A stretch of DNA of 64,000 nucleotides, taken from Halorussus halobius. Lineage in GTDB: Archaea; Halobacteriota; Halobacteria; Halobacteriales; Haladaptataceae. The stretch covers positions 1,116,001-1,180,000 of the forward strand of contig NZ_ML219773.1 in the NCBI RefSeq assembly GCF_004765805.1, in the 5' to 3' direction. The notes below the pieces were generated by a model. The model ran no database searches, was not told the DNA's origin, and was given only the letters and a program-made list of their open reading frames with translations. Made by a program: the position numbers and the translations under genes. Positions 1 to 64,000 of this stretch are shown here, in pieces (within the stretch, counting starts at the first letter, position 1; every line of letters starts with the position of its first letter).

Positions 1-377
1 CTCGGGAGCACGTCGCCCCGTTCGAGCTTGCGGATGAGGCTGGCCTTCTCGTTGAGGTCGTCGGCGAGGTCCTCCTGGCTCAGGCCGGCGTCCTCGCGGG
101 CGCTCCGGATGCGCTCGTCGTAGTCCTGGGCGAGCTCGTCCATGTCGTCGAACATGTCCGAGCGCCGGGTCTGGGACGACCCCGACGACCCGCCGGTCGA
201 CGAGGACGACCCCGACGACGAGGAGGTCGAGTACTTCGTGGACGTGGTACTCGTCTCCTGGGTCTCGACCTCGGTCCCGAAGTCCGCGCAGTCGTCGCAG
301 ACCTCCAACTCGGCCCCCTCGACCTTGACGGTCTTCGGGGACCCCGTCTCGGCACCGCACATCTCACACTGAACCAT
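1..377 (-). CDS. MBF1-like multiprotein bridging factor (3' end outside window)
   Basis: About 125 codons are visible and the gene runs off the left edge. The start is the ATG at 377. The N-terminus is a small zinc-binding module with cysteines at about residues 4, 7, 27 and 30 (two CxxC knuckles). A Ser/Thr/Gly-rich flexible linker follows at about residues 38-75. The start of a Cro/C1-type helix-turn-helix comes next (LAQDYDERIRSAREDAGLSQ, then EDLADDLNEKASLIRKLERG). This order of zinc knuckle, linker and HTH is that of archaeal MBF1, a regulator thought to bridge DNA-bound factors and the basal TBP/TFB machinery. The poly-Ser linker is longer than I would expect. The family assignment is firm; its role in this organism is inference. 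Confidence 0.88.
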   Translation of the reverse strand, partial: MVQCEMCGAETGSPKTVKVEGAELEVCDDCADFGTEVETQETSTTSTKYSTSSSSGSSSSTGGSSGSSQTRRSDMFDDMDELAQDYDERIRSAREDAGLSQEDLADDLNEKASLIRKLERGDVLP

Positions 378-490
378 ACCCGTGGCTAGTTCTCGACCGC
401 TCTTAAATTCCACGCCACGAGCGGAACCCGCGGAGGCCCGCGCGCCGCTGGGCGCTCGCGGAGAACGGGCGCTCGAAGCCGGGACTCCCC

Positions 491-739
491 TTACCGCAGT
501 CGGTCGTTCTGGTCCCGGAGGAAGCCAAAGCCCTGCTTGACCTCGTCGCTTCGTTCGAAGTACTTGAGGATTCGGCGACACTTCTCGCGCGAGAGCCGCG
601 TCTCGCGCGTCAACTCGAACAGGGAGTCGACCTCCTCGGCGACCTCGAGGAACTCCTCCATCGTGATGTGTCTGTTCGCCGGGAGGATGTCGTCGAGGTC
701 GACGTTGATGCCTGATTCGCCCGGTCGCTCGTTCGTCAT
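491..739 (-). CDS. small hypothetical helical protein (82 aa)
   Basis: This is an 82-residue acidic protein read from the ATG at 739. A longer reading from 880 exists, but its extra N-terminus is basic and proline/arginine-rich, so it was rejected. After a short acidic lead (VDLDDILPANRHITMEEF) the protein appears all-helical, with heptad-like Leu/Phe spacing and a charged C-terminus ending in DQNDRLR. I do not recognise a named domain. It stands alone between the MBF1-like gene and the hisC operon, all on the same strand. It is probably a conserved haloarchaeal small protein, judged from its codon usage and acidity. Confidence 0.7.
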   Translation of the reverse strand: MTNERPGESGINVDLDDILPANRHITMEEFLEVAEEVDSLFELTRETRLSREKCRRILKYFERSDEVKQGFGFLRDQNDRLR

Positions 740-798
740 GTGAGCGCTCCGTTTGTTTCCGAAGAGGGGAAGGTTGAAAAAGCTAACTGTTCGCGGAA

Positions 799-1407
799 CT
801 ACGACAGCGCCCGCCACGCGTAGTAGAACCGCTGGAGCGCCGTGAGGTGTCCCACGACGGCGAACACCGCGAGCAGCCATCCGACCGGCGACAGACCGGC
901 GGGCGTCGCCGACACGAACGCCGCGAGCACGCCCGTCGCGCCCATCAGCGCGAGCCGGTCGGCGCGCCCGAGCAGGCCGCCGTACACCCTGTCGAGGTCG
1001 ACCGCCTGGGCCTGCGTCCCGAGGTAGGAGGTCATCAGCACGCCCGTTACCGCCGCCAAGCCGAGCGCGTAGCGGTCGATGCCCGCCGCCAGCCCGACGA
1101 TGACGACGACGTCGGCGTACCGGTCGAGGACGTGGTCGAGCAGGTCGCCGGCCTTCGAGTCGGTGCCGAGTTCGCGGGCCAGCGCGCCGTCCAGCAGGTC
1201 GAGCCAGCCGTTCAGGAACACGAGCAGCGCCGCGACGAGGTACCAGGCGGGGTCGGTGCCCGCGAGGTAGAACGCCGCGCCCGCGCCGCCGGCCAGCGCG
1301 AACGCCACCACGCTGACCGCGTCCGGGGTGAGCCCGAGTCTGGTCGACAGCGAGACGAACGGGCCGAGCAGCCGGTCGGCGACCGGGCGGAGCTGGTCGA
1401 GCGTCAT
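799..1407 (-). CDS. CDP-alcohol phosphatidyltransferase, probably archaetidylinositol phosphate synthase
   Basis: A 202-residue integral membrane enzyme with about six hydrophobic helices. It carries the complete CDP-alcohol phosphotransferase signature: D70, D73-G74, A77-R78, G87, D91 and D95, exactly in the spacing D-x2-D-G-x2-A-R-x8-G-x3-D-x3-D. Such enzymes move an archaetidyl group from CDP-archaeol to a polar alcohol in the membrane. The substrate cannot be read from the motif. The length and the pairing with an AK6-like kinase suggest archaetidylinositol phosphate synthase. The start ATG (1405-1407) overlaps the stop of the upstream kinase gene (ATGA), so the two are translationally coupled. 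The lipid decarboxylase at 13.2 kb acts in the same membrane-lipid pathway family. Confidence 0.85.
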   Translation of the reverse strand: MTLDQLRPVADRLLGPFVSLSTRLGLTPDAVSVVAFALAGGAGAAFYLAGTDPAWYLVAALLVFLNGWLDLLDGALARELGTDSKAGDLLDHVLDRYADVVVIVGLAAGIDRYALGLAAVTGVLMTSYLGTQAQAVDLDRVYGGLLGRADRLALMGATGVLAAFVSATPAGLSPVGWLLAVFAVVGHLTALQRFYYAWRALS

Positions 1408-1931
1408 AGGTACTCGACGAAGTCCACCTCCCCGGCGCTGGGGTCGCGCTCGCCCGCGAGGACGGCCAGAATCTCGGCCGCGACCGCCTCGGGGTCGCAC
1501 TCGGTCGCGTCTATCTCGTAGACGTTCTCGATGCCGTGTTCGCTCACGGCCGCCGAGAGGACGACGTCGAGGGCCTCGCTCTCCGCGTTTTCGGTGGCTT
1601 TCGCCTCGGACTCGCCGCGGTCGCGGAGGCGTCGCTCCAGTTCCTCGGGGTGACACCGCAGGACGACCACCCTGTCGACGTCGAGGTGGTGGGCGAGGTG
1701 CGACTCCACGAGCAGGTCGTCGCGGCCCGCGAGTCGCTCGCCGACCGCGTCGAGGTCGGCCACGAGGCTGTCGCGCTCGGCGTCGCGGTCGGTCCACAGC
1801 TCCTCGTCGCGTATCAGGTCGTTGAGGTGGACCACGTCGAGGTCGCGGTCCGCGAACGCCGGGTCGGCTTCGAGCGCCTCGACCGCCGTGGTCTTGCCCG
1901 TTCCGGGCGTCCCCGTGACCGCGACCCTCAC
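1404..1931 (-). CDS. adenylate kinase family protein (AK6/Fap7 type)
   Basis: A 175-residue nucleotide kinase starting with GTG at 1931. The P-loop GTPGTGKTT lies at residues 7-15. An NMP-binding region (HLNDLIRDEELW) follows, then a conserved VESHLAHHL segment and a lid with the RCHPEELERRL motif typical of AK6/Fap7 enzymes. Eukaryotic and archaeal members have adenylate kinase/ATPase activity and help late small-subunit ribosome maturation by contacting uS11. The GTG start overlaps the hisC stop by four bases and the gene's own stop overlaps the next start, giving a tight three-gene operon. The acidic linker ESEAKATENAESEA is an ordinary haloarchaeal adaptation. Confidence 0.88.
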   Translation of the reverse strand: MRVAVTGTPGTGKTTAVEALEADPAFADRDLDVVHLNDLIRDEELWTDRDAERDSLVADLDAVGERLAGRDDLLVESHLAHHLDVDRVVVLRCHPEELERRLRDRGESEAKATENAESEALDVVLSAAVSEHGIENVYEIDATECDPEAVAAEILAVLAGERDPSAGEVDFVEYL

Positions 1932-3001
1932 GAGGCGAGCACCTCGTTGAGTGCCGCGACCGCGCGCTCGGTCTCGGCCTCGGTGCCGCAAGTGATGCGG
2001 ACGCAGTCGGGCAGGCCGAAGCTCGTGCAGTCCCGCACGATGACGCCCCGGCGCTGGAGTTCGTCGGCGACCGCGCTGGCGTCGCCGACTTCCGCGAGGA
2101 CGAAGTTACCGTGGCTCTCCCACGTCGGAGCGTCGAGGTTCTCGCGGACGTACTCGCGCGCCCACGCGGCGGTCTCGACCGTCTTCCGGGCGTGCTCGTC
2201 GTCGTCGAGCGCGGCGAGGCCGGCCCGGCAGGCGATTTCGCTCGCCGCGAACGGCGTGTTGACCCGCGCGTAGGCGTCGGCCCACGCCTCGGGGACGATT
2301 CCGTAACCCAGGCGGACGCCCGCCAGCCCGTACACCTTCGAGAACGTCCGGACGAGCGCGACGTCCTCGCGCTCGTCGACGAGTTCGACCGCGCTGGGCG
2401 CGTCGGCGAACTCGCCGTAGGCCTCGTCGACCACGACCAGCGTGTCGGGGTCGGTCTCGGCCGCAATCGACTCGATCGCGTCGAGGTCGAACCGCTTGCC
2501 GGTGGGGTTGTGCGGGCTGGTGAGGTAGACGACGCGCTCGCCGTCGTAGTCGTCGAGGACCGTCTCGGCGGTCAGTGCGAAGTCGTCGGCCTTCGAGACG
2601 CCGTACTCCCGGACCTCGCCGTGGTGGTACCGGGCGCTCATGCCGTAGTAGGCGAACCCGGGGTCGGGGACGAGGACCTGGTCGCCGGGCGCGAGCATCG
2701 CCCGCGAGAGGTAGTCGAGTACGCCGTCCCCGCCGTTGGCGAGCCACACCTGTTCGGGCGCGACGTCCCACCGGTCGGCCAACTTCTCGACGAGGTCGGC
2801 GTGGGAGGCCTTCGGGTACGAACTGGCCGACCCGGCGGCGTCCCGGATGGCCGCGACCGCGTCGGGACTCGGGCCGAACGGGTTCTCGTTCGACGCGAGC
2901 TTCACGAGGTCGTCGGGGTCGAGTCCGAGTTCCCGGGCGACCTCCTCGACGCCCCGTCCGGCCTGATACACGGTGTGTCCGGAGAGGTCCCGTGGTTCCA
3001 T
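1928..3001 (-). CDS. hisC: histidinol-phosphate aminotransferase
   Basis: A 357-residue fold-type I PLP aminotransferase, read from the ATG at 3001. A TATA-like CTTAAG sits about 25 bp upstream, suggesting a leaderless transcript. Family landmarks are in order: LASNENPFGPSP (about 35-46), the cofactor Asp/Tyr pair in VVDEAYGEF (about 190-198), and Schiff-base lysine K222 in TFSKVYGLAGVRLG. The Asn in SPHNPTGK is also present. It converts imidazole-acetol phosphate and glutamate to histidinol phosphate in histidine biosynthesis, and related enzymes can accept aromatic substrates. No other his gene is nearby. It is the first gene of the operon with the AK6 kinase and the lipid synthase. Confidence 0.92.
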   Translation of the reverse strand: MEPRDLSGHTVYQAGRGVEEVARELGLDPDDLVKLASNENPFGPSPDAVAAIRDAAGSASSYPKASHADLVEKLADRWDVAPEQVWLANGGDGVLDYLSRAMLAPGDQVLVPDPGFAYYGMSARYHHGEVREYGVSKADDFALTAETVLDDYDGERVVYLTSPHNPTGKRFDLDAIESIAAETDPDTLVVVDEAYGEFADAPSAVELVDEREDVALVRTFSKVYGLAGVRLGYGIVPEAWADAYARVNTPFAASEIACRAGLAALDDDEHARKTVETAAWAREYVRENLDAPTWESHGNFVLAEVGDASAVADELQRRGVIVRDCTSFGLPDCVRITCGTEAETERAVAALNEVLAS

Positions 3002-3111
3002 GTTCGGGAGGTGTGGGCGACCCACCTTAAGCGTGCTCACCTCCGGCAAGAGGGGCCTCGTCGCCCGCGTCCGTAAACTGTCCGACGGAACGGCGAATGG
3101 GGATACTGTCA

Positions 3112-3170
3112 GGCTCCGCCCAGTATACATAAGGAGAGTCCGGTGGTGAATTCTCTCGGGGAGATTGATT
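3112..3170 (+). promoter_or_regulatory. putative promoter of the Gln/Gly/Arg-rich protein gene
   Basis: The sequence GTATACATAA (about 3121-3130) is a good archaeal TATA box about 45 bp upstream of the ATG at 3171. The stretch between them holds a purine-rich GGGGAG just before the start codon. This supports transcription of the low-complexity gene on this strand rather than of its antisense reading. Inference from sequence only. Confidence 0.45.
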
Positions 3171-4031
3171 ATGGCACGAGACAACCGGAGCCGGTGGGGC
3201 GGACGCCACGACCAGCAGCAACACGACGAGACGAGCGGCCGCGAGCAGGGCCGATACGCGTCGGGCGGCCGAGACCGACCCCGAGGGAGCGGTGGCGAGG
3301 GGACGTCCCAGCACCGAGGGTCCGGACGCGGAGGTCAGCGTGGACGCGGCCAGCGTGGCTCCCAGCAGTCCGGCAAGCGGGGCCAGCACGGCCAACACGG
3401 CCGGGGTCAGCAGGGTCAGCACCGCCAGACGGACCAGCAGTCCGGTCGGGGCCAGCAGGACCAGCACCGAACCGGCCGCGACCGGATAGGCCAGCGAGAC
3501 GCCGGCGAACAGGGCCGGCACCTGACCTCGGGACAGCGGGGCGGTGACCAGCAGGGCCAGAGCCAGCACGGCCAGCATCACGGGGGCCAGCGAGGCGGGA
3601 ACCGGGGTCGACAGGGCGGCCAGCGCCACGACGTCGGCCAGAACCAGGGTCGCGGCCAGCGGGACCACGACGAGAGCGCCGTCCACCAGCAGAGCCAGCA
3701 GGGCGGCCAGGGGACCGGCGGACACGAGGAGGGTCGTCGGAGCCAGCAAGGCCACCAGGGTCAGCAGGGCCGCCAAGGTCAGCAGGGCCAGAGCCAGCGC
3801 GGCCAGCGGACGGGCCAGCGAGGACGGTCTCAGCAGCGCCAGCGTCACGGAGGCCAGCAGAGCCACCAAGGCCAGCAGGGTCGGCAGACAGGACAGCACG
3901 GTCGCCAGCAGGGCGAGTCCGGCGGACGCGAGTCCGAGCAGACCCAGTACGGCGGGAGTGCCGAGAGCGCCTACAGCGCGACCGAGCAGACCGCCATGCG
4001 CGACGAGAGCCGTCGGACCCAGCGCCACTGA
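3171..4031 (+). CDS. basic Gln/Gly/Arg/His-rich low-complexity protein
   Basis: A 286-residue protein made almost entirely of Q, G, R, H and S, in irregular repeats such as GQQGRQGQQG, QRGQRGRG and HGQHGRG. It begins MARDNRSRWGGRHDQQQHDE and ends in a more normal acidic/polar tail (SAYSATEQTAMRDESRRTQRH). It is strongly basic, unlike its neighbours. Support for this frame: a TATA-like box upstream, the lowest G+C at codon position 2 with near-saturated G/C at position 3, and an open frame that starts and stops cleanly. The antisense Leu/Ala-rich frame and the Ser/Arg/Ala-rich forward frame lack these features. It should be disordered; RGG-like and RG/QG tracts in other organisms bind RNA or drive condensation. 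No function is known to me. Confidence 0.6.
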   Translation: MARDNRSRWGGRHDQQQHDETSGREQGRYASGGRDRPRGSGGEGTSQHRGSGRGGQRGRGQRGSQQSGKRGQHGQHGRGQQGQHRQTDQQSGRGQQDQHRTGRDRIGQRDAGEQGRHLTSGQRGGDQQGQSQHGQHHGGQRGGNRGRQGGQRHDVGQNQGRGQRDHDESAVHQQSQQGGQGTGGHEEGRRSQQGHQGQQGRQGQQGQSQRGQRTGQRGRSQQRQRHGGQQSHQGQQGRQTGQHGRQQGESGGRESEQTQYGGSAESAYSATEQTAMRDESRRTQRH

Positions 4032-4218
4032 CCGCGTCGGCCGACCCTCGTCACGGACCGCACCGTCCGGCGCTCGTACTTCTTTCGCCGACCCGACGAC
4101 CGTCCTGGCCGCCCGGAGGCGTCTCGCGATAGTCCGTTGCCCTCCGAGCGCGCGTCGCGACCCGAGCCCCGCGGACCCGGGCCACAGCCCTCTTTGTCGC
4201 GTCCGGCGTGGTCGGTCC

Positions 4219-5184
4219 ATGGTCGAACTCGGATACACGCTGTCCAGCGAGGAACACCCGCCGACCGACCTCGTCGACCACGCGGTCCGCGCCGAGGACG
4301 TGGGCTTCGACTTCGTGTCGATATCCGACCACTTCCACCCGTGGATTAGCGCGCAGGGCCACGCCCCGTTCGTGTGGTCCACGCTCGGGGGCGTCGCCCG
4401 CGCGACCGACGACGTGGACGTGGGCGTGGGCGTGACCTGTCCCATCGTGCGCGTCCACCCGGCCATCGTGGCGCAGGCGGTGGCGACGGTGACCGCGATG
4501 TTCGAGGACGCGGGCCAGCAGTTCTACGTCGGCGTGGGGACCGGCGAGAACCTCAACGAGCACGTGCTGGGCGACCACTGGCCGACCCACGCCGTCAGGC
4601 TCGACATGCTCGAGGAGGCGGTCGCGGTGATGCGGAAGCTGTGGACCGGCGAGATGGTGAGCCACCACGGCGACCACTACACCGTCGAGAACGCGAAGCT
4701 GTTCACCACGCCCGAGGCGGACCCGCCGGTCTGCGTGTCGGCCTACGGCGAGACGACCGCCGAGCGGGCCGCCGACTTCGGCGAGGGCTTCTGGTCGGTC
4801 GGCCCGCAGGACGTGGTCGAGACCTACGAGGCGGCGGGCGGCGAGGGGCCGAAATTCAGCCAGCTCACGGTGTGTTACGCCGACAGCGAGGACGAAGCGG
4901 TCGACGTCGCCCACGAGAACTGGCCCAACAGCCTCCTGCCGGGCCAGTTGGCGACCGAACTCGAAACTCATCGGCTGTTCGAGCAGGCGACCGAACTGGT
5001 GAGCAGGGACGACGTGCGCGAGGCCGACAGCATCGTGACCGACCCGGACCCCGAGACCCACGTCGAGACCCTCCGGGAGTTCGCCGACGCCGGCTACGAC
5101 CACGTGTACGTCCACCAGATCGGTCCCGACCAGGAGTCGTTCTTCGAGTTCTACGAGGCCGAGGTGCTGCCCGCGTTCGACTGA
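4219..5184 (+). CDS. LLM-class flavin/F420-dependent oxidoreductase (G6PDH-like family)
   Basis: A 321-residue TIM-barrel oxidoreductase of the luciferase-like family. It starts MVELGYTLSSEEHPP at the ATG 4219; longer readings would add a Ser/Arg/Ala-rich shadow of the preceding gene. Landmarks include the first-strand segment FDFVSISDHFHPW, the internal GVGTGENLNEHVLGDHWP region, and a C-terminal DAGYDHVYVHQIGPDQESF segment. This architecture matches the F420-dependent glucose-6-phosphate dehydrogenase-related group (TIGR03557-like). These enzymes transfer hydride to or from coenzyme F420, which haloarchaea make. The true substrate is unknown; sugar phosphate oxidation should not be assumed. 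Confidence 0.88.
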   Translation: MVELGYTLSSEEHPPTDLVDHAVRAEDVGFDFVSISDHFHPWISAQGHAPFVWSTLGGVARATDDVDVGVGVTCPIVRVHPAIVAQAVATVTAMFEDAGQQFYVGVGTGENLNEHVLGDHWPTHAVRLDMLEEAVAVMRKLWTGEMVSHHGDHYTVENAKLFTTPEADPPVCVSAYGETTAERAADFGEGFWSVGPQDVVETYEAAGGEGPKFSQLTVCYADSEDEAVDVAHENWPNSLLPGQLATELETHRLFEQATELVSRDDVREADSIVTDPDPETHVETLREFADAGYDHVYVHQIGPDQESFFEFYEAEVLPAFD

Positions 5185-5298
5185 CCGGGGCCGGGCCAGC
5201 GCTCGCCCGCCCTCGAATCGGCCGCTCGCCGAATCGAAGCTAAAACCCGCGTTTCACTCATCCATAACTTTACGAGGTCGGAGCGTCGCAACGAGAAC

Positions 5299-6261
5299 AT
5301 GACACGCGACGCGCGACGCTGGCTCGTCCCGGTGGCGCTCGCGCTGCTGGTCGCCTTCGCCGGCTGTTCCGGCAGCGGCGGGGGCGACGCCGGCGGCGCT
5401 GCGACCATGAGCGGGGACGCGGCCGACATGGATGCACAGGCGACGGCGGCCGAAGGCGGCGACGACTCGGCGGTCAGGCAACAGGACTCCGCGACCGGCG
5501 AGCGAGCGCTGATACGGAACGGCACGGTCACGCTCGACGTCGACGACTACGAGTCGACCCGAAGCAACCTCACGCGGGAGGTTCGGGGGCTCGGCGGGTA
5601 CGTCAGCGACACCGACGAGCGGGTCCACACCCGCGACAACGAGTCGTGGACCGACGGGGAACTGGTCGTCCGGGTGCCGAAGGAGAACTTCTCGACGCTG
5701 GTCAACCGGACCAAGCGGGCCGGCGAGGTCCGGCGGGCCACGACCAGCACGACGGACGTGACCGATCAACTGGTCGACCTCGACGCGCGACTGGAGAACC
5801 TCCAAAGCCAGCGCGCACAGCTCCGCGAGCTGTACGACGAGGCCAACGAGACCGAGACCGTCCTCCAGATACAGGAGCGCCTCTCGGAGGTCCAGACCGA
5901 GATCGAGCAGATCGAGGCCCAGCGCGAGGCCCTGCGGGACCGCGTCGCCTACTCGACGCTGACGGTCCGGCTGAACGAGAACCCGCCCGAGACCACCGAC
6001 ACCCGCGACGTCGACCGCTGGTACGACACCGGCCTGATTTCGGCGTTCGTCTCGTCGCTCCACGGCGTGGTCGTCGCGGCCCGGGCGCTCGCGGTCGGGG
6101 CCGCCTACGCCGCGCCGTACCTGCTCGCGTTCGGCGTCCCCGTGGTCGGCGCGGTGGCGTTCTGGCGGCGGCGGAGACGCTCGACCTCGGTTCCGGAGGT
6201 CAGCGAGCCCGCGCAGATGGACGCCGGAGACGACGGAGCGAGCGAGAGCGAGAGCGAGTAG
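5299..6261 (+). CDS. DUF4349 domain lipoprotein
   Basis: A 320-residue predicted lipoprotein. A basic start and hydrophobic segment lead to a lipobox ending FAGC (Cys about residue 22), then a low-complexity Gly/Ala/Asp spacer. The DUF4349 domain covers about residues 73-245: RNGTVTLDVDDYESTRSNL at its start, a central coiled coil (LVDLDARLENLQSQRAQLREL onward), and the closing RVAYSTLTVRLNE. A C-terminal transmembrane helix (about 260-290) and a cytoplasmic Arg-rich, then acidic, tail follow. Anchoring at both ends suggests a membrane-proximal sensor or scaffold. In bacteria DUF4349 proteins accompany envelope stress factors. No partner gene is adjacent. Confidence 0.85.
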   Translation: MTRDARRWLVPVALALLVAFAGCSGSGGGDAGGAATMSGDAADMDAQATAAEGGDDSAVRQQDSATGERALIRNGTVTLDVDDYESTRSNLTREVRGLGGYVSDTDERVHTRDNESWTDGELVVRVPKENFSTLVNRTKRAGEVRRATTSTTDVTDQLVDLDARLENLQSQRAQLRELYDEANETETVLQIQERLSEVQTEIEQIEAQREALRDRVAYSTLTVRLNENPPETTDTRDVDRWYDTGLISAFVSSLHGVVVAARALAVGAAYAAPYLLAFGVPVVGAVAFWRRRRRSTSVPEVSEPAQMDAGDDGASESESE

Positions 6262-7016
6262 GCGTCCGGGTCGACTTCGACACTCCGTCTTCTCGGACGA
6301 TTCGGGACGGTCGGCCCGACGTGCGCTGGTTTTTCGCTCTCCCTCGGCGTGCGCTGATTGCGTCTTCAGGTCCGGCGCGTGCTGGCGCGCTCTCTCGTGA
6401 GCGCGCCATCTCGCGCGAGGGCTGAGGACCGCAGCGAAGCGAGGACCGCAAGCGGGGGGGAGGACGAGGTGCGTTGCTGTGCGATCGCGGTGCGAGAGTA
6501 GGCGGTGCAGTGCGGTGCGGTCTCTCAGAGGCCTCGGCAGAAGCTAGCTCGAATTCGGCGTTCGACAGGAGAGAATTGCAATCAAGAACCGAGCTACTGC
6601 TTGAGCCGATGAGTAACCGCACGGCACGACACCGCACAGCACCCGCACCGCAACCGTGACGGCGGTCCTCGTACCTCCCCAGCCGCTTGCGTCGTCTGCG
6701 AACCACGTTCGCAGATCAGCGAGACGAGTCGGTATACCGACGCGTCTCGCTAGCCTCCCTTCGGTGCGCTACTCAGCCACCGGAAGACAAACCGCGTCTT
6801 CCGAGCCGGCGGTCGCTTGCTCGCGGCTTCGCCGCTCGCTGTTCGCGGCGCGAAGCGCCGCCCATCGCTCCCGACGACCTCGCACGAGATGGCGCGACAC
6901 GAGGTCGCGCCAGCGCGCGCCGGAGATGACCTCGAACGAGCGCGCAGAGGTAACGTCGAACAAGCCCGCCGAGTAGTGACGCCGAGTAGTTCCGACGCGA
7001 CTCGACCCGGAATCGC
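6262..7016. repeat. hairpin-rich intergenic gap holding dispersed repeat copies
   Basis: No credible gene lies in these 755 bp between two convergent genes. The gap contains one copy of a dispersed modular repeat (about 6355-6660), with stem GGCGCGCT/AGCGCGCC at 6384-6407 and a terminal module CTACTGCTTGAGCCGATGAG at about 6595-6615. A short inverted copy with stem GGCGCGAC/GTCGCGCC lies at 6891-6911. Further perfect hairpins are TCTGCGAAC/GTTCGCAGA (6695-6715) and GCGGCGC/GCGCCGC (about 6845-6861). A 34-bp near-perfect palindrome (6718-6751) is centred on GGTATACC. These may work as bidirectional terminators, but the palindrome is far larger than that would need. Confidence 0.7.
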
Positions 7017-8642
7017 TCACAGCCGTTCGTCGACGTGGTCTGCGGCCTTCAGCGCGAGCGCGGCGATGGTGAGCGTGGGGTTCATCGCGCCGCTGGTGAC
7101 GAAGACGCTGCTCGACGCGACCGAGAGGTTCCGCAGGTCGTGGGTCCGGAGTCGGGGGTTCACCACGCTCTCGTCGGGGTCGGTCCCCATCCGGGTCGTG
7201 CCCATGTGGTGGTACGCCGGGCCGGTCTCCTCGGGGCCGACGGTCCACGCGACGTCGACGCCGAGTTCGTCGAGGACCGCGCGCTGGATTTCGTTCGCGC
7301 GCCGGAGGCCCGCCTCCGTCCGGGCGTCGACGCGCCAGTGGATTTCGGGCACCGGGTTGCCGTGGTCGTCGGTCGTCGAGGGGTCGAGTTCGATGCGGTT
7401 GTCCTTGCGGGGTCGCTGGCCGACCAGTCCGCCCATCGCGATGGCGTTGCCGTACCCCTCCCGGAGGGTTTCGAGCAGGTCGTCGCCCCACTCGTCGCCC
7501 GACAGCGCCGTCTCGACCGGCGAGGGACCGGCGTAGTTGAGAAACTCCAGCTTGATGCCGTCGGGCGTCGGCTCGTCGCGCGACCACGCGGGAATCCCGC
7601 CCGCCGTCCCCGCGGTCCCCTGCGTCGGGTCGTCGTAGAACTGGTGGCACTCGCTGGTCATGAACCCGACGTGGTTCTGGCGCGTCGCCCGGTCGAGCGT
7701 GCCGCCGGCACCTGCGAACAGGTGTTCCATGAAGTACCGGCCGACCGCGCCCGAGGAGTTGGCGAGGCCGTCGGGGTACTGGTCGGAGTTCGACAACAGG
7801 AGGAGCCGGGGAATCTCGACCCCGCCGGCCGCCAGTACGAACTCCCGAGCCTCCTGTCGGTAGGTCTCGCCGTCGGGCGTCGCATAGACGGCGGCGGTCA
7901 CGCGCTCGCCGTCCTCGTGGTGGGCGAGGCGCTGGACCGGCGCGCGGTCGAGTACCCGCGCGCCCTCGGACTCGGCCTTCGCGACGTGGTGGTCGGCCGA
8001 GTACTTCGCGCCGGAGGGACAGACCGGCTGGCAGGTGCCGTAGCCGACGCAGGCGCTCCGGTCGTCGTACCCCTCGGAGTTGCGGGCGCTGGGCACCGAG
8101 TGCATCGTCACGCCGAGGCGCTCGCAGGCCTCTGCGAAGATGGAGTCGCTGTAGGAGGGCTCGAATCCGGGCATGGGAAACGGCTCCTCGCGGGGCGGCG
8201 CGTAGGGGTTGTCGGCCGCGCCGGCCACGCCCAGCGCCGACTCGGCCTCGGCGTAGTAGGGCCGGAGGTCGGCGTAGTCGATTGGCCACGGCTCGAAATC
8301 CGACTCGTGGAGCCGCATCACCATCCCCTGCCAGTGGAGCGTGGTGCCGCCGACGCCCTTGACCCGGGTGCGGTTGAGCGGGTAGAACCACTCGCCGGCG
8401 GAGGCGTACTCGTCGCGCGGCCCGCCCATCTCCCAGACCGAGAGCGGGTCGTGGCCCGGCCGGATGGCGCGCTCCATCCGGCGCTCGCGGTCCTCGTCGT
8501 CGAATCGCTCGCCGGCTTCCAGCACCACCACGTCGTACCCTTCGCCGGCGAGTCGGTGGGCCGCGAGCGCGCCGGCCGGGCCCGCCCCGACCACGCAGAC
8601 GTCCGCGCGCGGCGACGGGGTCCGGTCGGCGGCCCGGCTCAT
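7017..8642 (-). CDS. GMC-family oxidoreductase, gluconate/fructose dehydrogenase large-subunit type
   Basis: A 541-residue FAD enzyme. The dinucleotide-binding GAGPAGALAAHRLAGEG is at about residues 19-35, followed by LEAGERF and the GMC segment GVGGTTLHWQGMVMR (97-110). The C-terminal catalytic region contains YHHMGTTRMG and GAMNPTLTIAALAL. Cysteines C198, C204 and C208 form C-x5-C-x3-C-P, the place where gluconate, sorbitol and fructose dehydrogenase large subunits carry an Fe-S cluster. The start ATG overlaps the stop of the Tat-signal small subunit gene (ATGA). The small subunit probably carries this subunit through the Tat pathway, so the pair should act as an extracytoplasmic sugar or alcohol dehydrogenase. 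The substrate is unknown. Confidence 0.88.
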   Translation of the reverse strand: MSRAADRTPSPRADVCVVGAGPAGALAAHRLAGEGYDVVVLEAGERFDDEDRERRMERAIRPGHDPLSVWEMGGPRDEYASAGEWFYPLNRTRVKGVGGTTLHWQGMVMRLHESDFEPWPIDYADLRPYYAEAESALGVAGAADNPYAPPREEPFPMPGFEPSYSDSIFAEACERLGVTMHSVPSARNSEGYDDRSACVGYGTCQPVCPSGAKYSADHHVAKAESEGARVLDRAPVQRLAHHEDGERVTAAVYATPDGETYRQEAREFVLAAGGVEIPRLLLLSNSDQYPDGLANSSGAVGRYFMEHLFAGAGGTLDRATRQNHVGFMTSECHQFYDDPTQGTAGTAGGIPAWSRDEPTPDGIKLEFLNYAGPSPVETALSGDEWGDDLLETLREGYGNAIAMGGLVGQRPRKDNRIELDPSTTDDHGNPVPEIHWRVDARTEAGLRRANEIQRAVLDELGVDVAWTVGPEETGPAYHHMGTTRMGTDPDESVVNPRLRTHDLRNLSVASSSVFVTSGAMNPTLTIAALALKAADHVDERL

Positions 8643-9217
8643 TCGTCGCGCCCTCTCGCAGCCTCGGGGCCCCGGCGGTAGCTGTCGGTTCCGCCCGGGT
8701 GGCCCTGCGGGTTCTCGATGCCGACGAGTTCGCCGCCGGTCGGCGAACTGTACAGCGCGTACAGCAGGTCGTTGACCGCGTAGTAGCGGACGCGCTCGGG
8801 GTCGCTCCCCGCCGGGTCGGGGTCGGCCCCGTCGACGGTCATCTCCTCGAGGACCGACGCGCGCGTCTCGGCGTCGAGCGTCCGGAAGTCGGCGTCGTGC
8901 CACGTCCGGGCGTACTCGTCGAGGGTCGCGAGCGCGTCGGCCATCCCCTCGCGGTACTCCGGGCGGTCGGCGGTCCGGCCGACGGCGTAGGTCCGGACGA
9001 ACTCCTCGACGCCGGACACCTCCGAGGGATAGACCACGTCGGCGACCGCGAGCAGCGTCGCCAGTCGCCCTTCGGTGAGCGAGTCGCTGTCGTCGACGTG
9101 GTCGCGAGCGCTCGGCGCTTCGACGAGGTCCGCGTCGGTGCCCAGAACCGCACCCGCCCCGACGGCCGCGCCGCTGGCGGCCAGCGCGGCCAGCGCGTCC
9201 CGGCGACTCAGTTCCAT
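8639..9217 (-). CDS. gluconate 2-dehydrogenase subunit 3 family protein with Tat signal
   Basis: A 192-residue protein that begins with a twin-arginine signal (SRRDALAALAASGAAVGAGA). The mature helical domain starts at about residue 45 with the segment LTEGRLATLLAVADVVYPSE typical of the gamma subunit of membrane-bound gluconate 2-dehydrogenase. It ends near GGELVGIENPQGHPGG, also typical of the family. It would escort the signal-less flavoprotein encoded just downstream across the membrane (hitchhiker export). The start at 9217 follows a palindromic iron-box-like operator by about 10 bp, so expression of both genes may respond to iron. Confidence 0.87.
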   Translation of the reverse strand: MELSRRDALAALAASGAAVGAGAVLGTDADLVEAPSARDHVDDSDSLTEGRLATLLAVADVVYPSEVSGVEEFVRTYAVGRTADRPEYREGMADALATLDEYARTWHDADFRTLDAETRASVLEEMTVDGADPDPAGSDPERVRYYAVNDLLYALYSSPTGGELVGIENPQGHPGGTDSYRRGPEAARGRDE

Positions 9218-9226
9218 CGCGCCGAG

Positions 9227-9240
9227 TTAGGCAAGCCTAA
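9227..9240 (-). promoter_or_regulatory. iron-box-like palindromic operator (DtxR/IdeR-family type)
   Basis: TTAGGCAAGCCTAA is an inverted repeat, TTAGGC and GCCTAA around AA, lying 10-23 bp upstream of the start of the GMC operon. On the minus strand it directly follows an AT-rich TATA-like stretch (ATAAGTTTT). The form resembles the recognition sequence of haloarchaeal DtxR-family metalloregulators (Idr/SirR type). Binding at this place would block transcription initiation. No regulator gene lies in the window; the assignment rests on motif resemblance. Confidence 0.55.
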
Positions 9241-9365
9241 AACTTATGGGTTGCCATGTAGATGCGCCCGACCGGAACGACGGGGACCGGGGACTCGACC
9301 GAACGTGGAGTCGTCGCTCCGGCGCGATTCGGTCGAGCGGCCCCTCTCGCTCGCGACGTGCTTCC

Positions 9366-9390
9366 GGCACACTTTAAGTGAAAACCGCCC
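9366..9390 (+). promoter_or_regulatory. promoter of the MBL hydrolase gene
   Basis: The stretch ACACTTTAAGTGAAAA contains a TATA-like TTTAAG inside the small palindrome CACTT-TAAGTG, about 30 bp upstream of the ATG at 9409. The spacing suits a leaderless transcript. Confidence 0.45.
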
Positions 9391-9408
9391 GTAGATTCGC
9401 CTGTATCC

Positions 9409-10146
9409 ATGAAACTCACGTACTACGGCCACTCGACCTACCACGTCGACGTCGACGGCACCGAACTCCTCGTCGACCCGTTCTTCGACAACCCGAAGAC
9501 CGACGCCGACCCCGAGGAGCTCGACCCCGACTACGTCCTCCTGACCCACGGCCACGCCGACCACATCGGCGACGTGGACCGCTACAGGGGAGCCACGCTG
9601 GTCGCGACGCCGGAGGTCGTCTCGTACTGTCAGGACGAGTTCGGCGAGTTCGACGCGGTCGGCGGCATGGGGATGAACCTCGGGGGCACCGTCGAGTGTG
9701 GCGACGCGTACGTGACGATGGTCCGGGCCGACCACACCAACGGGATGGAGACCGACTACGGCGCGACCGGCGGGATGCCCGCCGGATTCGTCGTCAGCGA
9801 CACCAAGCCCACGCAGGTCGCCGACGCGGAGAGCCGGACCTTCTACCACGCGGGCGACACCTCGCTGATGTCCGAGATGCGCGACGTCATCGGCACCTTC
9901 CTCGAACCGGACGTGGCCGCCGTCCCCATCGGCGACCACTTCACCATGGGGCCGGCCCAGGCCGCCGTCGCGGTCGACTGGGTCGACGCCGACTACGCGC
10001 TTCCCATCCACTACGACACCTTCCCGCCCATCGAGCAGGACCCCGACGACTTCCGGCGCGAGGTCGCGGCCACGGGCAGCGACGCGGAAGTCGAGGTGCT
10101 CGACGGCGGCGAGACGTTCGACCTCGCCGACGCGCTCGACTACTGA
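9409..10146 (+). CDS. MBL-fold metal-dependent hydrolase (UPF0173/UlaG-like)
   Basis: A 245-residue metallo-beta-lactamase-fold hydrolase, starting [17 protein letters not shown]. The metal-binding HxHxDH motif [10 protein letters not shown] is at residues 46-55. Further ligands are expected in VRADHTNG, the [13 protein letters not shown] segment and the late PIHYDTFP motif. This pattern matches the UPF0173 family, related to L-ascorbate-6-phosphate lactonase (UlaG), though most members have no known substrate. It is likely cytoplasmic and monocistronic, with its own TATA-like promoter. A second, more distant MBL protein is at 48.3 kb. Confidence 0.88.
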
Positions 10147-10244
10147 ATCGAGTCCGCAATCGCCTCGGCCTCCGCTCGTTTTCCGGCCCGTCGTTCCGCC
10201 GGGAAAGCAATACTTAGGGGTCTGGCGGGCGACCGTTCGGACGC

Positions 10245-10631
10245 ATGTCGAAGAACGTCACCACCGTCTCCGAGGAGGGGTACGCGTCCGACAACGAAAT
10301 CCGCGACTTCGATCTCACCATCGACGCCACGGGCGAGGAGGGCCCCGACACGCTCGAAGCCCTGCTCGCGGCCTACGGCTCGTGTTACGTCCCCGCGCTC
10401 CGAGTCGCGGCCGAGCAGCGCGACGTCGGCGACCTCGGCCGAGTCGAGATCGACGTGAACGGCGACCTCAACGACGACGACAAGTTGGCGGCCGTCCAGT
10501 TCTCGGTCCGGACCGACGCCGACCTCGACGGCGAGCAGGCCGACGACGTGGTGGCGCGGGCCAACGAACTCTGCAAGGTCCACGACGCGCTCAAGGCCGA
10601 CCTCGAAGCCGACATCACGGTCGAGAGCTGA
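10245..10631 (+). CDS. OsmC family peroxiredoxin-like protein
   Basis: A 128-residue OsmC/Ohr-fold protein. The two redox cysteines expected for the family are present: C47 in AAYGSCYVPALR and C110 in ANELCKVHDAL. Arg in GYASDNEIR may complete the site. Members reduce organic hydroperoxides using the cysteine pair and a dithiol donor. The gene is short for an Ohr but typical for haloarchaeal OsmC proteins. It stands alone with a start at 10245; AATACTTAGG about 30 bp upstream may be the TATA region. Confidence 0.85.
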   Translation: MSKNVTTVSEEGYASDNEIRDFDLTIDATGEEGPDTLEALLAAYGSCYVPALRVAAEQRDVGDLGRVEIDVNGDLNDDDKLAAVQFSVRTDADLDGEQADDVVARANELCKVHDALKADLEADITVES

Positions 10632-10735
10632 GCGACGCCACCGCGCGACCGCTTGCGAACGCGATTTTTGGCTCGCCGAACCGGACGCCGTGTTCGGCGT
10701 GGCGCGGTTTCGCTGATGTCACGTCGTTGATTCGC

Positions 10736-10775
10736 GACGGTGTTTAATAGCCAGCCGCTCCTGTTCGAATACAGT
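10736..10775 (+). promoter_or_regulatory. TATA-type promoter of the DUF7344/HalOD1 pair
   Basis: GTGTTTAATAG at about 10740-10750 is a TATA-like box about 27-30 bp ahead of the ATG at 10776. This spacing predicts that transcription starts at or very near the start codon. Confidence 0.45.
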
Positions 10776-11222
10776 ATGGCCGACGATTCCGGACATCGCG
10801 AGGAATCCGACCTCCAGGACCTCCCGAGCGGGGAACCGACCCTCTCGGAAGCGATACTGGAGTTAGATCACGTCTACGAAGCACTGGGCCATCCACGGCG
10901 TCGATACCTCTGTTACACGCTCCTCGAAGACACGGCGTGGTCGATGACCGATTTGGCGACGAAAATCGCCGCATGGGAGAACGACGTTCCCGAACAGGAG
11001 GTCACGGCGTCCCAGCGAGAACAGGTGTACGTCTCGCTCTATCACGCCCACGTTCCCAAGTTGGTCGACGAGAGGGTCGTCTCCTTCGACGACGCGACCG
11101 AGACGATCACGCCCGCCGAGAACGCCGACCAAGTCCTGACCGTGCTCGAAGGCATGGGTTCGAGCCTCAACGGCGGTCAAGAAACGCACGCACGTCGTGG
11201 GATGGACGAGCATGAGAAATAA
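10776..11222 (+). CDS. DUF7344 winged-helix-like protein
   Basis: A 148-residue acidic protein. The central segment LDHVYEALGHPRRRYLCYTLLEDTAWSMTDLATKIAAWEND (about residues 28-70) is the DUF7344 domain, a haloarchaeal winged-helix-like fold. It is followed by QREQVYVSLYHAHVPKLVDERVVSFD, which resembles the recognition-helix and wing part of small archaeal transcription regulators. The start ATG at 10776 fits the TATA distance, so longer N-termini were rejected. The 3' end overlaps the next start by 11 bases. DUF7344 and HalOD1 genes are often paired in haloarchaea, so this is likely a small two-protein regulatory unit of unknown stimulus. Confidence 0.82.
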   Translation: MADDSGHREESDLQDLPSGEPTLSEAILELDHVYEALGHPRRRYLCYTLLEDTAWSMTDLATKIAAWENDVPEQEVTASQREQVYVSLYHAHVPKLVDERVVSFDDATETITPAENADQVLTVLEGMGSSLNGGQETHARRGMDEHEK

Positions 11223-11568
11223 CGGCAGAACAGGAAACGACGACGACCCAACTCTCAACGAGGAAACCCATTGGCGGCAAGCCGCACAACGGCTGTACGA
11301 ACCCGAACAGGACGACGAGTTGACGAACGCCGTCGTGTTCACCATCGCGGAGGCCGAGAGCGTCGAGCCGAGCGAGGTGGGCGCACCGCCACTGTACGAG
11401 GTCGTCGACGTAACCGGTATCGAAGCGGCGTTCTTCGGGTCGGGGAACGGGAAAGCGTTCCGACAGGGAACGGGAAGCGTCGAATTTCGCTACACCGAGT
11501 ATCTCGTCAAAGTGAGAAGCGACGGCTGGGTGCAGGTGTACGAACCGGCCGAAACCGAATCGTCGTGA
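11212..11568 (+). CDS. HalOD1 output domain protein
   Basis: A 118-residue single-domain protein of the HalOD1 output type. It shows the conserved sequence TNAVVFTIAEAESVEPSEVG, PLYEVVDVTGIEAAFFGSG and the C-terminal FRYTEYLVKVRSDGWVQVYE strand pair. HalOD1 is found at the C-terminus of haloarchaeal response regulators or, as here, free-standing. Its molecular role is not established. Translation is probably coupled to the DUF7344 gene because the ATG (11212) precedes that gene's stop codon by eight bases. Confidence 0.82.
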   Translation: MRNNGRTGNDDDPTLNEETHWRQAAQRLYEPEQDDELTNAVVFTIAEAESVEPSEVGAPPLYEVVDVTGIEAAFFGSGNGKAFRQGTGSVEFRYTEYLVKVRSDGWVQVYEPAETESS

Positions 11569-11670
11569 TCGGCCACCGGGCATTCGTCGTGCCAGCCGAC
11601 AACCCTCGCCAAGGCGTAACGCGGGTACCTCGTTTGGGACTCGATTCGTGAGCGGCGACGCCACCGCGAC

Positions 11671-12591
11671 TCAAGCGGACTTGTCGGACCCGGCGCGTCG
11701 CTGACGGGCGGCCGAGCGAACGAACGCGTACGCCAGCCCGACCAGTCCGGCGACTAGCAGTCCGGCCGGCCCGGTCCCGAACGATATCTCTGTCGGGGTG
11801 TTGGTGAACGAGAACAGGTAGGTGACGGTCCCCGGCCGGCCGACCGTCACCGACTCGACGCCGAGCGCCAGCAGGACGTTCGGGACCACGAAGCCGAGCA
11901 CGAACAGGGCGACCACGACAGCGACGGCTGCACCCACGACCGCGTCCCACACCAGCGCCGTCGCCGAGTGGGGCCGCCGCCGGTCGTCGGGCCGACCCAG
12001 AATCCGCACGCCGGTCGTGCCGTCCTCGACCCGGACGTGCGGTGGATAGCCCAGCACCGTCAGCACCATCCAGAGGTCGCCCACCGCGCCGCCGGCGTTG
12101 GCCGCGAGCGGGACGACCAGCCACCCCCATCCGAACGCGACCAGCAGCGCGACCCCAACCAGCGTGAGTACCACCAGAGGTGCGAGCGCCACGACGACGA
12201 ACTGGTTCCGGGCGAATCGATGGTCGGTCGTGGCGTAGGCGTACGGCAACACGAAGTGCGCGAGACCGATGCCGTATCGCGGTCGGCCGCCGTAGTACCG
12301 GATGGCGAGGCCGTGGACCCACTCGTGGGGGACGATTATCGCGGTCACGAGCACCGCGAACGCCAGCAGTTCGAGCGCGAGGTTCCACCAGCCGACGTCC
12401 GAGACCCGGAACGCGAACGTCCCTTCGGTCCCCGAGAGGACGCCGTACAGTCCGCCGAACAGGCCCAGCGCGACGAGGAAGCCGAGCGTGCTGACGACCG
12501 TCCACTGGAGGGTCAACTCCCGCGAGAGGTCGAACTCGGCAAGCAACGTCTCGGCCCCGTCGTCGCCCTCGGTATCGGTCTGCGCGGTCAT
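11671..12591 (-). CDS. DUF3267-type integral membrane zinc metalloprotease-like protein
   Basis: A 306-residue membrane protein with about six hydrophobic segments. The zinc motif HExxH occurs in the membrane as IIVPHEWVHGLAIRYYGG (about residues 87-105). A second conserved region, GGAVGDLWMVLTVL with DLW, could supply a further ligand. This arrangement is that of DUF3267/site-2-protease-like proteins. It could cleave membrane substrates, but many relatives are uncharacterised. I chose the ATG at 12591 over an upstream in-frame GTG at 12597. The gene is divergent from the small gene at 12702. Confidence 0.82.
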   Translation of the reverse strand: MTAQTDTEGDDGAETLLAEFDLSRELTLQWTVVSTLGFLVALGLFGGLYGVLSGTEGTFAFRVSDVGWWNLALELLAFAVLVTAIIVPHEWVHGLAIRYYGGRPRYGIGLAHFVLPYAYATTDHRFARNQFVVVALAPLVVLTLVGVALLVAFGWGWLVVPLAANAGGAVGDLWMVLTVLGYPPHVRVEDGTTGVRILGRPDDRRRPHSATALVWDAVVGAAVAVVVALFVLGFVVPNVLLALGVESVTVGRPGTVTYLFSFTNTPTEISFGTGPAGLLVAGLVGLAYAFVRSAARQRRAGSDKSA

Positions 12592-12701
12592 CCCCACGGG
12601 GTACGACCGACCGGCCCTTCAGGTTTCACCCGTGCGAGCAGTAGCCCGTCGCCTCGGTCCGCAGGAAAACCCTCATACCCTCCCCGGTCGAACACCCGAC
12701 C

Positions 12702-13160
12702 ATGACCGAACGCGGCTGGCAGGACCTGATAGTCGGCGACCGGATGGCGGTCGACCAGGAGTTCGCACAGCGGGTCACCGATTCGGAGTTCTCCCGGCAG
12801 GAGTGGGGGCTCGTCATGACCGCCGTCGAGTTCGACATCGAGGACCCCGGCGACGCCGACGACGCCCGCATCGTCGCCGACACCTCGAAGGTCGAGCAGG
12901 TGATGCCCGAGATGGAGAACATCCAGTCCCAGATGGGCGCGATGGGCGGTGCCGGCGGCGGCCAGCAGTCCGGCGGCGGCGGCCTCTTCGGCTCCGTGAA
13001 GGACGCGCTCGGGCTGGGCGGGGGCGGTGGCGGCGATGGCGTCGACCAGGACCGCGTGGAAGCGGCCGACCGACTCGCTCAGGAGTACGCCGACGAACTC
13101 CAGCAGCGGCTCGAATCCCAGGGCAAGTGGGCGCAGGTCCGCGAGGCCGCCAGCGAATGA
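12702..13160 (+). CDS. conserved haloarchaeal hypothetical protein (DUF5799-like)
   Basis: A 152-residue acidic protein in three parts. Residues 1-75 form a folded domain (WQDLIVGDRMAVDQEFAQRV, then WGLVMTAVEFDIEDPGDADD). Residues about 78-112 are a Gly/Gln/Met-rich linker. The C-terminal part is a helix (VEAADRLAQEYADELQQRLES). I think it corresponds to the family DUF5799, but this is from memory. It lies 16 bp before the archaetidylserine decarboxylase gene on the same strand, so co-transcription is likely. No function is known. Confidence 0.78.
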   Translation: MTERGWQDLIVGDRMAVDQEFAQRVTDSEFSRQEWGLVMTAVEFDIEDPGDADDARIVADTSKVEQVMPEMENIQSQMGAMGGAGGGQQSGGGGLFGSVKDALGLGGGGGGDGVDQDRVEAADRLAQEYADELQQRLESQGKWAQVREAASE

Positions 13161-13176
13161 CCGGCTCGCGACGACG

Positions 13177-13857
13177 ATGAGCCGAGACGGCGAGTCCGAC
13201 CCGGACGCGCCGGACGACCGCGACCTGCGGTCGGGTCGGGCGGTCTCCGAGCGGGGCGGTTCGGGGCGGTTCGCGCCGGGCGCGTGGCGGTACGCGCTCG
13301 CGGCGTTCGGGCTCGCGATTCCGGCCGCGGTGCGTTCGCGGCGCTGGAGCCTCGGAGCCGTCCTGCTGGGCGTGGCGGCGCTGGTCTTCCACCGCGACCC
13401 CGACCGGACGCCGCCCGAGTCGGGCGTCCTCGCGCCCGCCGACGGCCGGGTGTCGGTCGTGCGCGAGGAGGGCGACCGCGTCCGGGTCGGCGTGTTCATG
13501 AACGTGACCGACGTCCACGTCAACCGCGCGCCGCTGGGCGGTCGGGTCGAGGCGGTCGACCACGAACCCGGCAAACACCGACCGGCGTTCTCGAAGGAGT
13601 CGGACAGAAACGAGAAGGTCCACGTCCGGTTCGTGGACCACGAGGTGACGCTGATCGCCGGCGCGTTCGCTCGCCGCATCCACCCCTACGTCGAACCGGG
13701 CGACGAACTCGCTCGCGGCCAGCGACTCGGTCACGTCTCGTTCGGCAGTCGCGCCGACGTCCTGCTTCCCCCGTCGGTCGACCCCGCGGACGTGACCGTC
13801 GAGCCCGGTCAGGCGGTCCGGGCGGGCGAGACGGTCGTGGCCCGCTCGTCGGACTGA
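13177..13857 (+). CDS. phosphatidylserine decarboxylase-type archaetidylserine decarboxylase
   Basis: A 226-residue pro-enzyme. It has one or two N-terminal membrane helices (about 37-72), then the catalytic domain with FHRDPDRTPPESGVLAPADG, the FMNVTDVHVNRAPLGG motif (108-122) and GKHRPAFSKESDRNEK. Self-cleavage is expected between G190 and S191 in HVSFGSRADV, giving a pyruvoyl group on the alpha chain. In archaea this short class turns archaetidylserine into archaetidylethanolamine at the membrane. The serine-transferring synthase is not in the window. The start is the ATG at 13177. Confidence 0.9.
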   Translation: MSRDGESDPDAPDDRDLRSGRAVSERGGSGRFAPGAWRYALAAFGLAIPAAVRSRRWSLGAVLLGVAALVFHRDPDRTPPESGVLAPADGRVSVVREEGDRVRVGVFMNVTDVHVNRAPLGGRVEAVDHEPGKHRPAFSKESDRNEKVHVRFVDHEVTLIAGAFARRIHPYVEPGDELARGQRLGHVSFGSRADVLLPPSVDPADVTVEPGQAVRAGETVVARSSD

Positions 13858-13885
13858 CGACCCTTCCCGCGTCGCGGTCGGTGGC

Positions 13886-14041
13886 CTAGTCGCTGCTGTA
13901 GTCGCCGCCGTGGAACAGCGTGAGCTCCTCGGCCTCGTAGATGTTGATGAGCTCGTTGACGATCTCGTCGTAGGACTCGTCCTCTATCCGGAGGTCCTCG
14001 AGGCGCTCGATGGTCTCCTCGTCGAGTCGTATCTCGGGCAT
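13886..14041 (-). CDS. small antitoxin-like protein (51 aa)
   Basis: A 51-residue acidic protein, MPEIRLDEETIERLEDLRIE followed by DESYDEIVNELINIYEAEEL and a short tail ending YSSD. The N-terminus looks like a ribbon-helix-helix-type strand and helix (EIRLDEETIERLEDLR), as in the haloarchaeal DUF7557/VapB-like small proteins. No toxin gene lies next to it, so it may be a stand-alone regulator or an orphan antitoxin. The downstream end lies close to the decarboxylase gene on the other strand. A CTTAAG sequence about 30 bp upstream of the ATG at 14041 may be its TATA box. Confidence 0.75.
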   Translation of the reverse strand: MPEIRLDEETIERLEDLRIEDESYDEIVNELINIYEAEELTLFHGGDYSSD

Positions 14042-14215
14042 CACCCGCGAGTAGGCCCCGAATCGCCTTAAGCCACGGGGCGCGGCCCACGGCGAGCCGC
14101 GTTTGGACCGGAGCCGTCGGCGCGCGGTTGCGCCCGGTGACGTGACTGCTCCCCGGGGACTGACGGCGCGAGGCGGTCACGCCGACCTGCCGCACCTCCG
14201 AACGTCGTCGAGCGA

Positions 14216-14464
14216 CTACAGTGACGCGAGGTAGTTCACCCACAGCAGAACAGCCACGCCGCCGAATCCCGCCAGAACCGCCGGGATAGCGACCTTGCTG
14301 TGGTCGTCGTACAGTCTGTACCCGGAGTACATCGCGAACACGCCGAACAGCGGTATCACCACCCACGACACGACGGCCGAGGCGGCACCGCCCCACAGGT
14401 ACAGTCGGCCGTCCTCGCGCCACTCCCGAATCGCGTCGCCGAACGAGGCCCTCGAGTTGCTCAT
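14216..14464 (-). CDS. small two-helix membrane protein (82 aa)
   Basis: An 82-residue protein, MSNSRASFGDAIREWREDGR, then two or three hydrophobic helices (VVSWVVIPLFGVFAMYSGYR; IPAVLAGFGGVAVLLWVNYL). There is no recognised family. The start is taken as the ATG at 14464; an upstream in-frame ATG at 14473 would add three residues. A clear palindrome lies 17-34 bp upstream, in the promoter. This suggests repression by a TetR- or similar dimeric regulator, as is usual for small haloarchaeal membrane proteins linked to efflux or membrane stress. The link is inference. Confidence 0.72.
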   Translation of the reverse strand: MSNSRASFGDAIREWREDGRLYLWGGAASAVVSWVVIPLFGVFAMYSGYRLYDDHSKVAIPAVLAGFGGVAVLLWVNYLASL

Positions 14465-14480
14465 ATTTTCCACCGTGCTT

Positions 14481-14498
14481 ACTGACTAGTTAGTCAGT
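14481..14498 (-). promoter_or_regulatory. palindromic operator upstream of the 82-aa membrane protein
   Basis: ACTGACTAGTTAGTCAGT has 8-bp arms, ACTGACTA and TAGTCAGT, around GT. It lies between the start codon at 14464 and the AT-rich TTTTTACC (minus strand), where a bound dimer would block initiation. TGACTA-type palindromes are common sites for TetR/AcrR regulators. The regulator is not identified. Confidence 0.5.
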
Positions 14499-14599
14499 GG
14501 TAAAAAGCTGGCCATTCGCTCGGCCGACTGACTCTCACGTCGCAGAACGTCGGTGAAAACCTCGGCGATACTTCGGCGACGTCGAATGTGTGGCCCGCC

Positions 14600-17500
14600 T
14601 CAGCTCCGGCGGGTGACCAGCAGCGCGCCGGCCCACGCACCCACCAGTCCGACTCGCGCGGGGGTCGCCGCGTCGCTGTCGGGCAGTTGGTCGGCGGTGT
14701 CGTTACCCGAGGTCGTCGTTTCGTTCCCGGAGGTAGCGGTCTCGTTCTCCGACGTGGCGGTCTCGTTGCCCTCGGAAGTCGTCGTCTCGTTACCGGAAGC
14801 AGCCGTCTCGTTGCCAGCCGCGGTGTCGTTCCCCTGCTGTATCTGAATCGACTCCTCGGTGAGTTCGACGGTCGCGGCCTCGTCGCTCTCGCCGATGACC
14901 TGTGCCTCGGTCACGTCCGCCGTACCGTTGTGGAAGGTCACCGAGCCGTTCTCGAACTGCTGGGGCGTGGTGAACTGGTACGCACCGTCAGCGCGGACGC
15001 TGACGTTGGTGTAACCCTGTTCGGGGCCCCACTCCTCGTACCCCGTCGAGGAGTACGGCAGGGTCATGGTGAACTCGCCGTCCGAGCCGGTCTCGGCCTG
15101 CTGGCTGTAGGTGAACCCGCTCTCTTGCCCGGGCGCGGACAACTGGACCCGCGCAGTGACCGTGGTGTTGGCCGGGCCGGTGCCCTCCACGGTCGCGCCG
15201 GGCACGCGCTCGAACGTCTTCACCCACGAGGGCGAGGTCCGGAACATGGCGTTGGGGTTCTGGACGCCCGCCTGCTGGAGCAGTTGTAGCTCGGTCTGGA
15301 GGACCTGGGCGTAACTGGACGAGTTCGCGCCCGAGGCCTCGCTCTGCTTGACGACCCGGTAGTGCTCCATCGCGGGAATCGTCTCGCTGGGGAGCGCCCC
15401 GATGCCGCCGATCTGGGCGCTGGTGTCGTTCCTGACGTACTGGCGCGCCTGCTCCATCGTCTGGAACTGCTTGACGAGGGTCTCGTTCTGGCCGGTGGGC
15501 GTCCTGAGGAACACGTCCGGGTTCGCGCCCTGCAAGCGGTCGGTGTCGACGACGACGGGGCTGGGCTCGACCCGGCTCCCGTGATAGAGGTAGAGCCGTG
15601 CCATCTGGCTCTCGTAGTAACGTTGCTCCTTCAGTTGTAACAGCTCCTGGGAGCCGCCGTTCTGGGCCTGCTGGAGGACTCGCGTGTAGTAGTCGTACCG
15701 CGAGGAGTTGTCGTCGAACACCGTCGGGGCACCGAACTTGTCGGTCGGATTGACCATCCGGTGGTCCACCATCACGTACCGGGTGTCCTCGCCCTCGTCG
15801 CCGAGCGAGTCGACGATTTGGTTGGCCCGCTGCTCGCTGGGCGCGAGCAGGTACTGGGCGGCGGTGGTCGCGCCCTCCTGGAACGGGTTGGCGTTCGGGA
15901 TGCGCTCGCCCTCGACGGTGATCCAGTGGCCGTAGTCCCACCACGACATCACGCCGTACGTGCCCTCGGGGTAGTCGTAATCGCCGTCGTTCGCGCCGTA
16001 GGTGCCGTAGTAGTCGAGTTGGTCGGCGTTGCCGGCTCCGCCGTAATCGCCTTCCTCGGGCGTCTGGTTGGCCATCCAGTCGAGCGAGCCGTCCCACTGG
16101 GTGATTCCGGTCGGACTGCGCTGCCCGGCCTCGATTGCGGTGTCGGTCCTGTCGAACGAGGCGACGCCCGTGGAGCCGACGCTCGCGGGCGCGACGAGGA
16201 CGGGCGTCACCAGCAGGACGACGAAGACTATCGTGAGAACCTGATACCCCTCGACGTCGGCCAACCCGTCGCGGACCGAGAAGTCGGTGAGGTTCGCCAC
16301 CGAGAGGATGCGCCGGACGAGGTAGGCGTTCAGCACCGCGACCGGGACGACGAGGTAGTAGTTGAACCGGTTCTGTGTGAACGCCGCCGCGGTGATGAAC
16401 GCGGCCCACACCAGCACGAGCAGGTACTCCGCGCGGTGGTCGTCGGTGCGGTAGGTCCGCCAGACCAGCCACGCGGCCGCGAGGACGGCCGTGAACAGCA
16501 TCAGCCCGTACTCCCGGAGTATCACGTCGTACCACTCGATGCCGTACTGGGGCTGGACGCCCCCGGGGCGGTTCGCGAGCAGCGGCTGAGCCTCGCCGAT
16601 GGTCCGGGTCTGGGCGTTCGCGCCGAACCCGACGACGCGGAGGACGTTGTTCTGGATGGTGCCGAACAGGCCGGGGAGCGCGACGTAGATGACCCCGACG
16701 ATGGCGACCAGGATGCCGCCGACCGCCGCGGGGTACAGCGGCGTCGAGAGGTCGCGCTCGTCCCACGCGCGAGCGAGCCACGCCATGAAGACGCAGCCCG
16801 CCGCCACCGCGAACGCCAGCAGCGGCTGGAGCAGCGAGAACTGGGTCGGGCTGAACGCCAGCGACCCGAGCGGGACCAGCAGCAACAGCCCCGCCACGGT
16901 CATGCTGACCGCGCCCACGAGCGCGAGGTGGTCGGGGCTGACGCCCCGGACGTAGTCGGCGGTCAGCTTCAGCGCGAAGAACACGCCGAAGATGCCCACT
17001 ATCAGGACGCCCGGCGGCCACGTCCAGAGGTAGAACGCGGTCGCGATGCCCGCGAGCGCGCTGTACGCGACCGGCCGCCGGAGGGCGGCGACGTCCCGGT
17101 CGGCCAACAGCTCGTAGACGGGTTTCTCGCGCTCGGCGACGGTCAGCGCGACCATCATCGCCAGCACCGCCAGCGACTGGAACAGCGGCTCGGCGACGTT
17201 GTGGTCGGCCGCCCCGACGAGGCTCCGGCCGAGGAAGGTGCCGGGGAACAGCGCGAGCACGACGGCCGCGAACACCCCGCCGATTCGGCCGCCGAGGCGC
17301 TTGCCGATCAGGTAGGTCGGGACGACCAGCAGCGCGCCGAACACCGGCGGCGCGACCAGCAGGGTCTTGGCGACCAGTTGGCTGGAGGGGTCACCGAGAC
17401 CCACGACGAGGGCCGCGGTGGCGACCAACTGGTCGAACAGCGTGCCGAACTGCCCCACGCTCGTCCCGAACGGGAAGTAGGTCCACGGGTCGAACGGCAT

Positions 17501-17737
17501 CGTGGCCGGCCAGTTCTGCACGGTGTACTCCACCTGTCGGAAGTGATACCAGGGGTCGTTGCCGGAGAAGAACACTTCGCCGTCCCTGACGAAGTTCCCG
17601 TACGACTGGAGTCGAACCCACAGCATGAACGCCATAGCGGCGGCGAGGGCGGGGACGTGATACCAGTCCTCCAGGGCGTCGAGGACCGACTCGGAGGTGT
17701 CGGTCGAGTCCTCGACCTGCTCGGTCTGCTGACTCAT
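14600..17737 (-). CDS. aglB: dolichyl-phosphooligosaccharide-protein glycotransferase AglB
   Basis: A 1045-residue archaeal oligosaccharyltransferase (STT3 family). About thirteen transmembrane helices fill the first half. The first external loop holds the acidic motif GNDPWYHFRQ (about 59-68), and DHNVAEP occurs around residue 178. The catalytic WWDYG signature lies at about residues 598-602 (MSWWDYGHW). The C-terminal third is an extracellular domain ending in Thr/Asn/Glu-rich repeats (NETATSGNETTTS) and a final hydrophobic segment with RRS. AglB transfers the lipid-linked glycan to Asn in NxS/T of S-layer and other surface proteins. It is the last gene of the glycosylation cluster. The tail is itself rich in NxT sequons. 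Confidence 0.95.
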   Translation of the reverse strand: MSQQTEQVEDSTDTSESVLDALEDWYHVPALAAAMAFMLWVRLQSYGNFVRDGEVFFSGNDPWYHFRQVEYTVQNWPATMPFDPWTYFPFGTSVGQFGTLFDQLVATAALVVGLGDPSSQLVAKTLLVAPPVFGALLVVPTYLIGKRLGGRIGGVFAAVVLALFPGTFLGRSLVGAADHNVAEPLFQSLAVLAMMVALTVAEREKPVYELLADRDVAALRRPVAYSALAGIATAFYLWTWPPGVLIVGIFGVFFALKLTADYVRGVSPDHLALVGAVSMTVAGLLLLVPLGSLAFSPTQFSLLQPLLAFAVAAGCVFMAWLARAWDERDLSTPLYPAAVGGILVAIVGVIYVALPGLFGTIQNNVLRVVGFGANAQTRTIGEAQPLLANRPGGVQPQYGIEWYDVILREYGLMLFTAVLAAAWLVWRTYRTDDHRAEYLLVLVWAAFITAAAFTQNRFNYYLVVPVAVLNAYLVRRILSVANLTDFSVRDGLADVEGYQVLTIVFVVLLVTPVLVAPASVGSTGVASFDRTDTAIEAGQRSPTGITQWDGSLDWMANQTPEEGDYGGAGNADQLDYYGTYGANDGDYDYPEGTYGVMSWWDYGHWITVEGERIPNANPFQEGATTAAQYLLAPSEQRANQIVDSLGDEGEDTRYVMVDHRMVNPTDKFGAPTVFDDNSSRYDYYTRVLQQAQNGGSQELLQLKEQRYYESQMARLYLYHGSRVEPSPVVVDTDRLQGANPDVFLRTPTGQNETLVKQFQTMEQARQYVRNDTSAQIGGIGALPSETIPAMEHYRVVKQSEASGANSSSYAQVLQTELQLLQQAGVQNPNAMFRTSPSWVKTFERVPGATVEGTGPANTTVTARVQLSAPGQESGFTYSQQAETGSDGEFTMTLPYSSTGYEEWGPEQGYTNVSVRADGAYQFTTPQQFENGSVTFHNGTADVTEAQVIGESDEAATVELTEESIQIQQGNDTAAGNETAASGNETTTSEGNETATSENETATSGNETTTSGNDTADQLPDSDAATPARVGLVGAWAGALLVTRRS

Positions 17738-17821
17738 TAGCTTGAGGGAGTGGGAAAACGCGCATAAGCCTTGTGCATTCGCTCGTCGGCACCGGAATCC
17801 GGCCTCCGTCCGGCGGTCCGG

Positions 17822-19300
17822 TTAACTCTCGGAGCGGTCGCTCTCGGCCGTCGAGGTCCGGGAAAACACTCGCCGGTAGACCGGTCCCAGCACGTTCCCG
17901 GCGGTCAGCCGGAAGTGTGCGCTCGTGACCGCGAGGGCCGCGAAGTAGACCGCGGCCCCGAACCCGATGACGGCGACGACCGGAATCCAGTGGTCGAGCG
18001 CCACGGCGTCTCTGGCCCGCGAGACGACGAGGAACATCGCGAGACCGCTCGCGGCCTGTGCCGCTATCGGCTTCGGGAAGACGACGCCGTCGAACACCTC
18101 CAGACAGAGGTACTGGTAGCCGAAGAACATCACGACCTCCGCGAGCAGGGTCGCACCGATGACGCCGAGCAGTCCGTACTGGTAGCCCAGCGCGACCGCC
18201 AGCGGGACGTGGAGCGCCAGCCCGAGGACGCTTATCCGGAACGTGAGTTCGGGGCGGTCGGTCCCGTTGATTGCGGATTCGAGCGGAATCTCGTAGACGT
18301 AGACCACGTGGAACAGCGCGATGCCGACCAGCGCCGGCCCGCCAGCGCCGAACTCCGAGCCGAAGAAGGTCCGCATCAGCACGTCCGGGAGCGCGAGCGC
18401 GCCGAAGAACATCGGGATGGCCAGCAGTCCGGCGTACGACATGGCGTTGGCCACGTCGTCGCGGACGTCCTCGCCCAGCGACGACCGGCCGCTGACCTTG
18501 ACCTGCAACGGGTTGCTGATGCTGGCGGTCAACTGCTGGGCGGGCGTGACCAGTCGGAGCGCGGTCTCGTAGAACCCGACGGCGGAACTCCCGGCGAACA
18601 GCGAGATGAGGATGGGGTCCATCCGCTTGTAGAGGTCGTTGACCACCGACATGGGGACGCTCCACCGGGCGAACTTCCCGGTGTAGTCGAACGTCTCCCG
18701 GGACGGAATCGCGGGCTTGACCCCGGTGACGACGAGGGCCACGGCGGCCGAGACGAAGCTCGCCAGCGCCAGGCCGAGCAGGACGCCGAACTCCTCCATC
18801 CCGACCATCAGCAGCGCGACCTGGAAGAGGAGGGTGACGACGCTCCGCCCGGTGTCGAGCCAGAACGACCGGCCGGGGAAGCCGATGCCCGCGTAGAAGC
18901 GGTTGAGTATCTGGAACGAGCCGACCGTGCTGAACACGAGCACGATGCCCAGCACGTCGTCGGCCGAGATGTCCCGAATCGGGAGCATGGGCGACGCGAC
19001 CACGAAGATCGCGGCGACCACGCCCACGTAGAGGGCGTGGGCCGCGAGCCCGAGCCCGAGGTACTCGGCCGGGTCGACGTCGACCTCGCTGACCCGCTTT
19101 TTGATGGCCTTGCCGAGTCCGGCCGAGACCCGGACCAGTACCATCGCTATCGCCAGCGCGGTGTAGTAGCGCCCGACGCCGGCGGTCCCGAGCACGCGCG
19201 CGAAAATCATCACGCCGACGAAACCGAACGCCGACATGGTGAACTTCGCGGCGGCCGAAATCAGCGCCTCCCTGCCGATGTCGAGGTCGGCCGTGCTCAT
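17822..19300 (-). CDS. polysaccharide flippase, MOP superfamily (Wzx/AglR-like)
   Basis: A 492-residue protein with about fourteen membrane helices and no long soluble domain. It starts MSTADLDIGREALISAAAKF, with the early segment FVGVMIFARVLGTAGVGRYY typical of the MOP flippases that move lipid-linked sugars over the membrane. A long basic/acidic cytoplasmic tail ends the protein. In the agl setting it most likely flips the charged dolichyl-phosphate glycan or monosaccharide to the outer face for AglB, the role proposed for AglR in Haloferax. The start is 3 bp from the stop of the upstream sulfatase-like gene. Confidence 0.88.
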   Translation of the reverse strand: MSTADLDIGREALISAAAKFTMSAFGFVGVMIFARVLGTAGVGRYYTALAIAMVLVRVSAGLGKAIKKRVSEVDVDPAEYLGLGLAAHALYVGVVAAIFVVASPMLPIRDISADDVLGIVLVFSTVGSFQILNRFYAGIGFPGRSFWLDTGRSVVTLLFQVALLMVGMEEFGVLLGLALASFVSAAVALVVTGVKPAIPSRETFDYTGKFARWSVPMSVVNDLYKRMDPILISLFAGSSAVGFYETALRLVTPAQQLTASISNPLQVKVSGRSSLGEDVRDDVANAMSYAGLLAIPMFFGALALPDVLMRTFFGSEFGAGGPALVGIALFHVVYVYEIPLESAINGTDRPELTFRISVLGLALHVPLAVALGYQYGLLGVIGATLLAEVVMFFGYQYLCLEVFDGVVFPKPIAAQAASGLAMFLVVSRARDAVALDHWIPVVAVIGFGAAVYFAALAVTSAHFRLTAGNVLGPVYRRVFSRTSTAESDRSES

Positions 19301-19303
19301 CGC

Positions 19304-20422
19304 TCAGAGGTATCCCAGCGCTTCGAGGTCGTCGTGGGGGAGTTCCTCTTTGGTCACGGGGCGGGCGGCCCCCTCCTCGAACTCGGCTTTGGCCGCCACC
19401 AGTTCGTCGTCCTCGGCGGGGTCGCCGTCGAGGGTCACCACGCCGTCGTCGGTCGCGACGTGGTCGCGGTTCATCGCGGCGTGGTTGCCGTTCGAGGCCG
19501 CGAACGCCGTCTCCCGGTCGAACGAGCCGTGGTTGTACTCCCGGCCGAGCAACAGCGTCGGCACGTCGACGAGGCTGAGGACCTCGCTGTCGGTCGGCAC
19601 GTTCCGGGTCGCCAGCGGCAGGCGGAGCAGTTCGGGACACATCGTGGCGTGGTGGCCCCACTCGCCGTACTCGCCGAGGAGTTCGCCGTGGTCCGCGACG
19701 AACAGCACGCGCGTCTCGTCGGGAATCTCGTCCCAGAGCCGCCCGAGCCGGTCGTCGAGTTCCGCGACCTCGCCCCGGTAGAGTTCGCGGGCGAGTTCGG
19801 CGTCGCGCTCGCTCGCCCGACCGTTCAGCACCCGGCGAGTTATCTGCTGGGCCTCGCCCCGCGAGACCGGGCCGTCCTCGGGGTTGTACGGGTGGTGTGG
19901 CTCCATGAAGTGGAGCCAGCCGAACCACTCCTCGCGGTCGTCGGTCGCGTCGAGGAACTCCGCGACCACGTCGGCGGCGGGCCGGTACTCCCGGTCGACC
20001 GACGAGACCCGGCGCTGGACGCCCTGTACCACGTTCCACGCGCGGGAGGCGATGCCGAACAGCGTACTCTGTGGGGTCATGCGCTCGGCGACCTTGTCCT
20101 TCAGCCCCTTGCTCTCCCGACCGGGTTCCGTGAACCGGTCGAACCCGAGGTCGTAGCCGTACCGCTCCGAGAGGAATCGGTTGGTGGAGATGCCGTGCTT
20201 GTACGGCGAGTCGAGTTCGACCGCGAGGTTCGAGTCGGCGTCGACGCCCACGTCGCCGGGGTAGATGCCGCCGATGATGGACTGGAAGCACGACGGCGTG
20301 GCGGTGTTGGTCGCGAACGCCGCCGGGTGGGAGTCCCCGAGGAACTCGCGGGTGGCGGGCATGTGCCGGTAGTGGTCGTATCGGAGCGAGTCGACCGTCA
20401 CGAGGAGGGTGGTGTCAGTCAT
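19304..20422 (-). CDS. sulfatase-like alkaline phosphatase superfamily protein
   Basis: A 372-residue soluble protein. Metal and active-site segments fit the alkaline phosphatase superfamily: VTVDSLRYDHYRHMP (about 8-22), FMEPHHPYNPEDGP, and the distal FVADHGELLGEYGEWGHHATM. The sulfatase Cys/Ser-x-Pro-x-Arg core is not complete; TPSCFQSIIGGIYPGD stands near its place. It could cleave or transfer a sulfate or phosphate group on glycans. The C-terminus LEALGYL resembles the endings of the three tandem paralogues upstream. It is in the agl operon, six bases after the previous stop. Confidence 0.8.
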   Translation of the reverse strand: MTDTTLLVTVDSLRYDHYRHMPATREFLGDSHPAAFATNTATPSCFQSIIGGIYPGDVGVDADSNLAVELDSPYKHGISTNRFLSERYGYDLGFDRFTEPGRESKGLKDKVAERMTPQSTLFGIASRAWNVVQGVQRRVSSVDREYRPAADVVAEFLDATDDREEWFGWLHFMEPHHPYNPEDGPVSRGEAQQITRRVLNGRASERDAELARELYRGEVAELDDRLGRLWDEIPDETRVLFVADHGELLGEYGEWGHHATMCPELLRLPLATRNVPTDSEVLSLVDVPTLLLGREYNHGSFDRETAFAASNGNHAAMNRDHVATDDGVVTLDGDPAEDDELVAAKAEFEEGAARPVTKEELPHDDLEALGYL

Positions 20423-20427
20423 TGGAA

Positions 20428-21384
20428 TCACTTGTACCCAAGCGCGCTTAAGCGCTGTTCGACGTCGTCGTCGCTCACCTCGACGCTCTCGGACTCGACG
20501 GAGGGCTCGTACTCGCCGGTGTCGGTCGCCGAGAGTTCGACCCACGGGACGGTTTTGAGGACCGGAATCGGAACGTGGCGATAGTGGCCGTACAGCCCCC
20601 ACTCGCCGAACGCCTCGCCGTGGTCGCTGGAGACGACGAGCCGGTCGGCGTCGAGGTTGTCCAACAGCAGGTCGACCTCGCCCAGCACCCACCGCAGCGT
20701 CTCCAGATACGCGGCCCACGCGTCGGCCCGCGAGAGCTGTCCCGTCTGGAGCAGGTCCCAGACCGCCGCGTCCTCGTCGTCGTCGAGCAGTCGGGCCGCC
20801 TCGGGTGCGAACTCCGCCAGCGAGGGATAGGGCGCGTGAGGTTGCATGTAGTGGACGATGAGCCGGTCGAAGTCGCGTTCGCGCGCGACCGTGATGGCGC
20901 GGTCGGTCACGGGCCGAGGCGGGTTGTTCCGGACCTCCTCGTCCCACTCGTAGGTCCACACCTCGTCGAGCAGGCCGAAGGCTTCGGGCGGCGCGGGGAA
21001 CTCGTCGCCGAACCGCCGGGTGTGGGGGTTGGCGGTCACGTACGCGGTCCGGGCCATCTCCTCGCGGTACTCGTCGGTGAAGTTGTCGTGCATCCACTCC
21101 CACGAGGTCGACCCGAGCGAGGTGAACGACGGGACCGCCCCGGGCAGGAACTCGTACTCGTCGCCGACGGATTCGAGCGCGTCGACCCGACAGGTGTCCA
21201 GCAGGACGAGCACGTCCCAGTCGCGGTCGTAGATGGGCGTGCCCCCGTCGTCGAGTCCGAGCGTGTGACAGAACCGGCGTGCGGCCCCGCCCCAGAAGTC
21301 GAACGCGGCCGAGCGAGCGCCCTTTCGGAGGCCGTAAGTGTCTATCTTTCGCTTCGAATCCTGAACCCAGTCTTCGAACGTCAT
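20428..21384 (-). CDS. agl-cluster alkaline phosphatase superfamily protein, paralogue 1
   Basis: A 318-residue protein, high GC like the rest of the chromosome. It starts MTFEDWVQDSKRKIDTYGLR, a motif shared with paralogues 2 and 3. The metal-binding segment is VLLDTCRVDAL (60-70), with the Thr or Cys a possible nucleophile. HYMQPHAPYPSL is in the middle, and SSDHGEAFGEWGLYGHYRHV holds the later ligands. It ends RLSALGYK. No membrane segment is present. It probably hydrolyses or transfers a phospho- or sulfo-ester in glycan assembly. Its start overlaps the next stop by four bases (ATGA). Confidence 0.8.
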   Translation of the reverse strand: MTFEDWVQDSKRKIDTYGLRKGARSAAFDFWGGAARRFCHTLGLDDGGTPIYDRDWDVLVLLDTCRVDALESVGDEYEFLPGAVPSFTSLGSTSWEWMHDNFTDEYREEMARTAYVTANPHTRRFGDEFPAPPEAFGLLDEVWTYEWDEEVRNNPPRPVTDRAITVARERDFDRLIVHYMQPHAPYPSLAEFAPEAARLLDDDEDAAVWDLLQTGQLSRADAWAAYLETLRWVLGEVDLLLDNLDADRLVVSSDHGEAFGEWGLYGHYRHVPIPVLKTVPWVELSATDTGEYEPSVESESVEVSDDDVEQRLSALGYK

Positions 21385-22388
21385 TTGTAGCCGAGAGCTT
21401 CGAGCCGGTCAGACACCTCGTCGTCCGCGAGCATGGTGTCGTCCGGTTCGAGTTGCGGTTCGTACGTGCCCGCATCTGTCGCCGACGTCGTTACCCATGG
21501 CACTCGTTTAAGAACGGGGGCAGGCGCGTGGTGGGGATGGGCGTACAGGCCCCACTCGCCGAACGCCTCGCCGTGATCAGCTGTGATGGCGACAGTGTCG
21601 GCGTCAACGTTCTCCAGTATGGGTTCTACTCCTTCGTCTAGGACCCACCGGAGGTTGTCCTTATACGCGTCCCATACTTCATCTCTGCTGATGACGTTGT
21701 GACGGAGTCGCTCCCAGAGTCGCCAGTCACGGTCTCGACGGTGAGGAGCGTCGTCTTCGTCGCCGGTATGAGTGGAATCGAACCACTCCGGGTACTTCTC
21801 GTAAAGCGTTCGATACGGCGTATGTGGTTGCATGAAGTGGACTATCAGCCTGTCGGGGTCGTGGTCTCGGTGAACGGCGATAGCTCGGTCCGCCATCGCA
21901 TCTGGCGGTGTGGTGTCGTACTCATCGTCCCATCCGTACCGCCAGACCTCGTCACAGAGTGCGAACAGGTCGGGGTCGAACGTGGCGTCGGGGAACGCAT
22001 CCTCCGGTTCGAGGCCGTCAGAGAACAGATTCGCGGTTACGTACGCCGTCTCGTTAATTTCCGAAAGGTGGTCCGAGGCGTACTCACGGGTGAAGTTCTT
22101 CGCTAACCACTCGGGGGACGCGGACCCGAGTGAGTTCATTGTGGGGACTGACGGAGGAAGAAATTCATAGTCGGCGGCAACCTCTTCGAGTACGTCGGGA
22201 CGACAGGTGTCCAACACTAACAGAACCTTCCAGTCACGCTCCCAAATGGACGTCCCGTAGTTCCACTCACGTCCAATACGTGACAAAATTCCCGTCCAGA
22301 ACGCCTTGGCTGCCTCGGCACCGCCGGTTCGGACCCCGTAGTCGTCGATTCGATCTTTCGATTCTGTGAGCCAATCTTGGAAAGTCAT
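21381..22388 (-). CDS. agl-cluster alkaline phosphatase superfamily protein, paralogue 2 (lower GC)
   Basis: A 335-residue homologue of its two neighbours: start MTFQDWLTESKDRIDDYGVR, active-site segment LVLDTCRPDVLEEV, HFMQPHTPYRTLYEKYPEWF, distal ITADHGEAFGEWGLYAHPHH, and C-terminus RLEALGYK. Its codon use is clearly less GC-biased than paralogue 1 or the flanking genes, with many codons ending in A or T. This suggests arrival from another lineage. Synteny and shared ends suggest expansion by duplication or replacement at this place rather than three independent genes. The biochemical role is not known; see paralogue 1. Confidence 0.8.
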   Translation of the reverse strand: MTFQDWLTESKDRIDDYGVRTGGAEAAKAFWTGILSRIGREWNYGTSIWERDWKVLLVLDTCRPDVLEEVAADYEFLPPSVPTMNSLGSASPEWLAKNFTREYASDHLSEINETAYVTANLFSDGLEPEDAFPDATFDPDLFALCDEVWRYGWDDEYDTTPPDAMADRAIAVHRDHDPDRLIVHFMQPHTPYRTLYEKYPEWFDSTHTGDEDDAPHRRDRDWRLWERLRHNVISRDEVWDAYKDNLRWVLDEGVEPILENVDADTVAITADHGEAFGEWGLYAHPHHAPAPVLKRVPWVTTSATDAGTYEPQLEPDDTMLADDEVSDRLEALGYK

Positions 22389-22391
22389 GCT

Positions 22392-23360
22392 TTACACGTA
22401 TCCTAAGTTCCGAAGTTTATCTTCTACCTCGTCGTCATCAACTCGAACTGACGCCGCATCGAGTTCAGGTTCGTATTCGCCCGTATCCGTGGCTGTCGTT
22501 TCGGCCCACGGTACGCGTTTCAAGACGGGTATCGGTGCAGTGCTGGTGTGCCCGTAATACCACCATTCGCCAAATGCCTCACCGTGATCGCTCGTAATTA
22601 CGACGTTGTCGGCGTCCATGTTCCGCAGCAGTTCCTCGACCGAATCGAGGACCCAACGAAGATTGTCGCGGTACGCCGCCCACAGTTCGGCCCTCGAGAT
22701 GCGGTTCGTTCGTAGGCGCTCCCAGATAACCATCTCGGGACGCTGTTCCGGATTGTCGAGTCCAACATCGAGGCTAAACCAGTCCGGATGATCCTGGACG
22801 AGTGATCGATACGGGGAGTGAGGCTGCATGAAGTGGACGATAAGATGCTCGGGGTCGTGGGTTCGGTGAACGTCTATCGCACGGTCAGTGACGTTCTCGG
22901 GTGGAACCGTCCCGAAGTCCGGATTCCAGCCGTATTTCCAAACTTCGTCGAGCAGGTACAGTTCCTCGAATTCCGGCACGTCCCGGGTGTGCGGGTTCGC
23001 GCTGACGTACGCGGTGTCGGCGAGTTCCGGTCCGGCCGCCGACTCGGGGTCGAACGTCTTGTCTATCCACTCGGGCGAGCGCGACCCCACCGAGTTCAGC
23101 ACGTCGGCCTCGGGGTCGTAGTCGGCCAGAAAGTCGTAGTCGTCGGCGACCTCCGCGAGCACGTCGGGCCGGCAGGTGTCCAACACGAGCAACACGTCCC
23201 AGTCGCGCTCGTAGACGTGGGTGCCGTAGTTGTAGACGTGCCGACCCAACACGCCGAGCCCGCCCTGCCAGAGCTCCTGTACCGCGCCGTAGACGCCCGT
23301 CGTTAGCCCGTCGCGCTCGAACCGGTCCCTGGCGTTCTCGGCCCAGTCTTCGAGGCTCAT
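22392..23360 (-). CDS. agl-cluster alkaline phosphatase superfamily protein, paralogue 3 (mosaic)
   Basis: A 322-residue homologue starting MSLEDWAENARDRFERDGLT, with LVLDTCRPDVLAEV, HFMQPHSPYRSLVQDHPDWF, TSDHGEAFGEWWYYGHTSTA and the end KLRNLGYV. The N-terminal half (23360 down to about 22940) has normal high GC. The C-terminal half (about 22940 to 22392) has the lower GC of paralogue 2. The break inside an intact frame points to homologous recombination between diverged copies. The start overlaps the stop of the glycosyltransferase upstream (ATGA). Confidence 0.8.
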   Translation of the reverse strand: MSLEDWAENARDRFERDGLTTGVYGAVQELWQGGLGVLGRHVYNYGTHVYERDWDVLLVLDTCRPDVLAEVADDYDFLADYDPEADVLNSVGSRSPEWIDKTFDPESAAGPELADTAYVSANPHTRDVPEFEELYLLDEVWKYGWNPDFGTVPPENVTDRAIDVHRTHDPEHLIVHFMQPHSPYRSLVQDHPDWFSLDVGLDNPEQRPEMVIWERLRTNRISRAELWAAYRDNLRWVLDSVEELLRNMDADNVVITSDHGEAFGEWWYYGHTSTAPIPVLKRVPWAETTATDTGEYEPELDAASVRVDDDEVEDKLRNLGYV

Positions 23361-24526
23361 CGCTTCGTCACATCCCTATTCGACTCGGGGCGGGTCTTCT
23401 TCGTGTCGGTTCTGTTCTCCGTGTCGGTATCCCCGTGGGGTGCGATCTTCGCGTCGGCGACCGCCTCCTCGACGACCTCGCGCATCCCCTCGCGGAAGTT
23501 GGCCGCGTCGAACCGCTCGGCGAACGCCGCGATGTCGTCGGCCGACCACTCGACGCCCTCGCGCTCGAACCGTTCGACCGACTCGCGGATGCTGGCGGCG
23601 TCGGGGTCGTGGACCAGCCCGTTCTCGCCGTCGCGAATCTGGTACTTGGTGTACCCCTCGTTCACGCCGAGGACGGGCGTCCCGCTGGCGAACGCCTCGA
23701 CCGGGATGATGCCGAAGTCCTCGTTCATCGCGTTGAACAGCACCGCCTTGGCCTCGCCGAGCCGCCGGACCTTCTCGTCCTCGGACATGTAGCCGACGAA
23801 CTCCACGTTGTCCGGGGCCAGCGATTCGAGCGCTTCGCGCTCCTCGCCCGCGCCGCCCACGACCAGTTTGGCGTCGAGGCCGGCGAACGCCCGCACGATG
23901 GCGTCGATGCGCTTCTCGGGGATGAGCCGCGAGTAGGTCAGGTAGTAGTCGGCCGTCCCGCGCGGTTCGTACTGCTCGACGTCGACCGGGGGATAGACGA
24001 CCGCTATCTTCTCCTCGGGGATGCCCCAGTAGCGCCGAAGCCGCCGGGCGACGAGTTCGCTGTTGGCGACGAACCGGTCGGGGAACTTGGTGTTGGGGAG
24101 AAACAGCGTCCGGGCGACGAACGAGTAGAGCCGGGAGGGCAGCGAGTCCGCCCGCTGCTGGAACAGGTCGTAGGGGACTCGCGGCGTGCTGTGGGTGTAG
24201 TGGACCACGACCTGCTCGTCTTCCGGGACGTACCAGCTCAGCTCGTTCTTCGAGAGGACCACCACGTCGTAGTCGGTGAGTTCGGGGATTCGCTGGGCGC
24301 TCCACGCGTAGTAGAGGTCCCGCAGGAATATCGACCGCTTCACGAACGAGAGCGGGGAGTCCTCGAACAGGCTCCGGGCCTCGACGTCGTCGGAGACGTG
24401 GTCGTCGTCGCCGAACCCGTAGTACAGCGGCGCGTCGAACGTCCGGGCGAGTTCGTCCGACAACGCCTCGGCACCGCCGCGTTCGAGGTAGTTCCCGTGC
24501 GCGATAGCGATAGATTCGTCTTCCAT
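23357..24526 (-). CDS. glycosyltransferase family 4 protein
   Basis: A 389-residue GT-B glycosyltransferase. The N-terminal domain begins IAIAHGNYLERGGAEALSDE, an early Gly-rich loop. The C-terminal GT4 domain starts near YYLTYSRLIPEKRIDAIVRA. The donor-binding E-x7-E lies in NEDFGIIPVEAFASGTPVLG (about 285-304). The last 30 residues are a disordered Asp/Thr/Lys tail. It would add a sugar from a nucleotide donor to the lipid-linked glycan on the cytoplasmic side. The sugar is not predictable. It is translationally coupled to paralogue 3. Confidence 0.88.
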   Translation of the reverse strand: MEDESIAIAHGNYLERGGAEALSDELARTFDAPLYYGFGDDDHVSDDVEARSLFEDSPLSFVKRSIFLRDLYYAWSAQRIPELTDYDVVVLSKNELSWYVPEDEQVVVHYTHSTPRVPYDLFQQRADSLPSRLYSFVARTLFLPNTKFPDRFVANSELVARRLRRYWGIPEEKIAVVYPPVDVEQYEPRGTADYYLTYSRLIPEKRIDAIVRAFAGLDAKLVVGGAGEEREALESLAPDNVEFVGYMSEDEKVRRLGEAKAVLFNAMNEDFGIIPVEAFASGTPVLGVNEGYTKYQIRDGENGLVHDPDAASIRESVERFEREGVEWSADDIAAFAERFDAANFREGMREVVEEAVADAKIAPHGDTDTENRTDTKKTRPESNRDVTKR

Positions 24527-24630
24527 GCTGTTCGGTCGACTGATGGTTTTCCTGACGGCGGTTTAATCCTGTTCATTCGAAGGCTTCCGCTACCCGTGGC
24601 CGGTCGGTCGTCGACGCCCCACGCACTCGC

Positions 24631-25791
24631 TCAGTCGAACGCCTCGCGCAGTTCCTCGTCGACCTCCCACGTCCCGTCGCCCTCGCCGCGCAGGAGCGCG
24701 GCCGCACCCGAGAGGAGCGACACCTGCGAGTCGAAGACGGCGTAGAATGCCTGTAGCGGGCCGAGGAGGTCGCGCTGGCCCAGCCAAACGAACCCCGCCA
24801 GCGCGACCGGGACCGCGAGTCCGACCGGTCCGGCGACCGACACCGCCGCCGCCGTGACCGCAACCACGCCGAGCGCGACCAGCCACGGCGAGACCACCAT
24901 GAACCACCAGTTGAACGGCAGGACGAGCCGACCGTAGTTGCCGTACTTGCCGAGCGCGTCCCGATGCTGGACGAGCAGCCGAATCAGCCCCATCCCACGG
25001 CGGTCCTTCTGGAGGCGGCGCTTGCCGAACTCGGAGTGGGAGGCCTCGCTGTACCGGATTTCGGGGTCGAAGACGACGCGGTCGCCGCCCCGGCGAATCT
25101 TGAGCGCGAGTTCGGTGTCGTCGGCCAGCGAGTTGGGGTCGACCGGCGCGGTCGGGTGGACGCCTTCGATGGCGTCGTTGTCGAACGCCGAGAACGGGCC
25201 GTGGAAGATGAGCGTCGAGTCGAGGTGGGATTCGAGCGTCTGGACGTGAGCCTGCACGCCCCGGTAGTTGGCCTCGACCTCGCTCCCGCCCAGCACGTCG
25301 GCGTTCTGGCCGGTGACGGCCGCCACGTCGGGGTCGGCGAGGTTGGCGGCCGCCTGCCGGAGCGCGTCGTCGGCGACGTACGAGTCGCAGTCGGTCTTGA
25401 CGACCATCTCGTTTTCGGCGGCCGCGTAGGCGTCGTTGAGCGCGGGCGCGAGTCCCCGGCGTTCGGTCTCCCGAATCAGGTTCAGGGCGGGCGCTTCGCG
25501 GTCGGCGAAGTACTCCTCGATGAGTTCGGGCGTCTCGTCGTCGCTGGAGTCGACGACGACGAGTTCGACCTTCCCCATGGGGTAGTCGAGTTCGAGCAGG
25601 TCGTCGAGTTTCCCCTCGACGATGCCCGACTCGTTGTAGGTCGGGAGGACGATGCTGACCGTGGGCTCGGCCTCGCGCTTGTCGGCGGGCGACCCGTCCG
25701 GTCGAACCACCGCGTAGAGAGCGAGAAACGCGAGATAGGGCAGCGCCGTGAGCGCGACCAACGCCCCGGCAGCGACCACGAGAGCGTTCAT
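24631..25791 (-). CDS. glycosyltransferase family 2 membrane protein
   Basis: A 386-residue enzyme read from the ATG at 25791; upstream in-frame codons encode a basic, unlikely extension. One N-terminal helix (1-25) is followed by a GT-A domain: VSIVLPTYNESGIVEGKLDD, VVVDSSDDETPELI, the DxD-like KTDCDSY, and a base region LADDTELALKIRRGGDR. An R-rich acceptor loop (EFGKRRLQKDRRGMGLIRLL) precedes two or three C-terminal helices. Such enzymes are processive or dolichol-linked transferases. It lies first in the minus-strand agl operon and divergent from aglJ, with a shared 124-bp promoter region. Confidence 0.87.
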   Translation of the reverse strand: MNALVVAAGALVALTALPYLAFLALYAVVRPDGSPADKREAEPTVSIVLPTYNESGIVEGKLDDLLELDYPMGKVELVVVDSSDDETPELIEEYFADREAPALNLIRETERRGLAPALNDAYAAAENEMVVKTDCDSYVADDALRQAAANLADPDVAAVTGQNADVLGGSEVEANYRGVQAHVQTLESHLDSTLIFHGPFSAFDNDAIEGVHPTAPVDPNSLADDTELALKIRRGGDRVVFDPEIRYSEASHSEFGKRRLQKDRRGMGLIRLLVQHRDALGKYGNYGRLVLPFNWWFMVVSPWLVALGVVAVTAAAVSVAGPVGLAVPVALAGFVWLGQRDLLGPLQAFYAVFDSQVSLLSGAAALLRGEGDGTWEVDEELREAFD

Positions 25792-25915
25792 ACGTCGGGG
25801 TATGGAAGCGTGGTATAACACGCTGTTGGTCGTCGTTCGCCCGGTCGAACGCCGAGACCTGCCGTGAAACGTCGCTTGGAAAGCCTTTTGCGCTCGTGGT
25901 GACCACTCCCCTCCA

Positions 25916-26824
25916 ATGGCCGACCGCGAGGACGTGTGCGTACTCATCCCCACGCTCGACGAGGCCGAGACCATCGGCGACGTGATAGACGGCTTCACGA
26001 GTCGCGGCTACGGGAACGTGCTGGTCGTGGACGGCGACTCCACCGATGGGACCCAAGAAATCGCCCGCGACCACGGCGCGCGCGTCCTCGAACAGTCCGG
26101 GTCGGGCAAGGGCCAAGCCGTCCGGGAAGCGCTCGACCACGTCGACAGCGAGTACGTCCTGATGCTCGACGGCGACGGCACCTACCGGCCCGAGGACGCC
26201 GACGCGATGCTCGAACCGCTGGTCGACGGCAGGTACGACCACGTCATCGGCGACCGCTTCGCCGACATGGAGGCGGGCGCGATGAGCCGGTTCAACAAGT
26301 TCGGCAACGCGATGTTCAACTGGGTGTTCCGCCACGTCCACGGCGAGAACTTCGAGGACATCCTGAGCGGCTACCGGGCGTTCACCCGCGAGTCCGTCGA
26401 GAAGTTCTATCTGGACGCCGACGGCTTCGGCGTCGAAACCGAACTGGCGGTCGAGTGCGCCAAGCACGGCGTCCCGACCACGGTGGTCCCCATCCGCTAC
26501 GAGGCCCGGCCGAACGGCTCGGACACCAACCTGCATCCGATTCGGGACGGCGGCGTCATCCTCCTCACGCTGTATCAGTTGGCGAAGACGAGCAACCCCC
26601 TGTTCTACTTCGGGAGCGTGGGCGTCCTCAGCGGCGTGTTCGGCGTGGGCGTCGCGGCCTACGTCGCCTACGAGTGGTTCGTGAAAGTCCCCCGCGAGAG
26701 CCACGAGGTGCTTGCGGTGGTGGCGGCGTTCGCCATCCTGTTCGGCGTCCAACTCCTGATGTTCGGGGTGCTGTCGGACCTCATCGTGACCCTCCACCGC
26801 GAGCAGATGCGGCGGCTCGAGTGA
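25916..26824 (+). CDS. aglJ: dolichyl-phosphate hexose synthase AglJ-type
   Basis: A 302-residue GT2 enzyme with a GT-A domain (residues about 6-230) and two C-terminal membrane helices (about 232-256 and 265-290). Landmarks are VLIPTLDEAETIGDVIDGF, LVVDGDSTDGTQEIA, the DxD site MLDGDGTYRPEDAD, and the AglJ-like FVLSGYRAFTRESVEKFYL pattern, here ENFEDILSGYRAFTRESVEK. In Haloferax, AglJ loads the first sugar onto dolichol phosphate in the S-layer N-glycosylation pathway. Here it faces away from the agl cluster, a typical AglB-linked arrangement. Confidence 0.92.
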   Translation: MADREDVCVLIPTLDEAETIGDVIDGFTSRGYGNVLVVDGDSTDGTQEIARDHGARVLEQSGSGKGQAVREALDHVDSEYVLMLDGDGTYRPEDADAMLEPLVDGRYDHVIGDRFADMEAGAMSRFNKFGNAMFNWVFRHVHGENFEDILSGYRAFTRESVEKFYLDADGFGVETELAVECAKHGVPTTVVPIRYEARPNGSDTNLHPIRDGGVILLTLYQLAKTSNPLFYFGSVGVLSGVFGVGVAAYVAYEWFVKVPRESHEVLAVVAAFAILFGVQLLMFGVLSDLIVTLHREQMRRLE

Positions 26825-27219
26825 GGGGTTTGGTTCCGTGTGGGATAGTTCGGTTTCACGACTGAGCGTGCGCTTTCGGTTCACGAGTCGGCGTACGCTT
26901 CCGGTTCACGAGTCGGCGTACGCCTTCGATTCACGGCTCGTCGCGCGTTTTCGGTTTTCACGACTCGGCGTGCGCTGGCGCGACCCGCAAGTGGTCGCGC
27001 CATCTCGCGCGAGGGAGGCGAGCGCGTTCAGGCGCTCGCCGAGGCTGGGGAGGGGTGAGGCCCGCCGTCGCGGTGCGGGGCGGTTCTCATCGGTCGAGGA
27101 AGTAGCTCGCTTCGCGCTACCGTTCACCGTCTTGCGTACCCGAATCCAATCGTCCGAACGTCGTCGTTTCGCGTACTCGAGTCCAGCCGCGTCGAGAACA
27201 GTCGCGTCCGAAACCCGAT
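26825..27219. repeat. intergenic gap: 25-bp tandem repeat followed by a dispersed repeat copy
   Basis: No gene is visible. At 26852-26978 five degenerate units of 25-26 bp follow each other, core CACGAGTCGGCGTACGC. Immediately after comes a copy of the dispersed modular repeat (about 26971-27140). It has the stem GGCGCGACC/GGTCGCGCC at 26977-27001, then CATCTCGCGCGAGGG, the module GAGGCTGGGGAGGGGTGAGG (about 27041-27060) and the end module TCGAGGAAGTAGCTCG (about 27095-27112). The gap separates the convergent genes aglJ and the DUF5789-like gene. Confidence 0.7.
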
Positions 27220-27549
27220 TCAGAGCGGCAACGCGGCCCGGACGCGCTCGATGACCCCCGGCGTCCGGGAGCGCCGGTACTGCTCGAAGACGGGGTGAAG
27301 CGCGTTCAGGAACTCCTGTTCGTCCTCGAAGCGGTCGCGGTCGGCGTCCGCGACCGCCTCCGAGAGCGCCACCGCGTGGCCCTTGGCGTCGTACTTGATG
27401 CGCGGGTCCGAGAGCCGGCGGGCGACCTCGTCGCCGGTCGCCGGAAACGAGAGGTCCGCGTCGTCGAGTTCGGCCGCCACCTCGGCGATTCCGAACTCGA
27501 TGACCTCGGGTCCGTCGTCGTCGTTCGTCGGTGGTGGCCTCACGCCCAT
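27220..27549 (-). CDS. small conserved haloarchaeal protein (DUF5789-like)
   Basis: A 109-residue acidic protein, MGVRPPPTNDDDGPEVIEFG and IAEVAAELDDADLSFPATGD, then a helical domain EVARRLSDPRIKYDAKGHAV and a C-terminal helix region ending VIERVRAALPL. I recall this pattern as DUF5789, a haloarchaeal family without function, and recall is the only basis. It is isolated between two repeat-rich gaps. It could be a small DNA- or protein-binding protein. Confidence 0.75.
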   Translation of the reverse strand: MGVRPPPTNDDDGPEVIEFGIAEVAAELDDADLSFPATGDEVARRLSDPRIKYDAKGHAVALSEAVADADRDRFEDEQEFLNALHPVFEQYRRSRTPGVIERVRAALPL

Positions 27550-28159
27550 GGGAACCGATACTCACTCCCGGAATGAAAAACTCACTGCTCGGAAATCCAA
27601 GGCGAGACGGCTCCGACGTGAGATTTCGGTGAGGTTCTTCGGCGCACGCCGAAACGCGAGCGAACGCAGTCGAGAACCACGCCCGGAAAGCCCCCGCCCG
27701 CTCGCGGTCGCTCTGGCGGATATTCGGCGCTCTCCGCACAGCCCGCGCCGAATAGGGCCGCCAGAGGCGACTGAACTGCACGCGAGCGGGCGGCCCCTTT
27801 CAGTCCACCCGGACCGAGGCAGGGTCACCAAGCGCATCCCCGTGGTCGGTGTCACCGGGCGCGAGCATCACACCGCCCCAGCCTCCTCGCTCACTTCGTT
27901 CGCTCGTCCCTCGCGCGCTTGTGCGCGCTCACGAGGGAGCGCGCCGTGGGAGACAAGCTTCCACGAGCCTCGTCTCACTCCGTTCGACGAGACGCCAGCG
28001 CGCGCCGCCGACGAAAGTATCCCTGCGTCCGCTCGCCGGATTCCTCACGAGAGCGACAGCCGCGAACGAACCCAAGGAGCGTCGAATCCCGCGTGGTCGA
28101 ACCCCCCGCCGGGCGGCGGAACGGTGGCTTTCTTAACTGTCCCGCACGTACGTTGCGGT
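27550..28159. repeat. intergenic gap with a large palindromic element and an inverted dispersed-repeat copy
   Basis: No gene is supported in these 610 bp between divergent genes. The first part contains a 116-bp palindromic element (27686-27801, listed separately). A reverse-strand copy of the dispersed repeat follows at about 27865-28005, including on the minus strand GCGCGCGCTGGC and GAGGCTGGGG, with a perfect hairpin GCGCGC-TTGT-GCGCGC inside TCCCTCG/CGAGGGA (about 27909-27944). The thiolase promoter is at the right end (CTTTCTTAACTG about 27 bp before the ATG at 28160). Confidence 0.65.
27686..27801. repeat. 116-bp imperfect palindrome, copy 1
   Basis: The two halves pair in nested blocks: GAAAG (27686-27690) with CTTTC (27797-27801); CCGCCCGCTCGCG (27694-27706) with CGCGAGCGGGCGG (27781-27793); GTCGC (27707-27711) with GCGAC (27767-27771); TCTGGCGG (27712-27719) with CCGCCAGA (27758-27765); ATTCGGCGC (27722-27730) with GCGCCGAAT (27745-27753). 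About 40 base pairs form around a 14-nt loop. Such a structure is far longer than a terminator stem. It could be a MITE-like mobile remnant or a structured RNA. Confidence 0.75.
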
Positions 28160-29323
28160 ATGACAGACGTACGCGTCGCTGGGGTCGGCCTCACGCACTT
28201 CGGCGAACACCCCGAGCGCACGGGCCGCGACCTCTTCGCGGCGGCGAGCCAGCGCGCGCTCGCCGACGCCGGCGTCCCCCGCGCCGACATCGAGCAGTTG
28301 AACTACGGCAACTTCATGGGCGCGCTGAGCGAGCATCAGGGCCACCAGGGCCCGCTGATGGCCGAGGCGGCGGGCGTCGACGCGCCCGCGACCCGCTACG
28401 AGAGCGCGTGCGCCTCCTCGGGCGTGGCGGTCCGCGAGGCCGTCAAGGACGTCCGGAACGGCGAACTCGACGTCGCGCTGGTCGGCGGGGCCGAGCGCAT
28501 GAACAACCTCGGGACCGCCGGGTCGACCGAGGCGCTGGCCATCGCGGCCGACGACCTCTACGAGGTCCGGGCGGGCATGACGTTCCCGGCGGCCTACGCG
28601 CTGATGGCCCGGGCGTACTTCGAGCGCTACGGCGGGACGCGCGAGGAGTTGGCCGAAATCGCGGTCAAGAACCACGACAACGCCCTCGACAACGAACACG
28701 CCCAGTACCAGTCGGCCATCACCGTCGCGGACGCGCTCGACGCGCCGACCATCGCCGAACCGCTCGGCCTGTTCGACGCCTGCCCCATCACCGACGGCGC
28801 GAGCGCGGCGGTGCTGGTCAGCGACGAGTACGCCGAGGCAAACGACCTCGACGCCCCGGTCGCGGTGACCGGCACGGGACAGGGCGGCGACAGGATGGCG
28901 CTCCAGGACCGCGAATACCTCGCGCGCACCCCCGCCGCCGAGCGCGCCGCCGAGGAAGCCTACGCCGACGCGGGTATCGGCCCGCAGGACGTCGCGGTCG
29001 CGGAGGTCCACGACTGTTTCACCATCGCGGAGGTGCTGGCGCTCGAAGCGCTCGACTTCTACGCGCCCGGCGAGGCGGTCGGCGCGGCCGCGCGCGGCGA
29101 GACCACCCGCGGGGGCGACCGCCCGGTCAACCTCTCGGGCGGCCTGAAGGCCAAGGGCCACCCGGTCGGCGCGACCGGCGCGAGCCAGCTCGCCGAGTTG
29201 ACCCGCCTGCTCCGGGGCGACCACCCCAACAGCGACGCGGTCGACGGCGAACTCGGGGTCGCCCACAACGCGGGCGGGACGGTCGCCAGCACCACGGTCC
29301 ACGTGCTGGAGGTGGTCGCGTGA
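28160..29323 (+). CDS. thiolase-like acyl-CoA acetyltransferase (SCP2-thiolase type)
   Basis: A 387-residue thiolase-fold protein. The nucleophile is C84 in YESACASSGVAVREA. The catalytic His regions are EVHDCFTIAE and LKAKGHPVGATGASQ, and the Gly-rich C-terminus is GVAHNAGGTVASTTVHVLEV. This is the SCP-x/acetoacetyl-CoA-type thiolase common in archaea, coupled with a DUF35 partner. The complex is expected to condense or cleave acyl-CoA, and in methanogens an analogous trio makes HMG-CoA with HMG-CoA synthase. No HMG-CoA synthase gene is adjacent. The next gene starts within its last codons (GTGA). Confidence 0.92.
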   Translation: MTDVRVAGVGLTHFGEHPERTGRDLFAAASQRALADAGVPRADIEQLNYGNFMGALSEHQGHQGPLMAEAAGVDAPATRYESACASSGVAVREAVKDVRNGELDVALVGGAERMNNLGTAGSTEALAIAADDLYEVRAGMTFPAAYALMARAYFERYGGTREELAEIAVKNHDNALDNEHAQYQSAITVADALDAPTIAEPLGLFDACPITDGASAAVLVSDEYAEANDLDAPVAVTGTGQGGDRMALQDREYLARTPAAERAAEEAYADAGIGPQDVAVAEVHDCFTIAEVLALEALDFYAPGEAVGAAARGETTRGGDRPVNLSGGLKAKGHPVGATGASQLAELTRLLRGDHPNSDAVDGELGVAHNAGGTVASTTVHVLEVVA

Positions 29324-29733
29324 GCGAAACGGACGCCGCGCGGACCGACGACGGCCGCGTCCGCGACGAGGGGTACGACGACTTCCTCGACGCGCTCGAC
29401 TCGGACGAGGGCTACTACCTCGAATGCCCGGCGGGCCACGGCTGGCTCCCGCCCCGGCGGGTCTGCCCGGAGTGTGGCGCGACCGACCTCGAAGAGACCG
29501 CCCTGCCCGAGTACGGCGAGGTCGAGACGTTCACCACGGTCCACGTCGCCGCGCCCTCGTTCGCCGACGACGCGCCGTACGTCACGGCGGTCGCCGACTT
29601 CGAGGGCGTGCGACTGACCGGCGTGGTCCGAGGGGTCGACCCCGAGGACGTCGCGGTGGGAACCGAGGTCTCGGCCGACGTGGGCGAGACCGAGACCGCT
29701 GGCGAGCGCGTGCTGGTCCTGCGGGCGGAATAA
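29320..29733 (+). CDS. DUF35 OB-fold zinc-ribbon acyl-CoA partner protein
   Basis: A 137-residue protein starting with GTG at 29320, overlapping the thiolase stop. It opens with an acidic helix, then a zinc ribbon whose cysteines are seen in YLECPAGHGWLPPRRVCPECG. The first knuckle is degenerate (C-x9+, no CxxC). An OB-fold domain follows: EYGEVETFTTVHVAAPSFAD to SADVGETETAGERVLVLRAE. DUF35 proteins bind CoA-bound substrates and bridge thiolase and HMG-CoA synthase in archaeal complexes. The paired arrangement here fits that model. The degenerate zinc site may not hold metal. Confidence 0.88.
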   Translation: MSETDAARTDDGRVRDEGYDDFLDALDSDEGYYLECPAGHGWLPPRRVCPECGATDLEETALPEYGEVETFTTVHVAAPSFADDAPYVTAVADFEGVRLTGVVRGVDPEDVAVGTEVSADVGETETAGERVLVLRAE

Positions 29734-30147
29734 TTCTGTCTCGGCTCGGACTCCATGTTCGTCGGCGTTCTGACTCCCGAATCCGACCGTTCCGGTCGAT
29801 TCCTCGACGCTCTAACCTACCCCGTCTCGACCGTCGAAGATGCGGCGGTCGGCGCGCGAGTAACGCGCGCGCGACACAACCTGCGTGACCGAAGGGAACG
29901 AACGAGGAGGCCGGGGAGGACGAGGGTGCGGGTGCTCGTCGGTCGAGGGAGTCGCTAGGTTCACACCGCCCTCCTCGACGGTCTCAGCTAGCTCCCTCCG
30001 ATATCGAGGAGCGACCGCACGCCACCGCCAGCGCCAGCGCGCGCCGCCCCGGAGAATCAAATCGGCGTACGTCCTGGCGGAAGGTCGGGTCCGCCCACGG
30101 TGCGGTAAAAACCGACGGACCCCAAGACTCGACCCTGATTTCCGACG
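29734..30147. repeat. intergenic gap with a dispersed-repeat copy
   Basis: There is no gene in these 414 bp between convergent genes. The segment about 29885-30050 resembles the dispersed modular repeat: GAGGAGGCCGGGGAGGACGAGG, GTGCGGGTGCTCG, and an inverted repeat of GAGGGAG-tcg-CTAG (about 29944-29957) with CTAGCTCCCTC (about 29987-29997). A reverse-strand GCGCGCGCTGGCGCTGGCGG is at about 30010-30040. The remainder is featureless GC-rich sequence. Confidence 0.6.
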
Positions 30148-31128
30148 TCACTCGGCCGGCGACGCGCTCGCGTCCATCTCCTCGTGGGCCTCGGCTTGCT
30201 CGTCCGCCGTGAGTTCGTCCAGCAGCACGTCGAGGAACGGGCCGGGATGCTCGGCGTGTGGCAGCAGTTTCGCGTCGTCGAACACCACCAGCTTGGTGTC
30301 GGCGCGCTCGGCGAGTTCCTCGCCGTCTTCGAGCGGCGAGACGGTCGCGTCGCGACCCCAGACGATGGTGACCGGGACGTCGATTCGGGACAGTTCCGCG
30401 CCGAGGTCCACGTCGGGGTCGAGATAGCCCGAGACGAACGACGCGGGCGCGAACCGCGCGCCGGGCTGGTGGGCGGTCTGCCACTGGTAGTCGACGTCGC
30501 GCTCGGTGTACGACGCCTCCGAGGCGTACCCCTCGCGGTCGTCGAAGAAGTGGAGCGAGGGCTTGCTGGTCAGCAGGTTGAACAGGGTCTGGCCCGCCAG
30601 CGGCGACCGGAACAGCGACCGGAGCCACGGCCGGTGCGGGCCGGTGTCTGCGGTGGGCGCGATCAGCACCAACCGCGAGAAGACGTGGGCCTGCTGTTGG
30701 GCCAGCGTGGCGTACGCGCCCGACAGCGAGGTGGCCACGCACGCCGCGTCGTCGGTCAGGTCCTCCGCGAAGTCCGCGACGAACGCGGTGTAGAGGGGTG
30801 CCGAGTAGGTCAGCGGCGGCCGGTCCGACCGACCGAACCCCGGCAGGTCCGGCGCGACGACGTGGTGGGTCTGGGCCAACTGGTCGAACATCTGGTCGAA
30901 CTCCTTGTTCGACGCGGCGGCGTGCACGCCGTGGAGCAAGACGACGTCCGGGTCGTCGGGGTCGCCGGCCTCGGTGTAGGCCACGTCGAACCCCCGCCAG
31001 CGGTAGGTCTCCTGTCGGCCGTCGAGCGCGGGCGAGAGGTCGGTCGCCTTCCACGCGAGCAGCCGGTTGCCCAGCGCCGCGCTCCCGATACTGCCGACGA
31101 TTCCAGTCAGAGCGTTCCGGAGCTTCAT
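30148..31128 (-). CDS. alpha/beta hydrolase
   Basis: A 326-residue alpha/beta hydrolase. After a hydrophobic N-terminus (ALTGIVGSIGSAALGNRLLA) come the oxyanion segment LLHGVHAAASNKEFD, DLPGFGRSDRPP, and the nucleophile elbow ATSLSGAYA, where the usual GxSxG glycines are replaced. The acid is expected in GRDATVSP and the His in LPHAEHPGPF. The C-terminal 25 residues are acidic. It is probably a cytoplasmic or membrane-associated esterase/lipase-like enzyme; the exact substrate is unknown. The divergent neighbour is a zinc microprotein. The start is the ATG at 31128. Confidence 0.85.
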   Translation of the reverse strand: MKLRNALTGIVGSIGSAALGNRLLAWKATDLSPALDGRQETYRWRGFDVAYTEAGDPDDPDVVLLHGVHAAASNKEFDQMFDQLAQTHHVVAPDLPGFGRSDRPPLTYSAPLYTAFVADFAEDLTDDAACVATSLSGAYATLAQQQAHVFSRLVLIAPTADTGPHRPWLRSLFRSPLAGQTLFNLLTSKPSLHFFDDREGYASEASYTERDVDYQWQTAHQPGARFAPASFVSGYLDPDVDLGAELSRIDVPVTIVWGRDATVSPLEDGEELAERADTKLVVFDDAKLLPHAEHPGPFLDVLLDELTADEQAEAHEEMDASASPAE

Positions 31129-31229
31129 GTTCGGATATTCGACGGCTACGAAGTTAGCCGTTGTGCCATTGTGGTGGGTTGCGGCGAGGTGCGCCGTGAC
31201 GGAAGCCGCCGCCGCGATTCCTGTACCCC

Positions 31230-31262
31230 ACGCTTATGTATCAGCCCCAGAAAAGGTCGCAC
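31230..31262 (+). promoter_or_regulatory. TATA-type promoter of the zinc-ribbon microprotein
   Basis: CGCTTATGTAT lies about 26-30 bp before the ATG at 31263, so the transcript is probably leaderless. Confidence 0.4.
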
Positions 31263-31382
31263 ATGGCCGAAACCGTTCTCTGCCCGGACTGCGGATGGAC
31301 CGGAACCAATTCGGAACTCGACGAGAACGACGGCGTCCACGCCTGCCCCATCTGTGACACCGACATCGAGTTCGTGGACTGA
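31263..31382 (+). CDS. zinc-ribbon microprotein (39 aa)
   Basis: A 39-residue protein with two CxxC knuckles: MAETVLCPDCGWTGTNSELD, then ENDGVHACPICDTDIEFVD. The cysteines are at residues 7, 10, 28 and 31, enough for one zinc ribbon. It is acidic, well formed and preceded by a TATA-like box, so it is very likely translated although small. Two-CPxC microproteins are numerous in haloarchaea; one from Haloferax affects motility and biofilm phenotypes, but function cannot be transferred from that. No partner gene is obvious. Confidence 0.8.
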   Translation: MAETVLCPDCGWTGTNSELDENDGVHACPICDTDIEFVD

Positions 31383-31629
31383 GCCGACGACCCGGCGACC
31401 GGGGGAGAATCGGAGCGCAGTCGGCGGAATCGAGATGGAAGAAATCACTGTTTGAACCGAGGCGAACCGACTCCACTGTGCCACTTCGGCGCGCGCTGGC
31501 GCGGCCTCCGTGCCGCGCCAAAGCGTGCGAGGGAGGGGCGCTCTCGTGCGCCCCGAGGCTGGGGAGGCGTGAGGCTCCCGCTGTGCGGTGCGGGGCTGTG
31601 CGGCTGTGGTGCTGTCCCCTTGGCGGACT

Positions 31630-31741
31630 GAAAGGGCGAGGTGCGCTCGCGTTCATCGTGGTCGTCTCAGCGACCCCTCTCCGTCGCAACTACGTCCGTC
31701 GGAGATGTCGCTGAGCGACCGCGAGCGCGCCGAGGGCTTTC
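31630..31741. repeat. 112-bp imperfect palindrome, copy 2
   Basis: This is a degenerate relative of the element at 27686. GAAAG (31630-31634) pairs with CTTTC (31737-31741), CGCTCGCG (31644-31651) with CGCGAGCG (31720-31727), GGTCG (31660-31664) with CGACC (31716-31720), and CTCAGCGAC (31666-31674) with GTCGCTGAG (31707-31715). The outer arms match copy 1 (GAAAG, CGCTCGCG). The centre differs, and the loop of about 32 nt is longer. Confidence 0.65.
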
Positions 31742-31853
31742 GAGGCTGTCGTCGTTGTTCGAGCGACGTTGGAGAACGCGTTGAGGGCTTTCGAGGCTGT
31801 CGTCGTTGTTCGAGCGTCGTTGGAGAGCGCGTCGAGGGCTTTCGAGGCTGTAG
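31732..31853. repeat. 51-bp tandem direct repeat, 2.4 copies
   Basis: Units start at 31732, 31783 and 31834. Each begins GAGGGCTTTCGAGGCTGT. Two full units of 51 bp differ at a few places, and the third breaks off after about 20 bp. Because 51 is a multiple of three, the repeat stays in frame in all readings, which creates a false-looking 17-residue peptide repeat. Confidence 0.8.
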
Positions 31854-31999
31854 TCACAGCTTTCGTGTCACAAAGCGGGCCGAGGGCGTTCGCAGAAACC
31901 GGAGCCCTCGAACCCACGTACTTGATGCCCCGCTTGTTCGAACAGTACGCCGTCCGCGAACCCCCATCACTAAGACCCCCGACGCCAATCCGACCCAGT

Positions 32000-32755
32000 G
32001 TGAAACTCCAGAACTCCTTCATCGCCGCGAGCGGGGTGGGCGAGAAGACCGAGCGCAAGCTCTGGCGACAGGGAGTCACCCACTGGGACGACTTCGAGGA
32101 CGGCCTTCTGGGCCCCAAGACTACCGAGAACGTCCGGGCGTTCGTGACCGCCGCGCGCGAGCGCCTCGACGCCGGCGACGCCGCGTTCTTCGGCGACCGA
32201 CTCCCGAGCGGGAGCCTCTGGCGGGCCTACGACAACTTCGCCGACGACGCCTGCTTTTTCGACATCGAGACCACCGGCCTCGACAGCGCGCGCCACGAGG
32301 TGACCACGGTCAGTCTCCATCGCGGCGGGGACACCCGGACGTACGTGCAGGGCGAGGACCTGACCTGCGAGGCGCTCCGCGAGGAATTCGCCGAGTCGAG
32401 CATGCTGGTGTCGTTCAACGGCAAGCGGTTCGACCAGCCGTTCCTGGAGGACTGTTTCGCGCTCGACGTGGAGACGCCCCATCTCGACCTGCTGTATCTC
32501 TGCAAGCAAGTCGGCCTCTCGGGCGGCCTGAAGGCGATCGAGGGCGAGGTGGGCATCGACCGCGACGACGAGGACGTGGACGGCCGCGAGGCGGTCCGGC
32601 TCTGGCACCGCTACGACCGCCGCGAGGACGACGCCGCGCTGGAGCGGCTGGTGCGGTACAACCGCGAGGACGCACGGAACCTCGAACGTCTGCTCGACCA
32701 CGTCCACGAGAGACTGCACGCGGACGTGTTCGAGCCCCACGCCGCCGACGCCTGA
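32000..32755 (+). CDS. RNase H-fold 3'-5' exonuclease-like protein (YprB-type)
   Basis: A 251-residue protein, start taken as GTG at 32000, since the upstream in-frame stretch is repeat-derived. An N-terminal helix-hairpin-helix-like part (FIAASGVGEKTERKLWRQGV) is followed by the nuclease domain. Motif I is FFDIETTGLDSARHEV (about 88-103), motif II is VSFNGKRFDQPFLED, and motif III is RYNREDARNLERLLDHV. The three acidic motifs of the DnaQ/YprB superfamily are therefore complete. It is likely active on nucleic acid, but the exact role (repair or RNA processing) is unknown. Confidence 0.88.
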   Translation: MKLQNSFIAASGVGEKTERKLWRQGVTHWDDFEDGLLGPKTTENVRAFVTAARERLDAGDAAFFGDRLPSGSLWRAYDNFADDACFFDIETTGLDSARHEVTTVSLHRGGDTRTYVQGEDLTCEALREEFAESSMLVSFNGKRFDQPFLEDCFALDVETPHLDLLYLCKQVGLSGGLKAIEGEVGIDRDDEDVDGREAVRLWHRYDRREDDAALERLVRYNREDARNLERLLDHVHERLHADVFEPHAADA

Positions 32756-32791
32756 CAACTTCGCGCCACGCTCGACGTTCTCCTGCGACGC

Positions 32792-33502
32792 CTACGCGTA
32801 CGCCCCTCGGAGGTAGCCGAGGACGTCGCCGACGATGTCCTCGTCGTACGTCCAGAACCCGCCGAACTCGTTCGGTTCACACTCCTCGGCGAGAAGCGCG
32901 CAGTCGCGGTCGTCGGGCGAGTCGAAGCCGACGAACCACGACCGACGTATCTCCTCGTCCTCGCTGGCGTGGACCGTCAGCCACGGCACGTCGGGCGGAC
33001 TCCAGTCGGGGACGCCGTACGCGTGGACCGAGACGCCCCGGTCGGCGACCCGTCCGTAGAGGTCCCACTGGTCGCGGAACAGCGACAGCTTCTGGAACCC
33101 GGAGTGGAGTTCGCCGCCGCCGGCGCGCCACGCGCGTTCCTCTATCTCGCGGGAGGCCAGTATCATGCGTCGCTTGCCGTAGGACGTGAACGTCGTGTTA
33201 CCGACGTGCTTGAGGACCTCGGGCGTGGGAACTTCCGCGAGGTCGGTCGCGTCGAGCAGCCCCGCTTCGAAGCTGACGGCCCGCCGGAGCGCCTCCAGGT
33301 CGGCGGCCGCGAGAAACTCCCCGTCGTCGTGGAGGACCGCGAAGTCGTCGGGACCGTCCGGGGCGTTACTCTCCTCGACGCTCACCCGCTGGACGATGAA
33401 GTGATTCTCGACCGCCCGGACCGCTTCCGGGTCGGACGCGTCGTATATCGTCAGCGTTCGCTCCTCCCCGGTTACGTCTTCGATGATGGACGAGAGCGTC
33501 AT
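32792..33502 (-). CDS. DICT sensory domain protein
   Basis: A 236-residue protein of the DICT family: LSSIIEDVTGEERTLTIYDA at the start, FTSYGKRRMILASREIEERA in the middle, then LFRDQWDLYGRVADRGVSVH, HASEDEEIRRSWFVGFDSP and a C-terminal FWTYDEDIVGDVLGYL. DICT domains were described in diguanylate cyclases and two-component systems and are thought to sense light or related signals. Here the domain stands alone, which is common in haloarchaea. A CTTTAAG TATA-like element lies about 35 bp upstream of the ATG (33502). Confidence 0.85.
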   Translation of the reverse strand: MTLSSIIEDVTGEERTLTIYDASDPEAVRAVENHFIVQRVSVEESNAPDGPDDFAVLHDDGEFLAAADLEALRRAVSFEAGLLDATDLAEVPTPEVLKHVGNTTFTSYGKRRMILASREIEERAWRAGGGELHSGFQKLSLFRDQWDLYGRVADRGVSVHAYGVPDWSPPDVPWLTVHASEDEEIRRSWFVGFDSPDDRDCALLAEECEPNEFGGFWTYDEDIVGDVLGYLRGAYA

Positions 33503-33622
33503 CTGTGCCTTCCGGGAGGCTAACGACCGAACCGTCTTAAAGGTGATACGCAGGGCCGGAATTTCCGGAATCGTGCGACGGCCGAAACGGCTTTCGTCCA
33601 GTCCATTTTTAGCGGTCGTACT

Positions 33623-34297
33623 GTGGGAGTAGAGCGTTCAGCGACCGACCGGGGAGCAGTCGACGTCCGCGTCCTCCTCCTGGTTGGCGGTCTGTGCATC
33701 GCGGGAGGGTTGAGCGCCGCCGGAATCGGACTTGCGAGCGTCGCCGCCGAACCGGGCGTCGCCGACGCGTCCGACGCTCCCGTCGCGGTGGCCCAGCAGG
33801 GCAACCAGACGGGCAACGTCACGGTTCCGGTGACCGAGGCGATGACCGCCGCACAGAACGCGACCAACGGGACCGCAATCGGGGCCGAACTCGCACGCGA
33901 GGGCGACGTCGCCGACCTCGAGCGACCGACGCGGGTGTACGAGGTCGACGTGCTGCTGTCGAACGGCACGCGGCGCGTGGCGCAGGTGAACGCGACCGAC
34001 GGATCGGTCAGGGGAGTGACGACCCCGGACGACGGACTCCTCGACGACTTGTTCGGCGACGACGCGCCCGGCGAGCGCGCCGACCCGAGCGCGATTCGGT
34101 CGGCGGTCGAGGCGGTCGAACTCGTCCGGGCCGAGACCGGCGAGAACGGCACCGTCACCGCGGTCGAGTTGAGCGAGGCGGACGGCCGACTCCGGTACAC
34201 GGTCGAGACGACGTCGACCGAGGGCGTCCGGTCGACCGCCGTGGTCGCGGCCGACCCGGACGCGGGCGGGATACTCACGACCGACGACGGCGACTGA
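33623..34297 (+). CDS. secreted PepSY-like domain protein
   Basis: A 224-residue protein starting with GTG at 33623. It has a hydrophobic signal or anchor segment (VRVLLLVGGLCIAGGLSAAG, about 15-40), a Gln/Asn/Thr stretch with NxT sequons (NQTGNVTVP), and a PepSY-like strand-helix region: RVYEVDVLLSNGTRRVAQVN then ATDGSVRGVTTPDD, with a second half RSAVEAVELVRAETGENGTV to LRYTVETTSTEGVRSTAVVA. PepSY domains commonly inhibit or regulate proteases or redox partners at the cell surface. No partner is adjacent. Confidence 0.75.
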   Translation: MGVERSATDRGAVDVRVLLLVGGLCIAGGLSAAGIGLASVAAEPGVADASDAPVAVAQQGNQTGNVTVPVTEAMTAAQNATNGTAIGAELAREGDVADLERPTRVYEVDVLLSNGTRRVAQVNATDGSVRGVTTPDDGLLDDLFGDDAPGERADPSAIRSAVEAVELVRAETGENGTVTAVELSEADGRLRYTVETTSTEGVRSTAVVAADPDAGGILTTDDGD

Positions 34298-34430
34298 AGG
34301 CGGGGGTGAGCGAGGACGACGTCGAATGGCGAAGTCGGCGAGAGCGACGGCGAGCGCAGACGACGGCGAGCCCCGGCCGACTCACGGGACAAGCGACAGG
34401 TATTACCGCGTACTTTCCTAACCCCCGCTT

Positions 34431-35495
34431 ATGACGACGGGAATCGTTCTCCTGAACTTCGGCGAGCCGGCCGAACCCACCCGTGAGCAGGTCGTCCCGT
34501 ATCTCGAACGCATCTTCCTGAACAACGCCTCGCTGGAGGACGCCGACACCGAGGCGGAGGCCCGCGAGCGCGCCAGCCAGTTGGCCCAGCGGCGCGCGCC
34601 CGGCCTCATCGAGGAGTACGAGGAGATCGGCGGGTCGCCGCTGAACCCGCAGGCCGAGGCCCAGGCCGAGGCGCTGGCCGACGAACTCGACGCCCGGGGC
34701 TACGACGTCGAGACCTACGTCGGGATGCAGTTCACCGAGCCGTTCGTCGACGACGCGGTCGGGGCCGCCCGCGAGGACGACGTCGACCAGGTGGTCGGCC
34801 TGCCGGTGTATCCCCTGTGTGGAGCCTCGACGACCGTGGCCGCGCTCGACGACCTGACCGACGCGGTCGCGGACCGCGAGTGGGACGTGCCGGTCGCCGA
34901 AATCACGGGCTGGCATCGTCACCCGACGTACAACGCGGTCCGGGCCGACAACGTCGGGGCGTTCGCCGCCGACCGCGACCTCGACCTGACCGACCCCGGG
35001 ACGGAACTGGTGTACTCGGCCCACGGCACGCCCAGCCACTACCTCGACGAGGGGAGCCGGTACGACACCTACGTCGAGGAGTTCTGCGAGGTCGTCGCCC
35101 GGAAGCTCGGAATCGAGGGCTACTCGCTGGGCTACCAGAACCACGAGAACCGCGACATCCCGTGGACCGAACCCGACGTCGAGGACGTCGTCGAGGACCT
35201 CGGCGACGACGAGTCGGTCGAGCGAATCGTGGTCGAACCGGTCAGCTTCATGCACGAGCAGAGCGAGACGCTGTCGGAACTCGACGACGAACTCCGCGAG
35301 GAGGCCGAAGCGGTCGGGCTCGACTTCTACCGCGTACCCGTCCCCCACGACGACGACCGCTTCCCGTCGGTGCTGGCCGACCTGGCCGAGCCGTTCGTCG
35401 GCGAGTTCGACCCCGGGTACTACCAGTTCCGACAGTGCCAGTGCGCGAGCGACCGGGACGCGATGTGCCTGAACGCGCCGACCGTCCCACGATGA
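34431..35495 (+). CDS. hemH: ferrochelatase (protoporphyrin or coproporphyrin type)
   Basis: A 354-residue ferrochelatase: TTGIVLLNFGEPAEPTREQV at the start, YSAHGTPSHYLDEG with the catalytic His, SLGYQNHENRDIPWTEPDVE, and VEPVSFMHEQSETLSELDDE. The C-terminus contains C336, C338 and C346 (CQCASDRDAMC) with an internal C130 (YPLCGAS). These resemble the ligands of [2Fe-2S]-containing ferrochelatases. The stop overlaps the start of hemG (ATGA). Whether it inserts iron into protoporphyrin or coproporphyrin cannot be read from sequence alone; see the findings. Confidence 0.92.
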   Translation: MTTGIVLLNFGEPAEPTREQVVPYLERIFLNNASLEDADTEAEARERASQLAQRRAPGLIEEYEEIGGSPLNPQAEAQAEALADELDARGYDVETYVGMQFTEPFVDDAVGAAREDDVDQVVGLPVYPLCGASTTVAALDDLTDAVADREWDVPVAEITGWHRHPTYNAVRADNVGAFAADRDLDLTDPGTELVYSAHGTPSHYLDEGSRYDTYVEEFCEVVARKLGIEGYSLGYQNHENRDIPWTEPDVEDVVEDLGDDESVERIVVEPVSFMHEQSETLSELDDELREEAEAVGLDFYRVPVPHDDDRFPSVLADLAEPFVGEFDPGYYQFRQCQCASDRDAMCLNAPTVPR

Positions 35496-36802
35496 CCGGG
35501 AAGACGGTCGGCATCGTCGGCGGCGGCATCACCGGATTGGCGCTGGCCCACTACCTCGACCGGCACGACGTCGACGTCGCCCTGTTCGAGGCAACGCCCG
35601 ACCCCGGGGGCGTGATCCGAAGCGGGCGCGTCGACGGGAGCGTGGTCGAGTGGGGGCCCCAGCGCGTGCGGCGGACCGACCGCATCGACGGGCTGATAGG
35701 CGACCTCGACCTCGAGAGCGAGGTCCGCACGGCCGCCCCCGACTTGCCGGTCTGCGTCTACGCCGACGGCGACCTCCATCCCGCGCCGTTCTCGCCGTCG
35801 GCGTTCGCGTCGACCGACCTGCTGTCGGCCGAAGCCAAGCGCGAGGTACTGGCCGAACCGTTCACCGAGCCCGCGAGCCCCGACGAGACGGCGGCGGAGT
35901 TGTTCGCCCGGAAGTTCGGCGCGGAGACCTACCGGAAGCTGCTCGGCCCGCTGTTCGGGGGCATCTACGGTTCGGACCCCGCCGAGATGCCGGTCGGGCA
36001 CGCGCTCTCGGGGCTGGTGGCACTCGAACGGCGCGACGGCAGCCTGCTGAAGACCGCCATCGGGCGGACGGCCGGGGGCCGCGACGCGCCGCCGGCCATC
36101 TCGTTCGACGACGGGCTCCAGCGACTCCCCGAGGCGCTCGCCGACGCCCACGCCGACGCGGTTCGGCTCGGGACGCCCGTCACGGCCGTCCGAGAGCGCG
36201 TCGGCGTCGACGAGCCCGGCGGGCCGACCTACGAACTGGAGACCGCCGAGGGTTCGACCGCCGTCGAGCAGGTCGTGTTGACCACGCGCGCCGACCTGAC
36301 TGCCGACCTGCTGGCCGACCTCGCGTCCGCGTCGGTCGGGTCGCTCCGAGAACTCACCTACAACCCGTTCGCGACGGCGTACCTCCGCGCGGACCTCGAG
36401 GGCGAGGGCGAGGTCGACCCGGCCGCGCTGGGCTACCAGGTCGGGTTCGACGCGGACCTCCGGACGCTTGGCGCGTCGTGGAACGCGAGCATGTTCGACC
36501 GGGACGTCTACAGCGTCTTCCTCGGCGGCATGCACGACCCGGAAGTGCTCGACGAGAGCGACGACCGCATCGGCGAGATCGCGGCCGCGGAGTTCGAGAC
36601 GGTGACGGGCGCGCCCGCGGAGGTCGTCGACGTCCACCGTCTCGAACGCGGGTTCCCGGCCTACGACGACTCGTGGGCGGCCCTCGACCGCGTGGACACC
36701 CCGACGGGCGTCCGGCTCGCGACCAACTACACCGCCCGGATGGGGGTGCCGAGCCGGATTCGAGAGGCCGCGTCGCTTGCCGAGGAACTGGCGGACTCGT
36801 AA
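35492..36802 (+). CDS. hemG: protoporphyrinogen/coproporphyrinogen oxidase, FAD type
   Basis: A 436-residue flavoprotein with the FAD motif VGIVGGGITGLALAHYLDRH (5-24) and ATPDPGGVIRSGRVDGSVVE as the second conserved stretch. Its middle region FGAETYRKLLGPLFGGIYGS and C-terminal ATNYTARMGVPSRIREAASL match the oxygen-dependent HemY-type oxidases. It oxidises protoporphyrinogen IX or coproporphyrinogen III, one step before or after iron insertion. It is co-translated with ferrochelatase. The coding region ends 134 bp before the CRISPR array. The gene name could equally be hemY or cgoX. Confidence 0.9.
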   Translation: MTGKTVGIVGGGITGLALAHYLDRHDVDVALFEATPDPGGVIRSGRVDGSVVEWGPQRVRRTDRIDGLIGDLDLESEVRTAAPDLPVCVYADGDLHPAPFSPSAFASTDLLSAEAKREVLAEPFTEPASPDETAAELFARKFGAETYRKLLGPLFGGIYGSDPAEMPVGHALSGLVALERRDGSLLKTAIGRTAGGRDAPPAISFDDGLQRLPEALADAHADAVRLGTPVTAVRERVGVDEPGGPTYELETAEGSTAVEQVVLTTRADLTADLLADLASASVGSLRELTYNPFATAYLRADLEGEGEVDPAALGYQVGFDADLRTLGASWNASMFDRDVYSVFLGGMHDPEVLDESDDRIGEIAAAEFETVTGAPAEVVDVHRLERGFPAYDDSWAALDRVDTPTGVRLATNYTARMGVPSRIREAASLAEELADS

Positions 36803-36935
36803 CAGCACGGGGTGCTCGCCCGCAGTCTTCGTGGACCTTTTTAAATTGTCTGTACGGCCCCGGTCCACGAATTCCGGCGTGGATTTGGGGCCGTGAGAAA
36901 GCTTTATTGGAGCGCTGGGCGAAATATCACCCCCT
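36803..36935 (+). promoter_or_regulatory. CRISPR leader
   Basis: This 133-bp stretch between hemG and the first repeat is relatively AT-rich for the region. TATA-like elements are CTTTTTAAATTG (about 36837-36848) and GCTTTATTGG (about 36901-36910). The second would start transcription about five bases ahead of repeat 1. Between them is a strong stem-loop, ACGGCCCC (36854-36861) with GGGGCCGT (36887-36894) and inner TCCACG/CGTGGA. It is judged a leader because the degenerate terminal repeat is at the other end. Confidence 0.65.
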
Positions 36936-38914
36936 GTCGCAGAACCCAGAAAAGCCGCGAAGGCATTGAAACGCGGCGGCTTCGGTCTCGACCAACTCGG
37001 AACCGGGTCGCAGAACCCAGAAAAGCCGCGAAGGCATTGAAACTTGGCACCATCTATGGTGTCCCTGTCGCTGAAACGTCGCAGAACCCAGAAAAGCCGC
37101 GAAGGCATTGAAACATTGATTCTGGGCCGTTCCCGTTCACGTACCGGGCGGTCGCAGAACCCAGAAAAGCCGCGAAGGCATTGAAACTGCGTTGCGAGAG
37201 CGTTAACGTCACGGCGGACTGTCGCAGAACCCAGAAAAGCCGCGAAGGCATTGAAACCGCTCCTAAGATGCCCACCGAGACCTTCCAGTATACCGTCGCA
37301 GAACCCAGAAAAGCCGCGAAGGCATTGAAACTTCTCGTCGGCGTCCTCTTCGTCGAGGACGACCGAGAGTCGCAGAACCCAGAAAAGCCGCGAAGGCATT
37401 GAAACTTCACCGCTCCGGTCGCGTCCATCTCCGCCCGACTGTCGCAGAACCCAGAAAAGCCGCGAAGGCATTGAAACGCCGATGCTTAGCCGGCTCCGCG
37501 ACCGCTACCGGCAGTGTCGCAGAACCCAGAAAAGCCGCGAAGGCATTGAAACCGCGAGGCGTGGATAGAGGCCGGCGGCTGGCAGGGGTCGCAGAACCCA
37601 GAAAAGCCGCGAAGGCATTGAAACGAGTAGCCGCTCCCGTGACTGCTGAACTCGTCCAAGACGTCGCAGAACCCAGAAAAGCCGCGAAGGCATTGAAACG
37701 TGACAGTCGCACCAAGGTTCTCGATCTCGTGAATGTCGCAGAACCCAGAAAAGCCGCGAAGGCATTGAAACGCGTTCGGGTCGACGTAATCACGCTCGAC
37801 CCGCTCCAGTCGCAGAACCCAGAAAAGCCGCGAAGGCATTGAAACTGACTGACCGCCGCCACTGAACCGTATGGTAGGGGGTCGCAGAACCCAGAAAAGC
37901 CGCGAAGGCATTGAAACTAGGGAACGCTCTTGTGAATACCCCAAACTTCGGAGTGTCGCAGAACCCAGAAAAGCCGCGAAGGCATTGAAACCGACGGATG
38001 TTGCGGTCAGCTCGGAGTGGGTCGCGTCGCAGAACCCAGAAAAGCCGCGAAGGCATTGAAACTGGAGGTCACGCCCCGACACGTCGTTCATGTTCGTGAG
38101 TCGCAGAACCCAGAAAAGCCGCGAAGGCATTGAAACAGGCCTGGCCCGACCCCGGACCGGAGGCTTCAGCCGATGTCGCAGAACCCAGAAAAGCCGCGAA
38201 GGCATTGAAACTGGGCCAAGACGTACCACGAGCGTCGCGGCCAGCACGGTCGCAGAACCCAGAAAAGCCGCGAAGGCATTGAAACACAAGGACACCCTCG
38301 GCGGCCACGTCGACCGCTCGGTCGCAGAACCCAGAAAAGCCGCGAAGGCATTGAAACAACTATCTGTTGCCGAGCCACATCGGTCTGCATAAAGTCGCAG
38401 AACCCAGAAAAGCCGCGAAGGCATTGAAACACGAGGTCGACGTCGCGGTCGAGGTCCTCGCACGCGTCGCAGAACCCAGAAAAGCCGCGAAGGCATTGAA
38501 ACTTTTCGACGAACGTTACTGACGCGTCGGGCGCGTGTCGCAGAACCCAGAAAAGCCGCGAAGGCATTGAAACCTTAGAAGCCGAGTTCGGCGGACTCAC
38601 GGACACGTCGGTCGCAGAACCCAGAAAAGCCGCGAAGGCATTGAAACGTTGCGAGGAGGGTTCGTCGTTGCATGCCGGTATCTGTCGCAGAACCCAGAAA
38701 AGCCGCGAAGGCATTGAAACGTGTTGCTCGTGTCGATGAAGTTGTTCGCGAGACCGAGTCGCAGAACCCAGAAAAGCCGCGAAGGCATTGAAACAGGTCG
38801 CGGGCTACCTCTGTGGCGAGTGCCGGCAGTCGCAGAACCCAGAAAAGCCGCGAAGGCATTGAAACGACGCGACGGTCGAGAAGGTCGAGGTCCGCTTCTA
38901 CTGTCGCAGAACCC
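36936..38914 (+). CRISPR. CRISPR array, 27 spacers, 37-bp repeat, no adjacent cas genes
   Basis: There are 27 intact repeats, apparently identical, of 37 bp each, beginning GTCGCAGAACCCAGAAAAGC and ending GGCATTGAAAC. A 28th truncated repeat at 38903 keeps only the first 12 bases. The 27 spacers are all different and 33-38 bp long (period about 73 bp). The ATTGAAAC end gives the usual 8-nt crRNA handle if transcribed on the plus strand from the leader at the hemG side. The repeat has only a weak internal stem (GCC/GGC). The repeat length and end fit types I-D or III more than the 30-bp type I-B repeats typical of haloarchaea; this is inference. cas genes must be elsewhere. Confidence 0.97.
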
Positions 38915-38957
38915 TGGCGAAATACTCGAGAAGTAGCAAAATCAGACGCTCGGAGCC
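38903..38957. other. degenerate terminal repeat and CRISPR trailer
   Basis: The sequence GTCGCAGAACCC is followed by the unrelated TGGCGAAATACTCGAGAAG, which abuts the hemE stop codon within 45 bp. This marks the oldest, leader-distal end and thereby the array orientation. Confidence 0.8.
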
Positions 38958-39968
38958 CTACCACTCCCACTGCTTGGCGGTCTCGACGAACGCCGCCGCG
39001 TTCTCGACCGGCGTCTCGCGGTCGATGCCGTGGCCGAGGTTCAGGATGTGACCTTTCGGGCCGGCCTTCTCGATGACTTCCGCGGTCTTTTCGCGCACGA
39101 ACGCCTCGTCGCCCAGCAGGTACGAGGGGTCGAGGTTGCCCTGCACGGGCATCTCGCCCAGTTGCTCGCGGGCGTCGCGCAGGTCCACCGTCCAGTCGAG
39201 GCTGACCACGTCCGCGCCCGAGTCGGCCAGCAGGTCGAGTTTGCCGCCTGCGTTGCGCGCGAAGACGATGGTCGGCACGTCGCAGGCCGCGAAGATGCGG
39301 CGGTGGAGCGGCTGGAGGAACTCCCGGTAGTCGTCGGGCGTCAACAGGCCGGCGTAGGTGTCGAACAGCTGGACCACGTCCGCGCCCGCCTCGACCTGGA
39401 ACTCTAGGTAGTCGACCACGACGTCGGCGAACCGCTCCAGTAGCGCGCGGAACGCGTCGGGGTGTTCGACCCGGAAGCGCCGGACCGGCGTCTGCTTGCG
39501 CCCGGCGGGTTCGCCCGCGACGGCGTAGCACGCCAGCGTGAACGGCCCGCCCGCGAAACCGACGATGCTGGTCCGGTCGCCGACGCTGTGCTGGAGGCGT
39601 TCGAGCAGCGCGCCCACGTAGTCGAGTTCCTCGCGCACGTCGGCGTGGTCGGCGGGAACGTCGTCCGGTCCGCTCACGGGGTTCTCGACCACGGGACCCA
39701 CGCCGCTCTCGATGTGGTAGTCCAGCCCCAGCGGTTCCAGCACGGTGAGGATGTCCGAGAACATCACCAGTCCGTCGGGTTCGAACCGCTCCCACGGCAG
39801 GAGGGTGATGCGCTCGGCCACTTCGGGCGTCGAGATGGCCTCCCGGAAGGTGTAGTCCTCGCGAATCTCGCGGTACTCGGGGATGTACCGCCCGGCCTGG
39901 CGCATCAGCCAGACCGGCGGTCGCTCGGTTCGCTCGCCGCGCGCGGCCCGCACGAGAAGGTCGCTCAT
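38958..39968 (-). CDS. hemE: uroporphyrinogen decarboxylase
   Basis: A 336-residue UroD with the signature regions RPPVWLMRQAGRYIPEYREI (16-35), the catalytic Asp region VMFSDILTVLEPLGLDYHIE, GFAGGPFTLACYAVAG, and QLFDTYAGLLTPDDYREFLQ. Its C-terminus LNLGHGIDRETPVENAAAFV is typical. It decarboxylates uroporphyrinogen III to coproporphyrinogen III. It lies convergent to the array and, with hemH and hemG, forms a heme cluster interrupted by the CRISPR locus. The start ATG at 39968 faces the HNH gene. Confidence 0.94.
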   Translation of the reverse strand: MSDLLVRAARGERTERPPVWLMRQAGRYIPEYREIREDYTFREAISTPEVAERITLLPWERFEPDGLVMFSDILTVLEPLGLDYHIESGVGPVVENPVSGPDDVPADHADVREELDYVGALLERLQHSVGDRTSIVGFAGGPFTLACYAVAGEPAGRKQTPVRRFRVEHPDAFRALLERFADVVVDYLEFQVEAGADVVQLFDTYAGLLTPDDYREFLQPLHRRIFAACDVPTIVFARNAGGKLDLLADSGADVVSLDWTVDLRDAREQLGEMPVQGNLDPSYLLGDEAFVREKTAEVIEKAGPKGHILNLGHGIDRETPVENAAAFVETAKQWEW

Positions 39969-40039
39969 TGCCCGGGAGTTGGCGCGGCGAGGGCTAATGG
40001 TTTCGGAATCGGGGTCGCCCCGTCGGACGTATCAGTTGT

Positions 40040-40100
40040 GGAGAACAAGTATTTTTGATCCGGCGTCGTGAATCGGCGACGGTACTCTCAGAGGCCATAC
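40040..40100 (+). promoter_or_regulatory. promoter of the HNH gene
   Basis: AAGTATTTTTGATC (about 40047-40060) is an AT-rich TATA region. Expected transcription start is about 25 bp downstream, before the ATG at 40101. This favours that ATG over the in-frame GTG at 40068. Confidence 0.45.
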
Positions 40101-40775
40101 ATGACGTGGAAAGACGACGTGTACGTCGAGTTGCTTCGGTACACCGAGGACAACGAGTCCGAGGAGTTCACGCTCGGGGAGTTCTACGAACACGCGGAGG
40201 ACCGGCTGGCGGCCAAGCATCCCGACAACGACAACGTGCGGGCGAAGATTCGCCAACTCCTCCAGCGGCTACGGGACGACGGGCAACTGTCGTTCGTCGA
40301 CGACGCCGGAACGTATCGGCTCGTCGGACTCGACGACGGGTTTACGAGCGAGTACGGAGTGACGGAGGACGGCGTGACCGAGCGGACGGTCCAGACGACG
40401 CGGTATCCGATGCCCCAGTCGGTCCGCGTCGAAGCCCTCAGGCGGTACGACAAGACCTGTCTGTTGACCGACGTCGATCTGCCGGCGTTGTTGGACGCCG
40501 CCCACGTCGTGCCGCGCTCGGAGTACCCCTCCGAGGTCCGAAATCCGGAGAACGTGATGGTGCTGAACAAGCTCCATCACGAGGCGTTCGACCGGGAGCT
40601 GTTCACCATCGACACCGACTACCGCGTGCGAGTCGACCCGTCGCTCTCGACCGACAGCGAACTCCTCGACGGCTCGCTGATGGCGACGGACGGTGAGCGG
40701 GTCAGTTTCCCGGCATCGGCGTCGCTCGACAGGGACCTCCTCGCGGAACGGAACGCCGGGCTGGCGTGGGTCTGA
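40101..40775 (+). CDS. HNH endonuclease-like protein with N-terminal winged-helix domain
   Basis: A 224-residue protein. Residues 1-75 form a winged-helix-like domain (TWKDDVYVELLRYTEDNESE to GQLSFVDDAGTYRLVGLDD) similar to the DNA-reading domain of DpnI/Dam-replacing proteins. Residues about 105-200 are an HNH_2-type nuclease: CLLTDVDLPALLDAAHVVPR with H135, then NPENVMVLNKLHHEAFDREL with N151 and H159/H160. The HNH triad thus appears intact. It may cut foreign or modified DNA. It is next to hemE and the CRISPR array, but no methylase or cas gene accompanies it, so its place in defence is unproven. Alternative start GTG at 40068 adds eleven residues. Confidence 0.85.
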   Translation: MTWKDDVYVELLRYTEDNESEEFTLGEFYEHAEDRLAAKHPDNDNVRAKIRQLLQRLRDDGQLSFVDDAGTYRLVGLDDGFTSEYGVTEDGVTERTVQTTRYPMPQSVRVEALRRYDKTCLLTDVDLPALLDAAHVVPRSEYPSEVRNPENVMVLNKLHHEAFDRELFTIDTDYRVRVDPSLSTDSELLDGSLMATDGERVSFPASASLDRDLLAERNAGLAWV

Positions 40776-41072
40776 GTCGACTCGGAACGCTATCGTCCCG
40801 ACGACCCGCCCGCGAGCCGTGCGCGGGCCGACGCCGGTCCGTCGACGCGACGGCCATCACAGGAACCGGCAGTTCGGGCCGCAACTGGTCGCGACGGTCG
40901 ACGGCCCTGCGACGCGTCTCCGGCCGAGCGAACCCGCGAGCCGGTCGCGGGAGTCGCGGGCCGGCCCGGTTGCGGTCCCGAACCGGCAAAACCCGCCCGA
41001 TTCGAGGTTTATTCCGCGAATTTGCGCGTTTAAGGATGCATAAATCGACGGGGGTGCTACGGGAGCCCACGA
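40776..41072 (+). promoter_or_regulatory. upstream region of the pst operon
   Basis: There is no gene in these 297 bp. The last 75 bp turn AT-rich for this genome: GAGGTTTATTCCGCGAATTTGCGCGTTTAAGGATGCATAAATCG (given here only by position, 41012-41055). TATA candidates are GTTTAAGG and GCATAAAT 25-45 bp before the ATG at 41073. An imperfect inverted repeat TTCGAG/CGCGAA overlaps the upstream part and could be a phosphate-response site. The rest is featureless GC-rich DNA. Confidence 0.35.
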
Positions 41073-42047
41073 ATGGAACGAACCTGTTCGCGCCGCGCCG
41101 CGCTGCGAGCCGCCGGAACCGGATCGGCCGTCGCGCTCGCCGGCTGTGCGTCGATGCTGGGCTCCGAGGACGGGTCGAGCATTCGCATCTCCGGCGGCGT
41201 CGGCCCGCTCCCCATGATGCAGGTGTGGGTCGACGAGTACGAGCAACGCAACGACGTGAGCATCGACGTGTCGGGCGGCGGGACCGGCGTCGGCGTCTCG
41301 GACGTGCTGAACGGTCAGGTCGACGTGGCGATGATGGGCCGCGAGCCCGAGCCCGCGGAGGTCGACCAAGGGCTGTTCGCGGTCGCGATGCTCCGTGACA
41401 CCGTCGTCGGGACCGTCAATCCCGACAACCCCGTCGTCGACGAGTTGAACGAGCAGGGGCTCTCGCGGGCGGAACTGGAGGCCATCTTCACCGGCGAGGT
41501 GACCGACTGGGGCGAGGTGGTCGACGCCGACGTCGACGAGGACGTCGTCGTCTACGGACGCTCGGACGCCTCGGCCGCCTACAAGAAGTGGGGCTCGTTC
41601 CTCGGCGGCTACACCCAGAGCGAGCTCCAGGACCTCTCGGACGGGAACTTCGACGGCGACCAGCCGGTCGCGCAGGCGGTCGGCGACGAGCCAAACGCCA
41701 TCGCGTTCAACAACGTCAACTACATCTGGGACTTCGAGACCGGCGAGTTGTCGGGCGACGTCCGGCCGATTCCGCTCGACCTCGACGACGACGGCGAACT
41801 CGGCGACGGCGAGGACTTCTACGGCTCGCGCGACGAGTTCCTCGCGGCCGTCGAGGACGGCACGTATCCCGCGCCGCCCGCCCGCGAGATGTTCCTCGCC
41901 TCCGACGGCGGCTTCGAGGGCGCGGCGGCGGCGTTCGTCGAGTGGGTGCTCACGGACGGACAGGACCTCGTCCGGGAGAACGGCTACGTTCCCCTCGACG
42001 ACGACCGGCTCGCGGACCAACGGGACAAACTGGCCGAGGGGCCGTGA
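41073..42047 (+). CDS. pstS: phosphate ABC transporter substrate-binding lipoprotein
   Basis: A 324-residue protein with a Tat lipoprotein signal (CSRRAALRAAGTGSAVALAGC; Cys about residue 25). The mature part starts IRISGGVGPLPMMQVWVDEY, and the PstS-like SGGGTGVGVSDVLNGQVDVA loop would hold the anion. Later segments are VVVYGRSDASAAYKKWGSFL, AIAFNNVNYIWDFETGELSG and VLTDGQDLVRENGYVPLDDD. It binds phosphate outside the cell and gives it to the PstCA channel. The first binding loop differs somewhat from classical PstS, so another oxyanion cannot be fully excluded. The gene is first in pstSCAB. Confidence 0.88.
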   Translation: MERTCSRRAALRAAGTGSAVALAGCASMLGSEDGSSIRISGGVGPLPMMQVWVDEYEQRNDVSIDVSGGGTGVGVSDVLNGQVDVAMMGREPEPAEVDQGLFAVAMLRDTVVGTVNPDNPVVDELNEQGLSRAELEAIFTGEVTDWGEVVDADVDEDVVVYGRSDASAAYKKWGSFLGGYTQSELQDLSDGNFDGDQPVAQAVGDEPNAIAFNNVNYIWDFETGELSGDVRPIPLDLDDDGELGDGEDFYGSRDEFLAAVEDGTYPAPPAREMFLASDGGFEGAAAAFVEWVLTDGQDLVRENGYVPLDDDRLADQRDKLAEGP

Positions 42048-42055
42048 GGACCGGC

Positions 42056-43021
42056 ATGGAAACGGAACCCGGACCGACCGACCCCGACCGTTCGGCCGGT
42101 CTCGACCGACCGGACGGCTCGTCCGGCCTCGGGCGACGACTCCTGGTAGAGCGGGCGACCAGCCGGTGGTTCCGAGCGTCGGGGGCGTTCGCGGTCGCGC
42201 TGTTCGGCGTGATCGTCCTGACGCTGGTGTGGAACGCGGCACCCATTCTGGCCGACCACTCGCCGCTCGAACTCCTGACCGCCTCGAACTGGGACCCGGC
42301 GCGGAACGCGTTCGGGTTCATGCCGGCCATCGTCGGCACGGTGTACGTCACCGGACTCTCGATGGCCATCGGGACCCCGATAGCGATTCTGACGGCCATC
42401 TACGTCGCTGAGTTCGCCGAGGGGCGGCGCAAGGCGGTCGTCTCGTCGTTCATCGACGTGCTCGCCGCGATTCCGGGCGTCGTGTTCGGCCTGGTGGGGC
42501 TCATCGTCGTCGTGCCGTTCGTCGGCGACTACCTCGCGCCAGCGTTCGGGGCCGACAGCGCGGGGCTCGGGGTTCTGACCGCGAGTCTGGTGATGGCCAT
42601 CGTCGTCACGCCGTTCATGGTCTCGCTCGCCGTCGAGTCGCTCGAAGCGCTCCCCGTGGAACTTCGCGAATCGACGCTCGCGCTCGGAGCGACCCGGTGG
42701 GAGACCATCAAGCACGTCCTGCTCCGCGGGGCGGGCCCTGGCATCTTCTCGGCGATACTGCTCGGGTTCGGTCGCGTGTTCGGCGCGACCATCGTTCCGG
42801 CCATGCTCATCGGGAGCCAGACGCTGGTCCCCGACAGCCCGTTCGCCTCGGGCCAGACGCTGACGACGATCATCGTCAACGACTTCGGCGAACTCATGTC
42901 GCTGCCCCGGACCCAGTCGGCGCTCGTCTTCGTCGGCCTGTTCTTGCTCGTGGTCGTCTGGCTGTTCAACTTCGGCGCGATGCTGCTCCGGCGGCGGCTC
43001 CGGCGGAGGTGGCAGTACTGA
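42056..43021 (+). CDS. pstC: phosphate ABC transporter permease
   Basis: A 321-residue membrane protein with six or seven helices. The inner-membrane signature for ATPase contact is ESTLALGATRWETIKHVLLR, and GFGRVFGATIVPAMLIGSQT is typical for PstC. The start ATG at 42056 was chosen; an in-frame GTG at 42044 overlaps the pstS stop and would add four residues. The stop overlaps the pstA start by one base. The N-terminal 40 residues are acidic and hydrophilic. Confidence 0.92.
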   Translation: METEPGPTDPDRSAGLDRPDGSSGLGRRLLVERATSRWFRASGAFAVALFGVIVLTLVWNAAPILADHSPLELLTASNWDPARNAFGFMPAIVGTVYVTGLSMAIGTPIAILTAIYVAEFAEGRRKAVVSSFIDVLAAIPGVVFGLVGLIVVVPFVGDYLAPAFGADSAGLGVLTASLVMAIVVTPFMVSLAVESLEALPVELRESTLALGATRWETIKHVLLRGAGPGIFSAILLGFGRVFGATIVPAMLIGSQTLVPDSPFASGQTLTTIIVNDFGELMSLPRTQSALVFVGLFLLVVVWLFNFGAMLLRRRLRRRWQY

Positions 43022-43881
43022 TGGACCGATACACCGAGCAGCGCGTCTTCGGCGTCCTCGCCCGCGCGAGCGCCGCGGTCGTCGTCGGCGTGCTGGCGCT
43101 CTTGGTCGGCGTCACGCTCGTTCGCGGGGGCGGTGCCCTCCTCTCGAATCCGAGCATCGTGGTCACGCCGCCCGGGTCGCGGTACATGCTCGACGGCTCC
43201 GGCGGCTTCCTGCACGCCGTCCTGGGGAGCGTGCTCGTCGTCGTTCCGGCGACCGCCGTCGCGACGGTCCTCGCGCTGTCGACGGCGGTGTTCCTCCAGC
43301 GCGACTACTCCAGCGAGCGGGTCGCCGAGTACGTCAACCTGTTCCTGGACGTGCTCTGGGGGACCCCGCCCATCGTCTACGGGGTGTTCGTCCTGACGGC
43401 GATGATCGCGGCCGGAGCGCGCGCGAGCCTGTTCGCGGGCGTCCTGTCGATAGCCATCTTCGAGTACCCCATCATCACGCGGTACGCCGACGAGGCGCTC
43501 CGGTCGGCCCCGGAGGCGGTCACGGAGGCGACCTACGGGCTGGGCGCGACGCGGTTCGAGACCGCCCGGATGACGGTCCGGGCCGCGCTCCCGGGCGTGG
43601 TCGCGGGCGTCATCATGGGGTTCGCTCGCGGCGTCGGCGACGCCGCGACGGTGCTGTTCACGGCGGGCGGCAACACCGAGATGCCCGGCGGGCTCTTCGA
43701 GCCGGCCACGACCCTGCCCATCCTCATCTTCCAGCAGGCGACGTCGTTCAACGCTGACGTCCGGTCGCACGCCTACGCGGCGTCGTTCGTCCTCATCGTC
43801 GCCGTGCTGGCCTCCATCCTCGCCTCGAAGTACCTCGCGGGCCGGTTCGCGCGGTACGCGCCGGGAGGGAACCAGCCGTGA
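43021..43881 (+). CDS. pstA: phosphate ABC transporter permease
   Basis: A 286-residue protein with six helices. The N-terminus MDRYTEQRVFGVLARASAAV is followed by the membrane domain and the contact loop EATYGLGATRFETARMTVRA. GFARGVGDAATVLFTAGGNT and the late ATTLPILIFQQATSFNADVR region are PstA-like. It forms the channel with PstC. The start shares one base with the pstC stop (TGATG), a tight arrangement. Confidence 0.92.
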   Translation: MDRYTEQRVFGVLARASAAVVVGVLALLVGVTLVRGGGALLSNPSIVVTPPGSRYMLDGSGGFLHAVLGSVLVVVPATAVATVLALSTAVFLQRDYSSERVAEYVNLFLDVLWGTPPIVYGVFVLTAMIAAGARASLFAGVLSIAIFEYPIITRYADEALRSAPEAVTEATYGLGATRFETARMTVRAALPGVVAGVIMGFARGVGDAATVLFTAGGNTEMPGGLFEPATTLPILIFQQATSFNADVRSHAYAASFVLIVAVLASILASKYLAGRFARYAPGGNQP

Positions 43882-43942
43882 CGGGCGCGAGCCGGTCCCG
43901 GTCGGGCGCGACGTCGCCGATTACCACCACGGGAGACGACCC

Positions 43943-44821
43943 ATGACCGAACACGACACCGCGATTCGCACGGAAGACCTCGAACTGACCTACGACGGAA
44001 ATCGAACCGTTCGGGCGCTCAAAGGCGTGAGCGTGGCGTTCGCGACGAACCGAACCACCGCGATAATCGGCCCCTCGGGCTGCGGGAAGACGACGCTGCT
44101 GAAGTGCCTGAATCGACTCCACGAGAGACAGCCCGACGTCGACGTGTCCGGGGAGGTGTACCTGGGCGACCAGCCGCTGTACGACACCGACGAGCCGCTC
44201 CCGGCGGTTCGACGCCGCATCGGCTACGTTCCCCAGACGCCCACGCCGCTCCCGATGTCGATATACGACAACGTCGCGTACGGGCCGCGACTCCACGGGA
44301 GCTACGCGGACGCCGAACTCGACGAGCTCGTCGAGCGCTGTCTGCGGAAAGTCGACCTCTGGGACGAGGTGCGCGACCGGCTGGGCTCGCCCGGCGCGGA
44401 GCTGTCGACCGGTCAGATTCAGCGGCTGTGTCTCGCCCGGTCGCTCGCGGTCGACCCCGACGTGTTGCTGTGCGACGAGGTGACCTCGGCGCTCGACCCG
44501 GTCTCCGCGCGGAACGTCGAGGCGACCCTCGAGTCGCTCACCGACGAGTACACTATCGTCGCGGTCACCCACAGCATGGACCAGGCCCAGCGCATCGCCG
44601 ACGACGTGGTGTTTCTCTACCTCGGCGAACTGGTCGAGGCCAACGACGCCCGGTCGTTCTTCGAGGACCCCGACAGCGAGCGCACGAGACGCTTCGTCGA
44701 GGGGCGGCCGGTGGTCGACGCCGACACCGACGAGGGGACCGAGAGCGGTCGAGCGTCGGGAGCGGCCGCCGGCGACGACGGGACGCCGAGCGTGGCCGAC
44801 TCGCCCCCGGCCGGCCGGTAG
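43943..44821 (+). CDS. pstB: phosphate ABC transporter ATP-binding protein
   Basis: A 292-residue ATPase: Walker A GPSGCGKTT (35-43 approximately), Q-loop region IGYVPQTPTPLPMSIYDNVA, signature LSTGQIQRLCLARSLA, Walker B DVLLCDEVTSALD and H-loop VAVTHSMDQAQRIA. The C-loop has T where most PstB proteins have G (LSGGQ). A 50-residue acidic, disordered C-terminal tail follows the ATPase domain. No phoU gene follows; the next gene is on the other strand. The start is 62 bp after pstA. Confidence 0.93.
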   Translation: MTEHDTAIRTEDLELTYDGNRTVRALKGVSVAFATNRTTAIIGPSGCGKTTLLKCLNRLHERQPDVDVSGEVYLGDQPLYDTDEPLPAVRRRIGYVPQTPTPLPMSIYDNVAYGPRLHGSYADAELDELVERCLRKVDLWDEVRDRLGSPGAELSTGQIQRLCLARSLAVDPDVLLCDEVTSALDPVSARNVEATLESLTDEYTIVAVTHSMDQAQRIADDVVFLYLGELVEANDARSFFEDPDSERTRRFVEGRPVVDADTDEGTESGRASGAAAGDDGTPSVADSPPAGR

Positions 44822-44896
44822 CCCGGAATCCGGGGCCCGACGCCGCAGGAGCCGGACGGTTTCGGCTTCCGGCCCGGACGCCGCGCGACGACCGGG

Positions 44897-46162
44897 CTAC
44901 TCGTCGCCGTCGGTCGCCCGGCTCGAATCGCCCGCCGGCCGGGGGTGGTCGCCGTCCGACCCGTCTCGGTCGCTCGGCTCGCCCCCGGCCTCGGGAGCGT
45001 CACCCTCGTCGGGCGTGTCGGCCTCGCTCGGCTCGCCGCCCATCGTCGGGGCCGCCTCGACCTCCGGGGTGAGCCGGTCGCCGTGGAGCAGGCTCGTGAG
45101 GACGATGCGGACCGCTTGTAGGACGAGGACGACGAATATCGGCAACAGGAAGAAGCCGTACCAGCCGAAGAGTAGCGGCCCGAGGATGTACGCGAACATC
45201 ATCAGGCCGGTGTGAATCTGGCGACCCGAGATGTACGGTTGGAGGAACGTCTGGGGCAGGATGTCCAGCACCAGAAACGAGACCACGAGCAGGCCGAGCG
45301 GGTACACCAGCGCCACGCCGCCGGTCCCGAGCGCGACCGACGCGAGGTACGCCACCAGCGGGACGTACACCACCTTGCTGACGACCAGCGGGATGAGGCT
45401 CGCGACGCCGGTCAGCAGCGCCAGCAGGACCGCGAACGGGATCGACAGCGCCGGGGGCGCGAGCAGGTTGAACCCGTAGTAGACGACCGCCGCGAGCACG
45501 GCCATGACGAACACGAACAGCACGTTCCCGAAGAAGACGGATTCGAGGTCGTCGTCGACCGCCGTGGCGTACGCGTGGCCGGTCGTCCCCTCGCCGGCGA
45601 CGTTGTTCCGGAACCACGCCGCGATGCGGTCGCCGTCCCGGAGCAGGAAGAACGCGAATCCGAACGTCAGCGAGACGTGGACGAACACGCCGAACACCGT
45701 GCCGACGACCGAGAGCCCGCCCGTCAGCAGGCTCCGGACGCGGTCGACCGGCACCGACTCGACCGCGCCGGGCCGGTTCAACAGCGACGTCAGCAGGTCC
45801 TGCTGGCCCTCGGTCAGCGCCGCCACGTCCACGAACGGCGCGAGCAACTGGGCGTACTGGTCGGGCGCGGTGCCCGCAAGCGACGCGACGTCCCGGAGCG
45901 ACTGCGCGAGGACGTAGACGACGATGGCCAGCACCGGGACCACGAACCCGAGCAGGGTCGCGCCCGCCGCGAGGTCGTCCCGACCGAGCCGCGACCGGAG
46001 GCGGCGGAATATCGGCCGGGCCGCGTAGTAGACGAAGGTGCCCAGCGCGAAGGTGCCGACGAACGAGTAGCCCAGGAACGCCACGCCCGCGCCTAGTCCC
46101 GCGAGGTAGAGCCACCACGCGATTCGATTCCGCTCTCGGTCGACGAGGTTCGTCGGGTCCAC
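44897..46162 (-). CDS. AI-2E family transporter-like membrane protein
   Basis: A 421-residue protein with about eight membrane helices. The central region FGFAFFLLRDGDRIAAWFRN and later LDILPQTFLQPYISGRQIHT, MMFAYILGPLLFGWYGFFLL are typical of the AI-2E/TqsA/PerM family. A 50-residue acidic tail closes the protein. Function in archaea is unknown; some family members are transporters or Na+/H+ antiporters. I chose the GTG at 46162 just before the first helix. An ATG at 46249 in the same frame would add 29 residues. It is convergent with the pst operon. Confidence 0.85.
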   Translation of the reverse strand: MDPTNLVDRERNRIAWWLYLAGLGAGVAFLGYSFVGTFALGTFVYYAARPIFRRLRSRLGRDDLAAGATLLGFVVPVLAIVVYVLAQSLRDVASLAGTAPDQYAQLLAPFVDVAALTEGQQDLLTSLLNRPGAVESVPVDRVRSLLTGGLSVVGTVFGVFVHVSLTFGFAFFLLRDGDRIAAWFRNNVAGEGTTGHAYATAVDDDLESVFFGNVLFVFVMAVLAAVVYYGFNLLAPPALSIPFAVLLALLTGVASLIPLVVSKVVYVPLVAYLASVALGTGGVALVYPLGLLVVSFLVLDILPQTFLQPYISGRQIHTGLMMFAYILGPLLFGWYGFFLLPIFVVLVLQAVRIVLTSLLHGDRLTPEVEAAPTMGGEPSEADTPDEGDAPEAGGEPSDRDGSDGDHPRPAGDSSRATDGDE

Positions 46163-46359
46163 GGATACGAGTCCTGTCGGTGCGGCGCTGCGGTGGGTTC
46201 GGATGGCGGTCGCGCCCGCCCGAGTCGTGCGCCGCCACGTTCGAAGCATCGACGGGAGCGAGCGGTAAAACGCTGTTCGCCGATTCGAGCGCCCGACCGC
46301 GAGCGGGGTCGACCTCGGCGCGCCGCCCGACGTCGGCGGGCGAGTCGACACCGGGGCCG

Positions 46360-46809
46360 CTATTGGTCGTCGGACGGGGGCGTGTACGCTCGAAACTCGC
46401 GTCCGATGGTCTCGTCCGGGCGCAGGCGGTAGTACGCGAGCGTGATGTCCTCCGAGTCCGCCCCCGGATAGACGTTGAGCGTCGGTATCGAGGCGTTTTC
46501 CGCGATAGCAGTCTCGGCGCGAGCCCGTTCGTCCTCGGCGATGGGCTCGACGGTGCCTTCGACGAGGACGCTCCGCGCCGGAACCTCCGAGTACACCGTG
46601 AACGTCGCCGTCTCCGTCGTTTCCAGAAACGCCATCTTCTTGCTGTCCGCCGTGTAGGCGAACTGAAAGTACAGGCGGTCGCGTTCGTCGTCGTACCCGA
46701 ACGATTCCGGAATCGAGTAGGCCTCCGTCCCGTCGGTGAGCGCCAGGACGCCCACACCCTCCTCGCGCAGTAAGGTTTCACATTCGTCCTCAGTCAGACT
46801 CGAAGTCAC
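46360..46809 (-). CDS. pyridoxamine 5'-phosphate oxidase-fold flavin-binding protein
   Basis: A 149-residue protein with a split-barrel FMN-binding fold: LREEGVGVLALTDGTEAYSI, then PESFGYDDERDRLYFQFAYT, TATFTVYSEVPARSVLVEGT, and a C-terminal ITLAYYRLRPDETIGREF. This is the short archaeal PPOX-type family that binds FMN or F420/heme rather than making PLP. Substrate and redox partner are unknown. The start ATG is at 46809. It is separated from the upstream transporter gene by a 376-bp gap. Confidence 0.85.
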   Translation of the reverse strand: MTSSLTEDECETLLREEGVGVLALTDGTEAYSIPESFGYDDERDRLYFQFAYTADSKKMAFLETTETATFTVYSEVPARSVLVEGTVEPIAEDERARAETAIAENASIPTLNVYPGADSEDITLAYYRLRPDETIGREFRAYTPPSDDQ

Positions 46810-47185
46810 ATGCGGGGGTGGAACGGCGACCTCGAATATGTTGCGGTTGGGTCTCGACTTCGGTGCCCGCTTGTGTCACCAGTAGAGGGTCTCTCGCGAC
46901 CGGGCGCGAACGTCCTGACGACGGCCGCGGCCCCCGACGGGGCCGTGAGGAGTGGCCCAGCGAAACCGTGTCCCCCGCTCGTCCCGACCCGCCTCCGACT
47001 CGTGAGCCACGACCGGCGCGGCGAGGGGTCGGTCACCGCCACGTCACGATACGCTCCGGAGCGGGCTCGTACGGCCGGCGCGAGTTCGGACGCGCCACGG
47101 CGCTGTTTCGCTCGCGGGACGTCCCGGTCGGGGCCGTCCGGCGAGCCGTCGGGTCGCGCCCGCGAGCGACGGTCCGGGCGATAGC
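46810..47185. other. 376-bp gap with no gene or repeat seen
   Basis: Forward and reverse readings across this stretch are Arg/Pro/Ser-rich and basic, unlike haloarchaeal proteins, so they are rejected. No repeat of the dispersed family, no hairpin of note and no tRNA signature was seen. It probably holds the promoter of the flavin-binding protein gene near 46810-46860, where the DNA is slightly AT-richer. Confidence 0.5.
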
Positions 47186-48148
47186 TCACGGCGCGTAGTT
47201 CGCCACCCAGTAGCCCGCGTACAGCGCGAGCAAGAGTACCCCCTCGATTCGACCGACCGCGCCCCGCGAGAGGACGACCAGCACGGCCGCCAGCGAGACG
47301 AGGAAGAACGGCCAGTGGACCCCGAAGACGGGACTCGCGAGGTCCAGCGGGCGGAGTATCGCTATCACGCCCACGTTGGCGGTGACGAAGAAGAGTACGC
47401 TCCCGACGACGTTGCCGACGCCCACCTCCGGGCGGCCCTCCCGGACGGGTTCGACCGTGAGCAACAGCTCCTCGAGGCTGGCCACGAAGCTCATCACGGT
47501 CGCGCCGAACGCCAGCCCCGCGAGGCCGAACGCGTCGAGGACGGCGCGCGCGCCAGTCACCGCGAGCTCCGAGCCGACCGTCATCCCGACCACCGCGAGC
47601 GCGACGGCCGCGAGGTCCCGAGGGCTGCGGTCGGTCCCGTCGTCGGCCTCGCCCACCCCGTCTACCTCGGCGTCCTCGGCCTCCAGATACCGGGTCGTCC
47701 GCCGGGCCTCCCACCGGTAGACCGCCCAGACGAGCGGGACGAACGCGACCACGAGGACGAGGCCGTCGAACCGGGAGACGGTGCCGTCGGCGCTCGCCGC
47801 GAGGAACGGCGCGGGCGAGGCCGCCGTCAGCGCGAGGTACTCCCGGGGCGTCTCGGTCGCGAAGGGGTCGACCACGCCCGCGAGCCCGACCGCCGCGCCG
47901 AGGACGAACAGCGCCTCGCCGAACACGGTTCCGAGCGCCACGTCCGGCAGGTCGCCCGCCGCCGCCGCGACCCCCAGCACCGCGTTCTCGAGGTCGACTC
48001 CGGCGAGGACGACCGTGAGCAGGAACGTCGAGACGCCGATTCCCGCGGCGGCCTCCGCGACGTGTTCGACGAACGCCTCGACGCTCCAGACCACCAGCGC
48101 GAGGCCGGCCAGAAACAGCGCGACCGACACCGCCGGCGAAGCCACCAT
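47186..48148 (-). CDS. Na+/Ca2+ exchanger-like membrane protein (CaCA superfamily)
   Basis: A 320-residue protein with about ten helices in two halves separated by an acidic cytoplasmic loop (LEAEDAEVDGVGEADDGTDR). The alpha-repeat regions are divergent: TVVLAGVDLENAVLGVAAAA in the first half and FGATVMSFVASLEELLLTVE in the second, each with an acidic residue in the ion-binding place. It likely exchanges cations over the membrane; the ion is not predictable. The start is the ATG at 48148, and the gene is divergent from the MBL hydrolase. Confidence 0.82.
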   Translation of the reverse strand: MVASPAVSVALFLAGLALVVWSVEAFVEHVAEAAAGIGVSTFLLTVVLAGVDLENAVLGVAAAAGDLPDVALGTVFGEALFVLGAAVGLAGVVDPFATETPREYLALTAASPAPFLAASADGTVSRFDGLVLVVAFVPLVWAVYRWEARRTTRYLEAEDAEVDGVGEADDGTDRSPRDLAAVALAVVGMTVGSELAVTGARAVLDAFGLAGLAFGATVMSFVASLEELLLTVEPVREGRPEVGVGNVVGSVLFFVTANVGVIAILRPLDLASPVFGVHWPFFLVSLAAVLVVLSRGAVGRIEGVLLLALYAGYWVANYAP

Positions 48149-48212
48149 GCGCGTCCGGATTCGACGGTGAAGGGGAAAAGTCCGGGGGCGAGGCTCGGTG
48201 GCGTCGCGTTCC

Positions 48213-48242
48213 GGTTCGACGCCGAACGGTTCGATGCCGAAC
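48213..48242. promoter_or_regulatory. two tandem 15-bp palindromic units in a divergent promoter
   Basis: GGTTCGACGCCGAAC (48213-48227) is followed directly by GGTTCGATGCCGAAC (48228-48242), then GGTTTAGG. Each unit has arms GTTCG/CGAAC. They stand between the exchanger gene (48148) and the MBL gene (48275) and could bind a regulator of one or both. Function is inference. Confidence 0.45.
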
Positions 48243-48274
48243 GGTTTAGGGCGTGCCCGACCGAACCCCGACCC

Positions 48275-49066
48275 ATGACAGTTCGCCACGACGGTATCAC
48301 TGCGGAGTGGCTCGGCTACGCCGGCCTGCGACTCGAAGCGGGCGACGGCACGGTCGTCTACCTCGACCCCGGCCGGTACGGCACCCTCACGGGCGAGTGG
48401 GAGCCGGACTCGCCGGACGCGGCCCATCCCGAGCCGCGCGACTACCGACCGGAGGACGGCGACCTCGTCCTCGTCACCCACGACCACCACTACGACTCCG
48501 ACGCCATCCGGCGGGTGGCCGGCGAGGACGCCACCGCGGTCGTCTACGAGGCGGTGTACCCGCCCGAAATCGACCGCGAGGGCGGACGCGTCGACGACCT
48601 GCCCTGCGAGGTCGTCCGGGTCGGCGAGGCCGAGGACCGACTGTTCGGCGACGTGATAGTCCGGACCGTCCCCGCCTACAACGAGCCCGACGGCCCGCAC
48701 ACCGGGCCGGACGGCGAGCCGTTCCACCCCGAGGGGTTCGGCGTCGGCTACCACGTCACGCTCCCCGCCGGGGCGGGAAGCTCCGGCGAGGACGGCGGCG
48801 GAGACGACCGCGTGACCGCGTTCTGGCCGGGCGACACCGACGCCCTGCCGGGCCACGCCGAACTCGACGTCTCGTTGTTCTGCCCGCCCATCGGCGGGTC
48901 GTTCACGATGGACCGCCGCGAGGCGGCCGACCTCGCCGAGGCGATGGACCCCGACCTCGTGCTGCCGGTTCACTACGACACGTTCGGGGCGCTCGAAACC
49001 GACTCGGGCGCGTTCGCGGCCGACGTGGCGGGGCGGGGCGTTCCCGTGGTGCTGGACGAGGACTGA
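48275..49066 (+). CDS. MBL-fold metal-dependent hydrolase
   Basis: A 263-residue protein of the metallo-beta-lactamase fold: ITAEWLGYAGLRLEAGDGTV at the start, VLVTHDHHYDSDAI as the HxHxxD-like motif, FWPGDTDALPGHAELDVSLF and the late VLPVHYDTFG with its His. It is probably a broad-family hydrolase, related to the UlaG-like enzymes but diverged from the copy at 9.4 kb. An acidic Gly/Asp insertion (AGSSGEDGGGDDRV) is haloarchaeal-type. The start ATG at 48275 is preceded by tandem palindromes and GGTTTAGG. Confidence 0.87.
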   Translation: MTVRHDGITAEWLGYAGLRLEAGDGTVVYLDPGRYGTLTGEWEPDSPDAAHPEPRDYRPEDGDLVLVTHDHHYDSDAIRRVAGEDATAVVYEAVYPPEIDREGGRVDDLPCEVVRVGEAEDRLFGDVIVRTVPAYNEPDGPHTGPDGEPFHPEGFGVGYHVTLPAGAGSSGEDGGGDDRVTAFWPGDTDALPGHAELDVSLFCPPIGGSFTMDRREAADLAEAMDPDLVLPVHYDTFGALETDSGAFAADVAGRGVPVVLDED

Positions 49067-49143
49067 GCGCGCCGGCGGCCTCGCGGCCGCCGGCGCGCGG
49101 ACGCCCCCGGACGTTTTATGTGTCAGGTCGTCGAATACTACGC

Positions 49144-49497
49144 ATGGTCCGGACCGCCCTGATAGACCCGCTCGTCCGATACTCCCTCCTCGCGGCCATC
49201 GTCACCGTCACGGCGGCGTATCTGGTCGTCGGCACGGGACTCCCGCTGGTCGTCCTCGCGGTCGCCGGCAGCATCCTCGTGGTCCTCGGCGCGGGCGAAA
49301 CCGACGAGGTGCCCGCGTCCGCGGTCGCGGGGGCCGAACGCGGCGGCGAGGTCGATACCGTCGAGTCCGGAGCCCTCGAAGGAATAGAACTGACGCCGAG
49401 GTCGAGTCCCGACCACTCGCTTCCGGCGAAGGTCCTGTTCTACGGCGTCGGCCTCGTGGTCTGGGACGTGGTCGGAATCGCGATGCTGATGGGGTGA
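49144..49497 (+). CDS. small membrane protein of unknown function (117 aa)
   Basis: A 117-residue protein with an N-terminal hydrophobic pair of helices (LLAAIVTVTAAYLVVGTGLP, LVVLAVAGSILVVLGAG), an acidic loop (EVPASAVAGAERGGEVDTVE), and a C-terminal helix (KVLFYGVGLVVWDVVGIAML). No family is recognised. GTTTTATGTG about 30 bp upstream of the ATG looks like a TATA box. It ends just before the convergent TetR gene. Confidence 0.72.
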   Translation: MVRTALIDPLVRYSLLAAIVTVTAAYLVVGTGLPLVVLAVAGSILVVLGAGETDEVPASAVAGAERGGEVDTVESGALEGIELTPRSSPDHSLPAKVLFYGVGLVVWDVVGIAMLMG

Positions 49498-49499
49498 GT

Positions 49500-50120
49500 T
49501 CAGGCGTCTCGCTCGGGCGCGCCCTCCCGCAAGAGTGCCGGGTACACCTCCGCCCGGAGCGTCTCCCGGACGCCGTCGGCGAGCCCGTCCATCCCCTCGG
49601 CGACCTCGCGCTCGCTGGCCCCGAGCACCGCCGAGAGCACCAGTCGGGCGAGCGCGTCCGGGTCGACGTCGGCCCGGAAGACGCCCCGCTCGACGCCGTC
49701 GGCCACGACGTCCGCGACGAGGCCGAAGTTGTCGCGGTCGTGGTCGGCCAGCGTCTCGCGGAACGCCTCGTCGCGGAGCGCGAGCAGTTGCAACTCCAGG
49801 AACGCGCGCTGGAGCTCGGCGGGGTACGCCTCGGTTCCGACCGTGAAGTAGTCGAGGAGGTCGTCGAGCCGGTCGAGCGGGTGGTCGGCGTCCGACTCCT
49901 CGACCGCGTCGTCGAGCAACCCGACGAGGAAGTCGAGGTAGGCCCCGACGAGGTTGCGCTTGGTGTCGTAGTGGTAGGTCAACAGCGAGTGGCTCTTGGT
50001 GGACTCGGCCGCGATGTCCCGCATCCCGAGGTCGGCGTATCCGTGCTCGACCAGCGCCTCGTGGGTCGCCCACATCAGTTCCTCGTGGCTCTCGGGTCGG
50101 TCGTCGGCGGGCACGGTCAC
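49500..50120 (-). CDS. TetR/AcrR family transcriptional regulator
   Basis: A 206-residue repressor. The N-terminal HTH is seen in ALVEHGYADLGMRDIAAEST, KSHSLLTYHYDTKRNLVGAY (about residues 20-60). The C-terminal part is an all-helical ligand-binding domain resembling the TetR_C dimerisation region. It overlaps the upstream DUF6176 gene by four bases (ATGA), so the two are expressed together. The palindrome upstream of the operon is a likely own operator. The ligand is unknown. Confidence 0.9.
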   Translation of the reverse strand: MTVPADDRPESHEELMWATHEALVEHGYADLGMRDIAAESTKSHSLLTYHYDTKRNLVGAYLDFLVGLLDDAVEESDADHPLDRLDDLLDYFTVGTEAYPAELQRAFLELQLLALRDEAFRETLADHDRDNFGLVADVVADGVERGVFRADVDPDALARLVLSAVLGASEREVAEGMDGLADGVRETLRAEVYPALLREGAPERDA

Positions 50121-50542
50121 GTCGGCGCGTCGGAGCCGTCGGTAGCTGGGGCGCGGTCCTCGCGACCGGCGTGGTCGGGGCGCTCGGGGTCCACGAGGTG
50201 GTAGAGCGGTTCCGCGTCGGCCAACTGCGGTTCGCCCGCGGTCACGGCGTCGAACGCGCGGACGAACTCGGCCAGCCCGTCGGTCTCGCCCTCGGGGTCG
50301 TCGACGAGGGCGTCGAACACGTCTTTCACCTGCTCGCCGTCCTCGGCTTCGATGTAGTACAGCACGTAGTCGCCGTCCTCGCGGTGCTGGAGGAACGCCG
50401 ATTCGGTGTGGACGCCCTCCGACCGTAGCACGTCGACGACGGCCTGGTCGTCGGCCATTCGGTCGATTTCCGCGAACAGCTCGCGGGCACGGTCGACTCG
50501 CCCGGGTTCGAGCGCCTGCTCGACGAGTATCGCGTCGGTCAT
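50117..50542 (-). CDS. DUF6176-like protein in a TetR operon
   Basis: A 141-residue acidic protein. Its ferredoxin-like strand-helix start TDAILVEQALEPGRVDRARE and the segment ESAFLQHREDGDYVLYYIEA fit the DUF6176 family, small alpha/beta proteins without known activity. It is the first gene of the operon with the TetR regulator. It may act on the ligand sensed by that repressor; this is only inferred from gene order. Confidence 0.8.
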   Translation of the reverse strand: MTDAILVEQALEPGRVDRARELFAEIDRMADDQAVVDVLRSEGVHTESAFLQHREDGDYVLYYIEAEDGEQVKDVFDALVDDPEGETDGLAEFVRAFDAVTAGEPQLADAEPLYHLVDPERPDHAGREDRAPATDGSDAPT

Positions 50543-50544
50543 GT

Positions 50545-50563
50545 GACTGTACAGTCGTACAGT
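50545..50563 (-). promoter_or_regulatory. palindromic operator for the DUF6176-TetR operon
   Basis: GACTGTACAGTC is a perfect 12-bp palindrome (50545-50556), extended as ACTGTAC-AGTC-GTACAGT over 50546-50563. It sits 3-21 bp upstream of the start codon at 50542 and downstream of the TATA-like CCTTTAGG (minus strand). A dimer there would cover the transcription start, as in autoregulated TetR operons. Confidence 0.6.
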
Positions 50564-50774
50564 AGCAGCCTAAAGGTTACGATTCCTCCCGGTCCCGCGC
50601 CGAACAGGGCCGAACGCGTCGGTTCGGTCGACGACGACGCGCGACCGACGCTCCCGACGACCGGCCCGAGACCGAACGCGCCGGCGTCGGAGCGCGTCGA
50701 GGAGCGGTCCGGCGTCGCCCGACTCGGGGCGGGACAGCACAACCTACTTGGTCGGCGCGACAAATTGCTGAAGT

Positions 50775-51713
50775 ATGGGTTCCCGTTCCGTTCCGAACTT
50801 CTGTTCGCACTGCGGCGCGTCGCTGTCGCCCGGCGACGCGTTCTGCTCGCAGTGCGGGACTAGCGTCGGTCGCGGCGGTGACGGTCGCGACGGCGGCGGT
50901 GGCGGTCGCGGCGGTGGCGGCCGCAGTGGCGGTCGCGGCGGTGGCGGTTTCGGGGGCACGAGCGGCGGCGCTGGCGTCGACGCTCCCGGCGGCGTCGGCA
51001 CCTCGGACCCGACGCGGAGCACCGACTTTCGCCGCCGAATCGAGGACCTCACCGCCGAAGGGTGGGAGGTAGAACACGACTACGGCGACCGCGTCGTCAT
51101 GGTCGACCGGGGATTCGGCTCGTGGGGCGTCCACCTCCTCCTGCTGGTGTTCACGGGCGGACTCGGCAACATCCCCTACGCGTGGTACTACTACTCGACG
51201 CGAAGCGACCGCATCGAACTCTACGCCGACGGGACCGACCGATACGTCGCGGGCGGCGACGCGGAGCGCGACGACGCCGACGAGTCCGAGACGACGGCGG
51301 GCAGCGTCGTACTCAGCTTCTTCGCCGCGCTGATCGGGTTCGGCATCCTCAGCGGCGGCGTGTCGAGTCTCGTGGGGTTCTTCGTTGGCGTGAGTAGCCT
51401 CCTGCTCGCGCTGTACGCGCTCCCGCCGGTCCGCGAGCGCCTCCACGACCGCGAGTCGGTCGACACGTTCGGCCCGATTCGCTCGACCGACGAGGAAGTC
51501 GTCGACGCGCCGGAGACGCCGTGCACCGCCTGCTCTCGCCCGGTCGACACCGGCGTCAAGCGGACGTTCCACGAGACGTTCTACCTCGCGGGCGTCCCGA
51601 TCTCGCGCGAGGAGAAGGGCCAGAACCACTACTGTCGGTCGTGCGCGCAGGGCGACCCGTTCACCGAGAACGACGTCGAGGACGACGAGGCCGAGACCGC
51701 GTTCGAGTTTTAA
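50775..51713 (+). CDS. membrane protein with terminal zinc ribbons and a Gly/Arg-rich linker
   Basis: A 312-residue protein. The N-terminal zinc ribbon is FCSHCGASLSPGDAFCSQCG (about residues 9-28), followed by a 45-residue Gly/Arg/Ser linker. A soluble domain (TDFRRRIEDLTAEGWEVEHD) leads to two membrane regions (SWGVHLLLLVFTGGLGNIPY; VVLSFFAALIGFGILSGGVS). A C-terminal zinc-ribbon-like pair comes last (PCTACSRP and HYCRSCAQG). The layout suggests a membrane-bound protein with metal-binding parts at both ends. The linker is short and basic, and its purpose is unknown. It is divergent from the TetR operon. Confidence 0.8.
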   Translation: MGSRSVPNFCSHCGASLSPGDAFCSQCGTSVGRGGDGRDGGGGGRGGGGRSGGRGGGGFGGTSGGAGVDAPGGVGTSDPTRSTDFRRRIEDLTAEGWEVEHDYGDRVVMVDRGFGSWGVHLLLLVFTGGLGNIPYAWYYYSTRSDRIELYADGTDRYVAGGDAERDDADESETTAGSVVLSFFAALIGFGILSGGVSSLVGFFVGVSSLLLALYALPPVRERLHDRESVDTFGPIRSTDEEVVDAPETPCTACSRPVDTGVKRTFHETFYLAGVPISREEKGQNHYCRSCAQGDPFTENDVEDDEAETAFEF

Positions 51714-51722
51714 CCGTTCGGT

Positions 51723-52814
51723 CTACACGACGCCCATCTCGTCGAGCCGCTCGGGCAGGTAGGTCTCGGTCACGAAGTCGAGCCCGTGGGAGGCCAGCGA
51801 CTGCTGTTCGGACTTCTTGTCGATGTCGAGCTGGAGCTCTATCTGCTCCTCCCAGTAGTCGGTCTGGAACCGCGGGTCCTCCAGTTCGGATTCGAGGGCG
51901 TTGACGTCCGAGTCGCTGAGCGGGTCGGTCGGCAGGTCGTACTCCACGATGTCCTCGGGCTGGATGCCGATGAACGTCGCCTCGGGCGTGGCCAGATACT
52001 CGCTGAGGTGGGCGGACTTGATGGAGCCGTAGGCCACCGAGCCGTAGATGCGGTACGACCACGGGTCGCCGTCCGTGAACACCGTCACCGGCAGACCGAG
52101 TTCGTCGTGGAGGCGCTTGGTGAGCCGGCGGGTCGCCCGCGCGGGCTGGCCGCCGAGGTGGACCACGATGGCGTCGTACTCGTCGTCGAAGCCGTTCTCG
52201 ACCAGCCGGTCGCGCATGCCGCCGGTCTCGACGCACAGCACGAAGTCGGCGTCGTTGTCGAGGAACTCGATGGTGTCGGGGTTGTTCGGAATCTGGTAGC
52301 CGCCCTGTCCGACGTCGTCCTGACAGTGAATCTCGCGGTCGCCCCGGTTGGTCTGCTCGCGGAGGAGCAGCGGCCCCATCACCTTCGCGCCCGACTCCTC
52401 CGGGCGCATGTGGAAGTCCTCGCGGGTGACCTCCGAGACGATTTCGAGGTCCTCGATGAGCTGGTTCGACTCGTCCTGGGAGTTGAACTGGGCCTCCTCG
52501 ACGTCCCAGCTCTCGGAGAGGTAGTACAGCTCCCGCAGGGTCGACGACCGGTCCTGGTCGAGTTGCTCGGCCAGGAAGTCGATGGTGTACACCGCCTTCA
52601 GCAGCTTGCGCGCGCCCCGGACGCTGTTGGCGCTCCGGGTCGACTCGCGCTCGCCGTACACCCACACGTCCTCCTCTTCGTCGAAGACGATGTTGCTCTT
52701 GGTCCGCGTGGGGACCGACATCTCGGGTATCTCGCCGCGCTGGAACTGGTCGTAGAACTCCGCCGCGAGGTCGACCAGCTTCTCCTGGGCCTCCGCTTCG
52801 TTGTCTGCGCTCAT
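51723..52814 (-). CDS. top6A: DNA topoisomerase VI subunit A
   Basis: A 363-residue Spo11-like subunit. The DNA-cleaving tyrosine is in [13 protein letters not shown] (Y97 or Y98), and the Toprim-type metal site is in [14 protein letters not shown] and [18 protein letters not shown]. It makes the transient double-strand break of the ATP-dependent type IIB topoisomerase, which removes supercoils and decatenates chromosomes. Its start overlaps the top6B stop (ATGA). The N-terminal acidic extension is haloarchaeal. Confidence 0.95.
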
Positions 52815-55800
52815 GTGTTGTTAGTGAGTTTGGGGGCTTCGATTCCGTCCACGTTCGCTTCGGCGAATTCGGCGTCCGGTTCCACCCGGTACGTCAGGGT
52901 TTCCGTCTCACCGCTTCCGACGGTCGGTTCCCACTTGACGAACCACTCGTCGTCCATGGGGACCGCCTGTGCGCCGTCCGAGAGGTCCGACGGCTCGGCG
53001 AAGACGATTTCCGTGACCTCCAGGTCGGCGTTGGAGCCGGAGTTGTTCTCGACCACGAGCTCCACCTCGCCGTCCTCGACCTCTCGCTCGACGAGGACGT
53101 TGTTCATGATGCGGGCCATCGCGTCCTCGTACTCGGGTTCGCCCTCGTCGGTCACGTCGGCCAGCTTCTCTGCCATCTTCGGCAGGATGGAGGCGATGAC
53201 GCTCTGTTTTTTCTTGCGCTTCTGGAGGGACTTGCGCTTGTTGAGATACGACTTGAGCTCCCTCGCCGCCTCGCGAATCGCCAGCTCTATCTCGTCCTCG
53301 ATTTCGGGCACGTTGGCCACCGCGTCCTTGCTCTCGCTGGTGAACGGCACGTTGGTCGAGGCCACGTGGACCATGATGACCGCCGGACCGTTCGGGATGC
53401 CCGAACCGCCGGGCTGGTCGAGGTTGTAGTTGCGCCAGCCGATGGACTTGACGACGTCCGTGGTGGCGCAGGCCCCGCGCTGGTAGACCAGCGGGACCCG
53501 GTTCGCAAAGCGGAGCACCTCGGCCTGTCCCTCGGCTTCGAGGTCGCCGCCGTAGGCGATGCCCGCCTCCACGATGAACGGGTCGCCGCCGTGGACCTCG
53601 GCGTCGCGGGTCGACGCCGCGTAGAAGTCGGCGTCGTACTCCTTCCGGAGGCCGGCCTCCACGAGGTCGTCGGTGATGGGCGACAGGCAGTTGGTCGGCG
53701 GCGCGATGATGTCGGTCGCCTTCATCGCGTCGAGCAGGTCGCTGGCGGCGTCGCGGTCGTCCACGAACTCGCGGACCTTCGGCACGTCGTCGGGCACCGT
53801 GACCATCGTGTTCCAGACCTCCATCACGACGTTCTCGCGGGCGGTGTCGCCGACGGTGGCGTCGTCGTACTCCTCGGTCTGGTCGGCGGCGCGGTCGACG
53901 TACTCGACGAGGGTCGCGTGGGTCGCGCGGTCGCGCTCGCGCCCCTTCTCGAACCGCTTGGCGAGTCGCTCGGCCAGCCCGTGGACCGTCTCGTCGTCCT
54001 TCCGGGTGCTGGTGGCCGCGTCGACCAGCGCGTAGAGGTCGCTCGTCCGGTCGTCGGTGAGTCGCTCCCACGCGGCCTCGACCGCGTTCTCTTGGACCGT
54101 GTCGCCGAACGTCGCGTCGTGGTCGTCGCCCACCTCCTCGGCGACCTCGGAGACGATTCCGACCAGTTCGTGGTGGGCCAGGCGGTCGCGGGCGCAGACG
54201 GCGTCGGCGACCGCGTCGCCGAACGCGGCGGTGGCGTCCTTGCCCTTGTTGGCGACCGCGTCGGCGACGGCGCGCGCGAGGTCGGACTGCTCGTGGCTTT
54301 GGGGCGGCGTCCACGCGGCCTCCCGGCCGACGTGGCGGTCCCGGAACTCGTCGAGGATGGAGTCGGCGGTCTTGCGACCGACCCGGGTGAACTCCTCCTG
54401 GACGAACCCCGAGACGCTGTGGGAGTCGGTCGCCGCCAGCATCTTGAGGACGGTGCCGAGTTCCACGCCGTGGGGGTGTGGCCGTATCTCCTCGGTCTCG
54501 GCGGGGAGTTCGGCCCCGTCGGCCCGCTCGAACTGCCGGGGCTCGTCCATGCTGGGCTCCTGAAACGTGATGCGGGCGTGGGGGTTGACGACGGCCGTGT
54601 GCTTGACGTACTGGAGGAGCTGTGACCGGGCGCGCATGTTGGCCTCCATCTCCAGTTCGATGCGGGTGCCGTGCGTGTGGTTGACGTGTTTTCCGGGCGG
54701 CGGCGAGTCCGATTCGTCTTTGATCTCGGGCTCGTTCTCGTCGGTGTCGATGACGAGTTCGAGGTAGCGTTCGCTCCCGGACTCGGTCTTGCTGGTCACC
54801 TTCGCCGGCTTGCCGGAGGTCAACTGCGAGTACAGCACAGCCGCCGAGATACCGATGCCCTGCTGGCCGCGACTGTTCTTGACGCTGAGCGCACCGTCGT
54901 TTGCGACGACGAAGTTTTCGTCTGCTCCCGTCGCACCCGGAACCGAGATGTCGTAGACGTACTCCGGTGGGTCGGTCGCCTCGACGTTCTCCACTCGTAG
55001 TAGACACATATCGGAGTCGGTGAGACCGTGAAGGTTCTGCACCGTTTCCCAGAGTGCTGTCAACTCCTCCGTTGGCCGGTGGTCGTCGTCGAGAAGCCCC
55101 ATCTCCCTGAGGTTGTGGACGTACCGTGGCTTCTCGACGTACTCGCCCGCTATCGCATCTTCGATAAGTGACCGATACACCTCCGCGTGGTCGATATCCG
55201 ACCCGACGCCAGCTCCCAGTAACAGACCGGGAACGGTATCCGGGACGGTTTCTCGTGACGTGTCTTCGACCCGAACGTCGTCGAGAAGGGAGACTGGAAT
55301 GCGTTTGTACTGCTGCTCGCCCGGCCGAGTCTGCGTCTCGAACACGTCTCCCAGGGTCACGTCCTCGCCGTACACTTTCGTTCGATACGTCGTCGCCGAG
55401 TCGTCGGCGTACCCGCTGGCGTTTTCGACGACCTCCGTACTCGCCAGTACCCCCTGCATATTCCAGAGGACCGAAAGCTGTCGAGCCAACGTCTCGCTCG
55501 TCGTGGTGTGTGAGAGTTCGTTGCCCGGATACGAGTCCGACCCGTCTCCTTGGTAGAGCGCGGCGATGAACTGGCGCTGGCGTTCGGGGTCGGCCTCGAA
55601 GACGAACTCCGGGACACGTTTGTTACTGGCAGCGTCGCCACAGCGGTTTTTGAGGAACATCGCCAACGGTGACCCGAACGCTTTCACGCGGGTCGAGTTG
55701 CGTTCCCGCTCGACCGTCGTTGTCGAACCGCCGACGCCCGCGACCGCCCGTTCAGTCGCCTCGACCAACGTCGACTCGTGAGAGCCGAACGTGAGGCCGA

Positions 55801-56929
55801 TTTGTCGGTCGTCGGCGTGCCCCTCCGAAATGTAGTAGGCGACAAGCTCCATGAAGGACTCCGAGAGTTCGACGGTGACCGGTATCGTGGTCGTCTCACC
55901 ACCGACTTGATACGTTTTGAACTCGCAGTCGGCGGCCCTGTCTTCCCAGCCGAGTTCCAGCACTTTCTCCGCGGGGAGATACCCCTTCTCGATGTAGTTT
56001 TGCTCCAAACTGTCACGAAGTATTTCGACGCCGTCGTACCGGTAGTAGTACCGCTTTCGGCCGCTGTCCTCGGACGGTTTCCGACGCACCGTCTCGCCCG
56101 ACCGAATGTCGGCCAACGTCTCCTCGTCGAACCCGTAGACGTACACTCGTCTGTCTTCGAGTTGGTCGGCCGTGAGATGGTTCAGCAGGTTCACCTCCGA
56201 CGTCGTCTCGTCGAAACCGGGGAGCCTTCGCGGAGCGAGAATCGTCTCTCCCGCCGCGAGTTCTCCGGCGTTGACCTCCCTCGTATCGCCGTCCTTCGTG
56301 ACGCTGAACAGGCTGTGGTTCCCCGTGACCTCGACGGTGCGTCCCTTCTCGGTCGTGATCTCGTAGGTCCGCTCGTCCGTCTCGTGACGGATAGCGTGCG
56401 TGACCGACTCCCACGACATCTCGTGACTGTCTCGGGTGAACGACGGGACCTCTATCTCGTCCGGAATCGGAGCCGTTCCCGCCCCGTCTTGGGGCAGATA
56501 GGCGTCACACAGCATCCCGATAGGGACGAAATCGACCTCGCCGTTTCGTCGTACCAACAGTCGCTGGTCGGGCGTCAACGACTGCTCTCGGCTGTGAAAT
56601 CGCGAGCCGTACAGCAGCTTCCCGAACACCTTGGGTACCTCCTCTTTTGTGATGCCCGGGCCGTTGTCCTCGATTACGAGCGTGTAGTAGTCGCCCGCGT
56701 CGTCTATCCTCACGGAGATGTCGGGCTTCTCGCCGGCCTCCTCGGTCGCGTCGAGGGCGTTGTCGACCGCCTCCTTGACTGCCGTCACCAGCGCTCGGGC
56801 CCCGCTGTCGAACCCGAGCATGTGCTTGTTCTTCTCGAAGAACTCGGCGATAGATATCTGGCGCTGGCTCTCGGCCAGCTCCTCGGCGACCCCCTCCTCG
56901 TCGCCGAGCGTCGACTGGATGGATGGCAT
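52811..56929 (-). CDS. top6B: DNA topoisomerase VI subunit B, containing an intein
   Basis: A 1372-residue precursor read from the ATG at 56929; in-frame upstream residues are basic and rejected. Removing the intein (residues 117-685) leaves an 803-residue host protein, normal for haloarchaeal TopoVI-B. The GHKL ATP site is seen in [20 protein letters not shown] (about 47-66) and [19 protein letters not shown] (about 86-104). The split host motif reads SREQ before and [15 protein letters not shown] after the intein. The later transducer domain and C-terminal Ig-like part include [20 protein letters not shown]. The intein interrupts the ATP-lid motif, so unspliced precursor should be inactive. 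It is co-transcribed with top6A. Confidence 0.95.
54875..56581 (-). mobile_element. intein with LAGLIDADG homing endonuclease in TopoVI-B
   Basis: A 569-residue intein with Ser at position 1 ([10 protein letters not shown]) and Asn at the end ([11 protein letters not shown]), with extein Ser as the +1 nucleophile. Block B is in [17 protein letters not shown], with the T-x-x-H of the splicing site. Block F is [18 protein letters not shown]. The penultimate residue is Lys where His is usual. Two LAGLIDADG-type motifs, [15 protein letters not shown] (about residues 360-373) and [13 protein letters not shown] (about 454-466), give an intact DOD endonuclease. Its base composition is lower in GC than the host, consistent with a mobile element. 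It could still home into intein-free alleles. Confidence 0.93.
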
Positions 56930-57187
56930 TCGTGCGTAGTCCGTAGCCGCGTGGACGTTAAAGGTGTCTCGGTGGCGCGAAGTGAAAGTGAAAGTGTCGA
57001 CGGACCCCGCTCCCGTAGGCCGATTCCGGCCGGTCGACGTCGCTGACCAGCGAGACGCTAGCTTCCGCCGATGCCCAGCGGACGACCTCACCGCCCCGCA
57101 CTACACCGCCCGCCCCGACGCCGCACCGCGCGCTCCCGCCACGGGCGAAAATCACCTATGGCTGCCCGCCGTAGACCGACGAACGCG

Positions 57188-58009
57188 ATGGTGGGGGACG
57201 AGACGAGTCTGCGAGCGGCCGACGAGTCGAACCGCGAGCCCCGCGGCGGGCGCGAGCCCGCGATAGCTCTCGACGACGTGACCGTCGACTTCGGGGCGGT
57301 CCGGGCGCTCGCGGACGTGAGCCTCCGGGTCGAGGACGGCGAGTTCGTCACGGTCATCGGCCCCTCGGGCTGTGGCAAGACCACGCTGCTCCGGACGGTC
57401 GGCGGCTTGCAAGAGCCGACCGCCGGGACGGTGCGGGTGGCCGGCGAGACGCCCGAGCGCGCTCGCCGGGCGGGCGCGTTCGGCTTCGTGTTCCAGCACC
57501 ACGCCCTGCTGCCGTGGAAGTCGGCGCTGGACAACGTCGTCTTCCTCCGGCGGCTGGCCGGGAAACCCCCCGACCGGGAGCGGGCGCGGGACCTGCTGGG
57601 GACGCTCGGCCTCGCGGGATTCGAGGACGCCCGGCCGGCCGAGCTCTCGGGCGGGATGGCCCAGCGGGTCGCCATCGCCCGCGCGCTCCACCTCGGCGCG
57701 GACGTGCTGTTGATGGACGAGCCGTTCGGCGAACTCGACGAACTCACCCGCGAGGAGATGGGCGTCGAGGTCCGGCGGGTGTGGCGCGACCGCCGGAAGA
57801 CCGTGGTGTTCGTGACCCACAGCGTCCCCGAGGCGGTCTTTCTCGCCGACAGGTGCGTCGTGATGAGCGACGCGCCGGGCGAGGTCGCGGGCGCGTTCGA
57901 CGTCGACCTGCCCCGGCCCCGCGACGAGTCGGTGTACGGCACCGAACCGTTCCAGCGACAGGTCGCGGCGGTCCGGACCGCGCTCCACGACGGGGACGGC
58001 GGGCGATGA
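57188..58009 (+). CDS. ABC transporter ATP-binding protein (nitrate/sulfonate/THI5 type)
   Basis: A 273-residue ATPase: IALDDVTVDFGAVRALADVS at the start of the domain, Walker A GPSGCGKTT, Q-loop FVFQHHALLPWKSALDNVVF, signature LSGGMAQRVAIARAL, Walker B LLMDEPFGELDE and H-loop VFVTHSVPEAVFLADRC. The pattern LPWK and the SSUB-like end fit the taurine, sulfonate or thiamine-precursor transporter group. The ATG at 57188 was chosen, leaving an N-terminal acidic tail; an in-frame start at 57158 is possible. It is followed by a permease with overlapping start. Confidence 0.9.
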   Translation: MVGDETSLRAADESNREPRGGREPAIALDDVTVDFGAVRALADVSLRVEDGEFVTVIGPSGCGKTTLLRTVGGLQEPTAGTVRVAGETPERARRAGAFGFVFQHHALLPWKSALDNVVFLRRLAGKPPDRERARDLLGTLGLAGFEDARPAELSGGMAQRVAIARALHLGADVLLMDEPFGELDELTREEMGVEVRRVWRDRRKTVVFVTHSVPEAVFLADRCVVMSDAPGEVAGAFDVDLPRPRDESVYGTEPFQRQVAAVRTALHDGDGGR

Positions 58010-58761
58010 GCTACGCCGACCGGGTCCCGGCCGCCCGCGTCTCGCTGCCGGTCGCGGCGCTCGCGGCGGGCGTGGCGGCGTGGTGGGCGCTGGTCGCCGT
58101 CTTCGAGGTGCCACCGTACCTGCTGCCCGCGCCTGGTGCGGTCGCTGCGCGACTCGTCGGCCAGCCGGACCTCTACGTCCGGAGCGCGCGGGCCACGCTC
58201 CGGACCGTCCTCGCCGGGGGCGCTGTCGGCGTCTGCGCCGGGTTCGGCGCGGCCGCCGTGGTGGCCACCTCGTCGGTCCTCCGGCGCGCGCTCTACCCGT
58301 ATCTCGTCACCGCGCGCGTGTTGCCGAAGGTCGCCGTCGCGCCCCTCCTGCTGGTGTATCTGGGCACCGGGACGGGGACGGCGCTGGCGTTCGTCGCGCT
58401 GGTCTCGTTTTTCCCGACGTTCGTGAGTTCGGCCGCGGGCCTCCGGGGGACGCCCGAGGCGTACCTCGACCTGCTCCGCTCGGTGGACGCGGGTCGAGTC
58501 GAGACCCTCGCCTTCGTCCGGATTCCGGCGGCCCTGCCCGCCATCTTCGCCGGCCTCAAGCAGTCGGCGGCGCTCGCGGTCGTCGGTGCCGTGGTCGCCG
58601 AGTGGATAGTGACCGACGAGGGCCTGGGGTACCTCGTCCTCGTGGGCGCGGAGAACGTCCAGACCGACCTCGTGATGGCGGCGGTCGTCGTCCTCTTCGT
58701 CGAGGGAATGGCGGTGTACGGACTGGTCGCGGCGGTCGAGAACCGGGTGTCGTGGCAGTAA
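58006..58761 (+). CDS. ABC transporter permease 1 (SsuC/ThiX-like)
   Basis: A 251-residue protein with about six helices: AALAAGVAAWWALVAVFEVP and PYLLPAPGAVAARLVGQPDL, then ARATLRTVLAGGAVGVCAGF. The ATPase-contact loop AYLDLLRSVDAGRVETLAFV, then IPAALPAIFAGLKQSAALAV and EWIVTDEGLGYLVLVGAENV, are typical of this family. It begins with ATG inside the stop of the ATPase gene (ATGA). A second permease of the same type lies on the opposite strand just downstream, 21 bp between the stops. Confidence 0.9.
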   Translation: MSYADRVPAARVSLPVAALAAGVAAWWALVAVFEVPPYLLPAPGAVAARLVGQPDLYVRSARATLRTVLAGGAVGVCAGFGAAAVVATSSVLRRALYPYLVTARVLPKVAVAPLLLVYLGTGTGTALAFVALVSFFPTFVSSAAGLRGTPEAYLDLLRSVDAGRVETLAFVRIPAALPAIFAGLKQSAALAVVGAVVAEWIVTDEGLGYLVLVGAENVQTDLVMAAVVVLFVEGMAVYGLVAAVENRVSWQ

Positions 58762-58782
58762 CACCCCCCAGTCGTCCGCTCC

Positions 58783-59628
58783 CTACCCCCTGTCGAATCG
58801 GCGCTCGACCAGCGCGGGAATCAGATAGAACCCCACGCCCAGCGCCGCCAGCACGCCGAGCGCGGCCACCATCCGGGCGGTCCGGAGGTACGTCGAGGCC
58901 CGGAACACCTCGTAGCCGATGCCGGCGTCGAGCGCGAGGAACTCCGCGACCACCGCGCCGACGACCGCCGCCACGGTGGCTATCTTCAGCCCGGCGAACG
59001 CGTGGGGTGCGGCGGCCGGGAGCCGGACGCGGAGGAACTGCTGGATTCGCGACGCGCCGACCGAGCGCGCGAGCGCCACGTACTCCTCGGGCGTGGCGCA
59101 CAACCCCTGATAGGTCGCTATCGTCACGGGGAACACCGCGAGCGTGGCCGCCAGCAGCGCGCGCGCCGGCACGCCGTCGCCGGCCCACCGGAACAGCAGC
59201 GGCGCGACCGCGACGGCGGGGACGATGCGGAGCGCGACCACGTACGGCCGGACGACCGTCGCGGCGGTCTCGGAGGCGGCCATCGCCACCGCGAGCGCCC
59301 CACCGACGCTCGCGCCCCCGAGGACCCCCAGTCCGACCGTCACCGCCGTCACGCCGGCGGCGTCGAGCAGGGTCGGCCAGTGGGTCGCGAGCGCGCCCGC
59401 GACGTCGCCGGGGCTCGGGAACACGACGGTCGGGAGCGCGGTGAATCGCGCGGTCGCCCACCACGCCGCGAGGACGAGTCCGGCCACCAGCAGGGGCGGC
59501 GTCGCCCGCTGCGCGACCGCGCCGGTGCGACTCGCGAGCGAGCGCGTGGCCACCGCTCCGGCCGAGCGCGCGCGCCCGGCGTCCTCGGGCGGGGCCCGGG
59601 ACGAGTGGGACGGCGGCCCTGACGCCAT
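58783..59628 (-). CDS. ABC transporter permease 2 (SsuC/ThiX-like)
   Basis: A 281-residue protein. An N-terminal Ser/Ala/Arg-rich part of about 45 residues precedes the membrane domain: PPLLVAGLVLAAWWATARFT, ALPTVVFPSPGDVAGALATH, and ATPEEYVALARSVGASRIQQ as the contact loop. EFLALDAGIGYEVFRASTYL follows. It is paired with the substrate-binding protein gene upstream by a TGATG overlap, so the SBP and this permease form one operon. The other permease and the ATPase form the convergent one. The two permeases probably heterodimerise. Confidence 0.88.
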   Translation of the reverse strand: MASGPPSHSSRAPPEDAGRARSAGAVATRSLASRTGAVAQRATPPLLVAGLVLAAWWATARFTALPTVVFPSPGDVAGALATHWPTLLDAAGVTAVTVGLGVLGGASVGGALAVAMAASETAATVVRPYVVALRIVPAVAVAPLLFRWAGDGVPARALLAATLAVFPVTIATYQGLCATPEEYVALARSVGASRIQQFLRVRLPAAAPHAFAGLKIATVAAVVGAVVAEFLALDAGIGYEVFRASTYLRTARMVAALGVLAALGVGFYLIPALVERRFDRG

Positions 59629-60785
59629 CAGTTACCGCCCGTCGTGGTCGGGTCGGTCCCGTCCGACGTGGTCGTCCGGTCGCCGTCCGTCGCGGTGGTG
59701 TCGGTTCCGGTCGCGGTCCCCTCGCCGACCGAGACGCGCGAGGCGTAGTCGCCCACGTACGCGCTCTCGGCGTCGAGGTACTCGTTGGTCCACGTCGATT
59801 CGGGGTCGACTTCGCCGCCGAGCAGGTCGGCGTCGGCCAGCGCCTCGTAGGTCCTCGCCCACGGGTCGGGCTCGCTCCATCCCCAGCCGTTCTCGCGGAC
59901 GGCCGGCGAGACGAGGTAGCCCCGGGCCATCTCGACCCACTTCTCGCGCTCGACCGCCCGGGACTCCGCCAGCGAGGGATTCGCCGCTATCAGGAGGTCG
60001 ACCGCCTCGTCGGGGTTCTCGGTCGCCCACGCCGCGCCCCGGGCGGTCCCGGTCAGGAAGGCTCGCACCGCGTCGGGGTTCTCGTCGACGAAGTCGGGAT
60101 CGGCGGCGACGACGTGGCCGTACGAGGGGATGGCGTCCGCGACCGAAATCGAGGACACCTCGGTCCCGTCCTGGCGCGCGGTCACGGCGTCGCCGAACAC
60201 GCCGCCCGCCGCGTCGACGTCGCCAGCGAGCAACTGCTGGACCGTGTCGAACCCGGAGTCGACCATCTCAACCTCCGAGAGCACGCCTCCCCGCTCGAGC
60301 ATGAGCCGCGTGAGAACCCGGACCATCCCGGGGCCGGTGCCGACCGTCCGGCCCGCGAGCTGGTCGACACTCGTCAACTCCTCGCCGAAGGTCTCGCGCG
60401 TGGTGAACACCACGACCGGACTGCGCTGCATCACGACGCCGACCGCCACCGGCGAGAGGTCGCGCGTGTTGATATTGAGTAGCTGGTCGGCGCTCGTGAT
60501 CGCCAGCGGCGCGTTGCCCAGCCCGGCTTGCCGCGCCGAGAAGTCCGACCCCTGCCCGCTCTCGATGCCGGCGAGTTCGAGGCCGGCCTCCTCGTAGAAG
60601 CCGCGCTCGGACGCGACGTAGTAGGGGACGTGCAGGCCGTTGGGTCGCCAGTTGAGCAGCAGCGACGCGCTCGTCGCGTTCTGACCCGCCGGCGGCCCGA
60701 CCGCCCCCGTCGTCCCGACCCCGCCCGTCAGTCCGACCGCGCTCGCACCCACTGCACGAAGAATCCGTCGTCGTGTCTCCCCCAT
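59628..60785 (-). CDS. ABC transporter substrate-binding protein, NMT1/THI5-like
   Basis: A 385-residue protein with a Tat-type signal (TRRRILRAVGASAVGLTGGV). The NMT1/THI5 domain begins LLLNWRPNGLHVPYYVASER, GFYEEAGLELAGIESGQGSD and carries SADQLLNINTRDLSPVAVGV, ERGGVLSEVEMVDSGFDTVQ and VGDYASRVSV. A Thr/Asp-rich tail of about 30 residues ends the protein. THI5-like SBPs bind hydroxymethylpyrimidine or related precursors, but sulfonate binders look similar. It has its own divergent promoter region facing the next minus-strand gene 59 bp away. Confidence 0.87.
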   Translation of the reverse strand: MGETRRRILRAVGASAVGLTGGVGTTGAVGPPAGQNATSASLLLNWRPNGLHVPYYVASERGFYEEAGLELAGIESGQGSDFSARQAGLGNAPLAITSADQLLNINTRDLSPVAVGVVMQRSPVVVFTTRETFGEELTSVDQLAGRTVGTGPGMVRVLTRLMLERGGVLSEVEMVDSGFDTVQQLLAGDVDAAGGVFGDAVTARQDGTEVSSISVADAIPSYGHVVAADPDFVDENPDAVRAFLTGTARGAAWATENPDEAVDLLIAANPSLAESRAVEREKWVEMARGYLVSPAVRENGWGWSEPDPWARTYEALADADLLGGEVDPESTWTNEYLDAESAYVGDYASRVSVGEGTATGTDTTATDGDRTTTSDGTDPTTTGGN

Positions 60786-60844
60786 GTTTCCACAGGAGGC
60801 ACGGCTGTCGGGCGTAAAATAGTTCGGGCAGAGTGGGGCCGTCG

Positions 60845-61981
60845 TCAGGACTCGGTCGTGGTTTCCTCGCCCGTGGCGGTTCCCTCGTCGGTCGCACCGC
60901 TCCGCGCCTCGGCCTTCGTCGTCTCGGTCGCCGTCTCGTCGCCGTCGGCGGTCGCCGCGTCGTCCGTCGCCGTCTCCTCCGCACTCCCGTCGGTCGCAGT
61001 CGTCTCCTCTGTCGCAGTCGCGTCGTCGGTCGCGTTGCTCTCGTCGTCGACTTCGGTCGCTGTATCCTCAGCGTCGGTCTCGGCCGCAGCCGTCTCCGTC
61101 TCGGCCTCTGCGTCGGTCGCCGACTCGCCGACCGGCGCGCCGGCCACGGAGAGGTCGGCGAGGTCGACGCTCTCGATTTCGGCTGTCTCGGCGCTCAGCG
61201 CGGGCTGGTCGCTCTCGTCGGCGTCACCGTCGGACTGGTCGTCCTCGGCCGACTGGTCGCTCGCGCTCGCCGCCGTGGAGACGTTCTCGGCCGCGTCGCT
61301 ACGCACGGTCGCCCGCTCGACCGCGAGGCCCTCGACCGTCTGGTTCTGGAGGACCGCGCGGTCGATAACGAGCCGGGTCCGTATCTCCAGCGGTCCGGTC
61401 TCGTTCAGCAGTGCGTCGGCCAGCGACTCGTCGCGGACCGTGACGTTCGTCAGCGCGAGGTCGGTGGTCTCGCCGGTCAGCTCGGCGCGGTCGAGCGCGA
61501 CGTCGGCGTAGGTCTCGTTGCTCGCGTTCCCCTCGTCGGTCGCGTTCAGCACCGTGAGCTCGCCGAACTCGGCGTCGAGGACGGTGACGTTGCGGACGAC
61601 CAGCCGCTCGAACGTGACGTTGCTGGCGGTCAGGTTCGTGGCGTCGCTCGCGGCCGTCTGGTCGGCCTGCTCGGTCTGGTCGGCCTGTTCGGTCTGGTCG
61701 GCTTCGGTGGTTTCGCCCTCGGTGGTCTGGCCGTCAGCCTCGGCCGCCGTTTCCTCGCCCGCGGTGGTTCCCTCGTCGGTGGCACCGCTGCGCGCCTCGG
61801 CTTTGGTCGTCTCTGTCGTCGTCTCGTTCGCCTGGCTCGTCTCCTGCTCTGCGGTCGTGTCTTGGGCGGCGACCGCCGACGCGTCGGTCGCCGAACCGGT
61901 CGCGCCGACGCCGACGACGGCACCGGCCGCGACCAGTAGCACTGTGGCGACCAGCACGGTCGCTGTGGTTCTGTCTGTCAT
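60845..61981 (-). CDS. secreted Thr/Glu/Ala-rich surface protein with duplicated ends
   Basis: A 378-residue acidic protein. It starts with a hydrophobic signal or anchor (TATVLVATVLLVAAGAVVGV), then a Thr/Glu/Ala/Gln low-complexity part. The middle domain (about 110-225) is a strand-rich repeat region with several NxT/S sites: NLTASNVTFERLVVRNVTVL, DAEFGELTVLNATDEGNASN. A second low-complexity part ends the protein. The motif TETTKAEARSGATDEGT appears near both ends (about residues 55-75 and 350-370), in DNA copies at 60862-60925 and 61750-61813. It probably sits on the cell surface as a glycosylated acidic protein. No known family was seen. Confidence 0.75.
   Translation of the reverse strand: MTDRTTATVLVATVLLVAAGAVVGVGATGSATDASAVAAQDTTAEQETSQANETTTETTKAEARSGATDEGTTAGEETAAEADGQTTEGETTEADQTEQADQTEQADQTAASDATNLTASNVTFERLVVRNVTVLDAEFGELTVLNATDEGNASNETYADVALDRAELTGETTDLALTNVTVRDESLADALLNETGPLEIRTRLVIDRAVLQNQTVEGLAVERATVRSDAAENVSTAASASDQSAEDDQSDGDADESDQPALSAETAEIESVDLADLSVAGAPVGESATDAEAETETAAAETDAEDTATEVDDESNATDDATATEETTATDGSAEETATDDAATADGDETATETTKAEARSGATDEGTATGEETTTES
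60862..60925. repeat. 64-bp direct repeat, copy 1 (3' end of the Thr-rich gene)
   Basis: This stretch starts TTTCCTCGCCCGTGGCGGTT and is nearly identical to 61750-61813, which starts TTTCCTCGCCCGCGGTGGTT. Both are in the same frame and encode the TETTKAEARSGATDEGT motif. Differences are few and mainly at third codon positions. Confidence 0.8.
61750..61813. repeat. 64-bp direct repeat, copy 2 (5' part of the Thr-rich gene)
   Basis: This is the partner of 60862-60925, about 890 bp away, inside the N-terminal low-complexity region. Recombination between the copies would delete the whole central domain in frame. Confidence 0.8.
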
Positions 61982-62394
61982 TCCGCGACCGGCTACGCCG
62001 AGGCGCGGGATAAACGACCGACTCCGTTTTCCCCGGCCGGAACGACCGTCCGAACCGTTTCGCGGTCTGGCTCGGGTTTCCTCGCGAGCGAGCCCGGTAA
62101 CGCGGACGTAACGACTGCTTCGATGCCTGCGCCGCGCGCTGGCTCGTCCGCTGGGGGTGAGGTGCGATTGCTCCCTGAGATGCTGTGCGGTTGTTCACTG
62201 GGATACTGTGCGGTTGCTGTTTCCCCGAGGCTCAAGCAGTAGCTAGGTCGTTATCGTTCGGAAGACGGGACGGAGCTAACCGGAAGCGGACTACTGCTTG
62301 AGCCGACGAGTAACCGTGACCGAACCGCGACCGCACCGCAACCGCGACAGCACTGCAACCGCGACCGCACCGCAACCGCACGGACGCGACCGAA
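61982..62394. repeat. intergenic gap with a dispersed-repeat copy
   Basis: No gene is seen in these 413 bp between two minus-strand genes. At about 62120-62310 lies a copy of the dispersed repeat: GCGCGCTGGC, then GCTGGGGGTGAGGTGCG, repeated GTGCGGTTG units, and the inverted repeat GGCTCAAGCAGTAG (about 62229-62242) with CTACTGCTTGAGCC (about 62290-62303), followed by GACGAGTAACCG. The same CTACTGCTTGAGCC-GAYGAGTAACCG block occurs at about 6595-6620. An ACCGCACCGCAACCGCGAC repetitive stretch follows (about 62320-62385). Confidence 0.65.
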
Positions 62395-64000
62395 CTACTC
62401 CTCGAAGCCGCCCGACGACCACACCGTAATCTCGTCGTCGGCCGCGACCGCGACGTACTGGGTGCCCTCGCTGGGGTCGTCCCAGACGACCGGCGCGGGC
62501 GTGATGCGGTCGGCGTCGGTGTCGGCGCTCCAGATGCGCTCGCCCGTCCCGGCGTCGAGGGCGTAGACGTGCCCGCCCGAGGAGGGGACGAACACCACGC
62601 CCCCGCCGGTCGCGGTCGTTCCGCCGGGCCAGATGCGCCAGTGGGACCACGACGGGTCGACGTCGGGGAGTTCGGTGCGCCACGCGAGGTCGCCGGTCGC
62701 GGGGTCGACCGCCTGCACGAACGCGGTGTGGGACGTGTCCTCGGAGGCGAGCCGGGAGCCGCCCTCCGCCAGCGAGATGTCGCCCTCGGTGTCGTACTCC
62801 CAGTCGGGGTCGTAGGACACCCGCTGGGCCGCGTCGACCGCCGCGACGTACCGCAGCCCGGTGTCGGGGTCGTAGGCGCACGGCGGCCACTCGGTCGCGC
62901 CGATGGTGCCCGGCCAGCACGTCCCGGCGTTCTCCTCGCCCCGCGGCGGGAGCGCGAGGAAGTCGTCGGCCCACTCGTGGTCCTGCCTGGACCACGCCGC
63001 CGTGCGTTCGAGCAGTCGCCCGGTCTCGGCGTCGTACACGTAGGTCCAGCCCGCCTTCTGGTCGGTCGAGACCGCCCGCCGCGTCTCGCCGTCGACCTCC
63101 AGGTCGAAGACGGTCGGCGTGTCGTGGCTGTCGTAGTCCCACAGCTCGTGGGGGAGCTGCTGGCTCGCCCACTCTAGCTCGCCCGAGTCGAGGTCGATGG
63201 CGACGATGGAGTTCGAGTGCTTGTTCGGCCCCGGTCGGACGATGCCGTTCATCATCGGACAGGGGTTGCCCACCGCGTAGAAGACGTTGCTCGTCTCGGG
63301 GTCGATAGCCGGACTCATCCACGGCGCGTTGCTGGCGAACCGCCAGCTGTCGCCGACCCACTCGTCTTTCGGTGCCAGGTTGACCCGCCAGTCGACCGCA
63401 CCGGACTCGGCGTCGACCGCCGAGGCCACGCACCAGCCGCCGAAGTCGCCGCTCATGCCGACGTGGACCTGCCCGTCGTAGGCGACCGGAGCCTGCGAGA
63501 TGGACATCCGCCTGGGCTGGTCCATCTCCTCGAGCTGTTCGTCGGTGAGCATCAGCGTCTCCCACTCCTTCTCGCCGGTGTAGCGGTTCAGCGCGACGAG
63601 GTACGTGTCGGTCGTGGCGAAAAACACCTTGTCCTGCCACACCGCCACGCCCCGGTTGCGGCCGGTCTGGCCCGCGTTGTCGCCCGGCAGCGCGTACTTG
63701 AACTGCCAGTACTTCTCGCCGGTCCGGGCGTCGGCCGCGACCACGGCGAGGTTGCTCGTGGTGTAGTACATCACCGGCGGGTCCGACGGGACGATTACCG
63801 GGTTCGTCTCGATGCCCGCGCTGTCGGTCGGAATCGTGTACTGCCGTTCGAGCGACGAGACGGTGTCGGCGTCGAGCTGGTCGGCCGGCGTGTAGCCGCG
63901 CTGGCCCAGCCCCTTGTCGTACACCAGCCACGAGTCGCGCCGGTCGGCGTCGTCGCGGAGCAGTTCGGTCGTCACCGCCATCCGGGGCATGGGCTCGTCG
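62395..64000 (-). CDS. PQQ-type beta-propeller dehydrogenase-like protein (5' end outside window)
   Basis: About 535 residues are visible and the frame continues beyond the right edge. The propeller repeats are typical of PQQ-dependent quinoproteins: NAGQTGRNRGVAVWQDKVFF, ATTDTYLVALNRYTGEKEWE, SPAIDPETSNVFYAVGNPCP, WDYDSHDTPTVFDLEVDGET, and the late GGGVVFVPSSGGHVYALDAG, TGERIWSADTDADR. It would oxidise an alcohol or sugar outside the cell with PQQ. The catalytic Asp and the cofactor-binding residues cannot be confirmed, and no c-type cytochrome gene is seen. It is acidic overall. Confidence 0.85.
   Translation of the reverse strand, partial: DEPMPRMAVTTELLRDDADRRDSWLVYDKGLGQRGYTPADQLDADTVSSLERQYTIPTDSAGIETNPVIVPSDPPVMYYTTSNLAVVAADARTGEKYWQFKYALPGDNAGQTGRNRGVAVWQDKVFFATTDTYLVALNRYTGEKEWETLMLTDEQLEEMDQPRRMSISQAPVAYDGQVHVGMSGDFGGWCVASAVDAESGAVDWRVNLAPKDEWVGDSWRFASNAPWMSPAIDPETSNVFYAVGNPCPMMNGIVRPGPNKHSNSIVAIDLDSGELEWASQQLPHELWDYDSHDTPTVFDLEVDGETRRAVSTDQKAGWTYVYDAETGRLLERTAAWSRQDHEWADDFLALPPRGEENAGTCWPGTIGATEWPPCAYDPDTGLRYVAAVDAAQRVSYDPDWEYDTEGDISLAEGGSRLASEDTSHTAFVQAVDPATGDLAWRTELPDVDPSWSHWRIWPGGTTATGGGVVFVPSSGGHVYALDAGTGERIWSADTDADRITPAPVVWDDPSEGTQYVAVAADDEITVWSSGGFEE

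Follow-up and report, generated by a model that had tools for sequence, protein, structure and literature searches.

A 27-spacer CRISPR array between hemG and hemE of Halorussus halobius, very probably served in trans by a resident type I-D system

The stretch of DNA analysed here, which we call the window, comprises 64,000 nucleotides of Halorussus halobius and corresponds to C1:1116001-1180000 of a 3.93-Mb draft genome in 17 contigs. In it, hemH (34431-35495, plus strand; ferrochelatase Pfam) lies upstream of hemG, the protoporphyrinogen oxidase gene (35492..36802, plus strand; Pfam amine oxidoreductase), whose H. caseinilyticus ortholog is annotated hemG. To the right, hemE, encoding uroporphyrinogen decarboxylase, occupies 38958..39968 on the minus strand (Pfam URO-D, 8.8e-108). 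Coordinates and strands thus bear out an earlier note on this DNA, which had hemG and hemE converging on a CRISPR array. The array reads on the plus strand and consists of 27 letter-identical copies of the 37-nt repeat GTCGCAGAACCCAGAAAAGCCGCGAAGGCATTGAAAC with 26 enclosed spacers (36936..38865), followed by the 27th and oldest spacer (38866..38902), which is closed by a truncated 28th repeat of 12 nt, GTCGCAGAACCC (38903..38914). The spacers are 33-38 nt long and each is unique, so that the 27 spacers and identical 37-bp repeats described earlier are confirmed by count. Array and leader together span 36827-38914; the interval 36803-39968 given in the earlier note also covers the leader and hemE. 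No further repeat copy was found on either strand of the 64-kb window. Genome-wide, the repeat pattern gave 74 matches and the same pattern reversed gave none, which excludes a chance origin of the matches. Of additional note, the gene adjoining hemE at 40068-40775 encodes an HNH endonuclease that also has a winged-helix domain of the DpnI type (Pfam DpnI_C and HNH_2), possibly a methyl-dependent restriction enzyme.

The leader takes up about 110 bp before the first repeat (36827..36935, plus strand). It is homologous to the leaders of two arrays, A and B, that lie beside cas genes elsewhere in the genome (95% and 76% identity, respectively) and to 14 other leaders, and the set of 17 distinct leaders comes from five Halorussus genomes and one Salinibaculum plasmid. 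Directly before the repeat is a junction block, ATATCACCCCCT (36924..36935, plus strand), which is near-invariant among the aligned leaders as (t)TCACCCCC; this block, usually TCACCCCC(T), is common to the 17 leaders and is expected to be the site of spacer integration. A candidate promoter of the array, the BRE/TATA-like GAGAAAGCTTTATTGG (36895..36910, plus strand), is proposed from its position and composition and is partly conserved across the leaders. The leader-distal part holds an inverted repeat, TTCGTGGACC-24 nt-GGTCCACGAA (36828..36871), a candidate site for a regulator or for adaptation, whose 24-nt centre begins with the TATA-like TTTTTAAA. Its spacing is constant in 17/17 leaders, with 7-10 of 10 arm positions paired; in the Salinibaculum leader both arms are changed (TTCATCGACC/GGTTGATGAA). 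When the right arm was slid by 1-12 positions as a control, the mean fell to about 1-4 matches. The pattern with 8-bp arms occurs at only two sites in the 3.93-Mb genome, namely in the window leader and in that of array B; the latter is adjoined by csa3, which encodes a CARF regulator (TIGR01884). In the I-A system of S. islandicus, Csa3a binds to a leader-distal motif and helps in taking up spacers (PMC9456107), and in M. mazei the CARF protein MM_0565 binds the 5' part of a conserved leader (PMC7465815). These systems share with ours a conserved element in the distal part of the leader and a locus that includes csa3, although they are of another subtype and we infer binding in Halorussus from the likeness. 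By this analogy, the inverted repeat is possibly a Csa3 binding site or operator.

The repeat itself carries a mini-stem, GCC-loop-GGC, followed directly by the 8-nt handle ATTGAAAC (36954..36972, plus strand, in the first repeat, and the same in every repeat). This GCC-5nt-GGC arrangement is kept in 18 related repeat variants, in which the outer pair of the 3-bp stem is G-C in nine and C-G in nine, with mismatches in 0/18. None of 500 shuffles equalled this covariation, and it was lost when the partner position was slid. The pair varies in several backgrounds, including within single arrays of H. pelagicus and of the congener G017; the other two of the three pairs are invariant, and the support is that of one covarying pair. 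It is this covariation and not energy that speaks for the stem: the MFE structure computed for the first repeat contains it, and z-scores for single repeats were not significant. A covarying stem before the handle would fit processing by Cas6, as expected. The Cas6d of type I-D systems leaves crRNA handles of 8 and 29 nt (PMC10212523), and a cut after the stem would divide the 37-nt repeat of the window into 8 + 29 nt, exactly these lengths.

A complete type I-D operon, cas6-cas10d-cas7/csc2-cas5/csc1-cas3-cas4-cas1d-cas2, lies on contig C3 (276240-284880), and its products match the I-D profiles for Cas6d, Cas10d, Csc2/Cas7d, Csc1/Cas5d, Cas3d, Cas4, Cas1d and Cas2. It is situated between the two arrays mentioned above. 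Array A, just downstream of cas2 (C3:285005-287681), has 37 exact repeats of the window type and one degenerate repeat; array B (C3:274591-275294) is on the other strand and has 10 repeats. In array B, only the oldest full repeat is of the type found in the window and in array A, and the other nine have GAG instead of GCG, which suggests that its repeat changed while the array grew. Four features tie the window array to this system: its repeat is the identical 37-mer of cas-adjacent array A, its leader is homologous to the leader of that array, a stem directly precedes the handle (a predicted Cas6d processing site), and the cognate cas10d, csc2, csc1, cas3, cas6, cas1d, cas2 and cas4 all stand in one operon. 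The match to type I-D explains the window repeat fully. The guess of type I-D in the earlier note was right, and the cas locus and second array with the same repeat that it proposed to seek in the full genome are both on C3. Genome-wide searches for cas1, cas6 and cas7d placed every match outside the window, which bears out the view that no cas gene is near and that the effector acts in trans. The array is therefore an orphan by position, as had been claimed, but not by function, the I-D operon of C3 being its cognate. Apart from the I-D system, the genome encodes an I-B system (C1, near 520 kb) that has a cas1b, a cas7b and a cas3 to itself; its repeat (GCTTCAACCCCACGAGGGTACATCTGGAAC or the complement) is 30 nt long and different from that of the window, so that the array is not I-B, again as the note had it. 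In that I-B array (25 copies of the 30-nt repeat at 11107-12722 of C1:511000-530000), two successive spacer-repeat units are identical, a tandem spacer duplication. The assembly is a draft with an estimated contamination of 5.6%, and it has the window and the I-D cas locus on separate contigs; since the leader and repeat shared by the two contigs are absent from most congeners, they argue that both belong to one organism.

Based on the identical repeat, the near-identical leader and the presence of a complete I-D operon in the same genome, we conclude that the window array is very probably a third array of the resident I-D system, served in trans. It is almost certainly ordinary in kind, a remote outpost of a known I-D system, and it is probably functional. 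From what the sequence provides (identical repeats, a near-identical leader, a complete operon and a covarying stem), we infer transcription, processing, interference and adaptation. The leader promoter would transcribe the array, and Cas6d from the C3 locus would cleave the repeats behind the GCC/GGC mini-stem and so give each crRNA the 8-nt 5' handle AUUGAAAC. The crRNAs would then be loaded into the I-D Cascade (Cas10d-Csc2-Csc1), which together with Cas3 would attack invading DNA. New spacers would be added at the leader end by Cas4-Cas1d-Cas2, recognising the junction as they would at the cas-adjacent array. The system resembles the type I-D systems of Synechocystis and Saccharolobus (PMC10212523) in having the same set from cas6, cas10d, cas7(csc2) and cas5(csc1) to cas3, cas4, cas1d and cas2 in the genome, a 37-nt repeat in which a stem-loop precedes the 8-nt 5' handle, and spacers of about 35 nt; it differs in that the window array is on another contig than the cas genes, and its leader of about 110 bp with an inverted repeat contrasts with cyanobacterial I-D leaders of 202-220 bp with motifs I-III. 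Remote or orphan arrays served in trans have been described (PMC8616872, PMC9071438), which likewise have a leader, no adjacent cas genes and cognate machinery elsewhere; the window array differs from them in its 27 spacers, its lack of decay and a leader nearly identical to the cas-adjacent one.

Two other readings of the array's state need to be weighed. It could be a decaying or inert orphan, intact in appearance and no longer transcribed or extended. Its distance from the cas genes and the truncated last repeat would suit such a relic, and relic arrays do exist in the genus: in H. caseinilyticus, four replicons together carry five distinct I-D leader-array loci, and the genome of this species holds no detectable I-D cas7 (Csc2), cas1d or second cas6. 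The one cas1 and one cas6 of that genome stand about 11 kb from each other on its contig C4 and are most likely those of its I-B system; H. caseinilyticus is thus a natural case of I-D arrays that outlive or lack their machinery. In the window, however, all 27 repeats are perfect and none of the 27 spacers occurs twice, the intact leader hardly differs from its cas-adjacent counterpart, the genome has the cognate cas genes, and truncated or degenerate terminal repeats occur in the cas-adjacent arrays as well. We therefore regard an inert array as distinctly unlikely; perfect repeats and an intact leader make recent activity of the window array plausible. The second reading takes up the foreign array suggested in the earlier note, here brought by a mobile element and without machinery in the genome to serve it; it is very improbable indeed. 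I-D cas-array loci and lone leader-arrays do occur on plasmids in the genus, but the repeat is identical and the leader 95% identical to those of the genome's own I-D locus, the interval between the array and the hem genes holds no mobile-element gene, and the cognate cas locus on C3 contradicts it. A plasmid-borne case is the I-D locus of H. pelagicus (NZ_CP035122.1), which resembles that of H. halobius in having csa3 and a cas6...cas2 operon flanked by two arrays, csa3 adjoining a leader, and a homologous leader and repeat; it differs in lying on a 58-kb plasmid, and its Cas7d is of another branch (matched by TIGR03157, not PDLC02047). On this plasmid the complete I-D system stands beside an orc1/cdc6 replication gene, and a partial second cas1 with a stop is found at about 32.5 kb.

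As for what a trans-served array would act on, spacer 1 of the window and spacer 19 of array A are identical at 22/23 nt (96%), which suggests that both arrays have taken spacers from related invaders. A further match, of about 90% over about 30 nt, links spacer 16 to genes for tyrosine recombinases (phage integrases) in two haloarchaeal genomes, at the same codons in both; the integrase domain was confirmed by Pfam in one of the two. These two observations fit a defence against mobile elements. The phage, plasmid and viral sets searched contained no exact or convincing protospacer at which the GTN/GTH PAM of type I-D could be looked for, four pattern scans of viral contigs gave no matches, and the genome itself contained no convincing self-target of the window spacers. 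A degenerate pattern made from spacer 1 and A-19 hit four viral contigs; we set these hits aside, as their reading frames differ and about 1-2 matches would be expected by chance on our estimate, and a stricter version of the pattern gave 0 matches in viral contigs. Matches in phages of Gordonia, Microbacterium and Streptomyces (E 0.2-7), obtained with the array, were dismissed as GC-rich chance matches. In other haloarchaeal genomes, searched with all spacers except spacer 21, the weak matches of spacers 6, 7, 19 and 27 fell in unrelated host genes or low-complexity sequence.

How the array came to lie among heme genes can be approached from the relatives. The hemG-hemE gap was readable in 15 congeners, of which H. 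caseinilyticus alone has an I-D array there; its absence from the other 14 supports the insertion put forward earlier, at a site that is variable, the position not being occupied in all relatives. The gap ranges from 94 bp in G016, where it is essentially empty, to 6.8 kb. In G002, G003, G004 (H. pelagicus), G007 and G014 it holds genes for a protein family of secreted type, about 420 aa long (shorter in G014), and in G008 and G017 related ORFs that are 69% identical. The hemG-hemE gap is thus a variable, permissive site that is filled differently in each relative. The hemE of the G014 assembly is broken: its two parts are read in different frames, and there is an in-frame TAG. The array of H. 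caseinilyticus (NZ_CP119810.1, ~199148-199446) is at the same hemG-hemE position and shares a related 37-nt repeat and a homologous leader with the same inverted repeat; it differs in having only 4 repeats and a truncated one, a leader 78% identical to that of the window, and a genome in which no I-D cas genes were detected.

Since the gap is permissive and its contents differ from relative to relative, we favour a copy-insertion: most likely, a leader and repeat were copied from a resident I-D array into the gap. In principle, the window array could be the original and array A the copy. A possible, though somewhat doubtful, alternative that concerns origin and not function is an ancestral hem-site array, lost in most lineages, with its leader and repeats homogenised with the cas-adjacent array by gene conversion. 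It would account for the I-D array at the same intergenic site in H. caseinilyticus, a member of another clade, and for the left arm of the window inverted repeat and the ACGAATT after the right arm, which agree with the H. caseinilyticus hem leader and not with array A; gene conversion could also give the same pattern of leader similarity. Against it stands the FastTree tree of the hemHGE proteins, which puts the two species with a hem-site array into separate clades; the sister of H. halobius, G002, has no array at hemG-hemE, so that two arrivals (2 steps by parsimony) are simpler than one gain and about five losses. Moreover, G002 and others carry unrelated genes in the gap, the two hem-site arrays have no spacer in common, and leaders group mainly by genome: 95% between window and array A, and 83-85% between the H. 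caseinilyticus hem leader and its nearest own copies, versus 78% between the two hem sites. A 9-bp direct repeat, GGCGAAATA, with one copy in the leader and the other beyond the last repeat, was considered as a target-site duplication; it is probably a coincidence, because the right copy resembles GGGCGAAATTCTC in the uninterrupted intergenic sequence of G016 and the left copy belongs to leader sequence that array A also has.

Taken together, an array that seemed to be without an effector resolves, with high probability, into a trans-served I-D array, and the material forms a comparison set in which one leader type occurs at cas-adjacent, remote and cas-less locations within one genus. The leader inverted repeat and the five cas-less I-D arrays of H. 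caseinilyticus make two questions accessible to experiment: how a remote leader is marked out for the addition of spacers, and what keeps arrays in a genome once their cas genes are gone. A speculative extension, which we consider rather unlikely, is that the haloarchaeal I-D leader-plus-repeat is a small dispersing cassette, independent of cas, that repeatedly lands at permissive convergent sites like hemG-hemE and is kept even without I-D cas genes, and that its inverted repeat would be a docking site for Csa3 through which Cas1-Cas2 is recruited to remote copies. A leader-repeat pattern scan of the genome contig collection gave no matches. In G017 (C1:3219500-3239000), the arrays flanking the I-D operon have leaders that are 95% identical and repeats that differ; here leaders seem to have been homogenised independently of repeats. 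Lastly, two H. caseinilyticus replicons each contain the same leader-array twice, with identical spacers and flanks: NZ_CP119811.1 at 26442 and 168751 (142 kb apart) and NZ_CP119812.1 at 17432 and 133882 (116 kb apart). Such a pattern may come from large duplications or from assemblies that run past the true length of a smaller circular plasmid.
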